Of a stretch of DNA of 64,000 bases, positions 1-64,000 are shown in pieces. The notes under the pieces were generated by a model that worked only from the letters and a program-made list of their open reading frames with translations, was not told where the DNA came from and ran no database searches. This stretch comes from Salicibibacter cibarius (GTDB lineage: Bacteria > Bacillota > Bacilli > Bacillales > Marinococcaceae). The first letter of the stretch is position 1; every line of letters begins with the position of its first letter. The DNA is taken from assembly GCF_016495725.1 (NCBI RefSeq), contig NZ_CP054705.1, forward strand, positions 3,162,001-3,226,000, read 5' to 3'. A program made the translations under genes and the position numbers.

Positions 1-1174
1 GGGCAATGGAATCGCCTAGGGCGCATAGCCTCGATGCATAGCGTTGGTCCATCGCAAATCCTTCATCGACCGATCGAGGCAAACGCGGCGTCTGCATGAG
101 CGTAAAGGTATCATCCATGTGGCCCATCAACACCCGAAGCCGCGCTAAAAACCAAAGATACGCATCGATTAAGACCTGCACGCGCGCAACAGGGAGTTGT
201 AGATGGATTGAAAGCAGCTGCTTCTCTCTTTCCAAGCTTTGCGAAGCGATAAATGTTTGATGATGAAAATAAGGAATTATTTGTAAAAAAAGCCAAGATT
301 GCCAAAGAACCGGCGATTCATTTACCCACGTTTGCCAGGGCAAAAACCAGCCTGCTTCCGCAGGATGCAATTGAATGGGAATTTTCTTGCGAAGCAACTC
401 TTCTTGAACGAACGTTGAAAACGGGGTCGAAGGTGGCCGTTTTCCGTATCGAGTCTCTTTTTTATAAGCGAGAAGCGCACTTCGTTGGCCATCATCCGGA
501 ACGACGACGGGCGTGCGCACACGTTCCAGTGTTGGTTGCGGCAGTCGATGGGCAACAAAACGGGCATGAGCTTTTTTCGAAGACAAGTAAGCGTTGATGT
601 GTGCGGCCCAGAGGATTGATGGCGGTTGAAAATAATAGAGCGAGGGCATTTTATCGAAATCCGGAGCTCCTGACGCATGATAAGCAGCTTCCCACTGCCA
701 TTCCTTTAGATAGATGACGTTTCCTTTTCGCCGTAAATGGTCAAACGGCATCACCCAAAGGACTTGAACGCCAATGGATTGATACAACATGGTTCGCCTC
801 CGGATGAGTTCGCGGTCAACGGTAGAGCATTGGTACTCAAGGGCAAGCGTTTCGTTTTTGTTTTTGACGAGAAGGTCGGCACGTTGATTGCTTTCAGGCA
901 AAAAGGCTTCCAGACGAACGTCAACTCCATGGGATTTCAACCACTCAAAAAGCAAAGCCTTCCCTTCAAGATGACGTTCGGATTCAGGATTGGACGACGG
1001 GCAACGGGTGTTGGGATGGTGGGCAAAGTGAGCCCTGCGTTTCCTCCCTTTTTTCAACTGCAGGCGTTCCTTGCAAATCGGGCAATACCATTCGGCGTTC
1101 GCCTCAATATACGCGCGGTCCGCATCATTTAATAGCGAAACCGTCCGCCCTGAGTAGGAGGTGGCGGTGAACAA
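1..1174 (-). CDS. coiA: Competence protein CoiA, 3' end cut by window edge
   Basis: CoiA is needed for transformation in Bacillaceae and acts on incoming single-stranded DNA. The frame is open from a TTG codon at 1174 to the window edge (about 391 codons). An AAAGGA ribosome site lies 9 bases before the TTG, and an in-frame stop lies just upstream of it. Visible are an N-terminal zinc-finger-like CPIC with HFAHHP, then QRADLLV and LALEYQCS, the D...ExQ core of a restriction-endonuclease-like fold. The family is about 370-390 residues, so little can be missing at the C-terminus. It lies downstream of mecA, as in B. subtilis. Small plus-strand ORFs within it are shadows. Confidence 0.9.
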   Translation of the reverse strand, partial: MFTATSYSGRTVSLLNDADRAYIEANAEWYCPICKERLQLKKGRKRRAHFAHHPNTRCPSSNPESERHLEGKALLFEWLKSHGVDVRLEAFLPESNQRADLLVKNKNETLALEYQCSTVDRELIRRRTMLYQSIGVQVLWVMPFDHLRRKGNVIYLKEWQWEAAYHASGAPDFDKMPSLYYFQPPSILWAAHINAYLSSKKAHARFVAHRLPQPTLERVRTPVVVPDDGQRSALLAYKKETRYGKRPPSTPFSTFVQEELLRKKIPIQLHPAEAGWFLPWQTWVNESPVLWQSWLFLQIIPYFHHQTFIASQSLEREKQLLSIHLQLPVARVQVLIDAYLWFLARLRVLMGHMDDTFTLMQTPRLPRSVDEGFAMDQRYASRLCALGDSIA

Positions 1175-1328
1175 TGGGGATCATCCTTTCGTGGGGAGTT
1201 GTTGCGAGGGATTTCGTGCTCCTTTCTATATTCACCGCGCGTGCTTGATTTTCCTTCTTTTTATATAAAAAAAGGTCAACACCAAAAATAATGACCGAAA
1301 TGTACATGAAAAAACATGGGAATGACAT

Positions 1329-1597
1329 TTAGTGGAACGTTTCAGAAATTCTTTCGTCGCATAGAACGGAGCATTACACAATTGTAGACAAAAATGAAGA
1401 ATAAGCGACCATTTTGTCCTGAAATGAGAGAATACATGACAAAATGAGAAACGACCGTCAAAGTTTTGTCTTCCAAACGCTTGTATGATGACAAAAATAC
1501 GAAATAATACGAAAGTTTGTCCTCAAAAACCGCGCGTAAATCGTTAGTACTCTGCATTGAACACATTAATGAAAGAACTTCTGAAAAACACCACTAG
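1329..1597. mobile_element. MITE-like element with CTAG-type ends, enclosing a 52-bp periodic array
   Basis: The left end (TTAGTGGAACGTTTCAGAA) and the reverse complement of the right end (CTAGTGGTGTTTTTCAGAA) form an imperfect terminal inverted repeat of about 27 bp. Inside, at about 1385-1540, a palindrome with arms TTTTGTC and GACAAAA recurs. TTTTGTC starts at 1412 and 1464, then again about 51 later. GACAAAA starts at 1387, 1438 and 1490. No ORF of merit is present. The same ends bound the element at 31718-31937. Confidence 0.6.
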
Positions 1598-1786
1598 TGC
1601 ACCATGGTTGAACTTCCCCGCTCGCACTTTGGTTCAACGCAGCTATGATCAAAAATAGACACCACTGACTTGATGTAACAAGCGCAAAGTGGTGACCAAT
1701 ATTTGGTTCTGACCCTTTTTTAGCGCCACAACGAAAGGTGATCACTTTTTTCCGCAGCGGTTTTGTCATAGATTTCGGTAAGGAGC
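1598..1786. other. Intergenic remainder downstream of mecA
   Basis: This stretch contains a CACCACT / AGTGGTG inverted repeat (about 1661-1694). It begins with TGCACC directly after the CTAG of the neighbouring element, which resembles the CTAGTGCA end of the 480-bp repeats at 39 and 63 kb, so it may be a worn copy of such an element. Short minus-strand ORFs here have no ribosome sites or recognisable content. Confidence 0.3.
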
Positions 1787-1818
1787 AAAAAAACGCTGCC
1801 CCAAAATTGGGATCAGCG
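1787..1818 (-). terminator. Rho-independent terminator of mecA
   Basis: On the minus strand, CGCTGATCCC and GGGGCAGCG form a stem followed by a run of seven T, 13 bases after the mecA stop. Confidence 0.8.
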
Positions 1819-1830
1819 CGCGTTTCAGTT

Positions 1831-2490
1831 CTATGAGAAGTAAGAGTTCAATACTTCCAATCCGTTTTCGGAAACAACCGTTTTGCCGTATTCGCGAATG
1901 CGATGGATGGATACATCCGATTCATTGCCATATTCCAATACTCTGCTCAAGATGTTATCTTGCTCTTCTTCATCATAATAATCATCAAAAACGATATGAA
2001 GATAATAAACATTTTCCATCGCGTAAATTTCATTTTGAACATAATCCAATTGAACGGCTTTGCTTAAAGAAAGCATATCTTCCAAATCTCCGAAAGCGAT
2101 GACGATGCTGAGCGGATCTTCAGCGTTTGCGTCTCTGCCTTTATGCTTCGAACGCAACTGCTCGTCGAGCATGTCAACAATGTTGTCGTCTACGTCATTA
2201 TCATCTTTATCTTTGCCTACCGGTATTTCCAGTTTCACATTTCCATCACTCATATGGCCACGGGTGACAACGATCTCCAGTCCGTTATTAAATGCCTGGA
2301 CTTGAATCCACAAAGGTCCTTCTATTTCAAAGTTCTCATGATCATACGCTTCGTTTATCATTTCAAAGAAGAACTCTTCTCCCCGCTCGCGGTTATACCA
2401 GATTTCATCGCTATCAAAGCCTCTGTCCTCGATATCCGCATACGTCACATAAAACTTAATGGTCGTATCATTGATTCTTTCGATTTCCAC
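1831..2490 (-). CDS. mecA: Adaptor protein MecA
   Basis: MecA is the ClpCP adaptor that targets ComK and other substrates for degradation and so limits competence. The 219-residue length matches the family. The N-terminal substrate-binding part begins MEIERINDTTIKFYVTYADI. A long acidic linker (about 90-115) leads to the C-terminal ClpC-binding domain with the family-typical LEDMLSLSKA and a final acidic segment. The start is GTG, with a strong GAGGAGGGAG ribosome site 5-6 bases before it. It lies between spx and coiA, the conserved order. Confidence 0.95.
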   Translation of the reverse strand: MEIERINDTTIKFYVTYADIEDRGFDSDEIWYNRERGEEFFFEMINEAYDHENFEIEGPLWIQVQAFNNGLEIVVTRGHMSDGNVKLEIPVGKDKDDNDVDDNIVDMLDEQLRSKHKGRDANAEDPLSIVIAFGDLEDMLSLSKAVQLDYVQNEIYAMENVYYLHIVFDDYYDEEEQDNILSRVLEYGNESDVSIHRIREYGKTVVSENGLEVLNSYFS

Positions 2491-2750
2491 GATTTCTCCC
2501 TCCTCGGGTCAAAGTGGACCAGTAACATATTCTTTCACCAAGCGTCCTTTCAGGGTTTCGTCCATTCTCTGCAGTATTCTAAATGATGTTAACGTAAGTG
2601 TACCATTTTATATGGGTGGAATGCCATCCTTTCGTATCTTCAACTTTCATTTTTCTCGTCCATATCCGTCCGAAGGGCTCTGGAAACGGGTCTTTGTTTA
2701 CTGTATAGAATTTCAGGTATGCTTATGCACATTCTTTCCTTGTTAGAAAA

Positions 2751-2786
2751 ACTTGACTTATCGCCAAGGATGGCGAAAGTCAAAGT
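2751..2786. repeat. Dispersed hairpin (TTGACTT..CGCC / GGCG..AGTCAA)
   Basis: A nested palindrome lies in the mecA-spx gap. It resembles the hairpins near 35.94, 36.41 and 61.88 kb (CTTGGC..GCCAAG plus TATGGCGAAAG), which I read as ends of IS200/IS605-like relics. It lacks the AACTTATGTAGGTA part seen in fuller copies. Confidence 0.45.
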
Positions 2787-2832
2787 CTTTTCTTATACTA
2801 TCACCCGAACAATGTATACATTCTGATAGTGT

Positions 2833-2865
2833 AAAAAAACTTCTATCTGTAATGGATAGAAGTTT
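2833..2865 (-). terminator. Rho-independent terminator of spx
   Basis: On the minus strand AAACTTCTATC and GATAGAAGTTT pair around a short loop, followed by a T run, just after the spx stop. Confidence 0.85.
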
Positions 2866-2879
2866 GGTTGTCTAGTGCA

Positions 2880-3275
2880 TTAATTCACGAGCTTTTGAGC
2901 TTCTTGCAAAAAGTATGTCCGTATTTTTCGAGGTAAGAACCGGCGAATTTCAGCTTCATTATAGCCGACTTGAAGCCGCTTATCATCATAAATAATCGGT
3001 CTTCTCAATAAGCCGGGATGTTCACTGATGAGCTCGAACAGCCGATGCAGGGATAATGTATCTACATCAATGTCCAACTCCTGAAAAATTTTCGAGCGTT
3101 TGGAGACAATCTCATCCGTTCCGTCCTCCGTCATGCGGATAACATCTTTAACCTCTTCCACGGAAAGCGGTTCTGCAAACACATTCCTTTCCTGAAAAGG
3201 GATATCATGCTCCTCCAACCACCCTTTAGCTTTTCGACAAGAAGTACAACTCGGTGAAGTCAGTAACGTCACCAT
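2880..3275 (-). CDS. spx: Global redox regulator Spx
   Basis: Spx is an ArsC-fold protein that binds the RNA polymerase alpha C-terminal domain and reprograms transcription in thiol stress. Residues 1-17 are [17 protein letters not shown] with the CxxC redox switch (CTSC). The [20 protein letters not shown] block near residue 90 contains the conserved polymerase-contact region. The start at ATG 3275 is preceded by GGAGAGGGTCAG; an in-frame upstream codon at 3293 lies before that ribosome site and is less likely. The length of 131 matches the family. Spx and MecA are functionally linked through ClpCP/ClpXP proteolysis. Confidence 0.95.
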
Positions 3276-3328
3276 CTGACCCTCTCCTTTCAACCCGATT
3301 GACGTTCAGCTGCCCCAAAAAATTGGTA

Positions 3329-3357
3329 TTTATGAGATCTATCATAAAAGAGGTCAA
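3329..3357 (-). promoter_or_regulatory. Candidate sigma-A promoter of spx
   Basis: On the minus strand TTGACC and CATAAA are 17 bases apart, about 55 bases before the spx start. This is pattern evidence only. Confidence 0.4.
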
Positions 3358-3527
3358 CTACAATATTGAGAAGCATTTATCTAAAAAACACTAATTGCAT
3401 GCATATCATTCACACTTATAATTATACAATAATAGTTCTAATCTAGCAAGAGCCCATTGGAATTTGCCCAATTTTATTCAAATCGGCATTGCTTCCCTAA
3501 TACCCGCGGCGCTTCACGTTTAAACGT

Positions 3528-4763
3528 TTAGTGTTTACACAAAGACGATTTCTCATTTGTATCGTTTATGGGTTTATTTTCACCCCGGCCCGGGTGGTGT
3601 TGCACGCCTTCTGTATAGGTGTTGCCGGCATTCCATAGCAAATATTCATGAATGTCGTTTTCATACAAGGCTTGGATTTGCGCTTCCACTTCTTCTTTTC
3701 CGTAAGGAATATAATTCCCCGGCCCGAGCCATGAAGCGGTAAAGTCTTGAATCCAGGGCCTGCTAAGCGGAGGATCATCAAGCCTTGTCAACAATGGCTT
3801 TTCCACTTTTGTATAGGCATCGATTAATTCGTACGGCGCTGCGTCAGGCGTTTCAATGCCGAAATGTGGCGTCCAATGGCTAGGATAAATCATTGAAGAT
3901 ATGACGTCGGTACTTTCCGCGATCCGGGAAAAGTTTTGACCGATGCCCGGTGCTTCCTCAATCATGGCTGCATACCCAAAAATATCCACGGATATATTCA
4001 CATCATAATCGGATAACCTGTCCCCGGCATAAGTGACGAAATCCGACACTGCATCTACTCTCGTTTGCACCCGTTCTTTCTTTTCATCATAAGATCCGAA
4101 ACTGTAATCCAAATCTTCATCCCGTGTTTCAAAACCTTCAGGAAATCGCACATAGTCAAATTGTATATCTTGGAAACCGAGATCTGCCGCCCTTTTGGCA
4201 ACCTCCACGTTATAGTCCCATACTTCTTTTTCAAACGGATTAACAAATGATTCACCTTGATTGTTCGACCAGACAGAACCGTCACTGAGAAAAGATAAAT
4301 CAGGCCGCTGATTGGCAAAGTACGTATCCTTAAAGACGACAATACGGGCGATCGGGTAAATGTCGCGTTCATTCAATTGCTCCATTAACCTGGCAGGGTT
4401 TTCAATCAACGCGGTCTCATTGTCAAAATGCCCATCTTCCGATTGATAAGTGAGATAGCCCCGGTCATCTTTTATATCAATCACCATTGCATTTAAATCC
4501 GTCTGTTCAACGAAATCGAGCAACTCTTCCATGCGCTCTCCGCCTGCCGAATGCCCGCTCACATAAATCCCTCTGACGGCGTCCGGATATGCAAAAGCAT
4601 CATCAGCATTCTCAACAAATCGTGTCATTTGTTCCGGGATTTCTTTTTTCGCCTCCCCCGCCGCTTTCAACGTGTGGCTTTCTGTTGCTCCCGCATTGTG
4701 ATTGCCGATGCCAAGGAGAGCCACCGTTAACGTCGCTGCCAAGGCAATTTTCCATTTTCCCAT
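3528..4763 (-). CDS. Putative exported glycoside hydrolase-like protein (DUF4015)
   Basis: The protein has 411 residues with a signal peptide at about 1-26 (KWKIALAATLTVALLGIGN followed by an A-x-A-like site). The rest matches the DUF4015 putative glycosidase family, a TIM-barrel-like fold: RGIYVSGHSAGG near residue 64, VIDIKDDRGYLTY near 95 and FDYVRFPEG near 205, followed by VDIFGYA and MIYPSHW. The family is inferred to act on cell wall or exopolysaccharide; the substrate is unknown. The ribosome site AGGAGGG precedes ATG 4763. It is divergent from the antiporter gene. Confidence 0.75.
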   Translation of the reverse strand: MGKWKIALAATLTVALLGIGNHNAGATESHTLKAAGEAKKEIPEQMTRFVENADDAFAYPDAVRGIYVSGHSAGGERMEELLDFVEQTDLNAMVIDIKDDRGYLTYQSEDGHFDNETALIENPARLMEQLNERDIYPIARIVVFKDTYFANQRPDLSFLSDGSVWSNNQGESFVNPFEKEVWDYNVEVAKRAADLGFQDIQFDYVRFPEGFETRDEDLDYSFGSYDEKKERVQTRVDAVSDFVTYAGDRLSDYDVNISVDIFGYAAMIEEAPGIGQNFSRIAESTDVISSMIYPSHWTPHFGIETPDAAPYELIDAYTKVEKPLLTRLDDPPLSRPWIQDFTASWLGPGNYIPYGKEEVEAQIQALYENDIHEYLLWNAGNTYTEGVQHHPGRGENKPINDTNEKSSLCKH

Positions 4764-4811
4764 GCTACGGCCCTCCTTTTTCTCAGGATTTACGTTCTTT
4801 CCACAGATTAT

Positions 4812-4852
4812 GTGAACCTCTCCACCTAAATCAAAGATTTCGAAGGGACTTC
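4812..4852 (-). repeat. IS200/IS605-like right-end relic
   Basis: Read on the minus strand, this ends ...AAATCTTTGATTTAGGTGG then AGAGGTTCAC. An almost identical stretch lies at 22322-22362. A GAAG...small hairpin...GG-TTCAC ending is typical of IS200/IS605-family right ends, which overlap the 3' end of TnpB-associated RNA. No tnpA or tnpB gene is nearby. Confidence 0.45.
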
Positions 4853-4939
4853 ACGGCAAAACGGTTAAGCGAGGATAGAACAATTGATTTATTGTAAAAC
4901 TAGACCTATACCATTCGGAAATTGTAAAGGGTGATCGCT

Positions 4940-5911
4940 ATGGTCTATCTTATTTTTCTCGTCGCGGTAATCGTAACTGTCGTTTCCGCGACGAAGCTGT
5001 CTACATATGCCGATGCCATCAGCCGCCTGTCGGGGCTTGGCGCTCTTCTTATCGGCACGTTTCTGTTGGCAGTGGCTACTGCTTTACCGGAAGTAACGAC
5101 CACTGTCACCGCGATTTATTTGGATAATCCCGATTTGGCTGTCGGCAATATTTTCGGCAGCAACCATTTCAACTTATTGGTGTTGGCTGTTTTCGATCTC
5201 TTTTTTCGAAAACGAAAAATGTTGTCCCACATTCACCGGCAACAACGGTACACGGCGTTGTTCGGCGTAATCATGACGCTTATCACTGCGATTGCCATCT
5301 TCGCGACGATCGAAATCCCTTTTCTCGGCGTTGGCGTCGAGGCGCTCCTCATCGTTGCCCTTTATTTATTAAGTTTATGGATCATTCAACGCACGGCCGG
5401 TGATGAAGAGGAAGATACGTTTGATGAATCACAGGAAAAAGAAGAAAAATATACGCTTAAACACGCGATCATCGGGTTTATCATTACAGCAATTGTGATT
5501 TTCATCGCCGGAACCGTCCTCACTTTTGCCGGCGATGAGATCGCTGTCATCACTGGGCTTGGGTCCGGTTTTGTCGGCAGTTTTTTGATCGCGGTCTCAA
5601 CGTCACTTCCGGAAGTGGTGACGGTATGGACAGCACTGAAATTGAATAATGAAAATTTGGCGGCAGCTTCTATTTTTGGGAGTAACTTGTTTAACATGGT
5701 TATTTTAGTTTTATGCGACTTGCTCTACGAAGGCTCCCTTTTGCAAGCTGCATCGATGAGCCATACGGTCACCGTTCTTTTATTGCTTATTAACAGCGCC
5801 CTAGTCTCCTACGCTGTATTTTCCAATCGCCACCGCCGCTTTTACACGTGGCCTTCGTTACTGATGGTATTATTTTACGTACTGACGATGCTTTGGCTGT
5901 ATTTTTTTTAG
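4940..5911 (+). CDS. Sodium/calcium exchanger family (CaCA, YrbG-like) antiporter
   Basis: An integral membrane antiporter of 323 residues with about ten hydrophobic segments. Two inverted alpha-repeats are clear: GTFLLAVATALPE followed by GNIFGSNHFN (about 40-80), and GSFLIAVSTSLPE followed by ASIFGSNLFN (about 215-255). These supply the cation-coordinating acidic and asparagine residues of the family. The central cytosolic loop is acidic. ATG 4940 follows AAAGGG at 8 bases and is preferred over GTG 4931. The ion specificity cannot be read from sequence. Confidence 0.85.
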   Translation: MVYLIFLVAVIVTVVSATKLSTYADAISRLSGLGALLIGTFLLAVATALPEVTTTVTAIYLDNPDLAVGNIFGSNHFNLLVLAVFDLFFRKRKMLSHIHRQQRYTALFGVIMTLITAIAIFATIEIPFLGVGVEALLIVALYLLSLWIIQRTAGDEEEDTFDESQEKEEKYTLKHAIIGFIITAIVIFIAGTVLTFAGDEIAVITGLGSGFVGSFLIAVSTSLPEVVTVWTALKLNNENLAAASIFGSNLFNMVILVLCDLLYEGSLLQAASMSHTVTVLLLLINSALVSYAVFSNRHRRFYTWPSLLMVLFYVLTMLWLYFF

Positions 5912-5956
5912 AAAGACTTGACTTCCGAACCAACTTATTTTTTTAATAGTGTTAAG

Positions 5957-5993
5957 AAAAAAAGAAACGCCCTGCCAAAAAATGGGGCGTTTC
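5957..5993 (-). terminator. Terminator of the thioredoxin-like gene
   Basis: GAAACGCCC and GGGGCGTTTC form a stem. On the minus strand it is followed by a T-rich run, and the stem starts within the stop codon of the gene. Confidence 0.75.
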
Positions 5994-6492
5994 ACTCGAA
6001 AGCCTTTAATACGTCCTGTTTGTTCAACGGTCCATAAAAAGGTTTCACGATCTCTTGCTGTTCGTCGATGGCATAGGTGGTCGGTATGCCCTGGACGCCG
6101 TAGCTTTTTGCGATCCGTCCGTCGCGATCGATGACGACCGGCATTTGCAATTCTTCGGCAAAAGCTCCAACATCGGTTTCGTTTCGTTCAGCAGTAGCCA
6201 TATTGACAGCCAGCACTTCAATCCCTTTGTCTTGCAAAAAAACATAGTTATCGGAAAGCATCGGCAATTCTTGCTGGCAGACTTCACACCACGTAGTGAA
6301 AAAAACGAGCAGCATATTTTTTCCTTCATAATCCTGGAGAGCAACGGCATTCCCGTCCAGATCCTCGGCATCGAAGGGCACGGCTTTCATGACCGGAACA
6401 GCATCCTCCCAACCTTCCGCGCTTGCCTCGTCGGAAACACTTACGTTAAGCCCGACAACCAACAAAAACAAAGCAATAAACAATTTTCGCAA
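5992..6492 (-). CDS. Exported TlpA/ResA-like thioredoxin-fold protein
   Basis: The 166 residues begin with a signal peptide or membrane anchor (about 1-25, KLFIALFLLVVGLNV). A thioredoxin fold follows with TTWCEVCQQELPML, an active-site CxxC (CEVC), and the cis-proline loop GIPTTYAID. TlpA/ResA proteins reduce disulfides outside the membrane, for example in cytochrome c maturation or spore wall synthesis. No cytochrome genes are adjacent, so the partner is unknown. The start is TTG 6492, with GGAGGG 7-8 bases before it. Confidence 0.8.
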   Translation of the reverse strand: MRKLFIALFLLVVGLNVSVSDEASAEGWEDAVPVMKAVPFDAEDLDGNAVALQDYEGKNMLLVFFTTWCEVCQQELPMLSDNYVFLQDKGIEVLAVNMATAERNETDVGAFAEELQMPVVIDRDGRIAKSYGVQGIPTTYAIDEQQEIVKPFYGPLNKQDVLKAFE

Positions 6493-6539
6493 ACGATTCC
6501 CTCCAATTTTTGTTATAATCTTACGGTAGGGGGTTGAAC

Positions 6540-6704
6540 ATGGTCATTAGATCGATCACGATCTTCCTTGCCTTCGTATTGGCAGGGTTGGTTCTTTTTG
6601 AAAATCAGACAGATGCCGATACCGGTATTTTCCCGTACTTGATGCTTGCTTTTCTCCTGCCGATGTTCGTCTATGATTTTTGGCGCCGCCGCAAGGCGTC
6701 TTAA
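6540..6704 (+). CDS. Small membrane protein (54 aa)
   Basis: A short ORF from ATG 6540 with a G-rich ribosome site (TAGGGGG) and a TATAAT-like box about 30 bases upstream. Two hydrophobic stretches (SITIFLAFVLAGLVLF and TGIFPYLMLAFLLPMFVYDF) are followed by a positive tail WRRRKAS. It is divergent from the thioredoxin-like gene and precedes trpS. I do not recognise the family. Confidence 0.6.
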   Translation: MVIRSITIFLAFVLAGLVLFENQTDADTGIFPYLMLAFLLPMFVYDFWRRRKAS

Positions 6705-6732
6705 CATTTACTCTTTTTTTATGATGCTCTAA

Positions 6733-7758
<1,026 letters not shown>

Positions 7759-7788
7759 TCAAGGGAGGAGGCATGGCGGGTCGCTTCG

Positions 7789-8150
7789 GGCGGGCTTGGT
7801 TTACTTCATGGCGACTGAATTGCCTTGATTCACTCGATTACGGTCGCCATGAGCCTTGCATGGCGACCGAAAAACCGATCTGCTCTCACTTTCAGGCTCC
7901 ATGAACACTCCATGGTGACCAAAAAGACCTGATTCATTTGATTTCGGGCTCCATGAACACCCCATGGCGACTGAAAAGCCTTGTTTCATGCATTTTCGGG
8001 CCTCATGACCTCTTCATGATAACCGAAAATCGATCTACTCTTGATTTCGGGCTTCATGAACACCCCGTGGCGACCGGAAAGCTCTGCTTCAATCGAATTC
8101 GGTCGTCATGCCTCTTCCATGCTGACCGTTTCATGCTTTTCCTTAAATTC
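7789..8150. repeat. 52-bp periodic palindromic array (about 6-7 units)
   Basis: Hairpin units begin at 7841, 7893, 7945, 7997, 8048 and 8100 (spacings 52, 52, 52, 51, 52). A degenerate unit precedes them near 7789. The best unit has arms CGGTCGCCATG / CATGGCGACCG. Units vary at many positions but the spacing is kept. The array lies between the convergent ends of trpS and the minus-strand genes. It is not coding, and repeats and spacers are too variable for CRISPR. Confidence 0.85.
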
Positions 8151-8176
8151 GCTCGCCACGCCCCCATCTAACCAAA

Positions 8177-8214
8177 CAAAAAAAGCACTGTCCCTCCATC
8201 CCGGGTTCAGTGCT
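8177..8214 (-). terminator. Terminator of the 38-aa ORF
   Basis: On the minus strand AGCACTG and CAGTGCT pair across a GC-rich loop, followed by seven T. It lies directly after the small gene at 8222-8338. Confidence 0.8.
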
Positions 8215-8221
8215 CACCTGA

Positions 8222-8338
8222 TTAATATTCTTTACCTTGTTTACGCCATATTCGTCCGATAAAAACAGGAACGACAATCGACCCGACAATAAGCACGGCA
8301 GTAGCCACTTGCATGATCGTGTAAACTATTCCGTCCAT
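8222..8338 (-). CDS. Small single-pass membrane protein (38 aa)
   Basis: ATG 8338 has a strong GGAGGG ribosome site, and a clean terminator follows the stop. The product begins MDGIVYTIMQVATAVLIVGS, continues as a hydrophobic segment to residue 27, and ends with a positive tail RIWRKQGKEY. The ribosome site plus terminator supports a real gene. It could be a regulator of a membrane complex or a toxin-like peptide. I do not recognise the family. Confidence 0.65.
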   Translation of the reverse strand: MDGIVYTIMQVATAVLIVGSIVVPVFIGRIWRKQGKEY

Positions 8339-8426
8339 GATGTCCCTCCTCACTCCATATCTCCGTCCTATTATAAATGAGGAAAGAGAAAGTGTAAATG
8401 AGGGAATAGTTTGGACCTACAGGCTA

Positions 8427-9176
8427 TTATTTATGCATTTCGCTTTCATGTTGCATATCCCATATTTTCTCAAAAAACGGTTGTCCCTTTGCCATCGCCT
8501 CGCATAAGTGATAATGATCATCGCTCCAGCCCACGCTTACTTCATTGTACAACTGTAGCAATGCCTCTTCTCCGGTTATCATTTGAATCTCCATGTATTT
8601 GTCAGGGGCCCACTCCGTATACCAGTAACGAATTTCCGCCTCTTGACCGGAGGTGTCCAATTGATCGATAATCATAAACAGCAATTGTTTTAGTTGTCGT
8701 TCTTTGCGCGTTAATCCTTGCATATACTGCGGATGCGGAGACAGGATATGATATTCCTTTTCGATCGGCTCGCCTTCTTCCCCGCGAGCAGGTTCTTCGG
8801 ACTGTTCGACCGCCTCGATCGCCAATTTTTCCTGCCGGGGTGTCAACCGGCTTTTTCGAATCGGCGTTTCGTACCCAAGTGTATCCACGACCAATGTGGC
8901 TGTTCCGGTCGTTGCAATAAAACAATAATCGAGCGGAAGCTTGGACATATTTTTGCGAAGTGCACTTTTTCGATAAACAGCATCGAGTAATTGCTGTGGG
9001 ATCGTCTCCAGGCTATTTTCCAGTTGTTCGTATAATCGCTCGGTGACCTTGACTACCTCGGCGATATCAAGGACTTCTATTTTGTCTTCACTACGCCATT
9101 CATGAAAATGACAAATATTGTATCCATTTTCTTCGCCTTCAAACCAATTGACCCATACATCACGAATTCGGGCCAT
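8427..9176 (-). CDS. yjbA: YjbA family protein (UPF0736/DUF3603)
   Basis: A 249-residue cytosolic protein of unknown function, conserved in Bacillaceae. The family signature is clear: VNWFEGEENGYNICHFHEW at about 9-27, YRKSALRKNMSKLPLDYCF near 90, and VDTLGYETPIRKSRLTPRQE near 115. B. subtilis yjbA is also next to trpS. The role remains undefined. Confidence 0.9.
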   Translation of the reverse strand: MARIRDVWVNWFEGEENGYNICHFHEWRSEDKIEVLDIAEVVKVTERLYEQLENSLETIPQQLLDAVYRKSALRKNMSKLPLDYCFIATTGTATLVVDTLGYETPIRKSRLTPRQEKLAIEAVEQSEEPARGEEGEPIEKEYHILSPHPQYMQGLTRKERQLKQLLFMIIDQLDTSGQEAEIRYWYTEWAPDKYMEIQMITGEEALLQLYNEVSVGWSDDHYHLCEAMAKGQPFFEKIWDMQHESEMHK

Positions 9177-9236
9177 TAGTAAGCCCCCTTCCTATACAAG
9201 AAATCGTACCTACAGTATAGTCGGAGTTCAGGGATT

Positions 9237-9530
9237 TTATTCCACGCGACCTTGATTGATTTGTTTTTTCGTTTTCTTAGGGCTTCGAATAAAACTAAAG
9301 GCCGCCATTAACAACCCACCTGTGAAAAGATACAATTCAGGTTGTAAAATAATGAAATGCCAATACTCGTAAAAGCTATACCCGGTTACGGTTAAATTTA
9401 AATAGCCAATTAAGCCAATCGCTCCAATTGCAGCAATCAGAACACCGATGGCCGCGATAAACACTCGAATAGCAATCGTCATCTCCCCCTTACTGGAAGT
9501 GAGATGTGGGGGTGTGAAATGGGAGAGCAT
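9237..9530 (-). CDS. Small membrane protein (81-97 aa)
   Basis: Two hydrophobic segments are visible (VFIAAIGVLIAAIGAIGLIG and LYLFTGGLLMAAFSFI), with a lysine-rich tail. The start is uncertain. ATG 9530 has only a weak GGATGTGA site. The next ATG (9482) directly abuts AAGGGGGAG, which is too close for normal spacing. The family is not recognised. Confidence 0.5.
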   Translation of the reverse strand: MLSHFTPPHLTSSKGEMTIAIRVFIAAIGVLIAAIGAIGLIGYLNLTVTGYSFYEYWHFIILQPELYLFTGGLLMAAFSFIRSPKKTKKQINQGRVE

Positions 9531-9580
9531 TCACATCCAAATTTACTTTATACGTATGACAAGCCGAGGAGGAAAAGTCT

Positions 9581-12112
9581 ATGAAAATTATCGCTTCCCA
9601 TAAAAACACGGATTTCGACGCACTCGCCTCTCTCGTTGCCGCCAAAAAATTGTATCCCGATGCCGACATTTTATTGCCGGCAAAAATAGGCCCGGATGTG
9701 AAAAATTATTTGGCCATCTACCGCGACCAGTTTCCTTATATCAACGAACAACAATTGCCACCCGACGGGATCGATGAACTGATTTTAGTCGATACATATC
9801 AACCGACCCGAGCGAGCAATAAATTTCAGGATATTCAGCCCGCGAGCATGACTGTCTATGACCACCATCCCGAAAGTTTCCATCTCCCCCACCCCGGAGA
9901 GACAGCGGAGGTTGGTGCAACAATTACCATTCTCCTTGAGCTTATTCAAGCGAGAGAAATCGCGCTCACCGATTGGGAACGGACGCTATTCGCGCTTGGC
10001 TTATACACGGATACCGGTTCTTTCACGCACGAACACACGTCAAACCGCGACGTGCGTGCGCTGCTTTTTTTATTCAATCATGGGTTCTCTCTTGATGTCG
10101 TCAACCGTTTTTCCGATCCCTCTTTTTCCGAGGAACAACAAGCACTGCTTTTGCAACTTCTTCAGCAAGGGGAAGTTCACGATGTTAACGGCGTTTCGAT
10201 CATGATTGGAACGATTTCCGCCGAAGCTTTCATTGACCGTTTGAACCTCATCGTTGAAAAGTGGCTTGATTTGGCAGCGGCAGATGCGTGCATTGCCATC
10301 TCGGAAATGAAAAATACGATTTTCGTTACGGCAAGGAGCAGACACCCACGTGTGAACGTATCAAAAGCCCTGGCTGCCGTTAACGGCGGTGGCCACCCCC
10401 GAGCGGCCGCCGCGACAATCAAGGACGGGGAACAAGTGAATATAGCCGCTAACATTCAGGCCAATCTTTTCTCCGCAGTCGCACCTGCTCTTGTTGCAAA
10501 ACAAATGATGAGCCAACCGGTAAAAACGGTGACGCCAGACACGTCCATCGAAGCAGTGAGAGACGAAATCCGGCGTTACGGCCACTCCGGATTTCCGGTT
10601 CAAGAAAACGGTCAATTGGTCGGCATGATTTCCCGCCGTGATGTGGACAAAGCGGTCCACCACGGCCTCGGCCATGCCCCGGTAAAAGGGCACATGAACG
10701 AACGAGTCATTACGTGTGAAGCAAACGCGACGTCCGAAGACGTTCAAAAAAAGATGATCACGCACGATATCGGGCGTTTACCGGTTCTCGCAAACAGCAA
10801 ACTGATCGGCATCATTTCACGCTCTGATCTTTTGCAATTGCTACACGATGAGCATGATGAAAAAAAACAAAAGCAAACACGCAACATGAGGAACGACATG
10901 ACCCGTGCCCTGTCTGCCGATCATTTTGATTTGCTGCAAACGATTGGCTACATTGCTGATCAAAATGGGGTCCAAGCCTACCTTATCGGCGGTATTGTTA
11001 GAGATCTGTTGCTAGAGCGTGAAAATGAAGATATAGACATCGTGATCGAAGGGGACGGCATCGCCTTTGCCAAAACGGTTGCCGATCAATTGGAAGGGGC
11101 ATTGTATACACACAATGACTTTAAAACCGCCACAATCATCCTCAGCAACGGGCAACACATTGATGTTGCCTCAGCCCGGGCGGAATATTATGATGCGCCT
11201 GCAGCCTTGCCGAACGTCCGGTTTTCAAACTTGCGGGAAGACCTCTATCGCAGGGATTTTACCTTTAATGCGTTAGCTATCCGCCTTAATGAAGCAGATT
11301 TCGGGACGCTTATCGATCCTTTCGGCGGAGAACAGGATTTACAAGATGGCGTCATACGTGTCCTTCACAACCTCAGTTTCATTGAAGATCCGACGAGAAT
11401 CTTACGCGCCATCCGCTTTGAATTAAAGTTCTCCTACACCTTTGCCGCGGATACGCAAAGATTCGCCGAATTGGCTACATCTGCCATTTCCCACTTATCC
11501 GCCGAACGTATCAAAGCCGAATTTCAGCGCTTATTCGTGGAAGTGTCAGCGGCAAAGACCTTTAAACGATTGGAAGATTTGAACCTATTGGGAGCCTTCA
11601 TTCCATTTGCCGTTTGGTCTCGGAATGCCGATCAAATGATCTCGTCCCTGGAACACGAATCCTTGCCGGAAAACCTATACACCTTTTCACGCCTTCTTCC
11701 GTTATTTGCGTTCGACGGAGCGTTACAGCACCTCACCCGTTTTGCGTTGACGAAGGCCGAAAAACAACTGCTGAATACATTCGAGCGCTTACAATCCATT
11801 GATGAGACAGCATTCAACTCTCTCGGCACCCTTCATGAAAACGTTCATGAAGCTGAAGAGACGAACCTGGTTCTTTTTGAAAAGTATACGGAGGTTTTGA
11901 ATGAAAACATGAGCTTGATGATCAAACGATACCGCGATAGACGGCGCCACATGCCTGCCTTGCTTTCAGGTGAGGATTTGCGGAAGCTTCCCATGGCACC
12001 CGGTCCGCACTACAAGCGCTATTTGCTAAAAGCGGAAAGCCTTTGGTTGGATGACAAGTTAACGAGCCGGGATGATGCTCTGCAATGGCTGAATGGGAGC
12101 CCCGACAAATAG
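9581..12112 (+). CDS. DHH phosphoesterase-CBS-CBS-tRNA nucleotidyltransferase/poly(A) polymerase fusion
   Basis: An 843-residue multidomain protein. The N-terminal DHH/DHHA1 part (about 1-305) has HKNTDFDA, LVDTYQ, YDHHPE and GGGHPRAAAA. Two CBS domains (about 310-430) carry MSQPVKTVTPDTSIEAV and GMISRRDVDKAV. The C-terminal class II nucleotidyltransferase (about 445-843) has YLIGGIVRDLLL and the catalytic DxD in NEDIDIVIEG, followed by RRDFTFNALAI and the family helical domain. Relatives act in tRNA 3'-CCA completion or A-addition; the DHH part suggests a nanoRNase-like activity and CBS a nucleotide sensor. ATG 9581 follows GAGGAGG. Which reaction it performs in vivo is not shown. Confidence 0.85.
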   Translation: MKIIASHKNTDFDALASLVAAKKLYPDADILLPAKIGPDVKNYLAIYRDQFPYINEQQLPPDGIDELILVDTYQPTRASNKFQDIQPASMTVYDHHPESFHLPHPGETAEVGATITILLELIQAREIALTDWERTLFALGLYTDTGSFTHEHTSNRDVRALLFLFNHGFSLDVVNRFSDPSFSEEQQALLLQLLQQGEVHDVNGVSIMIGTISAEAFIDRLNLIVEKWLDLAAADACIAISEMKNTIFVTARSRHPRVNVSKALAAVNGGGHPRAAAATIKDGEQVNIAANIQANLFSAVAPALVAKQMMSQPVKTVTPDTSIEAVRDEIRRYGHSGFPVQENGQLVGMISRRDVDKAVHHGLGHAPVKGHMNERVITCEANATSEDVQKKMITHDIGRLPVLANSKLIGIISRSDLLQLLHDEHDEKKQKQTRNMRNDMTRALSADHFDLLQTIGYIADQNGVQAYLIGGIVRDLLLERENEDIDIVIEGDGIAFAKTVADQLEGALYTHNDFKTATIILSNGQHIDVASARAEYYDAPAALPNVRFSNLREDLYRRDFTFNALAIRLNEADFGTLIDPFGGEQDLQDGVIRVLHNLSFIEDPTRILRAIRFELKFSYTFAADTQRFAELATSAISHLSAERIKAEFQRLFVEVSAAKTFKRLEDLNLLGAFIPFAVWSRNADQMISSLEHESLPENLYTFSRLLPLFAFDGALQHLTRFALTKAEKQLLNTFERLQSIDETAFNSLGTLHENVHEAEETNLVLFEKYTEVLNENMSLMIKRYRDRRRHMPALLSGEDLRKLPMAPGPHYKRYLLKAESLWLDDKLTSRDDALQWLNGSPDK

Positions 12113-12178
12113 GGGGATTGCCACCTCTTCATTCCTCCATTATGATAAGTGTAAGCGATACCAAAGGAGGATACTTAC

Positions 12179-13102
12179 ATGCCACTTGATCCGCAAGCGA
12201 AAACAGTTTTGGATTTTTTGTCTCAAGGTGCGTCGTTGGAAACGTTGCCGCTCGAGGAAGCGCGGGCTTCGTTTGAAAAACTGAGTGCCACCGCGCAACC
12301 CGAATTTGTTGAAAACGTCGAAGATCGAACCATCCCCGGACCGGATGGTGACATTCCGATTCGCATTTACAATCCCTTTACGGAAGGCGCGCACCCGGCA
12401 CTGATTTTCTATCACGGGGGCGGATGGGTGGTGGGAAGCATTGAAACCCATGATTCTTTATGCCGGTCATTGGCCAACCTTGCGCAATGCATCGTCATTT
12501 CCGTAGATTATCGGCTGGCGCCTGAACATAAGTTTCCGAAAGCAGTGGAAGATGCATACGCTGCAGCTGAATGGGTCGCTGAAAACGGCGCTGACATACA
12601 TGTGGACACGGGCCATATTGCTGTAGGGGGCGATAGCGCGGGCGGGAATTTAGCGACGGTAACCGCAATGATTGCCAAAGAAAAAGGGGGGCCTTCCCTT
12701 TCCTACCAGGTGCTTTTTTACCCTTCCACAGGCGCGGGTATTCCATCTGAATCGCAACGGGAAAATGGCAAGGGCTATTTTTTAACGACAGACATGATGA
12801 CCTGGTTCGCAGGAAAATATTTTGAGACATTTGATGAATTGCAAAACCCTTACGCCGTCCCGTTAAAAGCGGAAGATTTAAGCGGTTTGCCGCCTGCACT
12901 CGTGATCACGGCCGAATTCGACCCGTTGCGGGATGAAGGGAAAGCCTATGCCGATGAACTGGAAAAGGCAGGCGTGGACGTTGTGCATTCGTGCTACGAT
13001 GGGATGATTCACGGCTTCGTGAGCATGGTAGCATTCATATCCAAAGGAACCGAAGCGATCGAACAAGCTGCCGAGGCTTTACGGGGTGCGTTTCGGAGGT
13101 GA
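12179..13102 (+). CDS. Alpha/beta hydrolase (hormone-sensitive lipase-like esterase)
   Basis: The 307-residue protein has the HSL-family oxyanion motif YHGGGWVVGS near residue 80 and the nucleophile elbow GGDSAGGN near 150. The late acidic and histidine residues are EFDPLRDEG and GMIHGFVSM, which complete a Ser-Asp-His triad. It likely hydrolyses short-chain esters in the cytosol; the natural substrate is unknown. ATG 12179 follows AAAGGAGG at good spacing. It is monocistronic, followed by the tandem array. Confidence 0.9.
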   Translation: MPLDPQAKTVLDFLSQGASLETLPLEEARASFEKLSATAQPEFVENVEDRTIPGPDGDIPIRIYNPFTEGAHPALIFYHGGGWVVGSIETHDSLCRSLANLAQCIVISVDYRLAPEHKFPKAVEDAYAAAEWVAENGADIHVDTGHIAVGGDSAGGNLATVTAMIAKEKGGPSLSYQVLFYPSTGAGIPSESQRENGKGYFLTTDMMTWFAGKYFETFDELQNPYAVPLKAEDLSGLPPALVITAEFDPLRDEGKAYADELEKAGVDVVHSCYDGMIHGFVSMVAFISKGTEAIEQAAEALRGAFRR

Positions 13103-13176
13103 TCTGAGGCGAGGCGAGGGATAGGGTTCACGTTGTCGCGCCGCTAAGGGCGTACCCCTCCTCACTCCAAGAGGGA

Positions 13177-14060
13177 CGAGGATTACTTTACTTCGCTTGT
13201 TCCTTTTGGAGTAGCTTGACCTTCGGTTGAGGGATTACTTGACTTCACTTGTTCCTCTCGGAGCAGCTTGATCTTCGGTTGAGGGATTACTTGGCTTCGC
13301 TTGTTCCTTTCGGAGCAGCTCGACCTTCGGTTGAGGGATTACTTGGCTTCGCTTGTTCCTTTCGGAGCAGCTCGACCTTCGGTTGAGGGATTACTTGGCT
13401 TCGCTTGTTCCTCTCGGAGTAGCTTGACCTTCGTTTGAGGGATTACTTTGTTTCGATTGTCCCTCTCGCAGCAGCTTGATCTTCGTTTGAGGGATTACTT
13501 TACTTCGATTGTTCCTCTCGGAGCAACTTGACCTTCGTTTGAGGGATTACTTGACTTCACTTGTTCCTCTCGGAGCAACTTGACCTTCGTTTGAGGGATT
13601 ACTTGGCTTCGCTTGTTCCTCTCGGAGCAGCTCGACCTCCGTTTGAGGGATTACTTTGTTTCGATTGTCCCTCTCGCAGCAGCTTGATCTTCGGTTGAGG
13701 GATTACTTTACTTCGATTGTTCCTTTCGGAGTAGCTTGACCTTCGTTTGAGGGATTACTTGGCTTCGCTTGTTCCTCTCGGAGCAACTTGACCTTCGTTT
13801 GAGGGATTACTTGGCTTCGCTTGTTCCTCTCGGAGCAGCTCGACCTCCGTTTGAGGGATTACTTTGTTTCGATTGTCCCTCTCGCAGCAGCTTGATCTTC
13901 GGTTGAGGGATTACTTTACTTCGCTTGTTCCTTTCGGAGCAGCTTGACCTTCGTTTGAGGGATTACTTGGCTTCGCTTGTTCCTCTCGGAGCAGCTCGAC
14001 CTCCGTTTGAGGGATTACTTTACTTCGCTTGTTCCTTCAGAGAAGTTCGTTCTCCATCCG
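13177..14060. repeat. Large tandem array of about 17 units, exactly 52 bp each
   Basis: GAGGGATTAC starts at 13229, 13281, 13333, 13385, 13437, 13489, 13541, 13593, 13645, 13697, 13749, 13801, 13853, 13905, 13957 and 14009, always 52 apart. A degenerate first unit starts at about 13177. Units alternate between variants (GGCTTCGCTTGTTCC, TGTTTCGATTGTCCC and others), so the array is not one recent expansion. Each unit has weak inverted arms (GAGGGA...TCCCTC; GGAG...CTCC). Since 52 is not a multiple of three and stops occur in all frames, it is non-coding. It separates convergent genes. Confidence 0.95.
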
Positions 14061-14357
14061 AGAGGGCGTGTTGCCACCTTTCGATTGGTAGCGACAACAC
14101 TTAAGATAAACAATAGAGTGCTAATTGCCCCGACTAAAAAGAGCTGGTAAACGATGGAATATGATGATCCCTCGCTCCCTAAACAAGGATTGCGTCTTCA
14201 CCGTTTGTATACGGATTTTAACCGCCCATAGCTTTCAGGGACGGTTATTTTTGCCATACCCACATTTCCTCCCGATGGCACGGTTGTACTTTCGTTAGTT
14301 TCATCAACATCGCCGGATCCCTCGACCAGCTTCCACCCATGCTGAGAGAGACTCTAA
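14015..14357 (-). pseudogene. Possible membrane-protein gene remnant
   Basis: One minus-strand frame is open from about 14357 to a TAA at 14015 except for a TGA at 14198. Read through, it gives a soluble stretch (QHGWKLVEGSGDVDETNES), then after the TGA a hydrophobic segment (YQLFLVGAISTLLFILSVVA) and a basic tail. Its stop lies inside the last array unit. No full-length start or recognisable family is seen, so this may be a gene decayed at both ends or chance. Confidence 0.3.
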
Positions 14358-14408
14358 AGAATGATTACCTGCTCTGATTGGGACGATTTTTGCGTAATAC
14401 TGCCAAAC

Positions 14409-14454
14409 CAAAAAATAACCACCCTTAACATCTGCAAATGATTAGGGTGGTTAT
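14409..14454 (-). terminator. Terminator of the OsmC gene
   Basis: AATAACCACCCT and AGGGTGGTTATT pair perfectly, followed on the minus strand by a T run. It lies 11 bases after the osmC-like stop. Confidence 0.9.
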
Positions 14455-14465
14455 TGCACACGGTG

Positions 14466-14918
14466 TCATTTTGCCGTATTTTCAACTACTACTTTTGTTG
14501 AGGCTAGATTAACCTGGTTTGCAATGGTATCCCCAACAGGACAATGAGCTTCTATGAATTCCTTGTATGCTTGTATTTTCTCTTCAGAGGCATTTGTTTC
14601 AATATGGAAGGTATATCGAATATCAGAAAAACCTGGCCGCACGTCCGATTTGCCAAAAAAACCATCCAGATCAATATCACCCTCTAGTTCAACCCAAAAA
14701 TTCTGAAGATCAATCTCAAATTTTTCAGCATATGTTCTGGCAACGATAGACTGGCATGCGCCTAAAGAAGAAAGCAGGAGTTCTACCGGATTCATCCCTT
14801 GATCAGTACCGCCTAAATTCTCAGGCTCATCTACAATCACTTTGTGACCTCTGGATTCTGTCTCCACCAATACATTATCTTTTAAAACCGTTTTCGCACT
14901 AACTGTCGTAATCGCCAT
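14466..14918 (-). CDS. OsmC/Ohr family protein
   Basis: A 150-residue protein of the OsmC superfamily, thiol-dependent peroxidases of organic hydroperoxides. The two redox cysteines are in GACQSI (near residue 57) and HCPVGDT (near 125). GGTDQGMNPVELLLSSLGAC is the family block. ATG 14918 follows AAGGGTGA; the open frame extends further upstream but without support. It is divergent from trpB across 224 bases. A more specific subgroup (Ohr or YhfA-like) cannot be set from this alone. Confidence 0.85.
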   Translation of the reverse strand: MAITTVSAKTVLKDNVLVETESRGHKVIVDEPENLGGTDQGMNPVELLLSSLGACQSIVARTYAEKFEIDLQNFWVELEGDIDLDGFFGKSDVRPGFSDIRYTFHIETNASEEKIQAYKEFIEAHCPVGDTIANQVNLASTKVVVENTAK

Positions 14919-15142
14919 TGAAAATGTCACCCTTACGTTAATTTGTATAATTCTTATTGGAATTGTTATATATATTATCACAATATAGGAAGCAGTACAA
15001 TATACGTATTTTATCAGATGGGTTTTAATATTATTCAGTCCCACCCTACACAAAAATTCGTGAGGCGGAATATGATTGTTCCTATAGGATAGCAGACATG
15101 GTATACTGTACTTTACATTAATTATTAGGAGTTGAGCGAGAG

Positions 15143-16318
15143 ATGAGTTCAGATCAGCAGAGTGTAGCAGAAAAAGGTTTTTTTGGTGAGTTTGGCGGTA
15201 GTTATATTCCGGAAGACTTACAAAAAGTGCTCGGTATGATTGCGGATGAATTTGAAAAATATAAAGAGGATCCGGAGTTCCTGCAAGAATTCCGTCACTA
15301 TATGGAAGAATATGTCGGAAGAGAAAATCCTCTTACGTTTGCGGCGAATTTAACGAACCGGATCGGCGGAGCGAAGATCTATTTAAAACGTGAAGACCTT
15401 AACCATACAGGGGCACACAAAATCAATAATGTCATCGGTCAAGCGCTCCTCGCGAAACGGATGGGTTCCAAGCGAATTATTGCTGAAACCGGCGCGGGGC
15501 AACACGGGGTTGCGACGGCAACAGCCTGTGCCACGTTTGGTATTCCTTGCACCATTTATATGGGGAAAGAGGATATTAGACGTCAGTCTTTGAACGTCTT
15601 CCGGATGGAGCTCCTTGGAGCAAAAGTCGTTTCGGTCGAAAAGGGACAGGGACGCTTAAAAGATGCGGTTGCTGAAGCATTGAATGACCTTGTGGAAAAT
15701 TACAAAGATACGTTTTACCTGCTTGGTTCAGCGGTTGGCCCACACCCATATCCGACCATGGTTAAACATTTTCAGGCTGTAATCAGTGAAGAATCCAAAC
15801 GTCAGATTCTTGCTAAAGAAGGAAAGCTGCCTGCCGCTGTAGTCGCATGTGTTGGCGGGGGAAGTAATGCCATTGGAGCGTTTGCCCACTATATCAATGA
15901 ATCGGAAGTGCGGCTTATCGGCGCAGAGCCGGCGGAGGCACCTACAGTGACACAAGGGTCTCCTGCAGTCATTCATGGTTACAAATGTTTAACCCTTGTA
16001 GACGAAAACGGGGATCCAAAGCCGACGTATTCGATCGCTGCCGGCCTCGATTATCCTGGAGTCGGACCCGAACACAGCTACTTAAAAGTAAGCGAGCGAG
16101 CAGAGTATGTGACGGTCAGTGGCAACGAAGCACTGAAAGCATTTCAAGAAATGGCTCGCGAGGAGGGGATCATTCCGGCTTTGGAAAGTGCACACGCTGT
16201 ATCGGAGGCAATGAAACTTGCCAAAACCTTATCACCGGATGACAGCATCATCGTCAACCTCTCCGGAAGAGGAGACAAAGATGTAGATATGGTTTTCCAA
16301 CTATTAAAAGATAAATAA
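15143..16318 (+). CDS. trpB: Tryptophan synthase beta subunit, solitary
   Basis: The 391-residue PLP enzyme condenses indole with serine. Motifs are KREDLNHTGAHKIN with the PLP lysine, GAGQHG, CVGGGSNAIG for phosphate binding, and LSGRGDKD near the end. Length and motifs match the canonical TrpB1 type rather than the longer TrpB2. Unusually, no trpA or other trp gene is adjacent: the neighbours are osmC and ABC genes. It could serve indole salvage or pair with a TrpA encoded elsewhere. An extended -10 (TGGTATACT) lies at about 15099, and AGGAG precedes the start. Confidence 0.95.
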   Translation: MSSDQQSVAEKGFFGEFGGSYIPEDLQKVLGMIADEFEKYKEDPEFLQEFRHYMEEYVGRENPLTFAANLTNRIGGAKIYLKREDLNHTGAHKINNVIGQALLAKRMGSKRIIAETGAGQHGVATATACATFGIPCTIYMGKEDIRRQSLNVFRMELLGAKVVSVEKGQGRLKDAVAEALNDLVENYKDTFYLLGSAVGPHPYPTMVKHFQAVISEESKRQILAKEGKLPAAVVACVGGGSNAIGAFAHYINESEVRLIGAEPAEAPTVTQGSPAVIHGYKCLTLVDENGDPKPTYSIAAGLDYPGVGPEHSYLKVSERAEYVTVSGNEALKAFQEMAREEGIIPALESAHAVSEAMKLAKTLSPDDSIIVNLSGRGDKDVDMVFQLLKDK

Positions 16319-16323
16319 TCGAG

Positions 16324-16350
16324 AAAGCAGGGGCAGATCCCTGCTTTTCT
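16324..16350 (+). terminator. Terminator of trpB
   Basis: AAAGCAGGG and CCCTGCTTTT pair around a six-base loop and end in T, six bases after the trpB stop. The A-rich left arm may also serve the minus strand weakly. Confidence 0.75.
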
Positions 16351-16366
16351 AGTTTCTCGACACACA

Positions 16367-17131
16367 CTAATTTCTTGATTCGCGCAAAAATTCCCTGTAA
16401 CCAACAAATGCCAAAGCAAACCCAACACCTGTGTAAGCAAGTAAAATAAGCAGGGCTATGCCTACGTTTTCGCCGGCGGGTTGCCCGGGAAGCGTCGATA
16501 GAAACGCTTGGTGCGCCCAGTATTGAGGGGAAAACGAACCGATCGTTTGGATCGTATCCGGTAACGTTTCAAACGGCATCCATAGCCCGCCGAGGATAGC
16601 TCCGGCAAAAGCAATCACTTGTGTCAGCGCAAGTCCCGTGTTTTCCGTTTTGGAGAACATTGCAATTGCTACACCCCAGGATGTCACCATCATCGCTACA
16701 AAACAAGCAATGAGCAGATAGAAAAAGGGTTGATCAATGCTCATGCCATAAACGACGATGCCCAAGATCGCGAGTGCCATGATTTGTCCAACAACGATAG
16801 CACCAAATGGCAGCCATTTCCCGATAAAGTAACCACCCGGCGTAAGTGGCGTGCTAGCCATACGTGCCACAAATCCATTTTCCCGATCTTTGACAAAACT
16901 GATGACCATGGAAATGATGATAAAAACGGCAAAAAAGACGCTAAATCCAGTGATAATTTGATTGGCAATCGCTGTCTCATCCGGTGCATCCGCAGCAAAA
17001 ATCGCCATAAATCCCATAATAAACACGATCGGCAACACCAAACTCCAAAACAATAAAGATTTATCCTGGAGTTGTTTTCTCGTTTCAATATTTGCCACAG
17101 CCCACATATGTTCATACCTCCTATGCAGCAT
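16367..17131 (-). CDS. ABC-2 type exporter permease
   Basis: A 254-residue membrane protein with about six hydrophobic segments. The ABC-2 family region includes VKDRENGFVARMASTPLTPG, the cytosolic loop that contacts the ATPase, and a late PFETLPDTIQTIGSFSPQYW loop. It is translationally coupled to the ATPase gene (11-base overlap) in a LytTR-DUF3021-ATPase-permease operon. The substrate is unknown; such LytTR-linked systems often confer resistance to peptides or membrane-active agents. Confidence 0.85.
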   Translation of the reverse strand: MLHRRYEHMWAVANIETRKQLQDKSLLFWSLVLPIVFIMGFMAIFAADAPDETAIANQIITGFSVFFAVFIIISMVISFVKDRENGFVARMASTPLTPGGYFIGKWLPFGAIVVGQIMALAILGIVVYGMSIDQPFFYLLIACFVAMMVTSWGVAIAMFSKTENTGLALTQVIAFAGAILGGLWMPFETLPDTIQTIGSFSPQYWAHQAFLSTLPGQPAGENVGIALLILLAYTGVGFALAFVGYREFLRESRN

Positions 17132-18008
17132 CCCGCAAAGCCGTGCCGGTTAATGTGAAAAAAACATCTTCCAAACGGGGTTGCATCAATGATAATTGTG
17201 ACGGCGTGATGCTTTGTTCTTCGCATCGCTTGGCTAAATCACCGAGGAGTTGCATTGGGTTTGATGACGTGAAAAGCCACCCGCCATCTTTTTGCTGAAT
17301 GACGTTCTCGGAATCTAACCATGCTTTCGGAAGATCTCCCTTGATAAACACGGCCGGTTGTGCATAGCTGGCCAATAAATCGTCGATGCTCCCTTGTTCA
17401 ACAATTTTTCCGCCATCCATAAACGCAACCTCATCGCAAAGCGCTTCAATCTCCTCCATATAATGGCTCGCATAAATAATCGTTTTCCCTTGTTGTTTTA
17501 ATGTACGAATCAGCTGAAAAATATGCCGACGGGATTGGGGATCAACGCCAACGGTCGGTTCATCCATAATGACAAGGTCCGGTTCATGCATGAGCGCACA
17601 TCCAATATTCAGGCGACGTTTCATCCCACCTGAAAATGTTTTCACTTTTGATTTGGCACGGTTCGTTAAGCCAATATCGTCAAATACGGTTTTCACCTGA
17701 CGCGTAAGGTTCTCACCTGACAACCCATGAACTTTCCCATAGAATTGGAGATTCGTGGCGGCAGATAACGTTTCTTCCAAACAAACTTCCTGGGGAACAT
17801 AGCCGAGAGAAAGCGAACCCGAATCAGATACATCAATCGATCCTTCGTACTCTTTGATTATCCCCGCAAGAATTTTAATTAAAGACGATTTCCCGGCACC
17901 ATTAGGGCCGACGAGCCCGTAACACACGCCCGCCGGAATTGATACGTCAATATTTTGCAATGCCTGAATGTCTTTATAACGTTTGTTTACATTTTGGATG
18001 GTAATCAT
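17121..18008 (-). CDS. ABC exporter ATP-binding protein
   Basis: A 295-residue ATPase with Walker A GPNGAGKSS (near 35), a Q-loop near GYVPQE, signature FSGGMKRR (near 125) and Walker B LVIMDEPTVGVD (near 145) followed by the H-switch ASHYMEE. The C-terminal extension of about 80 residues is typical of ABC-2 (drug/polysaccharide/peptide) exporters. It powers the permease encoded just downstream. Confidence 0.92.
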   Translation of the reverse strand: MITIQNVNKRYKDIQALQNIDVSIPAGVCYGLVGPNGAGKSSLIKILAGIIKEYEGSIDVSDSGSLSLGYVPQEVCLEETLSAATNLQFYGKVHGLSGENLTRQVKTVFDDIGLTNRAKSKVKTFSGGMKRRLNIGCALMHEPDLVIMDEPTVGVDPQSRRHIFQLIRTLKQQGKTIIYASHYMEEIEALCDEVAFMDGGKIVEQGSIDDLLASYAQPAVFIKGDLPKAWLDSENVIQQKDGGWLFTSSNPMQLLGDLAKRCEEQSITPSQLSLMQPRLEDVFFTLTGTALRDAA

Positions 18009-18023
18009 ATTTAACCCCCGCTT

Positions 18024-18428
18024 TCACTTTACCGAGTCATTCATATCGGCTTCTATCTTTTTAAAATAAGCCCTGAAAACAAACCAGAAGAGCACATAGA
18101 GGGCGGTGAACATGCAAAAAGAAAGCACAATCGAACGCAACGTAAAAGGAATCCATCCTGCCATAAAAATGGCGATGAGAAACCAAAGGATAATGGAAAG
18201 ACTAAAATGGATAGCGACTTGCTTCAAAGGGCTCCATTTCTCAATTTCAAAAAAGAATGAAGAAACGCCAAAATAAACACCAAGTATCATGCTGCCCAAC
18301 ATATAGACCCAAACTTGTGCAACGGGCACTTCAATGTTCTGCACCGTGAGGATGGTCAAAGCAACGAATGTAATCAAACAGGCAAAACCCAGACCGCCAA
18401 AACCTCTTTCTACCATTTCACGTAGCAT
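18024..18428 (-). CDS. DUF3021 membrane protein
   Basis: About 134 residues and four hydrophobic segments (ACLITFVALTILTV, VYMLGSMILGVYFG, HFSLSIILWFLIAIFM, SFCMFTALYVLFWFVF). DUF3021 proteins are almost always encoded beside LytTR regulators, as here, and may modulate them. ATG 18428 follows GGGGGGTGG; GTG 18437 is the alternative. The gene overlaps the LytTR coding end. Confidence 0.8.
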   Translation of the reverse strand: MLREMVERGFGGLGFACLITFVALTILTVQNIEVPVAQVWVYMLGSMILGVYFGVSSFFFEIEKWSPLKQVAIHFSLSIILWFLIAIFMAGWIPFTLRSIVLSFCMFTALYVLFWFVFRAYFKKIEADMNDSVK

Positions 18429-18882
18429 TCGAACCACCCCCCATCACTAATTTTTCCTTTAAAGGCGTTACGTATTTTCGGGATACATACTCCTTGTTGC
18501 CTGAGTCGAAATGGATAAACAAATTGCCATTAAACGCCAACTCAAAACGTTGAATGTGGTGGATATTGCCGATCACCGATTTGGAAAAACGCGTAAAATC
18601 ATGGGCTTCAAGCAATTCTTCAACCTCATAAAGTTTCATTTTCAGCTCAATATGCTGTTTCGCTGTCGTAGCGGCAAACACTTTTCTTTTTTCCGCATAC
18701 ACAAAGTCAATATCATGCGGGTTGAGCACAACAGATTGGTCTTCATGAACACCGACGATGCGCCCTCTTTTCGCGTTATTCAATTGTTTGACAAGCGCCT
18801 CCAACTCAGGCGACCACTCCTTGGCCTGAATGATAACGGTCGTTTCCTCATGGTTGTCGTTAAGGTCAATTTTCACATTCAC
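18418..18882 (-). CDS. LytTR-type DNA-binding regulator without receiver domain
   Basis: A 154-residue protein with a C-terminal LytTR domain (about 55-150): DIDFVYAEKRKVFAATTAKQ, the linker YEVEELLEAHDFTRFSKSVI, then SRKYVTPLKEKL. No phospho-acceptor receiver is present, so it is not a classical response regulator; it likely autoregulates this operon with DUF3021. The first gene of a four-gene minus-strand unit with coupled ends. Confidence 0.85.
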   Translation of the reverse strand: MNVKIDLNDNHEETTVIIQAKEWSPELEALVKQLNNAKRGRIVGVHEDQSVVLNPHDIDFVYAEKRKVFAATTAKQHIELKMKLYEVEELLEAHDFTRFSKSVIGNIHHIQRFELAFNGNLFIHFDSGNKEYVSRKYVTPLKEKLVMGGGSNAT

Positions 18883-19013
18883 TCGTTATACCCCGCTTCA
18901 GATATAGTGTAAGCGATCTACAAGAACGTTGTGTTAAGCATAGCATAACCCGTTCCCAGTGGTGTTCAAGATGACATGATCGGTGTACAAAATGTTTTTT
19001 AAATATGTCAATA

Positions 19014-19616
19014 TTACCCATTCCAGGCTATCCTGAGCAATCTCCTGCCTATTGTCAAAATTACAACACTTGTAATCCACAATATTAACATAGAACCGAA
19101 GCCAACCAATGACCACCATGTATTGATCTGGTGCTGTCCCAGACTGACCTCTAGTGGAACAAAAAGCACTGTCCCAATGGCAAGCAAACAAAGAAGCGTT
19201 CCCGTCATATAATAAATCCTTACTTGAAAAAGATAGGCCAGAGGAAGGAAGTGAACCCCTACAATAATAGCCATAATCGGGAAAAACAAATCGAAATGCC
19301 CAATCGCATTACACACGATGGCAGCAAAGATAATTAACGCAAATTCTGTAACAAAAATAATATTAAACCACTTATCAACATTCTTTGAGCGACGAGCATT
19401 TGTATTAGACAAGTTCCGGGAACCCCTAATCAATGCCATTCCGGAGAAAAATAAAACAGCACCGATCACTACCGCTAGAATCAGTAACCAGATTGACGCC
19501 GATGCCTGCAAACCGCCAATCCCGACGTTCGCCCACACTGTACCAAAAAAGGCCATAAACATAACCCCGGAAGCCGTCCCGCGCACATCTGCTTTAGAAA
19601 CGACCGTTTGCGACAC
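19014..19616 (-). CDS. Multi-pass membrane protein of unknown function
   Basis: A 200-residue protein with about six hydrophobic segments and few charges except for a loop near 70-82 (RGSRNLSNTNARRSKNVDK). The start is GTG 19616 after AAAGGGGGG. It is divergent from the MerR/TipAS regulator across a 113-base gap with a MerR-type promoter, so it may be that regulator's target. I do not recognise the family. Confidence 0.65.
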   Translation of the reverse strand: MSQTVVSKADVRGTASGVMFMAFFGTVWANVGIGGLQASASIWLLILAVVIGAVLFFSGMALIRGSRNLSNTNARRSKNVDKWFNIIFVTEFALIIFAAIVCNAIGHFDLFFPIMAIIVGVHFLPLAYLFQVRIYYMTGTLLCLLAIGTVLFVPLEVSLGQHQINTWWSLVGFGSMLILWITSVVILTIGRRLLRIAWNG

Positions 19617-19672
19617 TAGCCATCCCCCCTTTCCTGCTATGCCAAATACATTAAAAATTTTTTATTTCCCCC

Positions 19673-19703
19673 TTGAGGTTTACGTTGCGTAAAGGTTTAC
19701 AAT
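19673..19703 (+). promoter_or_regulatory. MerR-type promoter with 19-bp spacer and operator
   Basis: TTGAGG and TACAAT are separated by 19 bases, the long spacer typical of MerR-activated promoters. The spacer holds the dyad TTTACGTTGCGTAAA (19679-19693). It lies 27 bases before the merR-like start, which suggests autoregulation. Confidence 0.75.
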
Positions 19704-19729
19704 AATTATAGTCAAGGGGGTGGATAATC

Positions 19730-20491
19730 ATGAAATACACAGTAAATCAATTAGCGCAATTGTCAGGTGTAAGCGGGCGAACATTACGTTACTATGATCA
19801 AATCGGACTGCTTAAACCCACCAGAATTAATTCATCCGGATATCGAATTTACGGGCATAAAGAGGTAGATCTTCTTCAGCAAATCTTATTTTACCGTGAA
19901 TTGGACGTCAGCCTTTCGGAAATCATGAAAATCATTAATCAGCCAACATTTGATCAAACAAAGGCTCTAAAATATCATTATAACAATTTGAAGGAAAAAC
20001 GTACCCGCCTTGACAAAATAATGGCAACTGTGGAAAGCACAATTGCCCATAAGGAAGGAGGAGTAATGATGCATGATAGCGAAAAATTTGAAGGATTTAA
20101 GGAAAAACTAATCCAAGACAACGAGCAAACATACGGTAAAGAAATCCGGGAAAAACATGGCGATGATGCGATAGATGCAAGCAATGAAAAACTTAGGGAA
20201 ATGTCTCAAGAAGACTACCATGCTTTCACTACGTTGGAAAAAGAAATCCATTCATTACTACAAAAAGCATATGCAACCGGAGATCCTTCATCTGACCTAG
20301 CACAAGAAGTCGCTGCCAAGCATAAAGAATGGCTGATGTATTCATGGGGAAGCTACTCCAAAGAAGCACATGCCGGATTAGCAGAAATGTATGTTTCCGA
20401 TGAACGTTTTACGGCTTACTATGACAAGAATGTCAAAGGCGGAACAGAATTTTTGCGAGATGCCATTTTGGTTTATGCGGGGAAGAAATAA
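19730..20491 (+). CDS. MerR family regulator with TipAS ligand-binding domain
   Basis: 253 residues. The winged helix-turn-helix is at 1-70 (YTVNQLAQLSGVSGRTLRYY, then GLLKPTR..GYRIYG), a coiled-coil linker follows at about 75-110, and the TipAS domain occupies about 130-250 (ending FTAYYDKNVKGGTEFLRDAI). TipAS domains bind thiopeptide-like or other amphipathic ligands and activate drug-efflux genes. GGGGGTGG precedes ATG 19730. The gene sits behind its own candidate MerR promoter. Confidence 0.9.
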   Translation: MKYTVNQLAQLSGVSGRTLRYYDQIGLLKPTRINSSGYRIYGHKEVDLLQQILFYRELDVSLSEIMKIINQPTFDQTKALKYHYNNLKEKRTRLDKIMATVESTIAHKEGGVMMHDSEKFEGFKEKLIQDNEQTYGKEIREKHGDDAIDASNEKLREMSQEDYHAFTTLEKEIHSLLQKAYATGDPSSDLAQEVAAKHKEWLMYSWGSYSKEAHAGLAEMYVSDERFTAYYDKNVKGGTEFLRDAILVYAGKK

Positions 20492-20500
20492 ATCAAATTG

Positions 20501-20547
20501 AAAGCTGAAATAAGTGAATGGATATTTGCTTGCTTCAGCTTTTTTAT
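20501..20547 (+). terminator. Terminator of the MerR/TipAS gene
   Basis: AAAGCTGAA and TTCAGCTTT pair, followed by TTTT, shortly after the stop. Confidence 0.75.
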
Positions 20548-20567
20548 TTAGGGATTGCTGAACAACT

Positions 20568-20730
20568 TGCCTATATCAGCTGAAGCCGGGATGCCGCTTC
20601 CATGGCTTCGCTTTTTCGCAGACGAACGGTCAAGCCTCCTCGCGCAAAACCGGCGCTGCGGGGTCTTGACGCGTCCGTTTTTCCGCTGGCGTCTCGCCAT
20701 TTGCAGCGTCATCCTTCCGCATGTTTTCGA
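20568..20730. repeat. Bacillaceae-type GC-rich intergenic repeat
   Basis: A GC-rich stretch with inverted pieces (GACGAACGGTCAAG.. / ..CTTGACGCGTCCG) and the words GAGGAGGCTT and GACCCCGCAG on the minus strand. The same words occur in the same order at 45455-45605. Repeats of this kind are common between Bacillaceae genes; function unknown. The rest of the 20492-20858 gap shows nothing clear. Confidence 0.5.
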
Positions 20731-20858
20731 ACGTGAAAGGGTTTTCTTCTTTTAGGATAGATTTCCTTCCCACTCTCTGTTGCCTTTTATTGAACATTAC
20801 ATATTTTCACATTGCCAGTTCCACAACAATCACGCCTCGATCGTGAGTCAGTCTTGCC

Positions 20859-22193
20859 TTAATTTTCAACCACAAGTCTTCCATCTCGAAATACTTCGGT
20901 CACATTTTGAATATCCTCAATCCTTTGTGAAGGATCGCCATCTATAACGACTAAATCAGCTGCTCTTCCCTCTTCAATAATGCCAAATTCATTGCTTTGT
21001 AATGCATCGGAAGCATGGGATGTGGCCGATTGAAGTGCTTCATTAGGGGTAAGGCCACTTTCAACGAGTAACTCCAATTCTTCATGCATACTTGGACCGA
21101 ATGAGACACCGGGCATCCCAGCATCAGTACCCGCCAGAATCGTGCCGCCTGCATCATGAAACTCCTTGACACGTTCAAGCTGATCTGGCCTCATTTCTGG
21201 ATCACCGTTCAATGTTTCGACACGTAACGTCGGCGTCATCGATATCCCTTGCTCGGTGATTTCATCTAATAAATCGTCTTCCCAGCCGTCTCGAACGGCT
21301 CCGGCACCGATATGCTCTAAACCATCGGCACCAGCCATGAGTAGATCTTCCAAGTCGTCGATTCTTCCCCAATGTCCGAATACCGGTATATTTTGCGTGT
21401 GAGCCTCGTCTACGATGCTCCGTAACACATCTTCATCGATCGGCTCCAAATGGGATTCATCCGGCCCTCTCTCTTGGACAACTTTAATCAGGTCGACACC
21501 GTCATCAGCCAGCTGTTCTACATTTTCCCGAGCTTCTCCCGGGGTTTCAGGATAAAGAACTACTTCAGAATGTGGATCGGTGCCAACCGTTGCAATAGGA
21601 TGACCTTCCAATGTTGTAAATAATGACCCCGATGCATAAAGGCGCGGCCCTTCAATTTCCCGATCATTCACAAGATCGCGAAATTCCATGATCCACTCGT
21701 GTTCATCACCGACACTGCGAATCGTTGTTACGCCATGTTCTAAAAAGTTGTTTCGTTTTTCCGGTGTGTATCTTACAAAGTCAGCAATCATTTTCGGAAA
21801 CGATAGCAATCCGAATTCTTCACCTTCTTCAAGTTCGGGCATACCTAAATGTACATGCATATCAATCAGGCCGGGCATAACCGTTTTTCCATTCATATCC
21901 TTAATGGTTGCAGTGTCAGGTATATCAATATCATCACCTACTGAGACAATCATGTCGTCTTCAATCAGAATCGTGCTATCTTCGTACGATTCCAGCTCCT
22001 CACCGAAGAGTACAGTCGCATTCGTAAGCGCCAGGTAACCTTCTTGTTCTTCTGAAACGTTATAAATCGTAGCATAATAGTACGTAACTCCACCAACAAT
22101 GACCAACACAATCAGAATAGCTACTGTTAAAAATAACCGCTTGAAAAACTTCCAAAAGGAACTTCCTCGATTTTTTTTCTTATCTTTAGGCAT
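20859..22193 (-). CDS. Membrane-anchored amidohydrolase
   Basis: 444 residues. A basic N-terminus and one hydrophobic anchor (about 17-40, LFLTVAILIVLVIVGGV) place the enzyme outside the membrane. The amidohydrolase core shows PGLIDMHVHLG (metal HxH), a lysine in DLIKVVQER, histidines in VFGHWGR and LEHIGAG, and the aspartate in LAGTDAGMPG, followed by the usual ALQSATSHASDAL...GRAADLVVIDGDP. Relatives are imidazolonepropionase- or Xaa-Pro dipeptidase-like enzymes. The acidic composition suits a salty environment. Substrate unknown. Confidence 0.85.
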   Translation of the reverse strand: MPKDKKKNRGSSFWKFFKRLFLTVAILIVLVIVGGVTYYYATIYNVSEEQEGYLALTNATVLFGEELESYEDSTILIEDDMIVSVGDDIDIPDTATIKDMNGKTVMPGLIDMHVHLGMPELEEGEEFGLLSFPKMIADFVRYTPEKRNNFLEHGVTTIRSVGDEHEWIMEFRDLVNDREIEGPRLYASGSLFTTLEGHPIATVGTDPHSEVVLYPETPGEARENVEQLADDGVDLIKVVQERGPDESHLEPIDEDVLRSIVDEAHTQNIPVFGHWGRIDDLEDLLMAGADGLEHIGAGAVRDGWEDDLLDEITEQGISMTPTLRVETLNGDPEMRPDQLERVKEFHDAGGTILAGTDAGMPGVSFGPSMHEELELLVESGLTPNEALQSATSHASDALQSNEFGIIEEGRAADLVVIDGDPSQRIEDIQNVTEVFRDGRLVVEN

Positions 22194-22321
22194 GCGTATT
22201 ATTACCTCACTATCTTTTAAGTGTCTAACATTAAAGTACGATAAAAACAGCTGATAAAATAGTGACGAATGTCATAAAATTGCGTCCTAACAAGTCATGA
22301 CACCGGAAACAAATTCAAATC

Positions 22322-22465
22322 AGTGAACCTCTCCACCTAAATCAAAGATTTGGATGAGACTTCCCTATTCACAGACAATGGCTTTGTTTTATTGAGACGA
22401 AACGTCTTCGCTCAACTTATGCAGGTAATAAAGTTGATTTATACTTTCATAGCTGCCAAAAAAAG
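22322..22465 (-). repeat. Short IS200/IS605-like non-autonomous element
   Basis: Read on the minus strand it begins GAAAGTATAAATCAACTTTA, runs through TTACCTGCATAAGTTG and a small hairpin (GACG..CGTC), and ends AGAGGTTCAC. The left part matches the relics at 35.94-36.02 and 61.88-61.97 kb; the right part matches 4812-4852. It has no ORF. It fits a palindrome-bearing derivative with both ends retained. Confidence 0.45.
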
Positions 22466-22507
22466 CCTTATCATCGATAAGACCTTTCCTGCAACAATCG
22501 TCGTACA

Positions 22508-23143
22508 TTATTCTTCGAACCATCTATGCTTCAACGCATGGATGGCTGCTTGCGTGCGATCTTGCACCTCCATTTTTCCGAGGATACTTGTGATATGTGT
22601 TTTTACGGTTTTTTCGCTGATATGAAGAACAGCGGCCATTTCCTTGTTGCTCTGACCGTAAGTAATATGTTTCAAGATATCACGTTCTCTTAAAGTTAAA
22701 GCATGAAAACCGGCATCATATTCATCTCCCTTGGCAACATGGGTCATTAATTGGTTTGATATTTGCGGATGAAGACTGGTTTTTCCACCCATGACAGCAA
22801 TCATCGCTTCTTCCAAAAGGCTTGGATCCACATCTTTCAGTTGATAGCCACTGGCACCTGCACGAATGGCGGGTAATACATGATCCCTGTCTGACGAACT
22901 GGTAAGAATAATGACATGGATGCTTGGATGCTGCGCTTTAATATGTTTCGTTGCTTCGATCCCATCCATGTTCGGCATGATCACATCCATTAAGACGATA
23001 TCCGGCTGCAGTTTCTCCACTTGCCGTAACGCTTCTTTACCATCCTGAGCTTCACCGACAATGTCTAAATCAGGACGCGTTTGCAAAAAGAAGCGCAGAC
23101 CTTTTAATACGACAAGATGATCATCAACGAGCAATATTTTCAA
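22508..23143 (-). CDS. NarL/LuxR-type response regulator
   Basis: 211 residues. The receiver domain (1-120) has the acidic pair in LLVDDH, the phospho-acceptor aspartate in DIVLMDVIMPNMDG (about residue 54), the switch residues LTSSS and the lysine in YQLKD. The C-terminal LuxR helix-turn-helix is LTLRERDILKHITYGQSNKE followed by SEKTVKTHITSIL. It overlaps the kinase gene by four bases (ATGA). It likely responds to the signal sensed by that kinase; targets are unknown. Confidence 0.92.
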   Translation of the reverse strand: MKILLVDDHLVVLKGLRFFLQTRPDLDIVGEAQDGKEALRQVEKLQPDIVLMDVIMPNMDGIEATKHIKAQHPSIHVIILTSSSDRDHVLPAIRAGASGYQLKDVDPSLLEEAMIAVMGGKTSLHPQISNQLMTHVAKGDEYDAGFHALTLRERDILKHITYGQSNKEMAAVLHISEKTVKTHITSILGKMEVQDRTQAAIHALKHRWFEE

Positions 23144-24828
23144 AGGCTATCACCTCTTTTTTTATGGGCAGGAACATGAACGGTAATGGTTGTGCCCCTG
23201 CCATATTCGCTATCAATGTGGAATGAACCATGAAGCTCTTCGGTGCGTTCTTTCATGCTTGTGATCCCAAGGGATTGCTGCATTTCAACAGCGCCCCCAT
23301 TGCCTTGATCCATAACATGCATCGTGAAGTCGCGAGAACCAGATTGCATGATGATCGTGGCATTTGATGTCCCTGCATGTTTTTGAATGTTATTCAATGC
23401 TTCTTGGCCGATCCGCCATAATGATTCTTTGCATGATTGGTTCATATCTAAATTCTCCGGAGCTTCAATGGACAGATTTATGCCGATTTTTTGTGCATAT
23501 TCGGTGAGAGAAGGAATGAGCCCTTGATCAAGGTGATCGGGACGCAACTGCCAGATCAAGTTGCGCATGTCGGTCAGCGCTTCTTTCGAAAGCTGTTGAA
23601 GTTCCAGGACAGCTTCTGTAATCGTGCGCTCATTCTTATCAATGAGCCCTTGAAGTCCTCGTGATGTTAATGAAAGGGCAAACAATTTTTGATTAACCGA
23701 GTCATGTAAATCCCGAGCAAGTCGATTTCTTTCCTTGTCAACGAGCAGCGCTTCCCATTCTTCGTGCAGGCGAATGCGTTCGATACCCATGGAAAGGTGA
23801 TTAGCGAGTCCTTCCAGCATCCCCACTTCCAAATGGTTACATGATGAAGTGCTTCGACTAAGCAGTATCACACCGAACGTTTCCTCCGGTCTTTCAGGCA
23901 TAAACAGAGGAAAAGCGATGGAATAAAGAGGCTCATGGCCTTTTAAAGATGAAAAATGCAACGGTTGCTCATGGTCTTGCATGATCTGTTGGTGAACATA
24001 GGCTCTTCGAACGAGATCAGGTTGAGAAAGATTAACTTCTTGTTCAACATCGAAAACTTCTTTGGGACCGTGATGATCTGTACTGTATTGAACGGCTAGT
24101 CTCCCTCGTTCCATCGTAATGATTGCAGCGTGCGCCCAAGAAGGCAAATGATCGTGCAACTCCTGCATGATCCGGTTAAACAATTCAGGGCGGTTAAGAA
24201 TGTTGCCAATTCGGCGATTAATTTTTTCAGTATTGGCATAAGCATCGACAAGATAACGCGCAGTGGCATTCACTTCTTCTTCTGTTTGTTGCAAATGCAA
24301 ACGTGTTCTTTCCACGGCTGCGCCTATTTGATAAGCGACAGTTTCTAATAGAACAAGCTCATCTTTATGAAAACGACGGCGCCCTGGTGATGCCAAGTTA
24401 AGTAGACCTAATTTTTTTCCTCGTATGGTTAATGGGATACTGGCATGATGGGTGAGCCCCCTTGTTTCGCCCATATCGTAGTCAACGGCTAGTTCAAGAC
24501 GGGCACATTTCACATGATTGACAGCCTGGTTCATATACCCTTTCCAATAAAGCTGTAAGCAGTCACAATCTGTGCAGCCCTCATAACAATGCATGAGTTC
24601 TTTCCGGTTGTTTTCCAACGCAGGGGGCAGTTGATAGGAAGAAACCAGTTCATAAGATGTCTCGTCTTCCGTTAAAAACATCCACCCAGTTTCCAATTCC
24701 ATTAAGTCAAGCAAGCGCTCCAATGATAATTGCAACATTTCTTGAAGGTTGGTACTTTTATTCAACGTTTCAGAAATTTCCCTTTGGATTTGCAAAGCTT
24801 CCCGATATTTTGACGGTTGGTTCGTCAT
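23140..24828 (-). CDS. GAF-domain sensor histidine kinase (NarL-partner type)
   Basis: 562 residues, no transmembrane segment, so cytosolic. Two or three GAF-like regions fill about 20-360. The first carries a cysteine cluster at about 81-90 (CYEGCTDCDC) and another cysteine near 108, suggesting a metal, Fe-S or redox site. HisKA_3 follows with ERNRLARDLHDSVNQKLFAL (phospho-histidine), then the N box NIQKHAG and a C-terminal G box with GITSMKERTEELHG. It pairs with the response regulator encoded downstream. Confidence 0.88.
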   Translation of the reverse strand: MTNQPSKYREALQIQREISETLNKSTNLQEMLQLSLERLLDLMELETGWMFLTEDETSYELVSSYQLPPALENNRKELMHCYEGCTDCDCLQLYWKGYMNQAVNHVKCARLELAVDYDMGETRGLTHHASIPLTIRGKKLGLLNLASPGRRRFHKDELVLLETVAYQIGAAVERTRLHLQQTEEEVNATARYLVDAYANTEKINRRIGNILNRPELFNRIMQELHDHLPSWAHAAIITMERGRLAVQYSTDHHGPKEVFDVEQEVNLSQPDLVRRAYVHQQIMQDHEQPLHFSSLKGHEPLYSIAFPLFMPERPEETFGVILLSRSTSSCNHLEVGMLEGLANHLSMGIERIRLHEEWEALLVDKERNRLARDLHDSVNQKLFALSLTSRGLQGLIDKNERTITEAVLELQQLSKEALTDMRNLIWQLRPDHLDQGLIPSLTEYAQKIGINLSIEAPENLDMNQSCKESLWRIGQEALNNIQKHAGTSNATIIMQSGSRDFTMHVMDQGNGGAVEMQQSLGITSMKERTEELHGSFHIDSEYGRGTTITVHVPAHKKRGDSL

Positions 24829-25012
24829 CGTTTTTTGTCCTCCTCACCGTCCCAAAACGATCGTGCTTCGTATATCGACAGGCTCAACTCTTTTATAAAA
24901 AGACATAATTCCCCGACTGACATATAAACACAAATATCTTAGGTATAATGGAAACTATATTCACGACCTTGTTGTTTTCTTTGGCACAAAAACGACATAC
25001 CAACTCATAACC

Positions 25013-25138
25013 CTAAAAGTTAATTACATTTTTACAAACATGCCTGATAAAAGCACCAATGTATATTCCAACTTCTGCTAAAGATCCAAACCAGTCCTTT
25101 ACAGTAAAACGTTTCCTTTGCTTCTTATGGGAGCGCAT
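25013..25138 (-). CDS. Small basic protein (41 aa)
   Basis: ATG 25138 has a strong AGAGGAGGAATTGT ribosome site. The product starts MRSHKKQRKRFTVKDWF, then has a moderately hydrophobic stretch (GSLAEVGIYIGAFIRHV). It stands alone in the 24829-25266 gap between the kinase and the next ABC operon. The ribosome site and charge pattern suggest a real small gene; the family is not recognised. Confidence 0.5.
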   Translation of the reverse strand: MRSHKKQRKRFTVKDWFGSLAEVGIYIGAFIRHVCKNVINF

Positions 25139-25266
25139 ACAATTCCTCCTCTTGTTAACATTATACCTCATTTTTATTACGTTGAAACAGGGTACAAAAC
25201 CTGTAAAAGTATTAAAACAGCAAAACTAGGGCGAGTATAAAACCCGCCCAAACATGCCCTTCATTT

Positions 25267-25974
25267 TCACACTTTCACCACTGCATTTTTCGTAAGTTTG
25301 CGCATGAGCGTGACCAATAGAATAATTAGGATGACACTCGTAATTACAGCCGTCCCAACGGAAAACTGCTCAACCGGCAGGAGCCAATGAAAAAATGTCA
25401 ACGTGCCGGCTGCCTCACCCCAAACATAATCGTTGATGGTTATAACAATAATGCTGGCAGCAATAAAACCTAAACCAAGGAGCCAATGATGATAAAAGCC
25501 TGCGCTAATAAACCAGCCGAGGAGATACCAGAGCACGAATTGGAAGAAAACCATCACCAGTGTCAATAGGACAGCTTCATCTCCTACCGCTGCACCGGAA
25601 AGCCATTGATTCCAACCCGTCAAAGAAAAAAGCAAACGTTCCAGTCCATACAACACTCCAGCGAGAAGGGTCATCACGAATCCAAGAAAAAAGAGAGAAT
25701 ACGTTGTGCCGAGATAATAATCCCTGCGGGTGACCCCATTGGAGACAAACTCGCTCAGGAAACCACCCATGGACAACAAGCCCGTCACAAATAAGAATAC
25801 TCTTGCCGGTTGCATGGCAGCATCCAATATTGTCGTTTCCATCATTCCGCCAAAAATTATGGAAACAATTTGAATGGCAATGTAGATCAACAAAAAGATC
25901 CCGACAACCCACATCGTCCACTGCAAAAATGTCCCAAGCATCATTTTAGAAACGAGTACAGATTTAGCTTTCAT
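25267..25974 (-). CDS. ABC transporter membrane protein (YtrC/D-like)
   Basis: 235 residues, about six hydrophobic segments, few charged loops. It overlaps the ATPase gene by 11 bases and is the last gene of a GntR-ATPase-permease operon. Its paralogue is encoded at 44253-44960 in the second operon of this kind. YtrA-type GntR operons respond to cell-wall antibiotics in Bacillus; substrate here unknown. Confidence 0.75.
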   Translation of the reverse strand: MKAKSVLVSKMMLGTFLQWTMWVVGIFLLIYIAIQIVSIIFGGMMETTILDAAMQPARVFLFVTGLLSMGGFLSEFVSNGVTRRDYYLGTTYSLFFLGFVMTLLAGVLYGLERLLFSLTGWNQWLSGAAVGDEAVLLTLVMVFFQFVLWYLLGWFISAGFYHHWLLGLGFIAASIIVITINDYVWGEAAGTLTFFHWLLPVEQFSVGTAVITSVILIILLVTLMRKLTKNAVVKV

Positions 25975-26836
25975 GGTATTCCTCCTCTGTCAAATGGATA
26001 AATAATTCTTGCAATGCAACCGGGCTGAATTCCAGGCCACGTGATCTTCCTTCTTTTCGCTCATCTTCGGAAAAACCGCCGTAAATCATCACTGATTTTG
26101 TTCCGCCCAGCGACTGTTCGTTTAATACCTTCTTGCCGGCCGTGAACTGATCCACTTGCGTCTTTTCACCGGTGACCGTCGTCCCTCGATCCAACAACGT
26201 TTCCGTATCTTCATGAAGGAGAAGCGATCCATCTTTTAACATAAGGACCTCTTCAAACAATCCATCCATTTCCGATATTAAATGCGTGGATAAAATGATC
26301 GTCCGCGGATACTCCATATAATCCTTCAGCACTTCTTCATAGAAAATTTTCCGTGCCGGCGCATCCATGCCCAAATAGGCCTCATCGAAAATCGTAATCG
26401 GCGCACGACTCGCCAAACCGACGGTTACACCAAGAGCTGACAGCATCCCGGCAGATAGATTGTTTACAGCTTCATGAAGAGGAAGTTTAAACCTTTGGAC
26501 AAGCTGAGCAGCGTAGTCATGGTCAAACAGAGGACGGAATGCCGCTATATACTTGATCCAATTCTCTACGGTTTCCGTTTCTTCCTCTAACTTTACATCA
26601 CGAATAAACATAACGCTCTCCATGACACGGGCATTTTCAAATGGCGCTTCACCATCGACTGTAATGCTGCCACTCGTCGGTTGATTAAAGGCTGAAAGCA
26701 ACGATAATAACGATGTTTTACCCGCGCCGTTCCGACCGAGCAAGCCATATATTTTTTCACCTTCCAGTTCAAATGAAATGTCCTTTAATACGGAATGTTC
26801 GCCGTACTTGAGCGATAGTTCCTTAGCTTTAATCAC
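25964..26836 (-). CDS. ABC transporter ATP-binding protein (YtrB-like)
   Basis: 290 residues. Walker A is GRNGAGKTS, the signature is degenerate (LSAGM rather than LSGGQ) and Walker B is ITIFDEAY, also off-consensus where most have DEP. The H-switch LSTHLISE is present. The degenerate signature is shared with other YtrB-like ATPases. It overlaps the GntR gene by four bases. Confidence 0.85.
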   Translation of the reverse strand: MIKAKELSLKYGEHSVLKDISFELEGEKIYGLLGRNGAGKTSLLSLLSAFNQPTSGSITVDGEAPFENARVMESVMFIRDVKLEEETETVENWIKYIAAFRPLFDHDYAAQLVQRFKLPLHEAVNNLSAGMLSALGVTVGLASRAPITIFDEAYLGMDAPARKIFYEEVLKDYMEYPRTIILSTHLISEMDGLFEEVLMLKDGSLLLHEDTETLLDRGTTVTGEKTQVDQFTAGKKVLNEQSLGGTKSVMIYGGFSEDERKEGRSRGLEFSPVALQELFIHLTEEEYHES

Positions 26837-27210
26837 AGGTCATCCCTTCCTTTCATCGATCGAACTATTTCTTGTACCTCTTCGTTGGAAATGCCGATCC
26901 GTTTTGCTTCACGCATCATTCGCCAGACGTACTCTTCTTTAAACACCTCTTTACGCGCTTGTAGAAGTTGATCTCGCGCCCCTTCGGCGACAAACATCCC
27001 GACCCCTCGTTTCTTATATAGAATCCCCGCGTCCACCAGCTGGTTAATCCCTTTTAAAACCGTGGAAGGATTAATGGTGTAATAATCGACGAGCTGATTG
27101 GTGGAAGGTGCCTGTTCCCCTTCCTTGATCCCACCCTCCACAATTTCGTTTTCAATCATCTCCCGTATTTGCATAAAAACCGGTTGATGATCATCCAATG
27201 ATTGCCACAC
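26833..27210 (-). CDS. GntR family regulator, YtrA subfamily
   Basis: 125 residues: a winged helix-turn-helix (about 10-78) with APSTNQLVDYYTINPSTVLK and a short C-terminal dimerisation tail, the hallmark of YtrA. It is the first gene of the operon; GTG 27210 follows AGAGGTGG. An operator overlaps its promoter, which implies autorepression released by a ligand. Confidence 0.9.
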   Translation of the reverse strand: MWQSLDDHQPVFMQIREMIENEIVEGGIKEGEQAPSTNQLVDYYTINPSTVLKGINQLVDAGILYKKRGVGMFVAEGARDQLLQARKEVFKEEYVWRMMREAKRIGISNEEVQEIVRSMKGRDDL

Positions 27211-27235
27211 CTACTTGCACCACCTCTCATCTGTT

Positions 27236-27287
27236 ATGGTTAGTTGGTTATATGGTTAACCATAAAACAAAAAGTCATTTTTGTCAA
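27236..27287 (-). promoter_or_regulatory. Promoter and operator of the GntR operon
   Basis: On the minus strand TTGACA and TATGGT lie 17 bases apart. The -10 overlaps TATGGTTAACCATA, and a wider dyad has ATGGTTA / TAACCAT arms at 27236-27263. This is the expected YtrA-type arrangement. Confidence 0.65.
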
Positions 27288-27289
27288 TA

Positions 27290-27328
27290 AAAAATAAACA
27301 CCGCCAAAAATTCAAGCGGTGTTTATTT
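27290..27328 (-). terminator. Terminator of the USP-like gene
   Basis: AATAAACACCGC and GCGGTGTTTATT pair, followed on the minus strand by a T run, right after the 27331 stop. Confidence 0.85.
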
Positions 27329-27330
27329 TG

Positions 27331-28011
27331 CTAGATCTCATTCAATTTCACATTTTTATTTTTTAAAGTGGCAACGCTGTCTCGAACCTGATAGGAAGTG
27401 AAGAGTTTATCTTCATTAAATGAAAGAAATACCCCATTATCAAAATCAGTATCCGATTCTTTAAAGAAAACACCGTCATCCACTGTTGTTTTCGTTTTAT
27501 GCTCTGTAAGATAATATTCATTTTCCCCCATTGGTTCAAGAAACGCATAAACACCCTTATCATAAGGTAATTTTTCATATGGAAAAGCAACATCTTGAGG
27601 TATAAAATGAAGTTCCAAAAAAGACATCCGCTTCATCAAAAGGTTCATAAAAGAACCATGGATCATTTCCTCCCATCGGCTTTCTGCTACATGTGCCAGC
27701 ACTAGCTGCGTGAATCCCATATCTCTTGTAAATGCTTCCAAGAATTTAACAAGCCGATTATGGTTTCTAAATTCTTTAATCTTAAATTCACTCGCTCCTA
27801 AATCTTTACTGAGCTTTTTACTCTCAGCGAAAGCAAGTTCGATTTCCGGCTGATCAAAATTATCTCGATCAGATTCGATTAGGAAAAGCACTTCAAAATC
27901 ACTGTTTAAAGCTTTGGCTAGCTGTGCGCCCCGGAGTATTATATTTGGACTATATAGATCAAAGTCCAGCAACACAAGAATCTTTTCCTTATTCATCAAT
28001 GGAAAAAACAT
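27331..28011 (-). CDS. Universal stress protein-like (KdpD-USP type) protein
   Basis: About 226 residues. The N-terminal part (ILVLLDFDLYSPNIILRGAQ through LVLAHVAESRWEE) looks like the USP domain found in KdpD sensors. The C-terminal 80 residues are acidic and unassigned. ATG 28011 follows GGGTGA; the GTG at 28020 is the alternative. It may bind a nucleotide or cyclic di-AMP-like ligand, but no kinase or transporter neighbour supports a role. Confidence 0.55.
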   Translation of the reverse strand: MFFPLMNKEKILVLLDFDLYSPNIILRGAQLAKALNSDFEVLFLIESDRDNFDQPEIELAFAESKKLSKDLGASEFKIKEFRNHNRLVKFLEAFTRDMGFTQLVLAHVAESRWEEMIHGSFMNLLMKRMSFLELHFIPQDVAFPYEKLPYDKGVYAFLEPMGENEYYLTEHKTKTTVDDGVFFKESDTDFDNGVFLSFNEDKLFTSYQVRDSVATLKNKNVKLNEI

Positions 28012-28176
28012 TTTTATCACCCATTTCCCAGTTATCCACTTAATAATGCCTATCCTTTACACGAATAACAAGAGGAGCTATAATGAACATTGTCTAACAA
28101 TCGGTCGGTAGGCAGATAAATTATAACTCACCTTGATTTTTTTGTAAATACCTTAATGACAAAGAGGGAGCACATC

Positions 28177-28758
28177 ATGGATACGAAAGAGAAAATTTTA
28201 GCAGAGAGCATGGAGCTTTTCGCAATAAATGGCTATGATGGCACATCAATGACAAAAATTGCCGATAAAGTCGGGATTAAAAAACCTTCCTTATACGCAC
28301 ATTATAAAAGCAAAGAAACGTTATTTATTGATGTAACGAGTGCAATGGCGGATAACAACGTCGAATTTGTCAGACGATCCCTTGATGTGCAAGCGCCGGA
28401 TGTAAAAACAGTGTTATATCATTCATTTAAAACACATATTCAAGATTTGATCAGCGATGACGCGAGTAATCAGTTTTATAATCGGTTTATGCATTATCCT
28501 CCGGAAGGATTGGAAAACGAATTAACCGCTTGCGTTGAACAAAGTGAGAAACAAGCAAACAGGCTTTTGGAGAATGTGATCGCTAAAGGTCAGGTGTCAC
28601 AAGAAATAACAAAGGAGCTCGATGCCAAAAGTATGGCGCATACGTATTTCTGTTTAATCGAAGGTCTTGCTGACGAAACCACCGTTTATACGTCCAATGA
28701 AATAGAACGGCATGCCGAATCGGTTTGGATGGTCTTTTGGCGCGGAATCAGGGCTTAA
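28177..28758 (+). CDS. TetR family regulator
   Basis: 193 residues: a helix-turn-helix (about 20-45, TSMTKIADKVGIKKPSLYAH) and a C-terminal ligand domain. ATG 28177 follows GAGGGAG. Its promoter region holds CAATCGGTCGGTAGG, a likely half of its operator. It is convergent with the ABC permease gene next to it, so it may regulate a distant target or itself. Confidence 0.88.
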   Translation: MDTKEKILAESMELFAINGYDGTSMTKIADKVGIKKPSLYAHYKSKETLFIDVTSAMADNNVEFVRRSLDVQAPDVKTVLYHSFKTHIQDLISDDASNQFYNRFMHYPPEGLENELTACVEQSEKQANRLLENVIAKGQVSQEITKELDAKSMAHTYFCLIEGLADETTVYTSNEIERHAESVWMVFWRGIRA

Positions 28759-28791
28759 TGCAGATATAAATCGGTTCCTTATAACCTAATC

Positions 28792-29565
28792 TCATTCGCT
28801 TTTACGGCGTTTAAACAGAAACGTTGCAGTGACCATTGACACAATCAACAATCCGCCAAACCAAGCCATCGTCAACCAATGATTAGAACCAATTGGAGTT
28901 CCAAGCAAAAGTCCACGCAATGTTTCAATCAGCGGGGTCATCGGTTGGTTTTCTGCGAATGCATGGAGCCACGACGGCATAGTCTCGGTTGGTACAAAGG
29001 CGCTGCTCAAATAAGGCAGGAACAACATGGGAAACGTAAGAGCATTCGCCGCTTCCACACTTTTTACGAGTAAACCAAAGACAACAAATGCCCAGCTAAT
29101 CGATACCATGAAAAGAGCCAATACCCCAATCACACCAAACCATTCCAGCCATCCCGCATCTGGCCGGAACCCAATGAGCAAGGCAACGAGAATGGCCACA
29201 GTCGTCGCGATCACATTGCGGACAAAGCCCCCGATAACATGGCCCACCATTAAAGATGAGGGGAGAAGTGGCATGCTGCGGAAGCGCTCAAATAAGCCAC
29301 CGACCATGTCCTGTGTCACGCTAATCGCGATGATCGAACTCCCAAAACCGACACATGTTATGATTACACCGGGAACAACATAATTCACATAATCCGTCCC
29401 TGTCTGAATCGCCCCTCCGAAAACATAGACAAACATAACCATAATGGCTACCGGCAATCCGATTGCCATCACCAGTGACTCTGCTTCTCGAAAAATATGC
29501 TTCAAGCTACGTTTAGACATCGTCCATCCGTCTATTATTGCCCAATACAACTTCGATTCACTCAC
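28792..29565 (-). CDS. ABC-2 exporter permease (DrrB-like)
   Basis: About 257 residues from GTG 29565, which overlaps the ATPase stop and has AAAGGGG upstream. Six hydrophobic segments are visible. The ABC-2 loop GGLFERFRSMPLLPSSLM is typical of daunorubicin-resistance type permeases. The last gene of the TetR-controlled ATPase-permease pair. Confidence 0.85.
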   Translation of the reverse strand: MSESKLYWAIIDGWTMSKRSLKHIFREAESLVMAIGLPVAIMVMFVYVFGGAIQTGTDYVNYVVPGVIITCVGFGSSIIAISVTQDMVGGLFERFRSMPLLPSSLMVGHVIGGFVRNVIATTVAILVALLIGFRPDAGWLEWFGVIGVLALFMVSISWAFVVFGLLVKSVEAANALTFPMLFLPYLSSAFVPTETMPSWLHAFAENQPMTPLIETLRGLLLGTPIGSNHWLTMAWFGGLLIVSMVTATFLFKRRKSE

Positions 29566-30502
29566 TGACAACAGCCCCTTTCTTATCATCACTTGTGATT
29601 TCCATGAACACATCGTCCAGTGTCGGATGACGGAAGGCAAAAGATACCGGTTCTGTGCCGTATTCATGCAATGTGTTCAACAGCCCGCGCATATTCTGCG
29701 GTGAACCTTCCGTTGTAACGATAACACTCCATTCATTTACATCCATTTGGCCACCCAAAAGATCCCGAGCTTTACGACACGATGCCATATCAGAAAAAGT
29801 GAACGCCACCTTTTCTTCTCCGACGATGCGTTTTAACTCTTCAGCCGTGCCCTCTTCGACAATTTTACCTTCGCTAATAACCGCAATTTTGTCTGCAAGC
29901 TGATCGGCCTCTTCCAAATATTGCGTTGTTAAAAAGATCGTTACACCGCTCTCTGCAAGCCTCTGGATCATGTGCCACATACTCTTCCGACTGCGTGGAT
30001 CCAGTCCGGTTGTCGGCTCATCAAGGAAGATGACATCCGGATCTGCGATCAGGCTGATAGCAATATCGAGCCTGCGGCGCATCCCGCCGGAATAGGATTG
30101 GACACGTTTTTTAGCCGCTTTTTGCAAATCAAATTGTTCCAATAGCTCTGCAGCGCGCTTTTTTACCGTCTTGCGGTCAAGATGATTTAATCGACCCATC
30201 ATCAGCAGATTTTCTTCTCCTGTTAATAACCCATCTACTGCAGCATACTGACCGGTTAAACTGATCATTTTTTTAACAGAAGTAGACTCACGATTTGTAT
30301 CGTATCCGCCAATGGTTGCGACACCCCCGTCTGCTTTCATTAAGGTCGATAAAATACGAACCATCGTCGTTTTCCCCGCGCCATTCTCTCCTAGTAACGC
30401 AAAAATGGATCCTTTTGTTACTTCAAAATTGATGCCATCTAAAACCGTTTTCTTCCCGTAACTTTTCTTTATATTTTTCACCGAAATAACAGGATCGAGC
30501 AT
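29558..30502 (-). CDS. ABC exporter ATP-binding protein (DrrA-like)
   Basis: 314 residues with Walker A GENGAGKTT, signature YSGGMRRRLDIA, Walker B VIFLDEPTTGLD and H-switch LTTQYLEEAD. The C-terminal about 90-residue extension is the DrrA type. ATG 30502 follows AAAGGGG and is chosen over an upstream in-frame codon. Two TetR-type operators lie just upstream. Confidence 0.92.
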   Translation of the reverse strand: MLDPVISVKNIKKSYGKKTVLDGINFEVTKGSIFALLGENGAGKTTMVRILSTLMKADGGVATIGGYDTNRESTSVKKMISLTGQYAAVDGLLTGEENLLMMGRLNHLDRKTVKKRAAELLEQFDLQKAAKKRVQSYSGGMRRRLDIAISLIADPDVIFLDEPTTGLDPRSRKSMWHMIQRLAESGVTIFLTTQYLEEADQLADKIAVISEGKIVEEGTAEELKRIVGEEKVAFTFSDMASCRKARDLLGGQMDVNEWSVIVTTEGSPQNMRGLLNTLHEYGTEPVSFAFRHPTLDDVFMEITSDDKKGAVVSE

Positions 30503-30523
30503 AAAATCGTCCCCTTTCAATTT

Positions 30524-30581
30524 TTGATTGATTAAATCAGTCAATTTTAAGGCAGGAAATTTGATTGACTTAATCAGTCAA
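30524..30581. promoter_or_regulatory. Two TetR-type operators before the ATPase gene
   Basis: Dyads TTGATTGATT-a-AATCAGTCAA (30524-30544) and TTGATTGACT-t-AATCAGTCAA (30561-30581) start 37 bases apart. A third related dyad precedes the tetR gene itself at 31259-31279. This pattern ties the regulator to the exporter. Confidence 0.75.
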
Positions 30582-30627
30582 TATAAGGATACAGGTGTTT
30601 TTTTAATATGTCAATCTTTTTTAAGGA

Positions 30628-31239
30628 TTACCGTGCCGAGATCATCCGTGAAAGGATTTCAACCTTCCATTCAGTGTTTTCTTTCCAAAATGACGGATCA
30701 TCCGCCATAATACCGGATAGGACAGTTAAATAAATGCCCAACAGCTCTTCAGTATCCCCTTGAATGATCTCTCCGAATTTCTGTCCTTCACGAAATATAG
30801 GGGATAATGCTTCTATGTAAAATTGCCCTGCATTGTTCACAAGTTCATTTATATGATCAGGTAATCCATTTGTTTCATTTAAATGTTGCATAATCCGAAA
30901 AACTGATTGAGTTACCCACCTATCGCTTTCTGAAAATGCGAATTGAGTAAACGCTTTGATTTTTTCCAGAGGGCTTTTTCCGCTTTCATTCAGATCATTA
31001 AAAACTTGTGTTGCCCTATTTTCTTCGGTTCCCCATTCTATACTCTCATACAGTATTTCATCTTTTGAATCAAAATAATGATAGACCAATCCATGACTCA
31101 CTTTCGCTTCTTTTGCAATCATGCTTATTTTCGTGAGTTTAACCCCATTATCCGCAAACACTTTCAAAGCGGCACGCATGATTTGTTCTTTTCGCTCCGC
31201 TTTTTTCTGATTTAATTGATTCTCATTTAAAGGTGCCAT
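30628..31239 (-). CDS. TetR family regulator of the adjacent exporter
   Basis: 203 residues. The helix-turn-helix is KISMIAKEAKVSHGLVYHYF (about 37-56) and the C-terminal part is all-helical. ATG 31239 follows AAGGAGGATATT. It is in line with and upstream of the ATPase-permease genes. The shared 21-bp dyads in both promoters indicate autoregulation and control of the exporter. Confidence 0.9.
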   Translation of the reverse strand: MAPLNENQLNQKKAERKEQIMRAALKVFADNGVKLTKISMIAKEAKVSHGLVYHYFDSKDEILYESIEWGTEENRATQVFNDLNESGKSPLEKIKAFTQFAFSESDRWVTQSVFRIMQHLNETNGLPDHINELVNNAGQFYIEALSPIFREGQKFGEIIQGDTEELLGIYLTVLSGIMADDPSFWKENTEWKVEILSRMISAR

Positions 31240-31258
31240 AATATCCTCCTTGTATATT

Positions 31259-31279
31259 TTGATTGAATCATTCAGTCTA
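31259..31279. promoter_or_regulatory. Operator before tetR
   Basis: TTGATTGAAT-c-ATTCAGTCTA matches the operators at 30524-30581 at most positions and lies 20 bases before the tetR start. Confidence 0.65.
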
Positions 31280-31328
31280 TTTAAGAGTAGAGCTTATCCA
31301 GAATAGAGTCAAGTCATAATTTGCGTGA

Positions 31329-31490
31329 AGTATCCGGATATACAACTCCCCCACACTTCTATATACTCACCACATTATTGAATTACAGGCTACACAAGCC
31401 ATCGATGTTGCTGAATTCGCACAATCATCTGGATTAAAAGAGATGGAAAACATGGCAATACAAATGCTTGGGTTAAATGACGTTCAATAA
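31329..31490 (+). pseudogene. Possible 3' gene remnant
   Basis: An open frame without a start ends in TAA at 31488-31490. Its last 34 codons read like a protein tail (AIDVAEFAQSSGLKEMENMA). The surrounding 31280-31717 contains nothing else I can support. It may be the end of a gene lost by deletion. Confidence 0.2.
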
Positions 31491-31717
31491 TATGAGATCA
31501 CGGTGTCAAGCATTTATCTTTGTGAGAGTAGAGGTATGACCGAAGAATCTCCTGTAATGGAAGTGGAGGAACAGCCCCAAGTCTAACGAATGGAACGATG
31601 GGTCTTTCCAAGCGTCGGGGAGGAATGTGTGATTTTACACAGCGCGAGCTTTCAGGCAAGATTTTTCTATTTGGACGGTAGTTTTCTCTCGTCTGAAGGT
31701 AACGAGGACCTTATCAT

Positions 31718-31937
31718 CTAGTGGTCTATATCAGAAGTTCTTTCCAAAATTATTATTCACATATCTCCCGATGCTTTGAAGACTGTTCGGGATCAAAAAC
31801 TGCATTTTGAGTCCTCGGTTGACAGATCTGAGGACTGAGCAGGGCTTAAAAATGCATTTTGAGTCCTCGGTTGCCATGGTTGACCATCATTTGGCTGGAT
31901 TTTTGTGCAGAAAAGCATTTTTGAAACGTTCCACTAG
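31718..31937. mobile_element. MITE-like element with CTAG ends, enclosing a 52-bp array
   Basis: The left end CTAGTGGTCTATATCAGAAG and the reverse complement of the right end CTAGTGGAACGTTTCAAAAA are related inverted repeats, like those at 1329-1597. Inside, GAAGACTG/GAGGACTG (31778, 31830) and GCATTTTGAGTCCTCGG (31802, 31854) recur at exactly 52. AGTCCTC / GAGGACT forms the palindrome. No ORF. Confidence 0.6.
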
Positions 31938-32091
31938 TACATATCATTAGATGGAACGCGGAGCGCGGGGTAACTTGCACGCTCCGTGTGGAGCAAGGAA
32001 AAAGCTGGAGATCACTTCAAAGGCTTATCTATTACTGACTTTAATGGAACAAAAGTTATACAGCAAGCGGGTCGTTGAATAGGCATAAACA

Positions 32092-32123
32092 CATTTCACC
32101 TCTTGTTAACAAGAGGTGAAATG
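32092..32123. repeat. Perfect 32-bp palindrome
   Basis: Arms CATTTCACCTCTTGTT and AACAAGAGGTGAAATG are perfectly complementary with no loop. It lies eight bases after the stop of the 50-aa ORF, so it may act as a terminator stem (no T run) or a protein-binding site. Confidence 0.6.
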
Positions 32124-32131
32124 ACAGGGAT

Positions 32132-32284
32132 TTAACCTTCTCGATCTTTAAATATTGCCTCAACCAGTCTTGAAAATTCATCCACTTGCTCTGTAACTAA
32201 GAAAACAGGCAGGAGTAAAACAGCCATGAAAAGAGCAGAACCAGTCAGCATAAACCTCACAGCAATGGTTTTAAGTAACCGCAT
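32132..32284 (-). CDS. Small membrane protein (50 aa) divergent from the fluoride operon
   Basis: ATG 32284 follows AAAGGGGGAG, a strong ribosome site. The product starts MRLLKTIAVRFMLTGSALFM, continues hydrophobic to about residue 30 and ends in an acidic/basic tail. It is divergent from the fluoride riboswitch promoter. Family not recognised; a link to fluoride is only positional. Confidence 0.55.
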   Translation of the reverse strand: MRLLKTIAVRFMLTGSALFMAVLLLPVFLVTEQVDEFSRLVEAIFKDREG

Positions 32285-32419
32285 TTTCTCTCCCCCTTTA
32301 ATTATTGAAGATTATACGCTCATTTTCAAAGAATGCAAAGATTTTTTTAAAAACAAAGTATGTCCTTTTGTCGCGACCGACGTGAATCGAGAAATAATGA
32401 TCGGACCCTTTTCCCCCAT

Positions 32420-32448
32420 TTGACATTCCTCGATGACAAGTTTAAGAT
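32420..32448 (+). promoter_or_regulatory. Promoter of the fluoride riboswitch operon
   Basis: TTGACA and TAAGAT are 17 bases apart, ending 19 bases before the aptamer. Confidence 0.7.
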
Positions 32449-32466
32449 GTTACTCAATCATTACAT

Positions 32467-32517
32467 AGGCGATGGAGTTCGCCATAACTGCCGTTTCGCA
32501 GCGGCTAATGACTCCTG
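32467..32517 (+). ncRNA. Fluoride riboswitch (crcB motif)
   Basis: The aptamer reads AGGCGATGGAGTTCGCCATA, then an AACTGCCG..CAGCGG stem, then CTAATGACTCCTG. This matches the crcB RNA consensus (GGCGATG-G-GTTCGCC, TAATGACTCCT). It lies 63 bases before the first Fluc gene. Fluoride binding would stop formation of the terminator that reuses ACTCCTG. Confidence 0.93.
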
Positions 32518-32560
32518 GCGGTCACTTTTGGGTGCGTTCTGTCAGGAGTTTTATTTATTT
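32511..32560 (+). terminator. Riboswitch-controlled terminator
   Basis: ACTCCTG (32511-32517, the aptamer 3' edge) pairs with CAGGAGT (32543-32549), followed by a T-rich tract. Overlap of aptamer and terminator arm gives the on-switch. Confidence 0.8.
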
Positions 32561-32580
32561 GAATCGGAGCGTCTATAAAT

Positions 32581-32958
32581 ATGAAATGGAAAACGATATG
32601 TTCAATAGGAATCGGGGGAGCCCTGGGGACTTTATGTCGTTATGTACTTAATATATGGACCACCTATCCCTTAGGTACACTTATTGAAAATTTGCTCGCT
32701 AGTTTTTTGTTAGGAGGAATTACTGGTTGGTTTCTCATTAGGAAAGCTCCTGATTGGTTAAAGGCGGGTTTAGGCATGGGGTTTTTAGGATCGTTCTCCA
32801 CAATGTCAACTCTGGCGGCGGAGACGGTTTTTTTACTCCAATATGAAGTCATTTTCTCCCTCATTTATCTCGTCACTTCTTTTTTTGGAGGTGTTGGGCT
32901 TGCTTTGGTTGGCATGATGCTTGGGAGGTGGATTGGAGATACCAACCCTTGCTCATAA
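32581..32958 (+). CDS. crcB: Fluoride channel subunit Fluc/CrcB 1
   Basis: 125 residues and four hydrophobic segments. Fluc exports F- through a dual-topology dimer. GGALGTLCRY is at about 11-20, and the pore motif GFLGSFSTMSTLAAE has the conserved phenylalanine and the polar track. It is followed 24 bases later by a second crcB. Gram-positive bacteria with two copies usually form heterodimers of opposite topology. Confidence 0.95.
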   Translation: MKWKTICSIGIGGALGTLCRYVLNIWTTYPLGTLIENLLASFLLGGITGWFLIRKAPDWLKAGLGMGFLGSFSTMSTLAAETVFLLQYEVIFSLIYLVTSFFGGVGLALVGMMLGRWIGDTNPCS

Positions 32959-32982
32959 ACTCGGAAGGGGGATCAATCATCC

Positions 32983-33366
32983 ATGGACCTATTTATTCTT
33001 TCTGTCAGTGGAGGGCTAGGAGCAATCGTTCGGTATTTGGTTGGAAATATCATCATGGAAAAATATCCGGACCCTCCTATTCCCATGGCCATGTTGAGCG
33101 TGAATATCCTGGGCGCCCTTGGATTAGGCCTTTTTTATGGTGCTTATTTTCGTTACATCCCTATGGACGCTTATGATAACCTCTGGTTTCTCGCTTTAGG
33201 CATTGGCTTTTTTGGAGCTTTTACAACGTTTTCTACGTTTAGCATGGAAGCATTGGAACTTTTTCGCAAAAAATCCTATCAGAGATTGGTTTGGTATGTT
33301 GCTATCTCTCTTTTGGGCAGTATTGTCATGTTTAGTGTAGGGTATGGCTTAGGGTTATGGATTTAA
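32983..33366 (+). CDS. crcB: Fluoride channel subunit Fluc/CrcB 2
   Basis: 127 residues, four hydrophobic segments, GGLGAIVRYLVGN and the pore motif GFFGAFTTFSTFSMEAL. It lies in one transcript with the first subunit under the fluoride riboswitch. AAGGGGG precedes ATG 32983 at rather long spacing. Confidence 0.95.
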   Translation: MDLFILSVSGGLGAIVRYLVGNIIMEKYPDPPIPMAMLSVNILGALGLGLFYGAYFRYIPMDAYDNLWFLALGIGFFGAFTTFSTFSMEALELFRKKSYQRLVWYVAISLLGSIVMFSVGYGLGLWI

Positions 33367-33425
33367 TAGTGAACAAACGAGGTGTCGATTCGATTGAGCT
33401 ACGGAAGGGTTTTTCGCTGTAAAAT

Positions 33426-33645
33426 AACTAAGTTTTTGCCAAAGGTAGCATATGAGAAAGGAATACCAATGTGTTCGCATCGAGGTTCCAATGAACTCAC
33501 CACATAGAAATGGCGGTAGCATTTTCAGGAAAGTAATCTCTTTCTGCTTGCCTATTACGTGTGACAACACCTCCTTCCCATTTTGACATGACAAATGTCA
33601 AGGGACAGTCAACGAGATGCCACCGCCTTATCCTAGTTTTGTTCT
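33426..33645. pseudogene. Decayed copy of the type I toxin-antitoxin cassette
   Basis: It aligns with 44990-45320: the same leader with TTGACAT/ATGTCAA hairpin and GGAAGGAGGTG ribosome site (minus strand), the same GGCGGTGG/CCGCC end repeats and the same AAGTAATC stem. The toxin ORF is missing. Sequence jumps from CACACGT to AATAGGC, which in the intact copy flank the ORF. The region matching the antitoxin -10 (TATAAT) reads CATATG. The rest of 33367-33706 shows nothing else. Confidence 0.65.
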
Positions 33646-33706
33646 CTTTTCAAACACCCAGAACCCCCCCACTTCAAATAGATGGGGGGTTCATAACGCC
33701 CGACTC

Positions 33707-34765
33707 CTATATTCTTGATACGATGTCCAGATATCGATCAACATAGACATCTTGATTATAGTTACGTTGAATCGTGGATAGGGCATTTTTAATTATCGTA
33801 TGGCGAAACGAGGCATCTGTTAACAATTTCTCTACACAGCCGGTGCCTTTCTTTATATTACCTAGCTCATAAAGCATGCCGTTAAATTGATGCGAAATGA
33901 TCTCATTTTTGCCTGGTTTATCTGAACTGACAACCGGACATTGGCATGCCATCGGTTCCAAAATCGAATTCCCTAATCCTTCACGTATCGATGTTGACAA
34001 TACACATCCCCCCGAATCAGCAATCGTGGAATACACTTCCGGCATATTTTCATTGGGTACATGAATGACTTTATAGTTTACATGATTTTTTTTACATGTC
34101 TCATGCAATTCTTGTAAATCACTAGATGTTTTTGGATTACTTACAAACCAAGCTTCGACTTGGTGTTCACTTTCTATATTTCGGAATATTTTAATAAATT
34201 CTTTCCAGTTCTTTTGCGTGGTTATTCTTCCAACAAATGCAATGACAGCGTGGTCTTTTTGAGGTTTAGGAGTTTCTTTCCAGACTTTTTTAGCGTCATT
34301 TATATAATAAAACAGTGAATCAACCGTATTTCCATCTACAAATATAGGGATGTCCTCTCGGAAATAGGGCCTCACCAATGGGACGATGTAATGCGCTATA
34401 CAAATAATGGCATCGACAGACTTGCTGATATTCTTTTTACTCACTTGTTTTTCAGCTCCTGTTGTCCAACCCCGGAGTTCATATACCTTCTTTCCTTTGT
34501 AGCTGCTTGGCAAGTGTTTCATATAATTAAGGGAGTACACGAAAATAATACAATCATAATTCCCCCTTGTCACTCGCTCCTGAAAGTCTTTAACTCTATT
34601 CGAATGATAATGCCGAATATTTTTAAACATTTTTGCACCGTCACCGCGATACAAGAAAAACACTTCGGCTTCAATCCCTTTTTTTCGAAAAGCATTGATG
34701 CGACTTCGTGTTGTGCTCACTACTCCGCCATCTGTTGATTTATTAATGACATATAGAATTTTCAT
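33707..34765 (-). CDS. Glycosyltransferase (GT4-like)
   Basis: 352 residues with a GT-B fold. The N-terminus KILYVINKSTDGGVVSTTRS and the C-terminal donor-binding EGLGNSILEPMACQCPVVSS (E-x7-E) are typical of GT4, retaining transferases. It probably acts in the cytosol on cell-surface glycan or teichoic acid precursors together with the next gene. A GC hairpin (GAACCCCCC..GGGGGGTTC, 33661-33693) lies after the stop. Confidence 0.82.
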   Translation of the reverse strand: MKILYVINKSTDGGVVSTTRSRINAFRKKGIEAEVFFLYRGDGAKMFKNIRHYHSNRVKDFQERVTRGNYDCIIFVYSLNYMKHLPSSYKGKKVYELRGWTTGAEKQVSKKNISKSVDAIICIAHYIVPLVRPYFREDIPIFVDGNTVDSLFYYINDAKKVWKETPKPQKDHAVIAFVGRITTQKNWKEFIKIFRNIESEHQVEAWFVSNPKTSSDLQELHETCKKNHVNYKVIHVPNENMPEVYSTIADSGGCVLSTSIREGLGNSILEPMACQCPVVSSDKPGKNEIISHQFNGMLYELGNIKKGTGCVEKLLTDASFRHTIIKNALSTIQRNYNQDVYVDRYLDIVSRI

Positions 34766-34805
34766 CTTCTATCTTCCTTTACAGCCTATTTCTTCTCTCC
34801 ATGAC

Positions 34806-35732
34806 CTATATCGCTGTAAAAAAGTCTTCCCATTCCTTCCAGCACACGTCCCACGTCCATTGGTCAAGAATGGTCTGTCGTATTGACCTTCCCATCGATT
34901 TGCGTTGACCAGGATTTTTCATTAAATAAAGAAGCGCCTCCCGAATGGCACTCGCGTTTCGCTGAATAATGATGCCATTTTCATATGACTTGATAACCTC
35001 AGGAACAATCCCTACCTGCGTGGAAATAATTGGGATCCCACAAGCACCTGCCTCTAGAACTGGTAAGGGAATGTGCTCAGACTCACTAGAACAAATAAAG
35101 CAATCCAATCCTTGATAAAATTCAACCATTTTATCTCTTGAAACATTATTTTTGGTAAATGTTCGAATATCCAGTTTCATGTCTAAGCCTTTTATTGCTG
35201 ATAAGACGATATCATATCCTTTCAATTTACGATGGAGATGCCCGTCTATTCGGCCTACCCAGCCTACGGTAAAAGTAGGTTGCCTTGTATTGTCTGTTGA
35301 TGGTTTAAATAGATTTTCATTAATTCCCGTACGCGTTTTATAAATGGGACGATACTTGTTGAATTGTTGAACAAATTCATTTGAAACAGTATTAACACCA
35401 CGCAGATTCGTAAAAAAATCGAGAAATTCCTTTTTATACGTATCTTTATTTACTTTATAACGATTAAACTGCCGTGAAGATGTGATTCCGGCGGCCAATT
35501 TGTTTACAGGAATACCTTTTTGATGGAGGCTTTTTGCAATCAATACGGACATCGCGTAAATAATGTCATATTGATCATTATCTTTAGCCGTTAGCTGGTC
35601 ACGGTATTTCAAGTCAAATTGAAGATGACTAGACGGCAAAGCCATCATCTCCTTTGCACGATGATGAAATGCCCACCCAGGGTGATCAGCGACCAATAAA
35701 ATCTTTCGCACCTTCCCCATTGCATGTTCCAT
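34806..35732 (-). CDS. Glycosyltransferase (GT4-like)
   Basis: 308 residues. It has a GT-B C-terminal half with TVGWVGRIDGHLHRKLKGYD and ESEHIPLPVLEAGACGIPII (E-x7-E). Shorter than most GT4 enzymes. It is upstream of and in line with the other glycosyltransferase, 40 bases apart, so both likely build the same polymer. Acceptor unknown. Confidence 0.8.
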   Translation of the reverse strand: MEHAMGKVRKILLVADHPGWAFHHRAKEMMALPSSHLQFDLKYRDQLTAKDNDQYDIIYAMSVLIAKSLHQKGIPVNKLAAGITSSRQFNRYKVNKDTYKKEFLDFFTNLRGVNTVSNEFVQQFNKYRPIYKTRTGINENLFKPSTDNTRQPTFTVGWVGRIDGHLHRKLKGYDIVLSAIKGLDMKLDIRTFTKNNVSRDKMVEFYQGLDCFICSSESEHIPLPVLEAGACGIPIISTQVGIVPEVIKSYENGIIIQRNASAIREALLYLMKNPGQRKSMGRSIRQTILDQWTWDVCWKEWEDFFTAI

Positions 35733-35936
35733 ACGAATCAGTCCGTTCTTTAAATCAGATGATATACAGATATTTCATTTTATTCCCCATGCCATCAAAA
35801 TGTTATAGGTGCAGGTGCAAAATTCGTCTATTTTTTCCCACATTTCATTTGCTTAACGAAACAACCATGCTGCTAAGTACAGAGAAATATCAATTTCTAT
35901 TCCCGGATAGATAGATGACAGGATCAATGGTTCTTA

Positions 35937-36025
35937 GAAACTTGGTTTTTCGTCAAGCTTTTATGGCTAAAACCTTAGTTGCACTTATGTAGGTAAGAAC
36001 GTTGATTTATACTTCCTCACCTACC
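35937..36025. repeat. IS200/IS605-like left-end relic
   Basis: ACTTGG..TCAAG hairpin, TTTATGGCTAAAACC, then CACTTATGTAGGTAAGAACG and TTGATTTATACTTCC. It aligns with 61880-61972 and partly with 22322-22465. A bare copy of the hairpin (ACTTGGCTTTTCGCCAAG) lies at 36404-36421. Confidence 0.45.
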
Positions 36026-36131
36026 AATAAAAAATACGATGGTCCCTATCAAGACATTTCAGAAAGTCAAGGGAAAGGTTCCTATTATGTTTAGTTGCGA
36101 TCAGCGTTGCTTGGCGTGAATTTTTACCGCT

Positions 36132-36310
36132 GACCGAATACCAATGACATGATTAGTGACCCTTCGAGCGTGTTTTTATCGCTGTTCGGGTGTTAATGAC
36201 TCAATTAGTGGCCCATGGAGCGCGGATTCATCTCTGTTCGGGTGCTAATGACTCGGTTAGTGACCCTTTAACTCGGTTTTCACTGCTGTTCGGGTCCTAA
36301 CTCGCAATTG
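36132..36310. repeat. 52-bp periodic palindromic array (3-4 units)
   Basis: GTTCGGGT starts at 36184, 36236 and 36288, with a divergent unit (GACCGAAT) at 36132, all exactly 52 apart. The palindrome is GGGTnnTAA..TTAGTGACCC, different from the CGGTCGCCATG type. The rest of the 35733-36860 gap holds the relic above and short open frames without ribosome sites. Confidence 0.8.
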
Positions 36311-36864
36311 TACGCCTCCGTTCGAGCGGAAAAACTGCCGGCTCTCACGCCCGAAATGCGCGCAACCAAGTTTCCATTATAGCCTCTAAAAAATTCGAAA
36401 ACTTGGCTTTTCGCCAAGGAGTTCAGGTATCAGTTCTCCCCCAACGGAGATTAACCCTTTTCGATCATTATGAGAGCCACTGGAAGCCTATTAGCTGGCG
36501 ACACTCCAATATCTTCCATCATCCATGAGGGCAACAGATGCGGATCGATTGTGTTGGGCATGTATAATCAATCCAAGAAGGCTCGTTCCGCACCTGTTTG
36601 GGGTTCTGTCATCAAACCAAGTTGTAATATTCTTTGCAGCTGTCAACACCTCAAATCCTCAAAGACAACAATCGTTTAGTGATCAACCAACTGTCTCGAT
36701 ATATTTTGAGCGGCATCTCTTCGTTTATTGGACATTCGTTCATGCCGTTATGCGAGCAACTATACAGCCTTTTTACTTTTCAACCGAAACCCAGCCATTG
36801 CTTGTTTTTTTATGAGGTTATCACCATTACCCCAACGACGGCGTTCTCATTTTACACATACTTC

Positions 36865-36910
36865 TTGACGGCAACCATCTTCTTTGTCATTATAGTGAGT
36901 GATTACTCAC
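36865..36910 (+). promoter_or_regulatory. Promoter and TetR-type operator
   Basis: TTGACG and CATTAT lie 17 bases apart, overlapped by the perfect dyad GTGAGT-gatt-ACTCAC (36895-36910). It precedes the ATPase gene; the TetR encoded at 39576-40199 is the nearest candidate binder. Confidence 0.7.
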
Positions 36911-36937
36911 TTCAAAAAAATTGAGGATGTGGTTCAA

Positions 36938-37660
36938 ATGCTAAAAATCACCGACCTGTCCAAACGTTTTGGAAAGCAGACAATATTACAAAATATATCC
37001 GTCGACATTCCAAACAATCAGATCACCGGCTTGATCGGCCCTTCAGGCACCGGCAAAACCACGTTAATTAAATGCTTAATGGGGATGGAGAAATATGATA
37101 CCGGCAGCGTCACCATTAATAACGTCACGATTCCAAACCGTAAAATTTTAAACAACATCGGGTATATGGCGCAAAGCGATTCGTTATACCATGATTTAAC
37201 CGGATTGGAAAATATCCAATTCTTTGCCCATATGTATAAAAGGAGAATGTCTGAAAAATCAGTTCAATCCACTTTAAATCTCGTTCAACTTGCGCAGGAG
37301 CAAAATAAATTCGTTCAGCATTACTCCGGAGGGATGAAGCGCCGTCTATCTCTGGCAATCGCTCTACTCAATCAGCCAGAATACTTGATTTTAGATGAGC
37401 CGACAGTCGGTATTGATCCTGTTCTCAAATTAAACATCTGGGACCGGCTTCACGAGTTAAAAAAGAACAGTACACTGTTAATCACCACACATATTATGGA
37501 TGAAGCTATGAAGTGTGATCAGCTTTTATTAATGAAGAATAAAGGAATTGCGGCAAGCGGTACGCCTCAAGAGATTTTGGAAACTTTCCAGGTCAGTGAT
37601 ATCGACCAAGTCTTTTTGGAACTGGAGGAGAAAGAACATGAAAATGCTTCACTTAATTAA
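36938..37660 (+). CDS. ABC exporter ATP-binding protein
   Basis: 240 residues with Walker A GPSGTGKTT, Q-loop GYMAQSD, signature YSGGMKRRLSLA, Walker B YLILDEPTVGID and H-switch ITTHIMDEA. It is short, without the DrrA-type C-terminal extension. ATG 36938 follows GAGGATGTGG. It overlaps the permease gene by 23 bases. Confidence 0.92.
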   Translation: MLKITDLSKRFGKQTILQNISVDIPNNQITGLIGPSGTGKTTLIKCLMGMEKYDTGSVTINNVTIPNRKILNNIGYMAQSDSLYHDLTGLENIQFFAHMYKRRMSEKSVQSTLNLVQLAQEQNKFVQHYSGGMKRRLSLAIALLNQPEYLILDEPTVGIDPVLKLNIWDRLHELKKNSTLLITTHIMDEAMKCDQLLLMKNKGIAASGTPQEILETFQVSDIDQVFLELEEKEHENASLN

Positions 37661-38852
37661 ACGAATTTGCAAACAAATCCTCCGTGATAAGCGTACGATG
37701 GCACTTCTATTTTTGGCCCCTATCTTTGTCATCACGTTACTCAACTATATTTTTCCCGACCCTGATGATGAAGTAAGTGTGGCGACTGTCAATGTCGATG
37801 ATGACGTGATTGATATTATGGAAGACAACGATATGGTCGTCAAAGAAGAAAACAACATTGATCCAACATCCTATCTACAGGAAGGGCATGCCAGTGCTAT
37901 TTTGGAACAAGAGGATGATGAATGGACGCTAACCATTCTTAATGACAATCCAATAGATGAGGGACCTGCCATACAGGGTAGTTCCCAAGCAGTGATGGAA
38001 AATAACCTGGATGATCTATCCGATAACATTGATGATATGATCAATAATATGGAAGAAATGTCTGATAGCGTAGAAGAAATCATTAATGGTATCGATGATA
38101 TGATGGAACAACTGCCTCCGGAATTAGCACAGGACATAGATTTAGATATAAATACAGATATAGACACCGATATGGATACGACGTTCGAACCTGACACAGA
38201 GATGGACGAAGATCCGATGACTGTTGACTATATCTACGGTGATGAAAGCTATACTTTTTTTGACATTCTAAATCCGATTTTAATCAGCTTCTTTGTGTTC
38301 TTTTTTGTATTTTTGATTGCCGGTATGTCAATGCTAAAAGAAAGAAGCAGCGGCACCTTGGAGAAACTATTGTCCACACCAATCAAAAAATTTGAGACTG
38401 TATTTGGTTATTTGTTTGGTTATGGCATCTTTGCGATTCTGCAAACGGCTGTGATTATCTTGTACTCCATATACATTTTGGATATGGAGATTGCCGGCTC
38501 CATATCCAACCTATTTATCATCAATATTTTGTTAAGCTTTGTCGCTTTAGGTCTTGGTCTTTTGTTATCCACGTTTGTGAGCAGTGAATTCCAAATGGTT
38601 CAGTTTATTCCTCTAGTCATCATTCCGCAAATATTTTTCTCCGGTATGTTGAAAGTGGACACAATGGAACCATGGCTACAATGGATTGCGCCTATCATGC
38701 CGCTATACTATGCCGGAAATACAATGATTGATGTTGCACTAAAAGGATATATGCTCAACGACATAGCGATCCCCTTACTTGTTTTAGTGTTGTTTATCGT
38801 TCTTTTTGTGGCGTTAAATATACTGGGGATGCGACGTTACAGGAAGGTATAA
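37638..38852 (+). CDS. ABC-2 permease with acidic extracellular heptad segment
   Basis: 404 residues from ATG 37638 (ribosome site GGAGGAG). One N-terminal membrane segment (LLFLAPIFVITLLNYIF) is followed by a long extracellular domain (about 40-210), then the ABC-2 core with five or six segments and KERSSGTLEKLLSTPIKKFE. Within the outer domain five heptads stand out: LDDLSDN, IDDMINN, MEEMSDS, VEEIING, IDDMMEQ, with hydrophobic residues at a and d, followed by a D/T-rich stretch. The acidic bias suits high salt. The coiled coil may dimerise or bind substrate. Confidence 0.85.
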   Translation: MKMLHLIKRICKQILRDKRTMALLFLAPIFVITLLNYIFPDPDDEVSVATVNVDDDVIDIMEDNDMVVKEENNIDPTSYLQEGHASAILEQEDDEWTLTILNDNPIDEGPAIQGSSQAVMENNLDDLSDNIDDMINNMEEMSDSVEEIINGIDDMMEQLPPELAQDIDLDINTDIDTDMDTTFEPDTEMDEDPMTVDYIYGDESYTFFDILNPILISFFVFFFVFLIAGMSMLKERSSGTLEKLLSTPIKKFETVFGYLFGYGIFAILQTAVIILYSIYILDMEIAGSISNLFIINILLSFVALGLGLLLSTFVSSEFQMVQFIPLVIIPQIFFSGMLKVDTMEPWLQWIAPIMPLYYAGNTMIDVALKGYMLNDIAIPLLVLVLFIVLFVALNILGMRRYRKV

Positions 38853-38857
38853 AAAAC

Positions 38858-38893
38858 CGGGTGGCTTCAGCTTAAAATGCTGTGAGCCATCCA
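38858..38893 (+). terminator. Probable terminator of the ABC operon
   Basis: GGTGGCT..CAGC and GCTG..AGCCATCC pair after the permease stop; the following T run is weak. Confidence 0.45.
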
Positions 38894-39098
38894 GCTTAAT
38901 TTTAAATATAAATCTACTGCAGAGCGGCTGAAATAAGATTGAGTAATCACATAAAGGGCTTATGTTTTTTAGAAACACGTGACCTCTCGCAAATAAATGG
39001 CGAAAGTCTACGTTTATCCATAAAGTTTAAAAAGGTATAACAAAGGATGACTAACACCCGCCCGATGCTGGGTGACCGATTAATTCAACCACTCTGCA

Positions 39099-39579
39099 CT
39101 AGTACAGCCTGTCGAAAATAAGCGGTCACACCGACGATCGGAAGACCGGATTAGGGCTTCAAACTGGGGTCAGTGATCGATTGGATTAAACCGCCACAGC
39201 CACGAGTTAAGGTATCAAAGGCTATCGTCAATGACCGAATGGTTTCTTGCGAAGCAGGCTCCCCGGTCTCCATGAAACAGTTCATGGCGACCGAACACGA
39301 AAGCCAATCGCTCGTTCGGTCGCCATGAGGCAGCCATGACGACCGAAGTCTTTCTGATACAAGCCTTTTCGGTCACCATGAAGCGGCTATGACGCCCGAA
39401 CGCTTTCGATTCAGGCCATTACGGTCGTCATAAAACGGTTATGGCGACCGAACACGAGAACCGACCGCTTTTTCGGTCGCCATGACGCGGTAAATTGTCC
39501 GTTAGGGAGCCAGAAGCGTTGCTGACCGAAATTCTTCCAACTGTCTCCATGATTGGTTAATTAAGCCACCTTGCACTAG
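39099..39579. mobile_element. 480-bp MITE-like repeat with CTAG ends and 52-bp array (copy 1)
   Basis: Bounded by CTAGTACAGCCTG and ...CACCTTGCACTAG; the ends are short inverted repeats (CTAGTGCA type). A near-identical copy lies at 63325-63803. Inside, palindromes begin at 39264, 39317, 39370, 39422 and 39474 (52-53 apart), with arms like CGGTCGCCATGA. The right CTAG supplies the TAG stop of the tetR gene at 39576. Confidence 0.8.
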
Positions 39580-40199
39580 TTTTTTGGCACAAGCCCGTTC
39601 TCCAGTATTTGCACAATCCTTTCCGTCTCAATTTCTTCTGAATCCCAATCCGCTTCCGGAAGGAGAACATAACGCGCTACAATATATGACAGGATTGACG
39701 ATGCAATCGTACGGATAATCGTTTTCTGATCCATTTCAACCAGCTGTCCTTTGTCTTGATAATATTTGATTATTTGCCCTATCTTCTCAAAAATATCTTT
39801 TCCGATATATTCAATAAATTGCTCTTTCAATTCCGGATGGAAAGGAATTTCCTGAATTAATATGCGTAACATTGGCAAATTATTTTGGATAAATGCTTTT
39901 CTATTGTCAATCATTGCACGAACCAAGTCCTGAAAATATTCAAATTCCTGGTCAAGCACTTTATCCAAATCTTTTTTGATCATTGGCGCAAACAGCTTCA
40001 TCGTCATCGGTGAAACAATCGCCATCAATAAACCTTTTTTCGATTTAAAATGCTTGAAGATCGTCCCCTCTGACACGCTAGCTTTATGTGCAATTTCATT
40101 TGTGGATGTTCCAGCATAGCCTTTTTCCGCGAACAATTCTGTTGCTGTCTCTATAATCGCTATTTGTTTTTTCGTTAATTTCGGTTCATTATTTGTCAT
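39576..40199 (-). CDS. TetR family regulator
   Basis: 207 residues with helix-turn-helix TSTNEIAHKASVSEGTIFKH (about 31-50). It is convergent with the ATPase-permease pair and the likely binder of the GTGAGT-gatt-ACTCAC operator. The last codons AAC TAG are part of the CTAG that borders the inserted repeat, so the original C-terminus may or may not be intact; the length is normal. Confidence 0.88.
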   Translation of the reverse strand: MTNNEPKLTKKQIAIIETATELFAEKGYAGTSTNEIAHKASVSEGTIFKHFKSKKGLLMAIVSPMTMKLFAPMIKKDLDKVLDQEFEYFQDLVRAMIDNRKAFIQNNLPMLRILIQEIPFHPELKEQFIEYIGKDIFEKIGQIIKYYQDKGQLVEMDQKTIIRTIASSILSYIVARYVLLPEADWDSEEIETERIVQILENGLVPKN

Positions 40200-40485
40200 T
40201 ATATCTCGCCTTTTATCGCATTAAACATTTCATTACATCTACGATACAGGATAAAGAGGATCCTTATCGTTAGATTTCGTGTCATACTCATATTGTATAG
40301 AAACATTTGTGAACGATCAAATTGTGACCGTCAATCGATGCTGACAAGCCCCGATTTTAAGAATGCGCTTTTTGCTCACTTGCTAATTTTTTATTTTTGG
40401 AAATAAAAAATCACATTCTACCATTGATACATGCGGCTGATAAATGGTTCAAGAATCTTAGCCATATCATCACCCGTTACTTTTC

Positions 40486-41262
40486 TTAATGCTGGTCTGC
40501 AAAAAGCCACCAATATAATGTACCGAGAAAGCCTAGCAAACTTGTAATACCGATGATCATTAAACTGCTCCAACTGATGATGGTTTCTCCAGTTAATCCA
40601 CTGTAAAGTGCCGGTACCGCCCATGGAAAATAGTCACCGTAACCTACAGCTGCAATAACTTGGGAAAAAATGAGTGTAATAATGACAAAGCCTACCGGTG
40701 CTAAATATCCACGACTATAACTTGCAAAGAAAGCAACAGGAGTATTTAGAACGATCGTTAACATGGTAACGATTAGTATCGCATAAAGACTCTCCATCAC
40801 GATGGCTGAAGACCATTGCGGGAGTCCTACGATCCCCCCAATAAAAAAACCGACAGTTACGATATAGGCACTTAATGCTATGTTTATAATAAATGATGCT
40901 AAAAATTTTGATATAACAATCACTGCTCTTGAATAAGGAAGAGTCAGGAGGTCTTTTACAGTGTTATCAACGTACTCTCTTCCAAATATCCAACTTGTAA
41001 CAAAACCAAAAACGAAAATACCGCCTACTGCAATCATTTGGGCATGTAAATCTAAATAAGACTGCCAATTAGCCTCTCCTGCAACTTGCGCTTGATCCCC
41101 GACTAATCCGGTACTTTCCGCAAGTGCTGGATCTTTTAATACGAACATAAAAAAGCCAGCCATTAGCGGAGCAATGCTGAAAGCTGCTGCAATTATCCAA
41201 ATGACTTTCGACTTGATGATTTTAAACCCTTCCATGTGCAAGGTAACGAGAAAATATTTCAT
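40486..41262 (-). CDS. ABC-2 permease (BcrB-like)
   Basis: 258 residues, six hydrophobic segments, with the early loop FGREYVDNTVKDLLTLPYSR typical of bacitracin-type BcrB and lantibiotic-immunity permeases. ATGA overlap with the ATPase stop. Nothing is seen in the 40200-40485 gap beyond AT-rich sequence. Confidence 0.82.
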   Translation of the reverse strand: MKYFLVTLHMEGFKIIKSKVIWIIAAAFSIAPLMAGFFMFVLKDPALAESTGLVGDQAQVAGEANWQSYLDLHAQMIAVGGIFVFGFVTSWIFGREYVDNTVKDLLTLPYSRAVIVISKFLASFIINIALSAYIVTVGFFIGGIVGLPQWSSAIVMESLYAILIVTMLTIVLNTPVAFFASYSRGYLAPVGFVIITLIFSQVIAAVGYGDYFPWAVPALYSGLTGETIISWSSLMIIGITSLLGFLGTLYWWLFADQH

Positions 41263-42185
41263 TGCAACTTTTCCCCTTCTCTTTCGGTAATTTTCAGAAA
41301 ATAAGATTCCAAGTTTTCCTCTTTTACCGTTAATGTCGTTGGGGCAAACCCTGTGTAAACAAGCAATCGGGATATCTCATCGGGATTTCGAATGGCTCTT
41401 CCATCAGTGGTTTCAATTAATCCATCGTTATTTATTTTTGAGGCGTACCCGGCAGTTGTTAGTTGTGAAATAGCAGATGCATTATTACGGGTATCAATGA
41501 CTAGCTGTTGATTGAGACGTTCACTTAATTGCATGGATTCAATTTCTTGTATTAATCGCCCTTTATGAATGATGCCAATTTTAGTTGCTATTTTAGCTAC
41601 TTCACGAAGCAGATGACTGCTCATTAAGATGGTAACGCCTTTATTTAACGCTAAATCTTGAAGTAACGTTCTAATTTCTACAATTCCTGAAGGATCTAAG
41701 CCATTCATTGGCTCATCCAAAATTAAAATTTCAGGTGAATGGAGCAGAGCCTTTGCAATTCCTAATCGTTGAGTATTCCCTAATGAAAGATTCCTTGCCT
41801 TCTTTTGAGCATATCGTGTTAAATGAAGTTGTTCCATGACTCTCGGAACGATCTCGGGATCTGACATCAATCTGATCCGCCGAAAAATTTCTAAGTTTTC
41901 CAGAACAGTAAGCTCGGGATAACAATGGGGTGTTTCAACGATGTGCCCTACGCTTCTCCAAATACGATGATTAGTGGAAGTTACCTTTTCACCTTTTATA
42001 TAGCAAGCGCCTTCTGTTGGCTTGATCATGCCAAGTAACATTCTAATTGTCGTCGTTTTACCAGATCCATTTAACCCGATAAATCCATATATTTCTCCTT
42101 TACAAATGTTTAACGAAACATCCTTAACAGCCTGAAAACCTTTGTAATTCTTTGATATACGGCTTGATTTAATAACTGTTTGCAA
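41259..42185 (-). CDS. ABC exporter ATP-binding protein (BcrA-like)
   Basis: 308 residues. Walker A GLNGSGKTT, the variant signature LSLGNTQRLGIA usual in BcrA, Walker B ILILDEPMNGLD and H-switch MSSHLLRE. The BcrA family exports bacitracin and similar peptides. The start is TTG 42185, directly after the TetR stop, with AGGAGGGGGAG inside the TetR end, so the two are translationally coupled. Confidence 0.9.
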   Translation of the reverse strand: MQTVIKSSRISKNYKGFQAVKDVSLNICKGEIYGFIGLNGSGKTTTIRMLLGMIKPTEGACYIKGEKVTSTNHRIWRSVGHIVETPHCYPELTVLENLEIFRRIRLMSDPEIVPRVMEQLHLTRYAQKKARNLSLGNTQRLGIAKALLHSPEILILDEPMNGLDPSGIVEIRTLLQDLALNKGVTILMSSHLLREVAKIATKIGIIHKGRLIQEIESMQLSERLNQQLVIDTRNNASAISQLTTAGYASKINNDGLIETTDGRAIRNPDEISRLLVYTGFAPTTLTVKEENLESYFLKITEREGEKLQ

Positions 42186-42186
42186 T

Positions 42187-42798
42187 TTACTCCCCCTCCT
42201 CTTTTATAAGACCATCGACGATCAAATCAATAAACAGTTCAATGGTTTCCGTATAAATGTCTTCACCAATCTCTTTTTTATGAAATGTTAGTAAAAATAA
42301 AGAACGGCATACGCTGGCAATGGTTTCGGGGGCTTCTTCAATAATAAACCCTTCATTTTTTAATTTTTCAATTAAAGGCAAAAATGAGATAGAATCATTT
42401 TTAAAATGCTTGTCAAGTAATTCTGGAGATAATTTGTTTAGCATATTTTCCATGTTACTTCCAACATATAACTCTCGAATGAATGAGTTCTGCTCGATTG
42501 TATTAACCATTTGCTGAAGTATACGTTTGATGGCTTTTTTCGGCTGATTATCCTTGAAAATATCCAAATTAGCAAATTGTTCTTTTAATTTTTCCTCTTC
42601 CATTTCCAGTATCACAAAATATAATTCTTCCTTTGAATGAAAGAATTTGTAAAATGTCCCTTGAGCAATGCCTACGTTTTTAGTGATTTCATGAATACTT
42701 GTTTTTTGCAATCCAAATTTGCCGAAAAGAATCTTACCTTGTTCTATAAGGGAGTTTGTGATGACTTGTTTTTCATAATCATTAAATCCTCGAGACAT
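42187..42798 (-). CDS. TetR family regulator of the BcrAB-like exporter
   Basis: 203 residues with helix-turn-helix TSIHEITKNVGIAQGTFYKF (about 34-53). ATG 42798 follows AAAGGAGG. First gene of the TetR-ATPase-permease operon. A 24-bp dyad precedes it. Confidence 0.9.
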   Translation of the reverse strand: MSRGFNDYEKQVITNSLIEQGKILFGKFGLQKTSIHEITKNVGIAQGTFYKFFHSKEELYFVILEMEEEKLKEQFANLDIFKDNQPKKAIKRILQQMVNTIEQNSFIRELYVGSNMENMLNKLSPELLDKHFKNDSISFLPLIEKLKNEGFIIEEAPETIASVCRSLFLLTFHKKEIGEDIYTETIELFIDLIVDGLIKEEGE

Positions 42799-42822
42799 CT
42801 AAAAACCTCCTTTTATGAATGT

Positions 42823-42846
42823 ATGAATAAAAATATTTTTCATTCA
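42823..42846. promoter_or_regulatory. Candidate operator before tetR
   Basis: ATGAATAAAAAT and ATTTTTCATTCA form a near-perfect dyad 25 bases before the tetR start. Confidence 0.5.
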
Positions 42847-42943
42847 CAAATATTATAAGCCATTATGAAAAATATTCAACTATTATGTAAAAATAGATTC
42901 CCACATGACCAACATGTGACAAGAAACACAAAGAAAAAAACAG

Positions 42944-42991
42944 TTTACAATTCAAGTTCATTTATGTATACTTGATTACACAACTAATCAA
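42944..42991 (+). promoter_or_regulatory. Promoter and operator of the second GntR operon
   Basis: TTTACA and TATACT lie 17 bases apart. The dyad TTGATTA-cacaac-TAATCAA (42972-42991) starts in the -10, so the regulator would block initiation. Confidence 0.75.
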
Positions 42992-43023
42992 CCCATCATC
43001 TTAACGGGGGAAAGGAGCGTTTA

Positions 43024-43392
43024 GTGAAGGCTGTTTTCGATGACTCAAAACCGATCTTTCAGCAAATTTTCGAAATGATTGCTGATGACATCGTTGATGG
43101 GGAATTGCATGAAGGGGAACAAATTCCCTCGACGACAGAGATATCCAAATTTTATCAAGTGAACCGCGCAACAGTGCAAAAAGGGTTATCGATGCTCGTT
43201 GATGCCGGTTATGCCTATAAACAACGAGGCGTTGGGGTTTTTGTAGCCGAAGGAGCGAAACGTCGGCTGCTTGCCGAACGTAAAGAAGAATTTCATATTC
43301 AATATGTTAAGCCGACGCTGAAAGAAGCCAAGCGACTTCAAATGTCGAAGGAAGAATTTATTCGATTGATTGAGGAGGATTATGATGATTGA
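43024..43392 (+). CDS. GntR family regulator, YtrA subfamily
   Basis: 122 residues, paralogue of the 26833-27210 product. Helix-turn-helix IPSTTEISKFYQVNRATVQK and the YtrA-type AYKQRGVGVFVAEGAKRRLL. GTG 43024 follows AAAGGAG. It heads a three-gene operon and probably represses it through the dyad at 42972-42991. Confidence 0.9.
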   Translation: MKAVFDDSKPIFQQIFEMIADDIVDGELHEGEQIPSTTEISKFYQVNRATVQKGLSMLVDAGYAYKQRGVGVFVAEGAKRRLLAERKEEFHIQYVKPTLKEAKRLQMSKEEFIRLIEEDYDD

Positions 43393-44266
43393 TATACACG
43401 ACTTATCGTTTTCTTATGGGAATAGAGCGGCATTGAAAAACGTTGCCTTACGGGAGGATGAACCGGTGATTATAGGTTTATGGGGACGCAACGGTTCCGG
43501 GAAAACAACATTGATGAAATTGATCTCCGGGATGGATCAGCCAAATCAAGGAACCGTCAGCGTTAACGGGATCACCCCATATAACAATAGTGAAGCAATG
43601 AACCATGTGACGTTCATGCAGGAGGATCATCCCTTTTCAGACTTATGGGATGTCAAAGATGCGCTTCGTTTTGGCGCCTATTTCAACGAAAATTGGGATC
43701 AGGCATTTGCCGAATATTTGCTGGATGTGTTTGACTTGCCAAGGAAAAAGAAGATCAGGCAATTTTCAAAAGGCATGAAAAGCATGATTAAGATTACGCT
43801 GGGGCTCGCGAGCAAGGCACCTGTAACGGTCATGGATGAACCTTCAAACGGCCTTGATGCCAATATGCGTAAACAGTTTTATGATATGTTGTTGGATACG
43901 TACGAAGAACACCCACGTTTAATTATGTTATCGACACACCACATTGAGGAACTGGTGCCACTTTGTGAAAAAATCGCGCTGATTGATCAAAAAACAATCA
44001 TTCGATATGAAGAAACAGAAGAGTTGAAAAGGCACGGGGTGCTCATAACAGGACCATTTGAAGCAGTAAAAGCGGTGATCGGCAATAACCGAGTCATTGA
44101 CGAACGGAGGATCGGGAAACAGTTACATGTTATGATTGACGATTCCTTCCACACGGATTTGGAAGCAAAAGCAAAAGATGCCGGTGTTACTATTGAAAAA
44201 GCACCACTTCAAGATTATCTCGTTAATCTGACAAAAAAGGAGACGAAAAAACATGAACACGCTTAA
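43385..44266 (+). CDS. ABC transporter ATP-binding protein (YtrB-like)
   Basis: About 293 residues. Walker A GRNGSGKTT, degenerate signature FSKGMKSM, Walker B VTVMDEPS and H-switch LSTHHIEE. Paralogue of 25964-26836. ATG 43385 is best spaced from GAGGAGG (43382 is the alternative); it overlaps the GntR end by 8 bases. Confidence 0.85.
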   Translation: MIDIHDLSFSYGNRAALKNVALREDEPVIIGLWGRNGSGKTTLMKLISGMDQPNQGTVSVNGITPYNNSEAMNHVTFMQEDHPFSDLWDVKDALRFGAYFNENWDQAFAEYLLDVFDLPRKKKIRQFSKGMKSMIKITLGLASKAPVTVMDEPSNGLDANMRKQFYDMLLDTYEEHPRLIMLSTHHIEELVPLCEKIALIDQKTIIRYEETEELKRHGVLITGPFEAVKAVIGNNRVIDERRIGKQLHVMIDDSFHTDLEAKAKDAGVTIEKAPLQDYLVNLTKKETKKHEHA

Positions 44267-44960
44267 AGGGCCGCTCCGCGTCATCATTAAAGAGATGAAC
44301 GTAACTTTTTATATCAACGTTGGTGTAACGCTCGGTTTAATGGCTTTGTATATATTCTTAAGCTTCTATCTTGGAGAAAATGAAATGTTAGGGATAACGT
44401 TCGGGCCGCTTTACGCCATTTTTCTCATTTACCCTTTTATCCTTTTTAAAGGGTACAAATATATCCTTTCCTTGGGTGGGACGAGAAAACAGTTTATGAT
44501 CGCGACTTATCTGTCAATCAGTATCTATATTATACTCGGTGGAATCCTTTTGAATGGACTGCATTTCTTAAGTCCCTATCTACTGAACGAAGGATATATT
44601 TTCCACATGGCAGACCTTGTTAGCGGATCGAATCCGCTCTTGTATGTTTGGATCGATGTATTATGGATGGTCACTTTCTTCGGTCTTGGGATGATCGCGC
44701 AATCCATTTATTTTAACCTTGGCACAGTAAGAACGTTAATTGGCGGCGCAGCATTGTTAATCGCGGTACTCGCTACCTACTTTTTTGCCGACCTTTATCC
44801 GCTCATCGAATTTATCGTTGTTGACCATCTCTTGTTCGTTCACATCCTGGCAGGGATTTCTGTGCTGCTCATGCTGCTCTCTTACCTCTTCATGAAAAAT
44901 GGACCATTAGAACGTGGGGATCGGTATTTATTTATCGGGAAGCAACCGAGGCCGGAATAA
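44253..44960 (+). CDS. ABC transporter membrane protein (YtrC/D-like)
   Basis: 235 residues with six hydrophobic segments; paralogue of the 25267-25974 product with equal length. ATG 44253 follows AAAGGAGACG and overlaps the ATPase end by 14 bases. The two GntR-ATPase-permease operons in one window look like diverged duplicates in opposite orientation. Confidence 0.75.
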   Translation: MNTLKGPLRVIIKEMNVTFYINVGVTLGLMALYIFLSFYLGENEMLGITFGPLYAIFLIYPFILFKGYKYILSLGGTRKQFMIATYLSISIYIILGGILLNGLHFLSPYLLNEGYIFHMADLVSGSNPLLYVWIDVLWMVTFFGLGMIAQSIYFNLGTVRTLIGGAALLIAVLATYFFADLYPLIEFIVVDHLLFVHILAGISVLLMLLSYLFMKNGPLERGDRYLFIGKQPRPE

Positions 44961-44983
44961 ACGGCGAAGCCTTAACGATCTCC

Positions 44984-45012
44984 TTGAGTTTTTATCAAAT
45001 GTGGCATATAAT
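44984..45012 (+). promoter_or_regulatory. Promoter of the antitoxin RNA
   Basis: TTGAGT and TATAAT lie exactly 17 bases apart on the plus strand, pointing into the toxin gene's 3' end. Confidence 0.7.
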
Positions 45013-45018
45013 GATGTT

Positions 45019-45160
45019 AGAAAGAGCAATACTAAAAAGGAACCCCGATGGGTTAAGATCGAGGTTCACGATGAGCTACACCGCATAGAAGTGGCGGTGG
45101 CTGTTTAGGAAAGTAATCCTCTTCCCGGGGCCTATTCACAGGAGAGGGGATTACTTTTTC
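45019..45160 (+). ncRNA. Candidate antisense antitoxin RNA
   Basis: Transcription from the promoter at 44984-45012 would give an RNA of about 140 nt ending at the stem AAGTAATCC / GGATTACTT plus TTTTT (45111-45159). It is antisense to the last ~125 nt of the predicted toxin mRNA, as SR4 is to bsrG and RatA to txpA in B. subtilis. RNA ends are predicted, not measured. Confidence 0.65.
45034..45067 (-). terminator. Terminator of the toxin mRNA
   Basis: On the minus strand GAACC and GGGTTC pair and are followed by CTTTTT, about 85 bases after the toxin stop. This would give a toxin mRNA of about 300 nt. Confidence 0.55.
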
Positions 45161-45249
45161 CGTATAATCAAGATGACGACTGAAATAATCCCGATCACCA
45201 TTGTGGTGAATGAGATCATCAGTATCAATCCTTGATACAAAGTAATCAC
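45151..45249 (-). CDS. Holin-like type I toxin (32 aa)
   Basis: GTG 45249 follows GGAAGGAGGTG. The product is VITLYQGLILMISFTTMVIG, then a continued hydrophobic IISVVILIIRKK. The L-x-LMISF-TxV-xxI pattern is that of the putative holin-like toxin family (TxpA/BsrG relatives), membrane-damaging peptides kept silent by antisense RNA. A TTGACAT/ATGTCAA hairpin just upstream of the ribosome site could limit translation. GAGCTACA..GGCGGTGG near the 5' end can pair with CCACCGCC..TGTAGCTC near the 3' end. Confidence 0.75.
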   Translation of the reverse strand: MITLYQGLILMISFTTMVIGIISVVILIIRKK

Positions 45250-45343
45250 GTGTGGCAGCACCTCCTTCCCGTTTTGACATGGTGAATGTCAAGGGACGGT
45301 CAACAGGGACCACCGCCTCATCCTGCTTATGTAGCTCATATGT

Positions 45344-45352
45344 AGTATATCA
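45344..45352 (-). promoter_or_regulatory. Extended -10 promoter of the toxin mRNA
   Basis: TGATATACT (extended -10) on the minus strand; the predicted start near 45337 makes GAGCTACA the first bases of the mRNA. No good -35 is seen, as expected for an extended -10. Confidence 0.55.
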
Positions 45353-45454
45353 TATCTCTATAATTAGTAGTATTTCTTCTGAGGGCTTTAAATAGCCTTT
45401 TTTTATTGATGCAATGCCAAAATCAATGGTTGAAATATATGAATAAATGTGGTC

Positions 45455-45605
45455 ATGAAAACTAGCTAGCGGAGGAAAAACACGGAGACTCCTGTGGGAA
45501 AGCGCAGCGGGAAGACCCCGCAGAAAAAAAGCGCCCTTCTTTTTTTCGAGGAGGCTGAGCTAAAGGCCCACGGAAAGCGTAGTGTTTTTCCGCAGCGGGT
45601 GCATA
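45455..45605. repeat. Bacillaceae-type GC-rich intergenic repeat
   Basis: AGCGGAGGAAAAACACGG and CCGTGTTTTTCC-like ends form a long imperfect palindrome, with GACCCCGCAG and GAGGAGGCTGAG inside. It matches the order of words in 20568-20730. Such repeats are frequent in Bacillaceae genomes. Confidence 0.6.
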
Positions 45606-45629
45606 TATCACATTAAATCTCTTTTTATA

Positions 45630-46385
45630 TTAAAAAATATCCCCGTTTCTTCGAGCTCGACACTCCTCACACCTTTTCGGATGAACGAATCCTTTTTGTT
45701 TATAAAATTGCTGCTCTCCTACAGTGAAAGTGAAACGTTTGCCGCATTCCCAACATTTTAAGAGAAGATCTTGAGGCGCCGAACCTTTCAAAGCTTCTTT
45801 GATGGACGCTTTTCTTCGTTGGACGTTTTCATGATCAATGGGATCATTTGCTTCCAACGCTTTTATCGTAGCACGAATCTTAGCTCTCACCTTTTTATAG
45901 TCTATTTTCTCCCATTCCAGTAAATAAGGAATGTACTTCCTGTCTTGAGTTTCTCTTATTTTTTCAAGAAACAAAAAGATCATGTGCCGATTTCGATCCT
46001 TCAAATAACTCATTTCCGGCTGCCTCTTGCCTTCTTCCAACCATTGCTTCCATTCACTTAACAATTCATCTGCGCGCTGATCGGATTCAATCTGCCAGCC
46101 TCTTTCCGTGAAGACGATCATCGGTAGTTTTCCGCTATACTCGATACCCAAGAAATCATGATCCATCATCCAATCAATTTTGTCGATAACATCCTCAAGC
46201 TTAACCAAACGAAAACAACCATAGACCGGAGACTGATCCAATTCGAGCTGTAACACCTTTTTCTCACGTGAGCCTTTTAAGATTTTTGCAAGAAGCGTTC
46301 GCCCGCCTTGCGCAATAATATCATCTGCCGCCCGTAAAATCGTTCGTATTTCATATTCAGATAAATGATTTATTTTCTCGTTCAT
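45630..46385 (-). CDS. RQC-domain DNA-binding-like protein with zinc ribbon
   Basis: 251 residues. An RQC-like winged helix fills about 30-110 (LEDVIDKIDWMMDHDFLGIE) and a four-cysteine zinc ribbon lies at the C-terminus (CWECGKRF ... HPKRCEECRAR). It resembles the RQC-minor-1 family of stand-alone RecQ-C proteins of unknown role. ATG 46385 follows GGGAGGG; the longer upstream frame lacks a ribosome site. Divergent from the glycosyltransferase gene. Confidence 0.65.
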   Translation of the reverse strand: MNEKINHLSEYEIRTILRAADDIIAQGGRTLLAKILKGSREKKVLQLELDQSPVYGCFRLVKLEDVIDKIDWMMDHDFLGIEYSGKLPMIVFTERGWQIESDQRADELLSEWKQWLEEGKRQPEMSYLKDRNRHMIFLFLEKIRETQDRKYIPYLLEWEKIDYKKVRAKIRATIKALEANDPIDHENVQRRKASIKEALKGSAPQDLLLKCWECGKRFTFTVGEQQFYKQKGFVHPKRCEECRARRNGDIF

Positions 46386-46473
46386 TACACGAACCCTCCC
46401 TAACATTTGCCGTTCCTTTTTCATATGTCCATCATTACATATTATAATAACGCTTTTGGGAGGGTTGTCCAAC

Positions 46474-47295
46474 ATGAAAAAACCGATTTGCATATCCGTT
46501 TATGTATTCGGTCATTATACACCATATATTCCTTACTACGTGTATAGCATTTTGAAAAGTTACCCAAATTATTTTGTGAAAATTTTCGTTATGGATCGTT
46601 TATCTACAAAAGAAAATGCTTGTATGGACATGATTAAAAAAAATCTTTCTACAAATTTCGAGATAAAAGAAAACTATTTTCCTTACGGTTCTTTTAAAGA
46701 TGGTAAAAATGGAAAACCTTTGAGATTCCTTATTCCCGAGACTGAGTTTTCGGAATTCGAACATGTGTATATCGGCGATGTCGATTTTTTAATCGTAAAA
46801 GAAACTCCCTCTCTTTTAGAAGAACACGTAGAGCACTGTGAAAAAATCGGCCTTCCGTATAGCAACCAAATCCGTCCTAATTCGGAGCGGTTAACCGGCT
46901 TGCACTTTTTCAAAGCAGACGACTATTACAAGAAAATGAACCCGATAATTGACTACTATAGCCATCATTTGGATGAGGTATATTCTTTTATGAAACGGCA
47001 CCGTACGGATGAGAAATTTCTTTATCATATCATTGAAAATGGAATTGGCTTCGGCAAGATCAATCAGTTTTCTTACAGACCGCATCATGGCTTTCATTTA
47101 GGAATTCTGAGAATGAATGGTTTCGACAACTATGTAAAGGATGGGCAAAACAATCCATTTCATCGCCTCCCTTCCTATCCGGTTTTAAAAAAGCAGTTAT
47201 TGGAATTTTTTCATGATCCTTTATTTCAAAAAATTTCACGAACAAATCCAATAAAAGAAATTATTATGCTGAAGAAAAAGTTACAGAAATTCTAA
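46474..47295 (+). CDS. Glycosyltransferase-like protein (GT-A type)
   Basis: 273 residues. The start ICISVYVFGHYTPYIPYYVY and the D-x-D-like IGDVDFLIV near residue 110 suggest a GT-A nucleotide-sugar transferase. LHFFKADDYYKKM and HHGFHLGILRMNGF follow. ATG 46474 follows GGGAGGG. It is not next to the other two glycosyltransferases. Sugar and acceptor unknown. Confidence 0.55.
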   Translation: MKKPICISVYVFGHYTPYIPYYVYSILKSYPNYFVKIFVMDRLSTKENACMDMIKKNLSTNFEIKENYFPYGSFKDGKNGKPLRFLIPETEFSEFEHVYIGDVDFLIVKETPSLLEEHVEHCEKIGLPYSNQIRPNSERLTGLHFFKADDYYKKMNPIIDYYSHHLDEVYSFMKRHRTDEKFLYHIIENGIGFGKINQFSYRPHHGFHLGILRMNGFDNYVKDGQNNPFHRLPSYPVLKKQLLEFFHDPLFQKISRTNPIKEIIMLKKKLQKF

Positions 47296-47338
47296 CCAAA
47301 ACGTCCGGCAGAGGCTACGTGACCCCTGCACCGGACCG

Positions 47339-48190
47339 CTATGCTTGTGCATCCGTATAATAAGAAAGCCCGATGGCACCCTCGCCCGTATAAGTGCTGA
47401 TGACGGGCGTTGTCGTTTGGATCTTGATATCCTTGATACTGCTTTTCGTTAGAAGGGCATCCTTTAATTTATGGGCAAGCGCAAGCGCATTGGCATGAGA
47501 AATGCTAACGCCCTTAATGGTCCGCTCCTCTGAATCAGTTTCAAAATTTTTCATGAGTGTATGAATCACTTGTGATTGTGTTCGCACTTTTGATACCGGT
47601 GAATAAACGCCATCTTCCAGTTTCGCGATCGGTTTTAATTTGAGAAGCGAGCCCAGAAAAGCTTTTCCTTTGCCAATCCGTCCACCCTTTACCAGGTTAT
47701 CCAATGTTTCTAGAACGACATATAATCTGGAATTATGCTTAATGGTCTCCATTCGTTTTAAGATCTCACTCATTGAAGCCCCGGCATTTGCCATTTTTGC
47801 AGCTTCCATAACTTGAAAGCCCAGTGCGGACGAAATGTACGTTGAATCCACAACGGTAACATCGGCACTCACTTCCGTCGCTGCCATGCGGGCAGTGTTA
47901 TACGTGCCGCTCAAACCTGAAGACATGAATATCGCCAATATTTGACTCCCGTCTTCGCCCATTTCCTCAAATCGCTGCATCAAATTCCCTATTGCCGGCT
48001 GCGATGTTTTCGGTAAGGTGTCGACATGAGACATCTTTTTTAAAAAATCGTCGGACGAAATATCCACCTGATCAATGTATGACTCATCATCAATTTGTAT
48101 CGATAAAGGAACAACGTGAATGCAATATTTTTCTAAAATATCCTTGGGTAAATCTGTTGTTGAGTCTGTGACAATCTTAATTTTTTCCAT
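47339..48190 (-). CDS. DegV family fatty-acid-binding protein
   Basis: 283 residues. DegV/FakB proteins present a fatty acid to the FakA kinase. KIVTDSTTDLPKDI at the N-terminus, TSQPAIGNL, FMSSGLSGTYNTAR and VLETLDNLVKGGRIG, and the late CGGPVIG-equivalent TTTPVISTYTGEGAIG are the family blocks. The ribosome site GGAG precedes ATG 48190. No fakA is adjacent, as is common. Confidence 0.92.
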   Translation of the reverse strand: MEKIKIVTDSTTDLPKDILEKYCIHVVPLSIQIDDESYIDQVDISSDDFLKKMSHVDTLPKTSQPAIGNLMQRFEEMGEDGSQILAIFMSSGLSGTYNTARMAATEVSADVTVVDSTYISSALGFQVMEAAKMANAGASMSEILKRMETIKHNSRLYVVLETLDNLVKGGRIGKGKAFLGSLLKLKPIAKLEDGVYSPVSKVRTQSQVIHTLMKNFETDSEERTIKGVSISHANALALAHKLKDALLTKSSIKDIKIQTTTPVISTYTGEGAIGLSYYTDAQA

Positions 48191-48282
48191 ATCTCCGCTC
48201 CAATCTCCATTTCTTTGACATTCTCTATGTCCCCTATTATATTAGCATTATTAGAAAAATCACCGGAGGAATCTCTGCATCT

Positions 48283-48822
48283 ATGAAAAATATTTTTTTC
48301 CTTATATGCTTCTTGGCAGTATTGTCAACAATCTTTCTGTTTGACTTAGAGGAAAATCGCGAGCAACAAGCCATGGCGGAGGACGTTGTCTCCGCCGACG
48401 AAGAACTTCATCCATATGTAAAAAAACAAAAAGATGAATTAATCGAACGGGCAGAAGCCATCGGGATTAATGTCGTCATTACAGAAGGATACCGTTCCCA
48501 TGAACGCCAGGATGACCTATACGCACAAGGCCGGGCGGAATCCGGCGACATCGTGACAAACGCGGAGGCGGGCGAGTCGTATCATAATTACGGTCTGGCC
48601 ATCGACTTCGCGATTGAAAATGGCGACGGGGAAATCATCTGGGACATCGAATACGATGGTACCGAAAGCGGCGAACCCGATTGGCTGGAAGTCGCGGAAA
48701 TCGGAGAAGAACTGGGATTTGAATGGGGCGGCCACTGGAATGATTATCCCCATTTGCAGATGGACTTCGGCCTATCTATTGAAGAACTCCAAGAAGCAGA
48801 ACAACAACTGGAAAACGAATAA
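48283..48822 (+). CDS. M15-family peptidoglycan peptidase (CwlK-like)
   Basis: 179 residues with an N-terminal hydrophobic anchor or signal (FFLICFLAVLSTIFLF). The M15 metallopeptidase core shows ITEGYRSHERQDDLYAQGR, SYHNYGLAIDFAI (zinc H and D) and WGGHWNDYPHLQM (catalytic E-region and zinc H). It likely cleaves the L-Ala-D-Glu or D-Ala bond in peptidoglycan. Strongly acidic, consistent with exposure to salt. Confidence 0.88.
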   Translation: MKNIFFLICFLAVLSTIFLFDLEENREQQAMAEDVVSADEELHPYVKKQKDELIERAEAIGINVVITEGYRSHERQDDLYAQGRAESGDIVTNAEAGESYHNYGLAIDFAIENGDGEIIWDIEYDGTESGEPDWLEVAEIGEELGFEWGGHWNDYPHLQMDFGLSIEELQEAEQQLENE

Positions 48823-48829
48823 CTTCCAT

Positions 48830-49000
48830 CAGTTGGAAAGCGACGACCACTGGTGCAAAAAACCCGTTGTTGTCCCTCTAGCAGAAGGAAAACGACTCTC
48901 AATGGTACAACTAAGCCGATGTTGTCCCTCTAAGGATAGGAAAGCAACCTACTATGGTACAACAAAACCGACGTTGTCCCTTAAAATACCGTTAAATAGC
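48830..49000. repeat. 52-bp periodic array (about 3 units)
   Basis: CCGNYGTTGTCCCT starts at 48864, 48916 and 48968, exactly 52 apart; a partial unit precedes them right after the peptidase stop. GGTACAAC and GTTGTCCC form the inverted arms. The word TTGTCCCTCT-n-GCAG is shared with some units of the 13.2-14.1 kb array. It separates convergent genes. Confidence 0.8.
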
Positions 49001-49036
49001 GCAAGGCTGTCACCTTAAGGATGACAGCCTCACGTT

Positions 49037-50272
49037 TTATCCTTCAAAGGTTTGAATAGCAAGCGTTGCGTTATGCCCGCCAAATCCGAATGAATTATTC
49101 AAGGCAACATTGGCTTGGATTGGTTTCTTTTCGTTTGCCGCGTAGTCCAGATCACATTTCGGATCAGGATTATGCAAATTAATAGTCGGAGGCGCCGTTT
49201 GATCAACGAGCGACTTTACGGTAAAAATGGCTTCAACGGCGCCGGTTGATCCCAATAAATGCCCGGTCATGGATTTCGTCGAGCTAACGACAAGATCATA
49301 GGCATGATCGGAAAAAACATTTTTAATCGCGGTCGTTTCATATTCATCATTGTACGGGGTGCTCGTCCCGTGGGCATTGATGTAGCCAACGTCTGTTTTT
49401 TCTATCGCTCCATCGGAAAGCGCCTGCGCCATTGCTCTCGCCGCGCCTTCCCCATCCGGCGCGGGTGCTGTCATGTGATAAGCATCCCCGGTTGATCCAT
49501 ATCCGATCACTTCCGCGTAAATGTCGGCCCCCCGCGCTTCAGCAGATTCCAATGATTCCAAAATAAGAATACCGGCACCTTCGCCCATGACAAATCCATC
49601 CCGCTCCGTATCAAACGGACGTGAAGCGGTGGCGGGATCCTCGGACGTCGTTATGGCTTTCGCCGCGGAGAAGCCGGCGATCGCCATATTCGTAATCGGC
49701 GCTTCCGTTCCGCCGGTTATCATAGCGTCCGCGTCTCCTCGTTGAATGACTTTGAACGCATCGCCGATGGAATTCGTCCCCGATGCACAAGCCGTAACGC
49801 TGCAAGAGTTTATCCCTTTTGCGCCGGTCATGATGGATACTTGACCGGAAGCCATATCCGGAATCATCATTGGAACAAAAAATGGGCTTACCCGTCTGAC
49901 GCCTTTTTCGGTGAATTGTTTGAATTGTTTTTCGTACGTTTCCATACCTCCGATCCCGGAGCCAATCCAGACGCCAACGCGATCCGCGTTGTCATCGGTA
50001 ATTTTAAAATCGGCATCTTCGAGGGCCATGTAAGCGGAAGCGACGGCGTAATGGGTAAACCGGTCCATTTTCCTGGCCTCTTTTCGGTCCAAATAGTCTT
50101 CCGCTTCAAATCCTTTTATTTCACCCGCGACGTTAATCGGGAATTGTTCTGCATCCAACCTCGTTACCGGCCCGATGCCCGTCTCCCCTGCAAGCGCGTG
50201 CTTCCAAGCCTCATCCACATGGTTGCCGAGCGGATTCACCGTCCCCATGCCTGTAACTACGACACGTTTCAT
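49037..50272 (-). CDS. fabF: 3-oxoacyl-ACP synthase II
   Basis: 411 residues. FabF elongates acyl-ACP with malonyl-ACP. The active cysteine lies in [11 protein letters not shown], the two histidines in [11 protein letters not shown] and [11 protein letters not shown], and the glycine-rich end is [13 protein letters not shown] 50272 follows GGAGAG. It is the second gene after fabH, in the Bacillus order. A hairpin AGGCTGTCA..TGACAGCCT (49008-49032) follows the stop. Confidence 0.96.
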
Positions 50273-50317
50273 CTGCATTCTCTCCTTTTTTCAACTCGCG
50301 TATTTTGCGGATCGGAC

Positions 50318-51253
50318 CTATCGCCCCCAGCGAAGAGCAAGACCGCCCCATACTAGACCGGAGCCGAATCCGACCATCACGACTAAATCTCCATCTTTTA
50401 TTTTACCACGATTTAAGTCTTCAACAAGAGCGATAGGAATCGAAGATGCAGACGTATTTCCGTATTTTTGTACGGTAGTCGACATTTTTTCTTTCGGCAA
50501 CTCCAATCGTTGGCGAGCTGCTTCCATGATACGGATATTTGCTTGGTGGGGAACGAGATAATCGACGTCATCTTTCGTAAGATTAGCCTTTTCAAGCAAA
50601 TTCATACACGTATCGCCCATTTGGCGTACCGCGAACTTGAACACCTCACGTCCATTCATATAAAGCTTAGGATTTGCGATAATATGGGGGCCACCGCTTC
50701 CATCGGAGCCCAATTCAAAGGAGAGCAATCCTCGATCGTTGCTAACAGGACCGACTACTGCAGCCCCCGCACCGTCCCCAAAAAGAACAGCTGTATTGCG
50801 ATCGGTAAAATCCGTTACTTTTGACAATTTTTCTGCGCCGACGACGAGAATCCGTTCATAAGCCCCGGTAGATATGAATTGGCTGGCTGTTACGACTCCG
50901 TATGCAAATCCGGCGCAAGCGGCCCCAATATCCATCGCCGCTGCCTTATGTGCTCCGAGTCGGTCTTGAATCATCGAGGATACGGAAGGAAAAGGATAAT
51001 CGCCGGTCACGGACGCAACGATGATCAGATCCAGATCCTCGGCTTTTTCCTCGGCATGTTCAAGTGCACGAACAGCAGCAAAATAAGACATATCCGACGT
51101 CTCCACATCATCTTCCGCAAAAATTCTCCGTTCGATCCCCGTACGCGATTGAATCCATTCGTCACTCGTATCCAACGTCTCTTCGAAATCTTTATTCGTG
51201 ACCTCTTTTCCTTCAATAAAACGTCCAATTCCATAAATGCCCGCTTGTCGCAT
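50318..51253 (-). CDS. fabH: 3-oxoacyl-ACP synthase III
   Basis: 311 residues. FabH starts fatty acid synthesis from acyl-CoA and malonyl-ACP. The triad is Cys in [10 protein letters not shown], His in VPHQANIRI and Asn in YGNTSASS. The upstream region carries a FapR-like box. The pair fabH-fabF is normally repressed by FapR and released by malonyl-CoA. Confidence 0.96.
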
Positions 51254-51301
51254 ACAAATTCCCCTCCTGTTTAAATGGCTTTTAAAAGAATATTGGTTCG
51301 T

Positions 51302-51324
51302 ATTATGACCTAGTACTAATTATA
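51302..51324 (-). promoter_or_regulatory. FapR-like operator overlapping the fabH promoter
   Basis: On the minus strand TATAAT runs into TTAGTACTAGGTCATAA, close to the FapR consensus TTAGTACCTGATACTAA. The overlap with the -10 fits repression of fabH-fabF. Confidence 0.65.
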
Positions 51325-51351
51325 TCTTAGCTTATTTAAAAAATTTCCGCA

Positions 51352-51395
51352 ACAAAAAACCGCGGCCTTTCCATCGAATGACCACGGTTTTTTCA
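51352..51395. terminator. Bidirectional terminator
   Basis: AACCGCGGCC and a GGTCACGG-like ACCACGGTT pair with A run on one side and T run on the other. It ends the Gly/Tyr/Pro-rich gene on the minus strand, before the fabH promoter. Confidence 0.75.
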
Positions 51396-51405
51396 CTATT
51401 TTTTG

Positions 51406-51759
51406 TTATCGAAGGGTGTCCCCTGTAGACGATCCATAAGCTCCGTATGGCGGAACAGGTGAACCGCCCAATCCCGGTTGAGATCCGTAACCACCAGGCC
51501 CTCCATAGCCGGGACCAAGGATTGGTCCATAACTCGGTCCGTAACTCGGCCCAAATTGTGGTCCATAACTGACTTGAGGCGGACCGGCGAATCCACCGGG
51601 ACCAGGCCCATAACCGCCGTATCCACCGCCGGCTAACCAAGGGCCAATCGCAAGACCGGCGACAAAAGGCAGAAAAAATCCAAAGCGTTCATCGCCTGTA
51701 TGGGTAGCTGCCGGATAAGCGGCGTAACCATCCGTTCGGTAAGGATAAATGGTTCTCAT
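51406..51759 (-). CDS. Gly-Tyr-Pro-rich low-complexity protein
   Basis: 117 residues from ATG 51759 (GGAAGAG upstream). A short N-terminus MRTIYPYRTDGYAAYPAATH and one hydrophobic patch (FFLPFVAGLAIGPWLAGG) are followed by about 60 residues of G/Y/P repeats such as YGPSYGP and PGYGGPGGYG. This composition resembles spore coat or surface proteins of Bacillaceae, but I cannot assign a family. Confidence 0.6.
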   Translation of the reverse strand: MRTIYPYRTDGYAAYPAATHTGDERFGFFLPFVAGLAIGPWLAGGGYGGYGPGPGGFAGPPQVSYGPQFGPSYGPSYGPILGPGYGGPGGYGSQPGLGGSPVPPYGAYGSSTGDTLR

Positions 51760-51827
51760 CAATCTCTTCCTTTCCTGCATAGGCTACTGCATATTCTATG
51801 GCAGCCCTATAACGAATGTGCGACTTA

Positions 51828-51992
51828 TCAACCATCTGCCCGTATTTTCATATACGTATATTCGGCGAGAAAGGCAAGGACGAGCGCCAAAATAACGATA
51901 GCCGTCTCAGCCAATGACGTAAAGGCCGATAGGAAAAAATAGCCGGTGATTGCAACGACAGTGAAGATAAATACACCAATAAGAAAATGCAT
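51828..51992 (-). CDS. Small membrane protein (54 aa)
   Basis: From ATG 51992 with ribosome site GGGGAG. Two hydrophobic segments: FLIGVFIFTVVAITGYFFL and TAIVILALVLAFLAEYTYM. The place between fabH and argF matches the small yjz genes of B. subtilis (yjzD/DUF2929-like), which is the best guess by position only. Confidence 0.6.
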   Translation of the reverse strand: MHFLIGVFIFTVVAITGYFFLSAFTSLAETAIVILALVLAFLAEYTYMKIRADG

Positions 51993-52095
51993 CCGATCAA
52001 CTCCCCAATGACACCGAAAATCGCATAAAACCATTATACCTTAAAAATAGATGAAGGGCACCATGGTGACTTTTTTAATGTTCCAAAAACAGTTT

Positions 52096-52330
52096 CGGTC
52101 GTCATGAAGCCGCCATGACGACCGAAAACTACTGCCCCCACCGATTTCAGGCGTCATGAACCTCTCATGACGACCGTAAACTCCGTCCTCCACCGATTTC
52201 GGGCGTCATGAGCCTTCCATGAAGGCCGTAAACTCCCTCCCTCAGCGATTTCAGGCGCCATGATGCCTCCATGGCGACCGAATACCCCCACTCACTCCGA
52301 TTTCGGGCATCATGACCCGTCACCACACGA
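52096..52330. repeat. 52-bp periodic palindromic array (5 units)
   Basis: Units start at 52096, 52148, 52200, 52252 and 52304, exactly 52 apart. The first has perfect 11-bp arms CGGTCGTCATG / CATGACGACCG; linkers of about 23 bases share CACCGATTTC. It lies between the argF terminator and the small membrane gene, so the arginine operon ends at the array. Confidence 0.88.
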
Positions 52331-52352
52331 AAAAAATCCCTTTCGAGGGATG
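52329..52352 (-). terminator. Terminator of the arginine operon
   Basis: ATCCC and GGGAT pair around TTTCGA; on the minus strand seven T follow. It lies 10 bases after the argF stop. Confidence 0.85.
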
Positions 52353-52361
52353 TTTTTCCGT

Positions 52362-53318
52362 TTAACGCACCACCGCTTGCAATATCGCTTTTTGCACGTG
52401 CAGACGGTTTTCTGCTTGATCGAAAACAACTGATTGCGGGCCGTCAATGACTTCCGCGCTTACTTCTTCACCGCGATGGGCGGGCAAGCAGTGCATGAAG
52501 ATAGCTTCATCGTTTGCCTGCGCCATCATAGCCTTATCAACTTGATAAGGTTCCATTGCCCGGTTTCGGGTATCTTTTTCTTCTTCCGCACCCATGCTTA
52601 CCCAGACGTCGGTGTAGACGATATCGGCATTTTTCACGGCTTCGTGCGGATCGATGACGTGCTCCACATTACTCCCTGTTTCCGCGGCAAAGGCTTTTGC
52701 CTTTTCCCAGACGCCCGGCGCGCCCTCGTATCCCACAGGCGTTGAGAGCGTGATGTCAACGCCGAGCTTAGCGGCAATGACCATCAACGAATGGGCGACG
52801 TTGTTGCCATCACCGACATAAACAACCTTCCGGCCTTTAAGGCTGCCCAGATGCTCTTGGATCGTCAACATATCGGCGAGCGCCTGGCAAGGGTGGTCAT
52901 CATCGGTAAGGGCATTGATGACCGGGATATCGCTTTTTTCCGCGAGTGTTGCCACCATATCATGATCGTTGGCGCGAATCATGATTGCGTCCAGGTAACG
53001 GGAAAGGGCGCGTGCAGTATCCTCCACCGGTTCGCCTCGTCCGATTTGCAAGTCCGCACTGCTCAAAAACAACGCGTGGCCGCCCAGTTGCGTCATGCCG
53101 ACCTCGAATGACACCCGCGTGCGCGTGGACGCATTTTCGAAAATCATCCCGAGAGAGCGCCCGTTCAACGTTTGATGCGGTAAGCCCTGTTTTTGTTTTT
53201 CTTTAAGTTGACGCGCGCTCTCTAAAAGCTTTTCAATGTCCTCGGATGCAAAATCCATCCAAGATAATACATCCCTTCCTTTTAGAGACTGCTCTGCCAA
53301 CACCTCTTCTTTTTCCAT
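52362..53318 (-). CDS. argF: Ornithine carbamoyltransferase
   Basis: 318 residues. ArgF makes citrulline from ornithine and carbamoyl phosphate. Carbamoyl-phosphate site FENASTRTR (near 60), ornithine-domain DDHPCQALAD and the active-site HCLPAHRGEE near 275. ATG 53318, 5 bases past the carB stop with AAAGGACG upstream, is preferred over 53354. Last gene of the operon, so its substrate is made by the carAB genes just before it. Confidence 0.96.
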   Translation of the reverse strand: MEKEEVLAEQSLKGRDVLSWMDFASEDIEKLLESARQLKEKQKQGLPHQTLNGRSLGMIFENASTRTRVSFEVGMTQLGGHALFLSSADLQIGRGEPVEDTARALSRYLDAIMIRANDHDMVATLAEKSDIPVINALTDDDHPCQALADMLTIQEHLGSLKGRKVVYVGDGNNVAHSLMVIAAKLGVDITLSTPVGYEGAPGVWEKAKAFAAETGSNVEHVIDPHEAVKNADIVYTDVWVSMGAEEEKDTRNRAMEPYQVDKAMMAQANDEAIFMHCLPAHRGEEVSAEVIDGPQSVVFDQAENRLHVQKAILQAVVR

Positions 53319-53323
53319 TCTTG

Positions 53324-56300
53324 TCACGTCCTTTGTAAGTCTCGCTGCCTCCAAGTTTCAACGGCGCACACGTGGTGCGTTTTGTCACGGGCAGCGACCA
53401 ATTCGTGCAACGTTCCCGGATCGGTAACGATCATTTTTCGCCCCCGTTCAGCTGCCAAACGCTCGTTTTTATTCTCCCGGCTACCGGCCGGAGGGATATT
53501 AATATAAAGAAGTCCGTCGTCGTCTTCGAGCCAGCGTTCAAACGAATAGGCCCCCTCTTCATAAACGGTAAAGCCCGCTTCTTCCAGCGCTTTCAACGCC
53601 GGTTTGCAAGCCTCCTGCTGATCCGTTGCAATGTGGCAATAAATGCTCCCCGTCTGTTGATAAATAGCCGGGATTTTATCATCTTTCCAAGCAAAGGCTT
53701 GACGCATCGCTTCTTCTTTTGTTTCGCCAATACTAAACAATTCGCCTGTCGATTTCATTTCCGCCCCCAATAGCGGGTCCAATCCCGGTAATTTTTCCGT
53801 TGAAAATACCGGTGCTTTAACGGCATAATAAGACGTTTCTAATGCCAAGCCTTTCTTTTCTCCGAACACTTCAGACCATTCTTTACCCAACAATAATTGT
53901 ACGGCTTGACCGATCAAATTATTGCCACTCGCCTTTGCAAAAATCGGAACCGTCCGTGACGCCCGGGGGTTGATTTCAATGACATACAGCGTGTCATCCG
54001 ACAAAACAAATTGGATATTGAAAAGACCGATAAAATCAATTTCGCGTGCGATTTTCTCCGCGTAAGAAACGATGCGCTCCTGATGAGCATCTGAAAGCTC
54101 ATACGGCGGTGTAATCGCGATGGAATCGCCGGAATGAACCCCTGCTTTTTCAATGTGCTCGAAAATGCCCGGAATAAATACATTTTCCCCGTCTGTGACA
54201 ACGTCAACTTCCAGTTCTTTTCCAGCAAAATAAGCATCGATGAGAATCGGATAGGCAATGGCTTCCCCATGCGTTTCAACATAGGCCCTTAGTTGCTTTT
54301 CCGAGGTGAAAACGGACATGCCCTGTCCCCCGATGACATAAGAGGGGCGCAACAATACGGGGTATCCGATTTCTCTCGCTTTTTTTATCGTGTCATTGGC
54401 ATCGGCGCCGGTTTGGCCCGGAATATGGGGAATATCCGTTTTTTGCATCAGTTCATAAAAGCGCCCGCGATCTTCCAGTTGATCAATGACATCAAATGGC
54501 GCGCCGAACAATTGAAGATCGGCAGCTTCCAACGCTTCCGTGAGCGCAATACTCGTTTGCCCGCCAAGTTGCAACAAAACGCCTTCCACGTTTTCACGTT
54601 CAGCAACATGAATGACATCTTCTGCAGTCAACGGTTCAAAATACAGTTTGTCGGCCGTTTCGTAATCCGTGCTTACAGTTTCCGGATTATTGTTCATCAT
54701 AATTGTCTCATAGCCGAGGGTTTTCAGCGCGTTAGCACCGTTGACCGAACAATAATCAAATTCAATGCCTTGGCCTATGCGGATAGGCCCCGCACCAACA
54801 ATTAATACTTTCTGTTTGTCTCCGGCACCGGATGCTTCATCCATGCCTTGATACGTCGAATAATAATAAGGCGTCTCCGCTTCAAATTCTCCCGCACACG
54901 TGTCCACCATATTGTAGGCGGGGATGATTCCCTTTTGGAAACGAAAATGTCGCAAAGTTTCTTCACGGATCCCCCAACAAGCGGCAAGCCACCGGTCGCT
55001 GAACCCTTCTTTTTTCCACGACTTCAGCATGTCCGCATCTATGTCTGCAAAAGCGGTCGTTTCGGCTTTCTTTTCTGACGCAACCAACCGCTCAAAATGA
55101 TCAAGAAAAAAACGATCGATCGCCGTGAGCGCTGCGAGTTTTTCCGTGCTATACCCGCGTCGCATCAATTCAAGCAAGTAGAAAAAGCGACGATCATCCG
55201 CGTTTGTCAATACTGCTTCCAGATCGGCGCTTGGCACCTTTTCCACGCCCGGCCAACGTAGACCATCCAACTTGATTTCCAATGAACGCACCGCTTTTTG
55301 GATTGCCCCTTGCATGTTTCGCTCAATGGCCATCACTTCGCCCGTGGCTTTCATCTGGGTGCCGAGGGTGCGGTCTGCATCCATGAATTTGTCAAACGGC
55401 CAGCGGGGAAATTTCACGATGACATAATCAAGGGCCGGTTCGAAACTCGCGTACGTATGCGCCGTCACCGGATTTTTCAATTCATGAAGGCCGTATCCGA
55501 GCCCGACTTTTGCCGCGAGACGGGCAATCGGGTAGCCGGTTGCCTTGGAAGCAAGCGCGGAAGAACGGCTAACGCGCGGGTTCACCTCGATTAAATAATA
55601 CTGGTCACTGTACGGGTCAAGGGCAAATTGAATGTTGCATCCCCCTACAATGCCAAGGGCGCGGATCACCTTAACGGAAGCTGTTCGCAACATCTGGTAA
55701 TCGCGATCGCTTAACGTCTGTGAAGGAGCGACAACAATGGAGTCGCCGGTATGGATGCCGACCGGATCAATATTTTCCATATTGCATACCGATATGCACG
55801 TGTCGTTGGCATCCCGCATGACTTCGTACTCGATTTCCTTGAATCCGGCGATGCTTTTTTCTACGAGGCATTGGTCAATGGGGCTCGCGTCCAGCCCGCC
55901 GGAAACGATGGCAACCAGTTCCGTTTGATTATCCGCAATTCCGCCACCCCCGCCTCCGAGCGTATATGCCGGACGCACGATCATCGGGTAACCGACGTCT
56001 GCGGCAAAATTGATGGCTTCATTTGCAGATGTGACGATCGTACTCTCCGGAACCGGTTCGTTTAATTCCTGCATTAAACTTCGGAAAGCTTCACGATCTT
56101 CGCCCTGTTGAATGGACGCCATCGGCGTGCCGAGCAGTTCCACTCCGCTTCGTTCCAACAGTCCGGATTCATAGGCGGAAAGCGCAAGATTGAGACCGGT
56201 TTGCCCACCCATCGTCGCGAGCAATCCATCCGGTTGTTCTTTTTCAAGGACATTCGTTAACGTTTCAAGCGTGAGCGGTTCAAAATAAACTTTATCCGCG

Positions 56301-56479
56301 CACGTTTCATCGGTCATGACCGTGGCCGGGTTGTTGTTAATGAGCACGACTTCGCATCCTTCTTCCCGAAGGGCTAAACACGCTTGCGTCCCGGCATAGT
56401 CAAACTCTGCCGCTTGCCCGATCACAATCGGCCCTGACCCGAGCACGAGGATTTTTCTTAAGTTTGTTTGCTTAGGCAT
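53324..56479 (-). CDS. carB: Carbamoyl-phosphate synthase large subunit (arginine-specific)
   Basis: 1051 residues. Two homologous ATP-grasp halves carry out bicarbonate activation and carbamate phosphorylation: the first starts [20 protein letters not shown], the second [20 protein letters not shown] near 550, each followed by GGQT blocks. The C-terminal allosteric part (about 930-1051) is MGS-like. It overlaps carA by 8 bases. Being inside the arg operon, this copy serves arginine; a pyrimidine copy should lie elsewhere. Confidence 0.97.
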   Translation of the reverse strand: [1051 protein letters not shown]

Positions 56480-57554
56480 GGACGCTCACTTCTTTCTCTT
56501 TGGCAATCATACGGAAAAACATTGAAAATAAGTGCTGGCTATCGCTCGGTCCCGGATGTGCTTCCGGATGGTATTGCACGGACCGGATCGGCAAGCGCCC
56601 GTGAGCCAAGCCTTCGATGGACTCGTCGTTCACGTTGACGTGTGTCACCTCGAGTTCGGTTCCTTTTAATGACGCGCGGTCAACCACGTAGCTGTGATTT
56701 TGGGCGGTCATATCGACCCGCCCCGTTCGCTTGTCGATGACAGGTTGATTGGCGCCGCGATGGCCGAAAACCAACTTCGCCGTATCCCCGCCGAAGGCAA
56801 GCGCGATCAGTTGATGCCCGAGACAAATCGCAAACGTAGGATACTGCATGATCGCCGCTTTAATGGTTGGAAGTTGTTCTTGTAATTGCTTCGGATTTCC
56901 GGGGCCATTGGATAAAAGTAACCCATCGGGTTCAAGTTCTTCAATGGTTGGAAGAGGGGTGTTGTATGGAACGACGGTTACTTTGGCGCCATAGGCACAA
57001 AGGGTATCAACCATCGCTTTTTTGTGGCCGAAATCAATAAGCACGATATGGGTATCTCCGGCTCCGAATGTTTCCATCGTTTGCGTAGACACCTCTTTGA
57101 CAAGTGCCTGCTCCTCAATTGGCGTAACGTTCTCCCAAGTGACGGCATCGGGATCGGTCGTAATGACCGCCCCCATTGCGCCTGACGTGCGAATGCGTTT
57201 TACAAGCGCGCGGGTATCCACATCCGTCAAAATCGGGGCGCCGCCAGCGCGGGAAACGAGTGTTTCTTTTGATTGATAATGATACCCATCCGCTGAGCAT
57301 TCCCCCATCACTAACGCGCGGGGCTGCCATTCCCCGCTTTGCTCTTGCTGCCCGTCACTGATCCCATAGTTACCGATGAGCGGGTAGGTGAAGACGACGA
57401 TTTGCCCCCGGTAAGACGGGTCGGTCGCGACGTCCTGATAACCTGTCATACCTGTAAAAAATACTGCTTCTCCATGTACATCCCTTGCATTGGATGCGCC
57501 TAACAATTGTCCCGGAAAAACATCGCCGTTTTCCAATACCAAGTACCCTTTCAT
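56472..57554 (-). CDS. carA: Carbamoyl-phosphate synthase small subunit
   Basis: 360 residues. The class I glutamine amidotransferase domain shows GNGPGNPK-like LLSNGPGNPKQL, the nucleophile in FAICLGHQ and the His/Glu in QYHPEAHPG. It releases ammonia for CarB. ATG 57554 follows AAAGGAGAGGG; the open frame extends 65 codons upstream without support. Confidence 0.96.
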   Translation of the reverse strand: MKGYLVLENGDVFPGQLLGASNARDVHGEAVFFTGMTGYQDVATDPSYRGQIVVFTYPLIGNYGISDGQQEQSGEWQPRALVMGECSADGYHYQSKETLVSRAGGAPILTDVDTRALVKRIRTSGAMGAVITTDPDAVTWENVTPIEEQALVKEVSTQTMETFGAGDTHIVLIDFGHKKAMVDTLCAYGAKVTVVPYNTPLPTIEELEPDGLLLSNGPGNPKQLQEQLPTIKAAIMQYPTFAICLGHQLIALAFGGDTAKLVFGHRGANQPVIDKRTGRVDMTAQNHSYVVDRASLKGTELEVTHVNVNDESIEGLAHGRLPIRSVQYHPEAHPGPSDSQHLFSMFFRMIAKEKEVSVHA

Positions 57555-57568
57555 CGTAACCCTCTCCT

Positions 57569-58729
57569 TTATGCCTTCGTTTTCCCCGTTTCCTTGATTG
57601 CTTCTGTCACTATATCTAAACCCTGTGCCAATCGTTCTTCGCTTATCGTTAAAGGGGGAAGCAATCGAATCACTTTTTCTCCGGCCGGCAAGGCGACAAC
57701 GCCTTTTTCCTGCATCTTTGTCAAGATAGGCGCCACCGGCTGCTCGCAAACAATGCCGATCATTAAACCGGCACCGCGAACCTCGGTGACAATATCGCTA
57801 TCGTCGCATAGATTCCGCAAGGTGTGAAAAACACGCTTGCTTTTATTTTCAACCGCGTCAAGTAACCCAGGTGTATTCAATATCTCTAACGTCGCGTGAA
57901 CGGCAGCCATCGCGAGGGGGTTGCCGCCCAGAGTCGTGCCGTGGCTTCCGGGACCGAAATAGGTTTGCAAATCTTCCCTGCCCATCATCGCTGCAACCGG
58001 AAAACCGTTTCCCAACCCTTTTGCAACGGTGACAATATCCGGGCGCAAACCATATTTCTGATAAGAAAACGGTTCACCGGTCCTTCCTATCCCCGTTTGC
58101 ACTTCATCAATGATGAACAGTGCCCCGCGCGCGTTCGCCACTTCATTCACTTTGTCCAAAAACGCCTGCTCTCCGGGAACAACACCGCCCTCCCCTTGAA
58201 TCGTTTCCACGATTACGGCCGCTGTGTCACTCGTGATCTCTTTTTCCGCTTGCTCGGGGTCATTATAAGGCACATACGTGAAACCGGCAGGAAGCGGCGC
58301 ATAGCCTTCGTGTATTTTCGCTTGCCCGGTAGCGGCCATGCTTCCGTACGTCCGGCCATGGAACGATTGGGTGAACGAAACGATTTCTTCTCTCCCCGTC
58401 GCCTTCCTCGCCAGTTTGATCGCCGCTTCATTGGCTTCGGTCCCACTATTGGCGAAAAAGACCCGGTCTAACCCTGATACGTCCGCCAATAGGGTCGCAA
58501 CTTGTTCTTGCTGATCATATTGAAAAAAATTCGACCCGTGCCAACCCCGATGCAGTTGTTTTTCAACGGCTTCGACGATCTCAGGGTGATTGTGCCCCAT
58601 GTTCACCGTCCCGATTCCAGCCATGAAATCGATGAATTTCCGGCCATCGGTTGTGGTTATCTCGGACCCATGTGCCGAATCGAACGTTAAATCCCAACGT
58701 TTATAAGTAGGGAAGAGGTGCTTGCTCAT
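57569..58729 (-). CDS. argD: Acetylornithine aminotransferase
   Basis: 386 residues, a class III PLP aminotransferase that converts N-acetylglutamate semialdehyde to N-acetylornithine. NSGTEANEAAIKLAR, FIIDEVQTGIGRTG and the PLP lysine in TVAKGLGNGFP are visible. ATG 58729 follows GGAAGGTG and lies inside the argB end (29-base overlap). Confidence 0.95.
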   Translation of the reverse strand: MSKHLFPTYKRWDLTFDSAHGSEITTTDGRKFIDFMAGIGTVNMGHNHPEIVEAVEKQLHRGWHGSNFFQYDQQEQVATLLADVSGLDRVFFANSGTEANEAAIKLARKATGREEIVSFTQSFHGRTYGSMAATGQAKIHEGYAPLPAGFTYVPYNDPEQAEKEITSDTAAVIVETIQGEGGVVPGEQAFLDKVNEVANARGALFIIDEVQTGIGRTGEPFSYQKYGLRPDIVTVAKGLGNGFPVAAMMGREDLQTYFGPGSHGTTLGGNPLAMAAVHATLEILNTPGLLDAVENKSKRVFHTLRNLCDDSDIVTEVRGAGLMIGIVCEQPVAPILTKMQEKGVVALPAGEKVIRLLPPLTISEERLAQGLDIVTEAIKETGKTKA

Positions 58730-59498
58730 TTTTTTCACCTTCCATTGATTTCACGATAGTTGTTCCGCCACTTCCTGCTTGATCGCTTTCACCGTCAATG
58801 ATCGTCACCTTTTGGACAGAAGATCCTTCGAGCACTTGCAACGCTGCCTTCACTTTCGGGATCATCCCTCCGTACACCGTGCCGTCCGCGATCATTTTTT
58901 TAATATCGGCTTCGGTGGCATAGGGAAGAACCTCGCCGTTTTGTAAAATACCGGGCACATTCGTGACGAACATCACTTCTTCTGCCCCTAAGCTTTCCGC
59001 GTAATGGGCAGTTGCCGTATCCGCGTTCATATTCAACCGTGCTCCGTTTTCGCCGGCAACGAGCGGAGAAATCACGGGGGTAAGGCCGATGGACGTTACT
59101 TGCTGAATGAGCGCGGTGTCGATTTGCACGGCCTTGCCGACGAGTCCCAGTTTTTCTTCATCAAGGAGTTTCGCTTTAATCATTGGACCGTCACATCCGG
59201 ATAAACCGATCGTTTTTAACCCGGCTTCTTGCAGTTTCGCACAAATCATTGGATTCACCTTGCCGTTAAAAACCATGTCCGCAACGTTCAATACGTCTTG
59301 TGTCGTTCGGCGCAAACCGTCGACAAAGGTCGATTCCACGTGCATCATCTCAAGCATTTCATTCACCGCGCGCCCGCCGCCATGAACGATAACCGGCGTC
59401 TTCCCTTGTTGGACCAAGCGGGCAATATGCGCGTAAAATTCATCGGAGAGAACGTCAACGGTTGCTCCGCCGCATTTGACAACGACAAATGGCTTCAT
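58701..59498 (-). CDS. argB: N-acetylglutamate kinase
   Basis: 265 residues of the amino acid kinase fold: KCGGATVD at the N-terminus, VIVHGGGRAVNEML near 40, NMNADTATAHYAESL near 175 and GGMIPKVKAAL near 225. It phosphorylates N-acetylglutamate. ATGA overlap with argJ. No N-terminal helix typical of arginine-inhibited hexameric enzymes is seen. Confidence 0.95.
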   Translation of the reverse strand: MKPFVVVKCGGATVDVLSDEFYAHIARLVQQGKTPVIVHGGGRAVNEMLEMMHVESTFVDGLRRTTQDVLNVADMVFNGKVNPMICAKLQEAGLKTIGLSGCDGPMIKAKLLDEEKLGLVGKAVQIDTALIQQVTSIGLTPVISPLVAGENGARLNMNADTATAHYAESLGAEEVMFVTNVPGILQNGEVLPYATEADIKKMIADGTVYGGMIPKVKAALQVLEGSSVQKVTIIDGESDQAGSGGTTIVKSMEGEKNEQAPLPYL

Positions 59499-60730
59499 GT
59501 CCGATACCCCGCGTTAATGCGGACGTAATCATACGTTAAATCGCATCCCCATGCCTTCCCGCTGCCATCGCCGATGTTTAGCTCGACGTCAATGAATACT
59601 TCATCTTGCTTGAGGTGTGCGGTGACCGCTTCTTCCGAAAAATTGACCGGTTCGCTTTGCGATAACGTCAAATGCGGTCCGATAGCAATATCAATGGTTT
59701 CCGGATTAATCGTTACGCCACTGTATCCAATCGCGCAAATGATTCTCCCCCAGTTGCCGTCCGTGCCGAACACCGCCGTTTTCAAAAGATCGGAACCAAC
59801 GATTTGCTTGGCAATTTTGCCCGCATCTTCATCCGTTGGCGCCCCTTTGACATTCACTTCCACGAGCTTTGTCGCTCCTTCGCCGTCACGTGCGATTTGT
59901 TTGGATTGCTCTTCAGCGACACATTGGAGTGCCTGGATAAAGGGCTGCCAATCCGGATGTTCGGGATGCAAAGGCTCGTTTCCGGCCTTCCCGCTCGCGA
60001 GGGTCAGCACCATATCGTTGGTTGACGTGTCACCATCGATGGTAATGCGGTTATAGGTGCGGTCGGTGATTTCCGATAACGCTTGTTGCAAATGCTCCGG
60101 CGCGATTGCCGCATCGGTCGTCACAAAACTAAGCATCGTCGCCATATTCGGGTGAATCATACCGGATCCTTTGGCCACAGCGCCGATATGAACCGTTTTT
60201 CCATTAATTTCAGTCGCATAACATGTTTCTTTCGTACACGTATCGGTCGTTAAAATCGATTCGGCAAACGCGTTGGCGCTTGCAGGATTTGCTTCCGGAT
60301 GCAATGCCTCGATCCCGGGAAGGATTTTTTCCATTTGCAAACGTTCCCCGATCGTACCCGTCGAGGCGATCGCAACGTCTAAAGGTTCCAATCCAAATGC
60401 TTGTGCCGTTCTATCTCGCATTTCATAGGCATCGGCGACACCGACTTTACCCATAACAGCATTCGCCTGCCCGCTATTTACGACTACCGCGCGCAGTGTT
60501 CCCTCCTCGGCAATGCTCTCTCTCGTTACGTCAAGCGGCGCCGCCTGAATTTGGTTCAACGTGTACACAGCTGCCGCCGACGCGGGCACATCGCAAACGA
60601 TCGCGCCTAAATCTTTTCGTTTTCGTTTCACTTTCGTATGCAATCCTGTCGCTTTAAAACCAAGCGGCGTATGCACGCTTCCGTCCGTTATTTTATGCAT
60701 TTGACCGCATGATGCCGTGCTGCTCGCCAT
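59495..60730 (-). CDS. argJ: Bifunctional ornithine acetyltransferase/N-acetylglutamate synthase
   Basis: 411 residues. ArgJ recycles the acetyl group from acetylornithine to glutamate. It self-cleaves at the conserved KGSGMIHPNMATMLSF site (before the threonine near 195) into alpha and beta chains. DGDTSTNDM and GTDGNWGRI are further family blocks. In the presence of argJ no argE or argA is needed. Confidence 0.95.
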   Translation of the reverse strand: MASSTASCGQMHKITDGSVHTPLGFKATGLHTKVKRKRKDLGAIVCDVPASAAAVYTLNQIQAAPLDVTRESIAEEGTLRAVVVNSGQANAVMGKVGVADAYEMRDRTAQAFGLEPLDVAIASTGTIGERLQMEKILPGIEALHPEANPASANAFAESILTTDTCTKETCYATEINGKTVHIGAVAKGSGMIHPNMATMLSFVTTDAAIAPEHLQQALSEITDRTYNRITIDGDTSTNDMVLTLASGKAGNEPLHPEHPDWQPFIQALQCVAEEQSKQIARDGEGATKLVEVNVKGAPTDEDAGKIAKQIVGSDLLKTAVFGTDGNWGRIICAIGYSGVTINPETIDIAIGPHLTLSQSEPVNFSEEAVTAHLKQDEVFIDVELNIGDGSGKAWGCDLTYDYVRINAGYRT

Positions 60731-60745
60731 GCGCTTCCCCTCCTG

Positions 60746-61780
60746 TTATGGATAAATTGGAAATGACTCCAATCCTTCCGTTTTTTTAAAAGCCTTCATG
60801 AGATTTACATTTTGTATCGCTTGCCCAGCCGCTCCCTTGACAAGATTATCGATGACCGAAACAATCGTGAGGCGGTTCGTACGAGCATCATAATCCAGAA
60901 AAATATCGCAGTAGTTGCTGCCGTACACTTCTTTCGTCGCCGGAAAACCATTTTCCCGAACACGAACGAATGGGTGCGCCTCGTATGCAGCTTTGTATAC
61001 ATCAAGCCATGCTTTTGCGCTCGAATCTGACGTGCATGTTGCATACATCGTTGCCATAATCCCCCGGCTCATCGGCACGAGGTGAGGGGTAAATGTCACC
61101 GCACCTGCGTCTTCGTTCCATTCGAAGAGTTGTTGCTCAATCTCAGGTGTATGCTTGTGTTCATTCACTTTGTATATTTTCATAGATTCATTCAATTCGC
61201 TGAAATGCGTCATCGGCGATGGGTTTTTCCCGGCACCGGTCGTACCTGTTTTTGCATCAATGATCACCGATGTCATGTCAATGCCGTTATTTTTTACAGC
61301 CGGCGCGAGTCCGAGAAGGATCGCCGTTGGGTAGCACCCGGGGTTGGCAACAATCTTCGCCTTCTTAATCGTTTCTTCATTCCATTCCGATAAGCCGTAT
61401 ACCGCTTGCCCGGTAATCGTTGCATCAGCTGCTTCCCGCCCGTACCAAGCTTCGTATACACTCGGTTCTTTTATGCGAAAATCACCGGAAAGATCAACGA
61501 TGGACGCTGTCCCTTTAAGCAGATCGCCGGCTAGTGTCGCTGCCACCCCCGGAGGCGCGGATAAAAATACGACATCGTATTCGTTTGCCAACTTTTCGGT
61601 GTCTAGCGGTTGTAAAATACCTTTATACACATCTTGAAGATGGGGATAGGTTTCAGTTAAAGGCGCCTCCGCCTGTGTGGAAGAGAACACCGAAATCTCC
61701 GTGACATGCCGGTGCTGCCGCAGTAACCTGATTAATTCAATGCCTCCGTATCCTGTTGCCCCGACAATTGCCACTTTCAT
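60746..61780 (-). CDS. argC: N-acetyl-gamma-glutamyl-phosphate reductase
   Basis: 344 residues. NADPH-binding GATGYGGIELIRLL, the catalytic cysteine in VANPGCYPTA near 150 and the late histidine region HTPEIEQQL. First gene of the operon. ATG 61780 follows GAGGTG; the upstream in-frame codon at 61795 is not supported. Confidence 0.96.
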   Translation of the reverse strand: MKVAIVGATGYGGIELIRLLRQHRHVTEISVFSSTQAEAPLTETYPHLQDVYKGILQPLDTEKLANEYDVVFLSAPPGVAATLAGDLLKGTASIVDLSGDFRIKEPSVYEAWYGREAADATITGQAVYGLSEWNEETIKKAKIVANPGCYPTAILLGLAPAVKNNGIDMTSVIIDAKTGTTGAGKNPSPMTHFSELNESMKIYKVNEHKHTPEIEQQLFEWNEDAGAVTFTPHLVPMSRGIMATMYATCTSDSSAKAWLDVYKAAYEAHPFVRVRENGFPATKEVYGSNYCDIFLDYDARTNRLTIVSVIDNLVKGAAGQAIQNVNLMKAFKKTEGLESFPIYP

Positions 61781-61805
61781 AATGTTGCACCTCACTTAAT
61801 ATTTA

Positions 61806-61851
61806 TGCATTATCTTGCATTCATTGTAACGGTGAATAAACATAAATTCAA
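61806..61851 (-). promoter_or_regulatory. Promoter of the arg operon with two ARG boxes
   Basis: On the minus strand TTGAAT and TACAAT lie 17 bases apart. TGAAT-ttatgttt-ATTCA (61833-61850) is a perfect ARG box core overlapping the -35; a second, TGAAT-gcaagata-ATGCA (61806-61823), lies just downstream of the -10. Binding by ArgR/AhrC with arginine would repress the operon. Confidence 0.85.
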
Positions 61852-61879
61852 GTGTATTTTTATAATTTTTATGTCATAA

Positions 61880-61972
61880 GAAAACTTGGCTGGTCGCCAA
61901 GCATTTATGGCGAAAGCCCTTAGCCCAACTTATGTAGGTATGTAAGTTGATTTATACTTTCTTGCCTACTAA
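61880..61972. repeat. IS200/IS605-like left-end relic
   Basis: ACTTGGCtggtcGCCAAG hairpin, TTTATGGCGAAAGCC, CAACTTATGTAGGTATGTAA and TTGATTTATACTTTC. It aligns with 35937-36025 over nearly its whole length and partly with 22322-22465. Located between argC and the prpF terminator. Confidence 0.5.
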
Positions 61973-62008
61973 AAAAATCCCAACCCACACGGAAAGTAGG
62001 CTGAGATT
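61971..62008 (-). terminator. Terminator of the PrpF gene
   Basis: Read on the minus strand, ATCTCAGCC and GGTTGGGAT pair imperfectly and are followed by seven T. Confidence 0.65.
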
Positions 62009-62015
62009 TTCACAT

Positions 62016-63137
62016 TCATTGTTTGGAAGTCTGCGCCCGAACGTAGACGTCCCCTTTCATAATCAGTCGCGCCGTTCTGTTTAATCCGACAGAGGAAATA
62101 TCTTCTCCGTCATCCGTTAAGGAGACCATCACCTCTGCAATACCGTCGGGATGGCCAATACGCACGACCCCGCTTTGTTTCCTGCTTGCAAGTCGATTGG
62201 GAATCGTACCCGGAAGGAATGTTGACGCGGCAAGATTATACAGGCCACTCCCGGCAAACGTTCGGTGCACCTTGCCCATCGATATCATTTTAGCCGTGAT
62301 GTCAATATCTTCCTCATTGATTGTCGTCCCCGATGTCGTTGTATAAGTCTGAGGAGGGGCAACGAGTGTAACTTTCGGAATAGCAGGCGCTCTCCGCGCA
62401 TTTTCGATCGTCTTCTCCATGCCGGAGGCAACCGCTGCTTCGGTCCGAGTGGTCTCGAGGGCAGCCAACAAATCTTCGTTGCCGCTAATCCGGGCATTGG
62501 TTTCCGTCCCTTCCAGGTGAAAAGCACTTGCTTCAAGGTGGACGAAGGGATTAACGAGGTCGACGAAGGAATAAGCCCGGTCATTCTCGCTGTGCACACT
62601 TCCTAGCGGCAACGTTTTGCCGGTCTTCCCACCTCCGGGATCGAGAATATGGACGTCATATTTTGCTCCCGGCCTCACGGTTCCGGGCATTTGATAGCTG
62701 CCTTGAACCTTGGCTGTGCCGTTTTCCACCGGCACATGAACAGTAATCATCTTTCCGATATTTGTATTAAATGCTCGAACCGTTCTATCATTTAAAGGCT
62801 CCACGAGCTGTTCATCGACGGCAAACGAGCCAACGGCAGCCATTAAGTTCCCGCACGTCCCCTTATTATCAACGATTTCTTGCCCAATTCCAATTTGGTA
62901 AAACGTGTAGTTTACATCCGCGCCTTTTCGTTCAGAAGGCGAGATCACGACCACCTTGCTCGTATGGCTGGTCCCACTGCCCAACCCATCGATTTGCGAA
63001 GGATTATAGGCATCAATCGCTTCCAGAAAAACACGGTGTTTTTCCTGTCGATTCGCAGGCAAGTCTTTCTCGTGAAAAAACAGGCCACGGCTCGTTCCTC
63101 CGCGATAGACACTGCAAGGAATGGCATATTGTGCCAT
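62016..63137 (-). CDS. PrpF-family isomerase (methylaconitate / oxalomesaconate type)
   Basis: 373 residues with a DapF-like double fold. The start IPCSVYRGGTSRGLFF, the cysteine in GTCGNLMAAVG near 95 and the late RIGHPDGIAEV are PrpF/GalD signatures. The family isomerises unsaturated tricarboxylates such as 2-methylaconitate. It follows a citrate transporter gene on the same strand, which suggests use of a tricarboxylate; the precise substrate is open. Confidence 0.88.
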   Translation of the reverse strand: MAQYAIPCSVYRGGTSRGLFFHEKDLPANRQEKHRVFLEAIDAYNPSQIDGLGSGTSHTSKVVVISPSERKGADVNYTFYQIGIGQEIVDNKGTCGNLMAAVGSFAVDEQLVEPLNDRTVRAFNTNIGKMITVHVPVENGTAKVQGSYQMPGTVRPGAKYDVHILDPGGGKTGKTLPLGSVHSENDRAYSFVDLVNPFVHLEASAFHLEGTETNARISGNEDLLAALETTRTEAAVASGMEKTIENARRAPAIPKVTLVAPPQTYTTTSGTTINEEDIDITAKMISMGKVHRTFAGSGLYNLAASTFLPGTIPNRLASRKQSGVVRIGHPDGIAEVMVSLTDDGEDISSVGLNRTARLIMKGDVYVRAQTSKQ

Positions 63138-63226
63138 CAGTTGCCCCCTCTCTCACTCATTTTATATCCGGAACTATTGGCGATTTAACATTCCTACAAT
63201 CTATAACAGGCGTAACCTCCGAAAAT

Positions 63227-63253
63227 AGATCGATAGACGCTTTCTATCGATCT
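63227..63253. promoter_or_regulatory. Perfect inverted repeat before prpF
   Basis: AGATCGATAG and CTATCGATCT flank a seven-base centre, about 90 bases before the prpF start. No T run follows, so an operator is more likely than a terminator. Confidence 0.5.
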
Positions 63254-63324
63254 AAAATCGCTACAGGCACCGAAAACAGAACGTTGGGTAGCATCGTCGT
63301 TAAAAGATTTTCCGAAACACGCCA

Positions 63325-63803
63325 CTAGTGCAGCCTGTCGGAAATAAGCGATCACATCGACGACCGGAAGCTCGGATTGGAGCTTCAAACTGGGGTTAGT
63401 GGTCGATTGGATTAAACTGCCGCAGCCCGAGTTAAGGTATCAAAGGCTATCGTCAATGACCGAATGGTTTCTTGCGAAGCAGGCTCCCCGGTCTCCATGA
63501 AACAGTTCATGGCGACCGAACACGAAAGCCAATCGCTCGTTCGGTCGCCATGAGGCAACCATGCCGACCGAATTCTTTCAATACAAGCCTTTTCGGTCAC
63601 CATGAAGCGGCTATGACGCCCGAACGCTTTCGATTCAGGCCATTACGGTCGTCATAAAACGGTTATGGCGACCGAACACGAGAACCGACCGCTTTTTCGG
63701 TCGCCATGAAGCGGTAAATTGTCCGTTAGGGAGTCAGAAGCGTTGCCGCCCGAATTTCTTCCAACTGTCCCCGTGATCGGGTAATTCAGCCACCTTGCAC
63801 TAG
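63325..63803. mobile_element. 480-bp MITE-like repeat with CTAG ends and 52-bp array (copy 2)
   Basis: Nearly identical to 39099-39579 over its length, with CTAGTGCAGCCTG at the left and CACCTTGCACTAG at the right. It contains the same 52-53-bp palindromic units with CGGTCGCCATG arms. It lies between citM-like and prpF; just left of it ends a partial CTAGTGG-type terminal repeat (63300-63325). Confidence 0.8.
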
Positions 63804-64000
63804 CTATATAGTAAATATACCCATGAGGTAAGCGATCGCAAGCATAACGATACTGAAGCCCCATATCCAGAAAAAGGAATACTTAATGTGCTGTCCCATA
63901 TTGGCGCCGGCAAGGCCTATGGCAAGCCATACAGCAGGTGCAAACGGGCTGACGAACGTACCGATAACATTCCCGATCAAGAGCGCGTAAGCAGTTGAAG
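63804..64000 (-). CDS. CitMHS-family citrate transporter, C-terminal end only
   Basis: Sixty-five codons run off the right edge, ending in TAG at 63804. The end reads ALLIGNVIGTFVSPFAPAVW, then LAIGLAGANMGQHIKYSFFW and a last hydrophobic segment, which matches the C-terminus of CitM-type citrate-metal symporters. The stop is directly next to the CTAG border of the inserted repeat. Upstream of, and in line with, the prpF-like gene. Confidence 0.75.
   Translation of the reverse strand, partial: STAYALLIGNVIGTFVSPFAPAVWLAIGLAGANMGQHIKYSFFWIWGFSIVMLAIAYLMGIFTI

Follow-up and report, generated by a model that had tools for sequence, protein, structure and literature searches.

Why should some seventeen tandem units in a bacterial intergenic region differ from one another in sequence and nevertheless follow each other at exactly 52 bases? 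The question is raised by array A, which lies in a 64,000-nucleotide stretch of the Salicibibacter cibarius genome (contig NZ_CP054705.1, positions 3,162,001 to 3,226,000; hereafter the window). A first-pass annotation of this stretch, made from the sequence alone, described about 17 units without indels and offered two readings of their exact register, selection on unit length and conversion between units. Here, we describe a computational analysis of array A, of related arrays elsewhere in the genome, and of the corresponding loci in relatives. The analysis goes beyond the earlier description in one main respect: the 52-base length is genome-wide and is tied to mobile elements.

Results

Array A consists of 52-base units in strict register

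Array A (Table 1) is preceded by an alpha/beta-hydrolase gene (12179-13102, +) and followed by an OsmC-like gene (14466-14918, -). The motif GAGGGATTAC is present in 16 copies in the window, all within 13229-14018, and the 15 intervals between them are each exactly 52 bases, with no indel. Its chance expectation is 0.13, and none of 100 shuffles reached 16 copies. A degenerate extra first copy, GATTAC at 13181, brings the array to 16 intervals and about 17 units, the number claimed in the first-pass annotation, and TRF likewise reports 0% indels (13180-14036, period 52, 16.5 copies); it additionally reports a period of 208. The interleaving of variant types that had been described is confirmed: with numbering from 0, units 7, 8 and 9 are identical to units 11, 12 and 13, and unit 2 is identical to unit 3. 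A multi-unit duplication had also been suspected, and the two blocks concerned, 13593-13749 and 13801-13957, have 155 of 157 positions in common. Identity at lags of one to eight units is 0.88, 0.85, 0.87, 0.91, 0.85, 0.86, 0.87 and 0.88, with its peak at four units; this four-unit (208-base) period is real but modest. The best lag is three or six units in other long arrays (L122, L170), so block size is not fixed, as unequal exchange predicts.

A protein-coding tandem repeat was not found at this position, in that no listed open reading frame of at least 60 aa overlaps the array; the unit length of 52 is not divisible by 3. A search for a phage or plasmid origin found no similar DNA in 50,697 phage and 72,556 plasmid records, and the one exact array pattern searched in viral contigs was absent from them. 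The short inverted motif that flanks the array (Table 1) may at most be a candidate terminal repeat.

Table 1. Coordinates of array A and of other 52-base repeats and elements in the window
Feature	Position	Strand	Remarks
Family C dyad array, CGGTCGYCATGA...TCATGRCGACCG	7834..8128	.	one interval of 51
GTTGTCGC, left half of short inverted motif flanking array A	13132..13139	+	motif also in G003
Array A, lag-52 run, 16.8 units of 52 bp	13171..14046	+	intergenic
16 full 52-bp units of array A in register	13196..14027	+	four-unit higher-order repeat
GCGACAAC, right half of the inverted motif flanking array A	14091..14098	-
D element, MITE with IS630-type termini CTAGTGGTCTATATCAG.../...GAAACGTTCCACTAG, two D units, 220 bp	31718..31937	+	lag-52 run 31773-31889
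Family F array, period 52, 2.6 units	36143..36276	.
C element, MITE-like repeat of ~480 bp with CTAGTG-type termini	39098..39579	+	five dyads at 52-53 bp
Family B array, period 52, 3.1 units	48834..48995	.
Family C dyad array	52087..52289	.	same locus: 52-base intervals in G003 and G001, one 48 in G002
Second C element	63324..63803	+	94% identical to 39098-39579

The 52-base step recurs across the genome in unlike families

The genome comprises 4.51 Mb, of which the window and 40 pieces of 20 kb were sampled. Twenty of these pieces were picked for containing family A, as were the pieces of the relative G006, and density figures refer to the window and the 20 evenly spread 20-kb pieces only (464 kb). 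These 464 kb hold 35 lag-52 runs, compared with none at lags 47, 49, 50, 55, 56, 58 and 61 and two at 53. Over 864 kb, a sample that includes the 20 pieces picked for family A, there are 76 runs at lag 52, 55 at 104, 36 at 156 and 17 at 208. Within lags 15-219 of this larger sample the non-triplet lags are nearly all related to 52, those more than 3 bases off any multiple of 52 amounting to one run each at 95, 146 and 173. Triplet lags hold up to nine runs each, which look like coding repeats; lag 51 holds eight, and off-register 52 arrays may be among them. Most of the lag-52 arrays lie between genes, at positions distributed along the sampled chromosome, and in gene context (n=30) they show no clear departure from expectation. 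Some arrays other than A overlap short script-called open reading frames of 81-177 aa, which are taken as spurious.

A cyclic comparison of 44 arrays from the window genome and G006 yielded seven clusters at a threshold of at least 31 of 52 matches, the maximum in 400 shuffles being 27 of 52. Families A and B fall into one cluster, joined through intermediate arrays. When eight typed consensuses, including that of family G, were compared, four of the 28 pairs had p below 0.05 (1.4 expected; lowest 0.023), and no pair showed significant similarity after correction. Judged by these consensuses, the families appear to share 52 bases without significant sequence likeness, and deep common descent may still connect them. 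Core family G (GTTGAAAGGTCCAACGTCCCC..., period 52) was seen at L179 12319-12474, behind an IS630-like left terminus. Further short dispersed repeats occur in the window at 20543-20768, 45419-45598, 35934-36031 and 61876-61977, with several copies in syntenic G003, G002 or G001.

Syntenic stretches of 60-120 kb from relatives contain four lag-52 runs in G003 and one each in G002, G001 and G006; their other non-triplet lags are relatives of 52, apart from a run at 50 in G006 and another at 110 in G001. No lag-52 run was obtained from 100-kb random samples of G001 and G002 at a stricter setting. None was found in G004, G007, G008, G009, G010, G011 or G015, sampled at 20-60 kb each, and the G009 sample has one run at lag 104. 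The 2.3-kb contig of G005 matched at every lag tested and is uninformative. A non-52 array is also present within the clade: G006 carries a 50-base tandem repeat, GGCTCCGCACACCCCAAAATCAGAG..., partly read as N, at L032 6913-7022 and in its syntenic stretch.

Spacing changes are rare relative to substitutions

A family A profile, built from the window's own units, identified 221 units and 181 successive spacings, of which 171 are 52, five are 51, three are 53, one is 48 and one is 104. The 180 pairs of neighbouring units differ by 1065 substitutions and by nine spacings other than 52, a ratio of 0.0085 that is to be taken as up to 0.017 because substitutions of inner units are counted twice. 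In non-coding DNA outside the arrays, gap openings per substitutions were 64/531 against G003, 43/431 against G002 and 55/507 against G001. Allowing for the double counting, family A has 6-14 fold fewer spacing changes per substitution than ordinary non-coding DNA has indels. This deficit, together with the recurrence of 52 in unlike families, backs the proposed selection on length more strongly than the sequence of one array could. Two other A arrays, L174 14348-14991 and L117 17662-18060, are unlike that of the window in that their identity drops with lag, reflecting indels and lost register.

Family C behaves similarly outside the C element. Thirty-two of its 36 intervals are 52.0 by script-estimated centres, and direct comparison of the remaining four gave three of 52 and one of 51, bringing the count at 52 to 35 of 36. 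This count leaves out 27 intervals that were assigned to the C element by their linker strings (16 at 52.0, seven at 52.5 and four others), and two gaps of 104 were dropped as a missed dyad. By estimated centres, 8 of 37 neighbouring C intervals differ by at least 1. Outside the MITE, linker identity is 27% between arrays, which is random, and 51% between neighbours (18 pairs); since only about half of the linker positions agree between neighbours, these C arrays seem to be little homogenised. Conversion between units, the other early reading, probably also occurs, but it fails to explain family C outside its MITE.

The early annotation had named freely varying unit lengths in other strains as evidence against a constrained length. 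We did not see these in relatives, where unit number varies greatly and unit length little. Seven C intervals checked in G001 and G002 comprise four of 52, one of 48 (G002) and two that are ambiguous, and one D interval in G003 is 54; the 48 and the 54 are exceptions to a fixed length.

Unit number and distribution of family A among relatives

Inspected by eye, the locus of array A holds about one A unit in G003, compared with 16.5 in the window assembly, and decayed C-type dyads in G002; nothing recognisable was seen there in G001 or G006. Family A occurs in G003 at 18 or more places. The 19 G003 loci that were fetched have one profile match at 11 and two at eight, and because single A units are so common, "always tandem" is no rule for this family. 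Expansion of A was probably recent in the window genome, which has up to 16 units where G003 has one or two. Of 29 genomes from its GTDB family, five were found to carry family A; they form one clade that spans two genera. An IS630 transposase query matches the same five among 16 genomes, weakly or as broken copies in G001, G002 and G006. Of 36 A arrays in the window genome, 28 run antiparallel to the leading strand (p 0.0012); as 74% of coding bases are co-oriented with the leading strand, gene orientation may account for this bias.

Elements with CTAG ends and IS630-type termini carry 52-base cores

Seventeen left ends of the C element occur in the genome with no more than three mismatches, as against none for a reversed-pattern control. 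All 17 have a right end, and 13 copies are 473-482 bp long. Among 56 dyad intervals of these elements, 41 are 52, 13 are 53, one is 55 and one is 105, and one copy has lost units in register. For the D element we found nine right ends, six with a recognised left end and three without. From TAG to AAACG the D copies measure 158, 206, 210, 262, 418 and 419 bp, and a copy in G003 measures 676; a further copy, in L272, has one unit within 169 bp from CTAG to CTAG. These lengths approximate 158+52n, exactly for 158, 210, 262 and 418 (n of 0, 1, 2 and 5), with near misses at 419 (+1) and 206 (-4).

An IS630-family element of 1.7 kb (L120:10011-11731), which encodes a 378-aa transposase (10529-11665, -; NF033545, 232 bits), has the same two termini as D when compared by eye. 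Having these shared termini, no transposase gene inside and dispersed copies of 158-419 bp, D can be classed from its sequence as an IS630-derived MITE, with what appears to be a BOX-like layout of fixed end modules around a variable whole number of core units. In the one filled/empty comparison available, CTAG is empty in the window and G003 has a joint C and D insert with CTAG at both outer ends. This arrangement fits a TA target duplication, and in a single comparison a duplication of the whole CTAG may equally account for it.

Homologous left termini precede different cores, namely D in L275/L276, A in L273 and G in L179, and similar left termini border A cores in L273, L180 and L120. Inward CTAGTG termini lie on both sides within 400 bp in 6 of 76 arrays, as opposed to a fraction of 0.00 among 615 control points. 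In family A, a left leader or IS630-like terminus is present in at most 7 of 36 arrays (up to seven substitutions allowed; 0 of 720 shuffled flanks), and two of these seven are without the TAGTG start. Array A of the window has no IS630-type terminus or leader within 220 bp on its left; on the left its flank is similar to the one in L005, and on the right to the one in L011.

A candidate autonomous partner of the C element, a transposase located between C termini in L180, was rejected on closer identification. It belongs to an IS256-family element (11250-12700; NF033543, 381.5 bits) that has inserted within a C element and is flanked on both sides by CTTGTATCA-like sequence. Just downstream of the window's D element are a marginal group II intron match (RF00029, 41.4 bits at a cut-off of 40; 31954-32039, +) and a fluoride riboswitch (Rfam RF01734, 50.1 bits; 32459-32524, +). 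A link between D arrays and group II introns was dropped, there being this single Rfam match and none in six other stretches (120 kb). The IS200-type Y1 transposase (PF01797) has 23 matches in the window genome, several of them broken.

Dyad symmetry and folding differ between families

A whole-unit dyad test gave p no greater than 0.05 in 12 of 76 arrays, with array A not among them, and we therefore rejected the idea of a palindrome common to all arrays. A spacing of 2 + 3 helical turns between half-sites was a by-eye reading and is not relied on; the dyad distance of 26 is a consequence of the period of 52 and does not count as independent evidence. Five stretches of family A showed no folding beyond that of shuffled sequences (z -1.20 to +0.55), and pairing covariation is absent from 221 units of this family. 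One family C stretch, window 52093-52196, folds strongly (z -7.15). Variable stem positions at 81 of 93 C sites pair no more than composition predicts (0.35 versus 0.48 expected at one site). Pairing exceeds expectation at the other 12 (0.92 versus 0.47, for example), an excess that pooled registers may underlie. G-T and A-C mismatches in C stems are equal in number (104:96), indicating that neither strand is favoured, and paired changes were seen by eye at single C sites in G002 and L188 (GGTAG...CTACC). Family C is probably a set of putative inverted protein half-sites in double-stranded DNA. Solitary C hairpins were not found at the first threshold (75 hairpins in 26 groups, the smallest group being 2); at a looser one, two of 28 own-genome C groups are single, one of which (L179) is a C element after unit loss.

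Discussion

The observations to be explained are a length common to unlike cores, few indels in families A and C, variation by whole units, the IS630 termini of D and one insertion at CTAG. We tentatively propose, as a quite possible explanation, that the arrays are expandable cores of small mobile elements whose unit is held near five helical turns at the level of the DNA. Array A would then be a dispersed non-coding repeat's minisatellite core that has undergone expansion, and the best-resolved members of the wider class, D and C, would be MITEs bounded by CTAG, the termini of D being common to an IS630-family insertion sequence of the host. Such cores would gain and lose whole 52-base units by in-register recombination or slippage, as the 158+52n series of lengths, the four-unit block copies and the copy with an in-register loss suggest. 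Unlike cores would share 52 bases because the step is fixed in the DNA itself at five turns of 10.4 bases each, so that the gain or loss of a unit never rotates one element end, or one bound protein, against the next. Elements out of phase would bind or move less well and would leave fewer copies. Helical phase may thus be the cause of the constant length, and selection may work by way of mobility or of cooperative binding by proteins; the window's array A, whose own termini are only putative, may belong to the same class as the D and C elements. Sensitivity to helical phase is a property of short DNA between transposon ends in other systems. Phase by itself gives no reason for five turns rather than four or six. 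A transposase or host nucleoprotein that reads spacing, and so acts as a sequence-independent 52-base ruler while unlike cores are swapped into homologous IS630 shells, is conceivable, but we consider it rather doubtful. Under this reading any core could spread as soon as its unit measured five helical turns, and every core brought into a shell would have been driven to that length.

A different explanation requires no function for the length. One or a few ancestral 52-bp repeats could have diverged, past any recognisable likeness, into neutral minisatellites that inherited their period, with unequal recombination discarding units that fell out of register and therefore paired poorly. The block duplication and identical units of array A, the in-register unit loss in a C element copy, the A-B intermediates and the small excess of consensus pairs with low p are what such a history would leave. 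Homogenisation should, however, erase substitutions as well as indels, yet the indel to substitution ratio of A is several fold low, and C intervals outside the MITE stay at 52 bases almost without exception, with linkers that match at a random level between arrays and at about half of their positions between neighbours. We regard neutral inheritance as somewhat unlikely for these reasons. If instead a process of the host or transposase duplicated 52-base stretches, as a footprint of replication or strand exchange might, then the length would come from the generator rather than from selection. That would account for a step common to unlike sequences and for different cores behind homologous left termini, but it sits poorly with the confinement of family A to one clade, with the seven sampled relatives that lack a lag-52 run and with the G003 loci at which a single A unit has formed no array, and we consider it improbable.

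Iterons and tandem centromeres such as sopC of plasmid F are tandem protein sites with a constant step near whole helical turns, and the arrays could by analogy serve a host protein, chromosome organisation or gene boundaries, their mobility being incidental. The mostly intergenic positions along the sampled chromosome, the 81 C sites that act as independent half-sites and the strand bias of the A arrays are in keeping with this. But presence and unit number differ at the same locus between close relatives, the protein sites are candidates only and gene contexts are close to expectation, and such a role appears quite improbable. As a known system, sopC is a single plasmid locus with a known binding protein, whereas the present arrays occupy many dispersed loci with putative sites. 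Family C resembles REP/BIME, which are short palindromic intergenic repeats in clusters, in its clustered palindromes, but differs from them in its direct orientation and one fixed spacing. The perfect-hairpin look of C, its one strong fold, the excess pairing at a minority of sites and the paired changes in G002 and L188 speak for transcribed tandem stem-loops. A hairpin or RNA-level function is nevertheless very unlikely, as the great majority of C sites show no covariation, their mismatches are balanced between the strands and A neither folds nor covaries. An assembly artefact, which the first-pass annotation had listed as a way in which its reading could fail, is the least credible alternative, to the point of being negligible. 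Arrays of identical units are hard to assemble, and unit number is given here as assembled; most units differ, however, the genome is a single contig, and the family is found in five genomes, including other species, with a short version at the G003 locus. Array A is real and not an artefact in kind.

Our proposal of expandable mobile cores has precedents among characterised repeats. BOX elements of Streptococcus pneumoniae and S. suis are described as dispersed repeats in which end modules enclose a variable number of tandem boxB modules, and in S. suis one and the same boxB is combined with end modules of two kinds (PMC3049150). In that description one core is combined with different ends, whereas here unlike cores have one exact unit length, some of them behind homologous IS630-type ends. 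RUP of S. pneumoniae is a small repeat of 107 bp with terminal repeats like those of the host IS630-Spn1 (PMC3049150). It resembles D in its IS630-type ends and differs in being simple, the passages on RUP in that source mentioning no expandable core (PMC3049150). BrickBuilt and MITEPgRS/MITE464 of Porphyromonas gingivalis have an intergenic minisatellite within a MITE, with terminal repeats that match an IS family in the host genome (PMC4596501); the two MITE types portrayed there have 23- and 41-nt repeats, no common period and IS5-like termini (PMC4596501), in contrast to the one period found here.

Minisatellites inside small mobile elements are thus already known. In the titles and abstract openings of the literature searched we found no description of unlike repeats sharing one period. 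Whether the length of a repeat is an accident or has a function is an old question, which a 52-base period across unlike cores makes testable. If the geometry of DNA selects the unit length, then the cores of these MITEs would be working parts and not filler.
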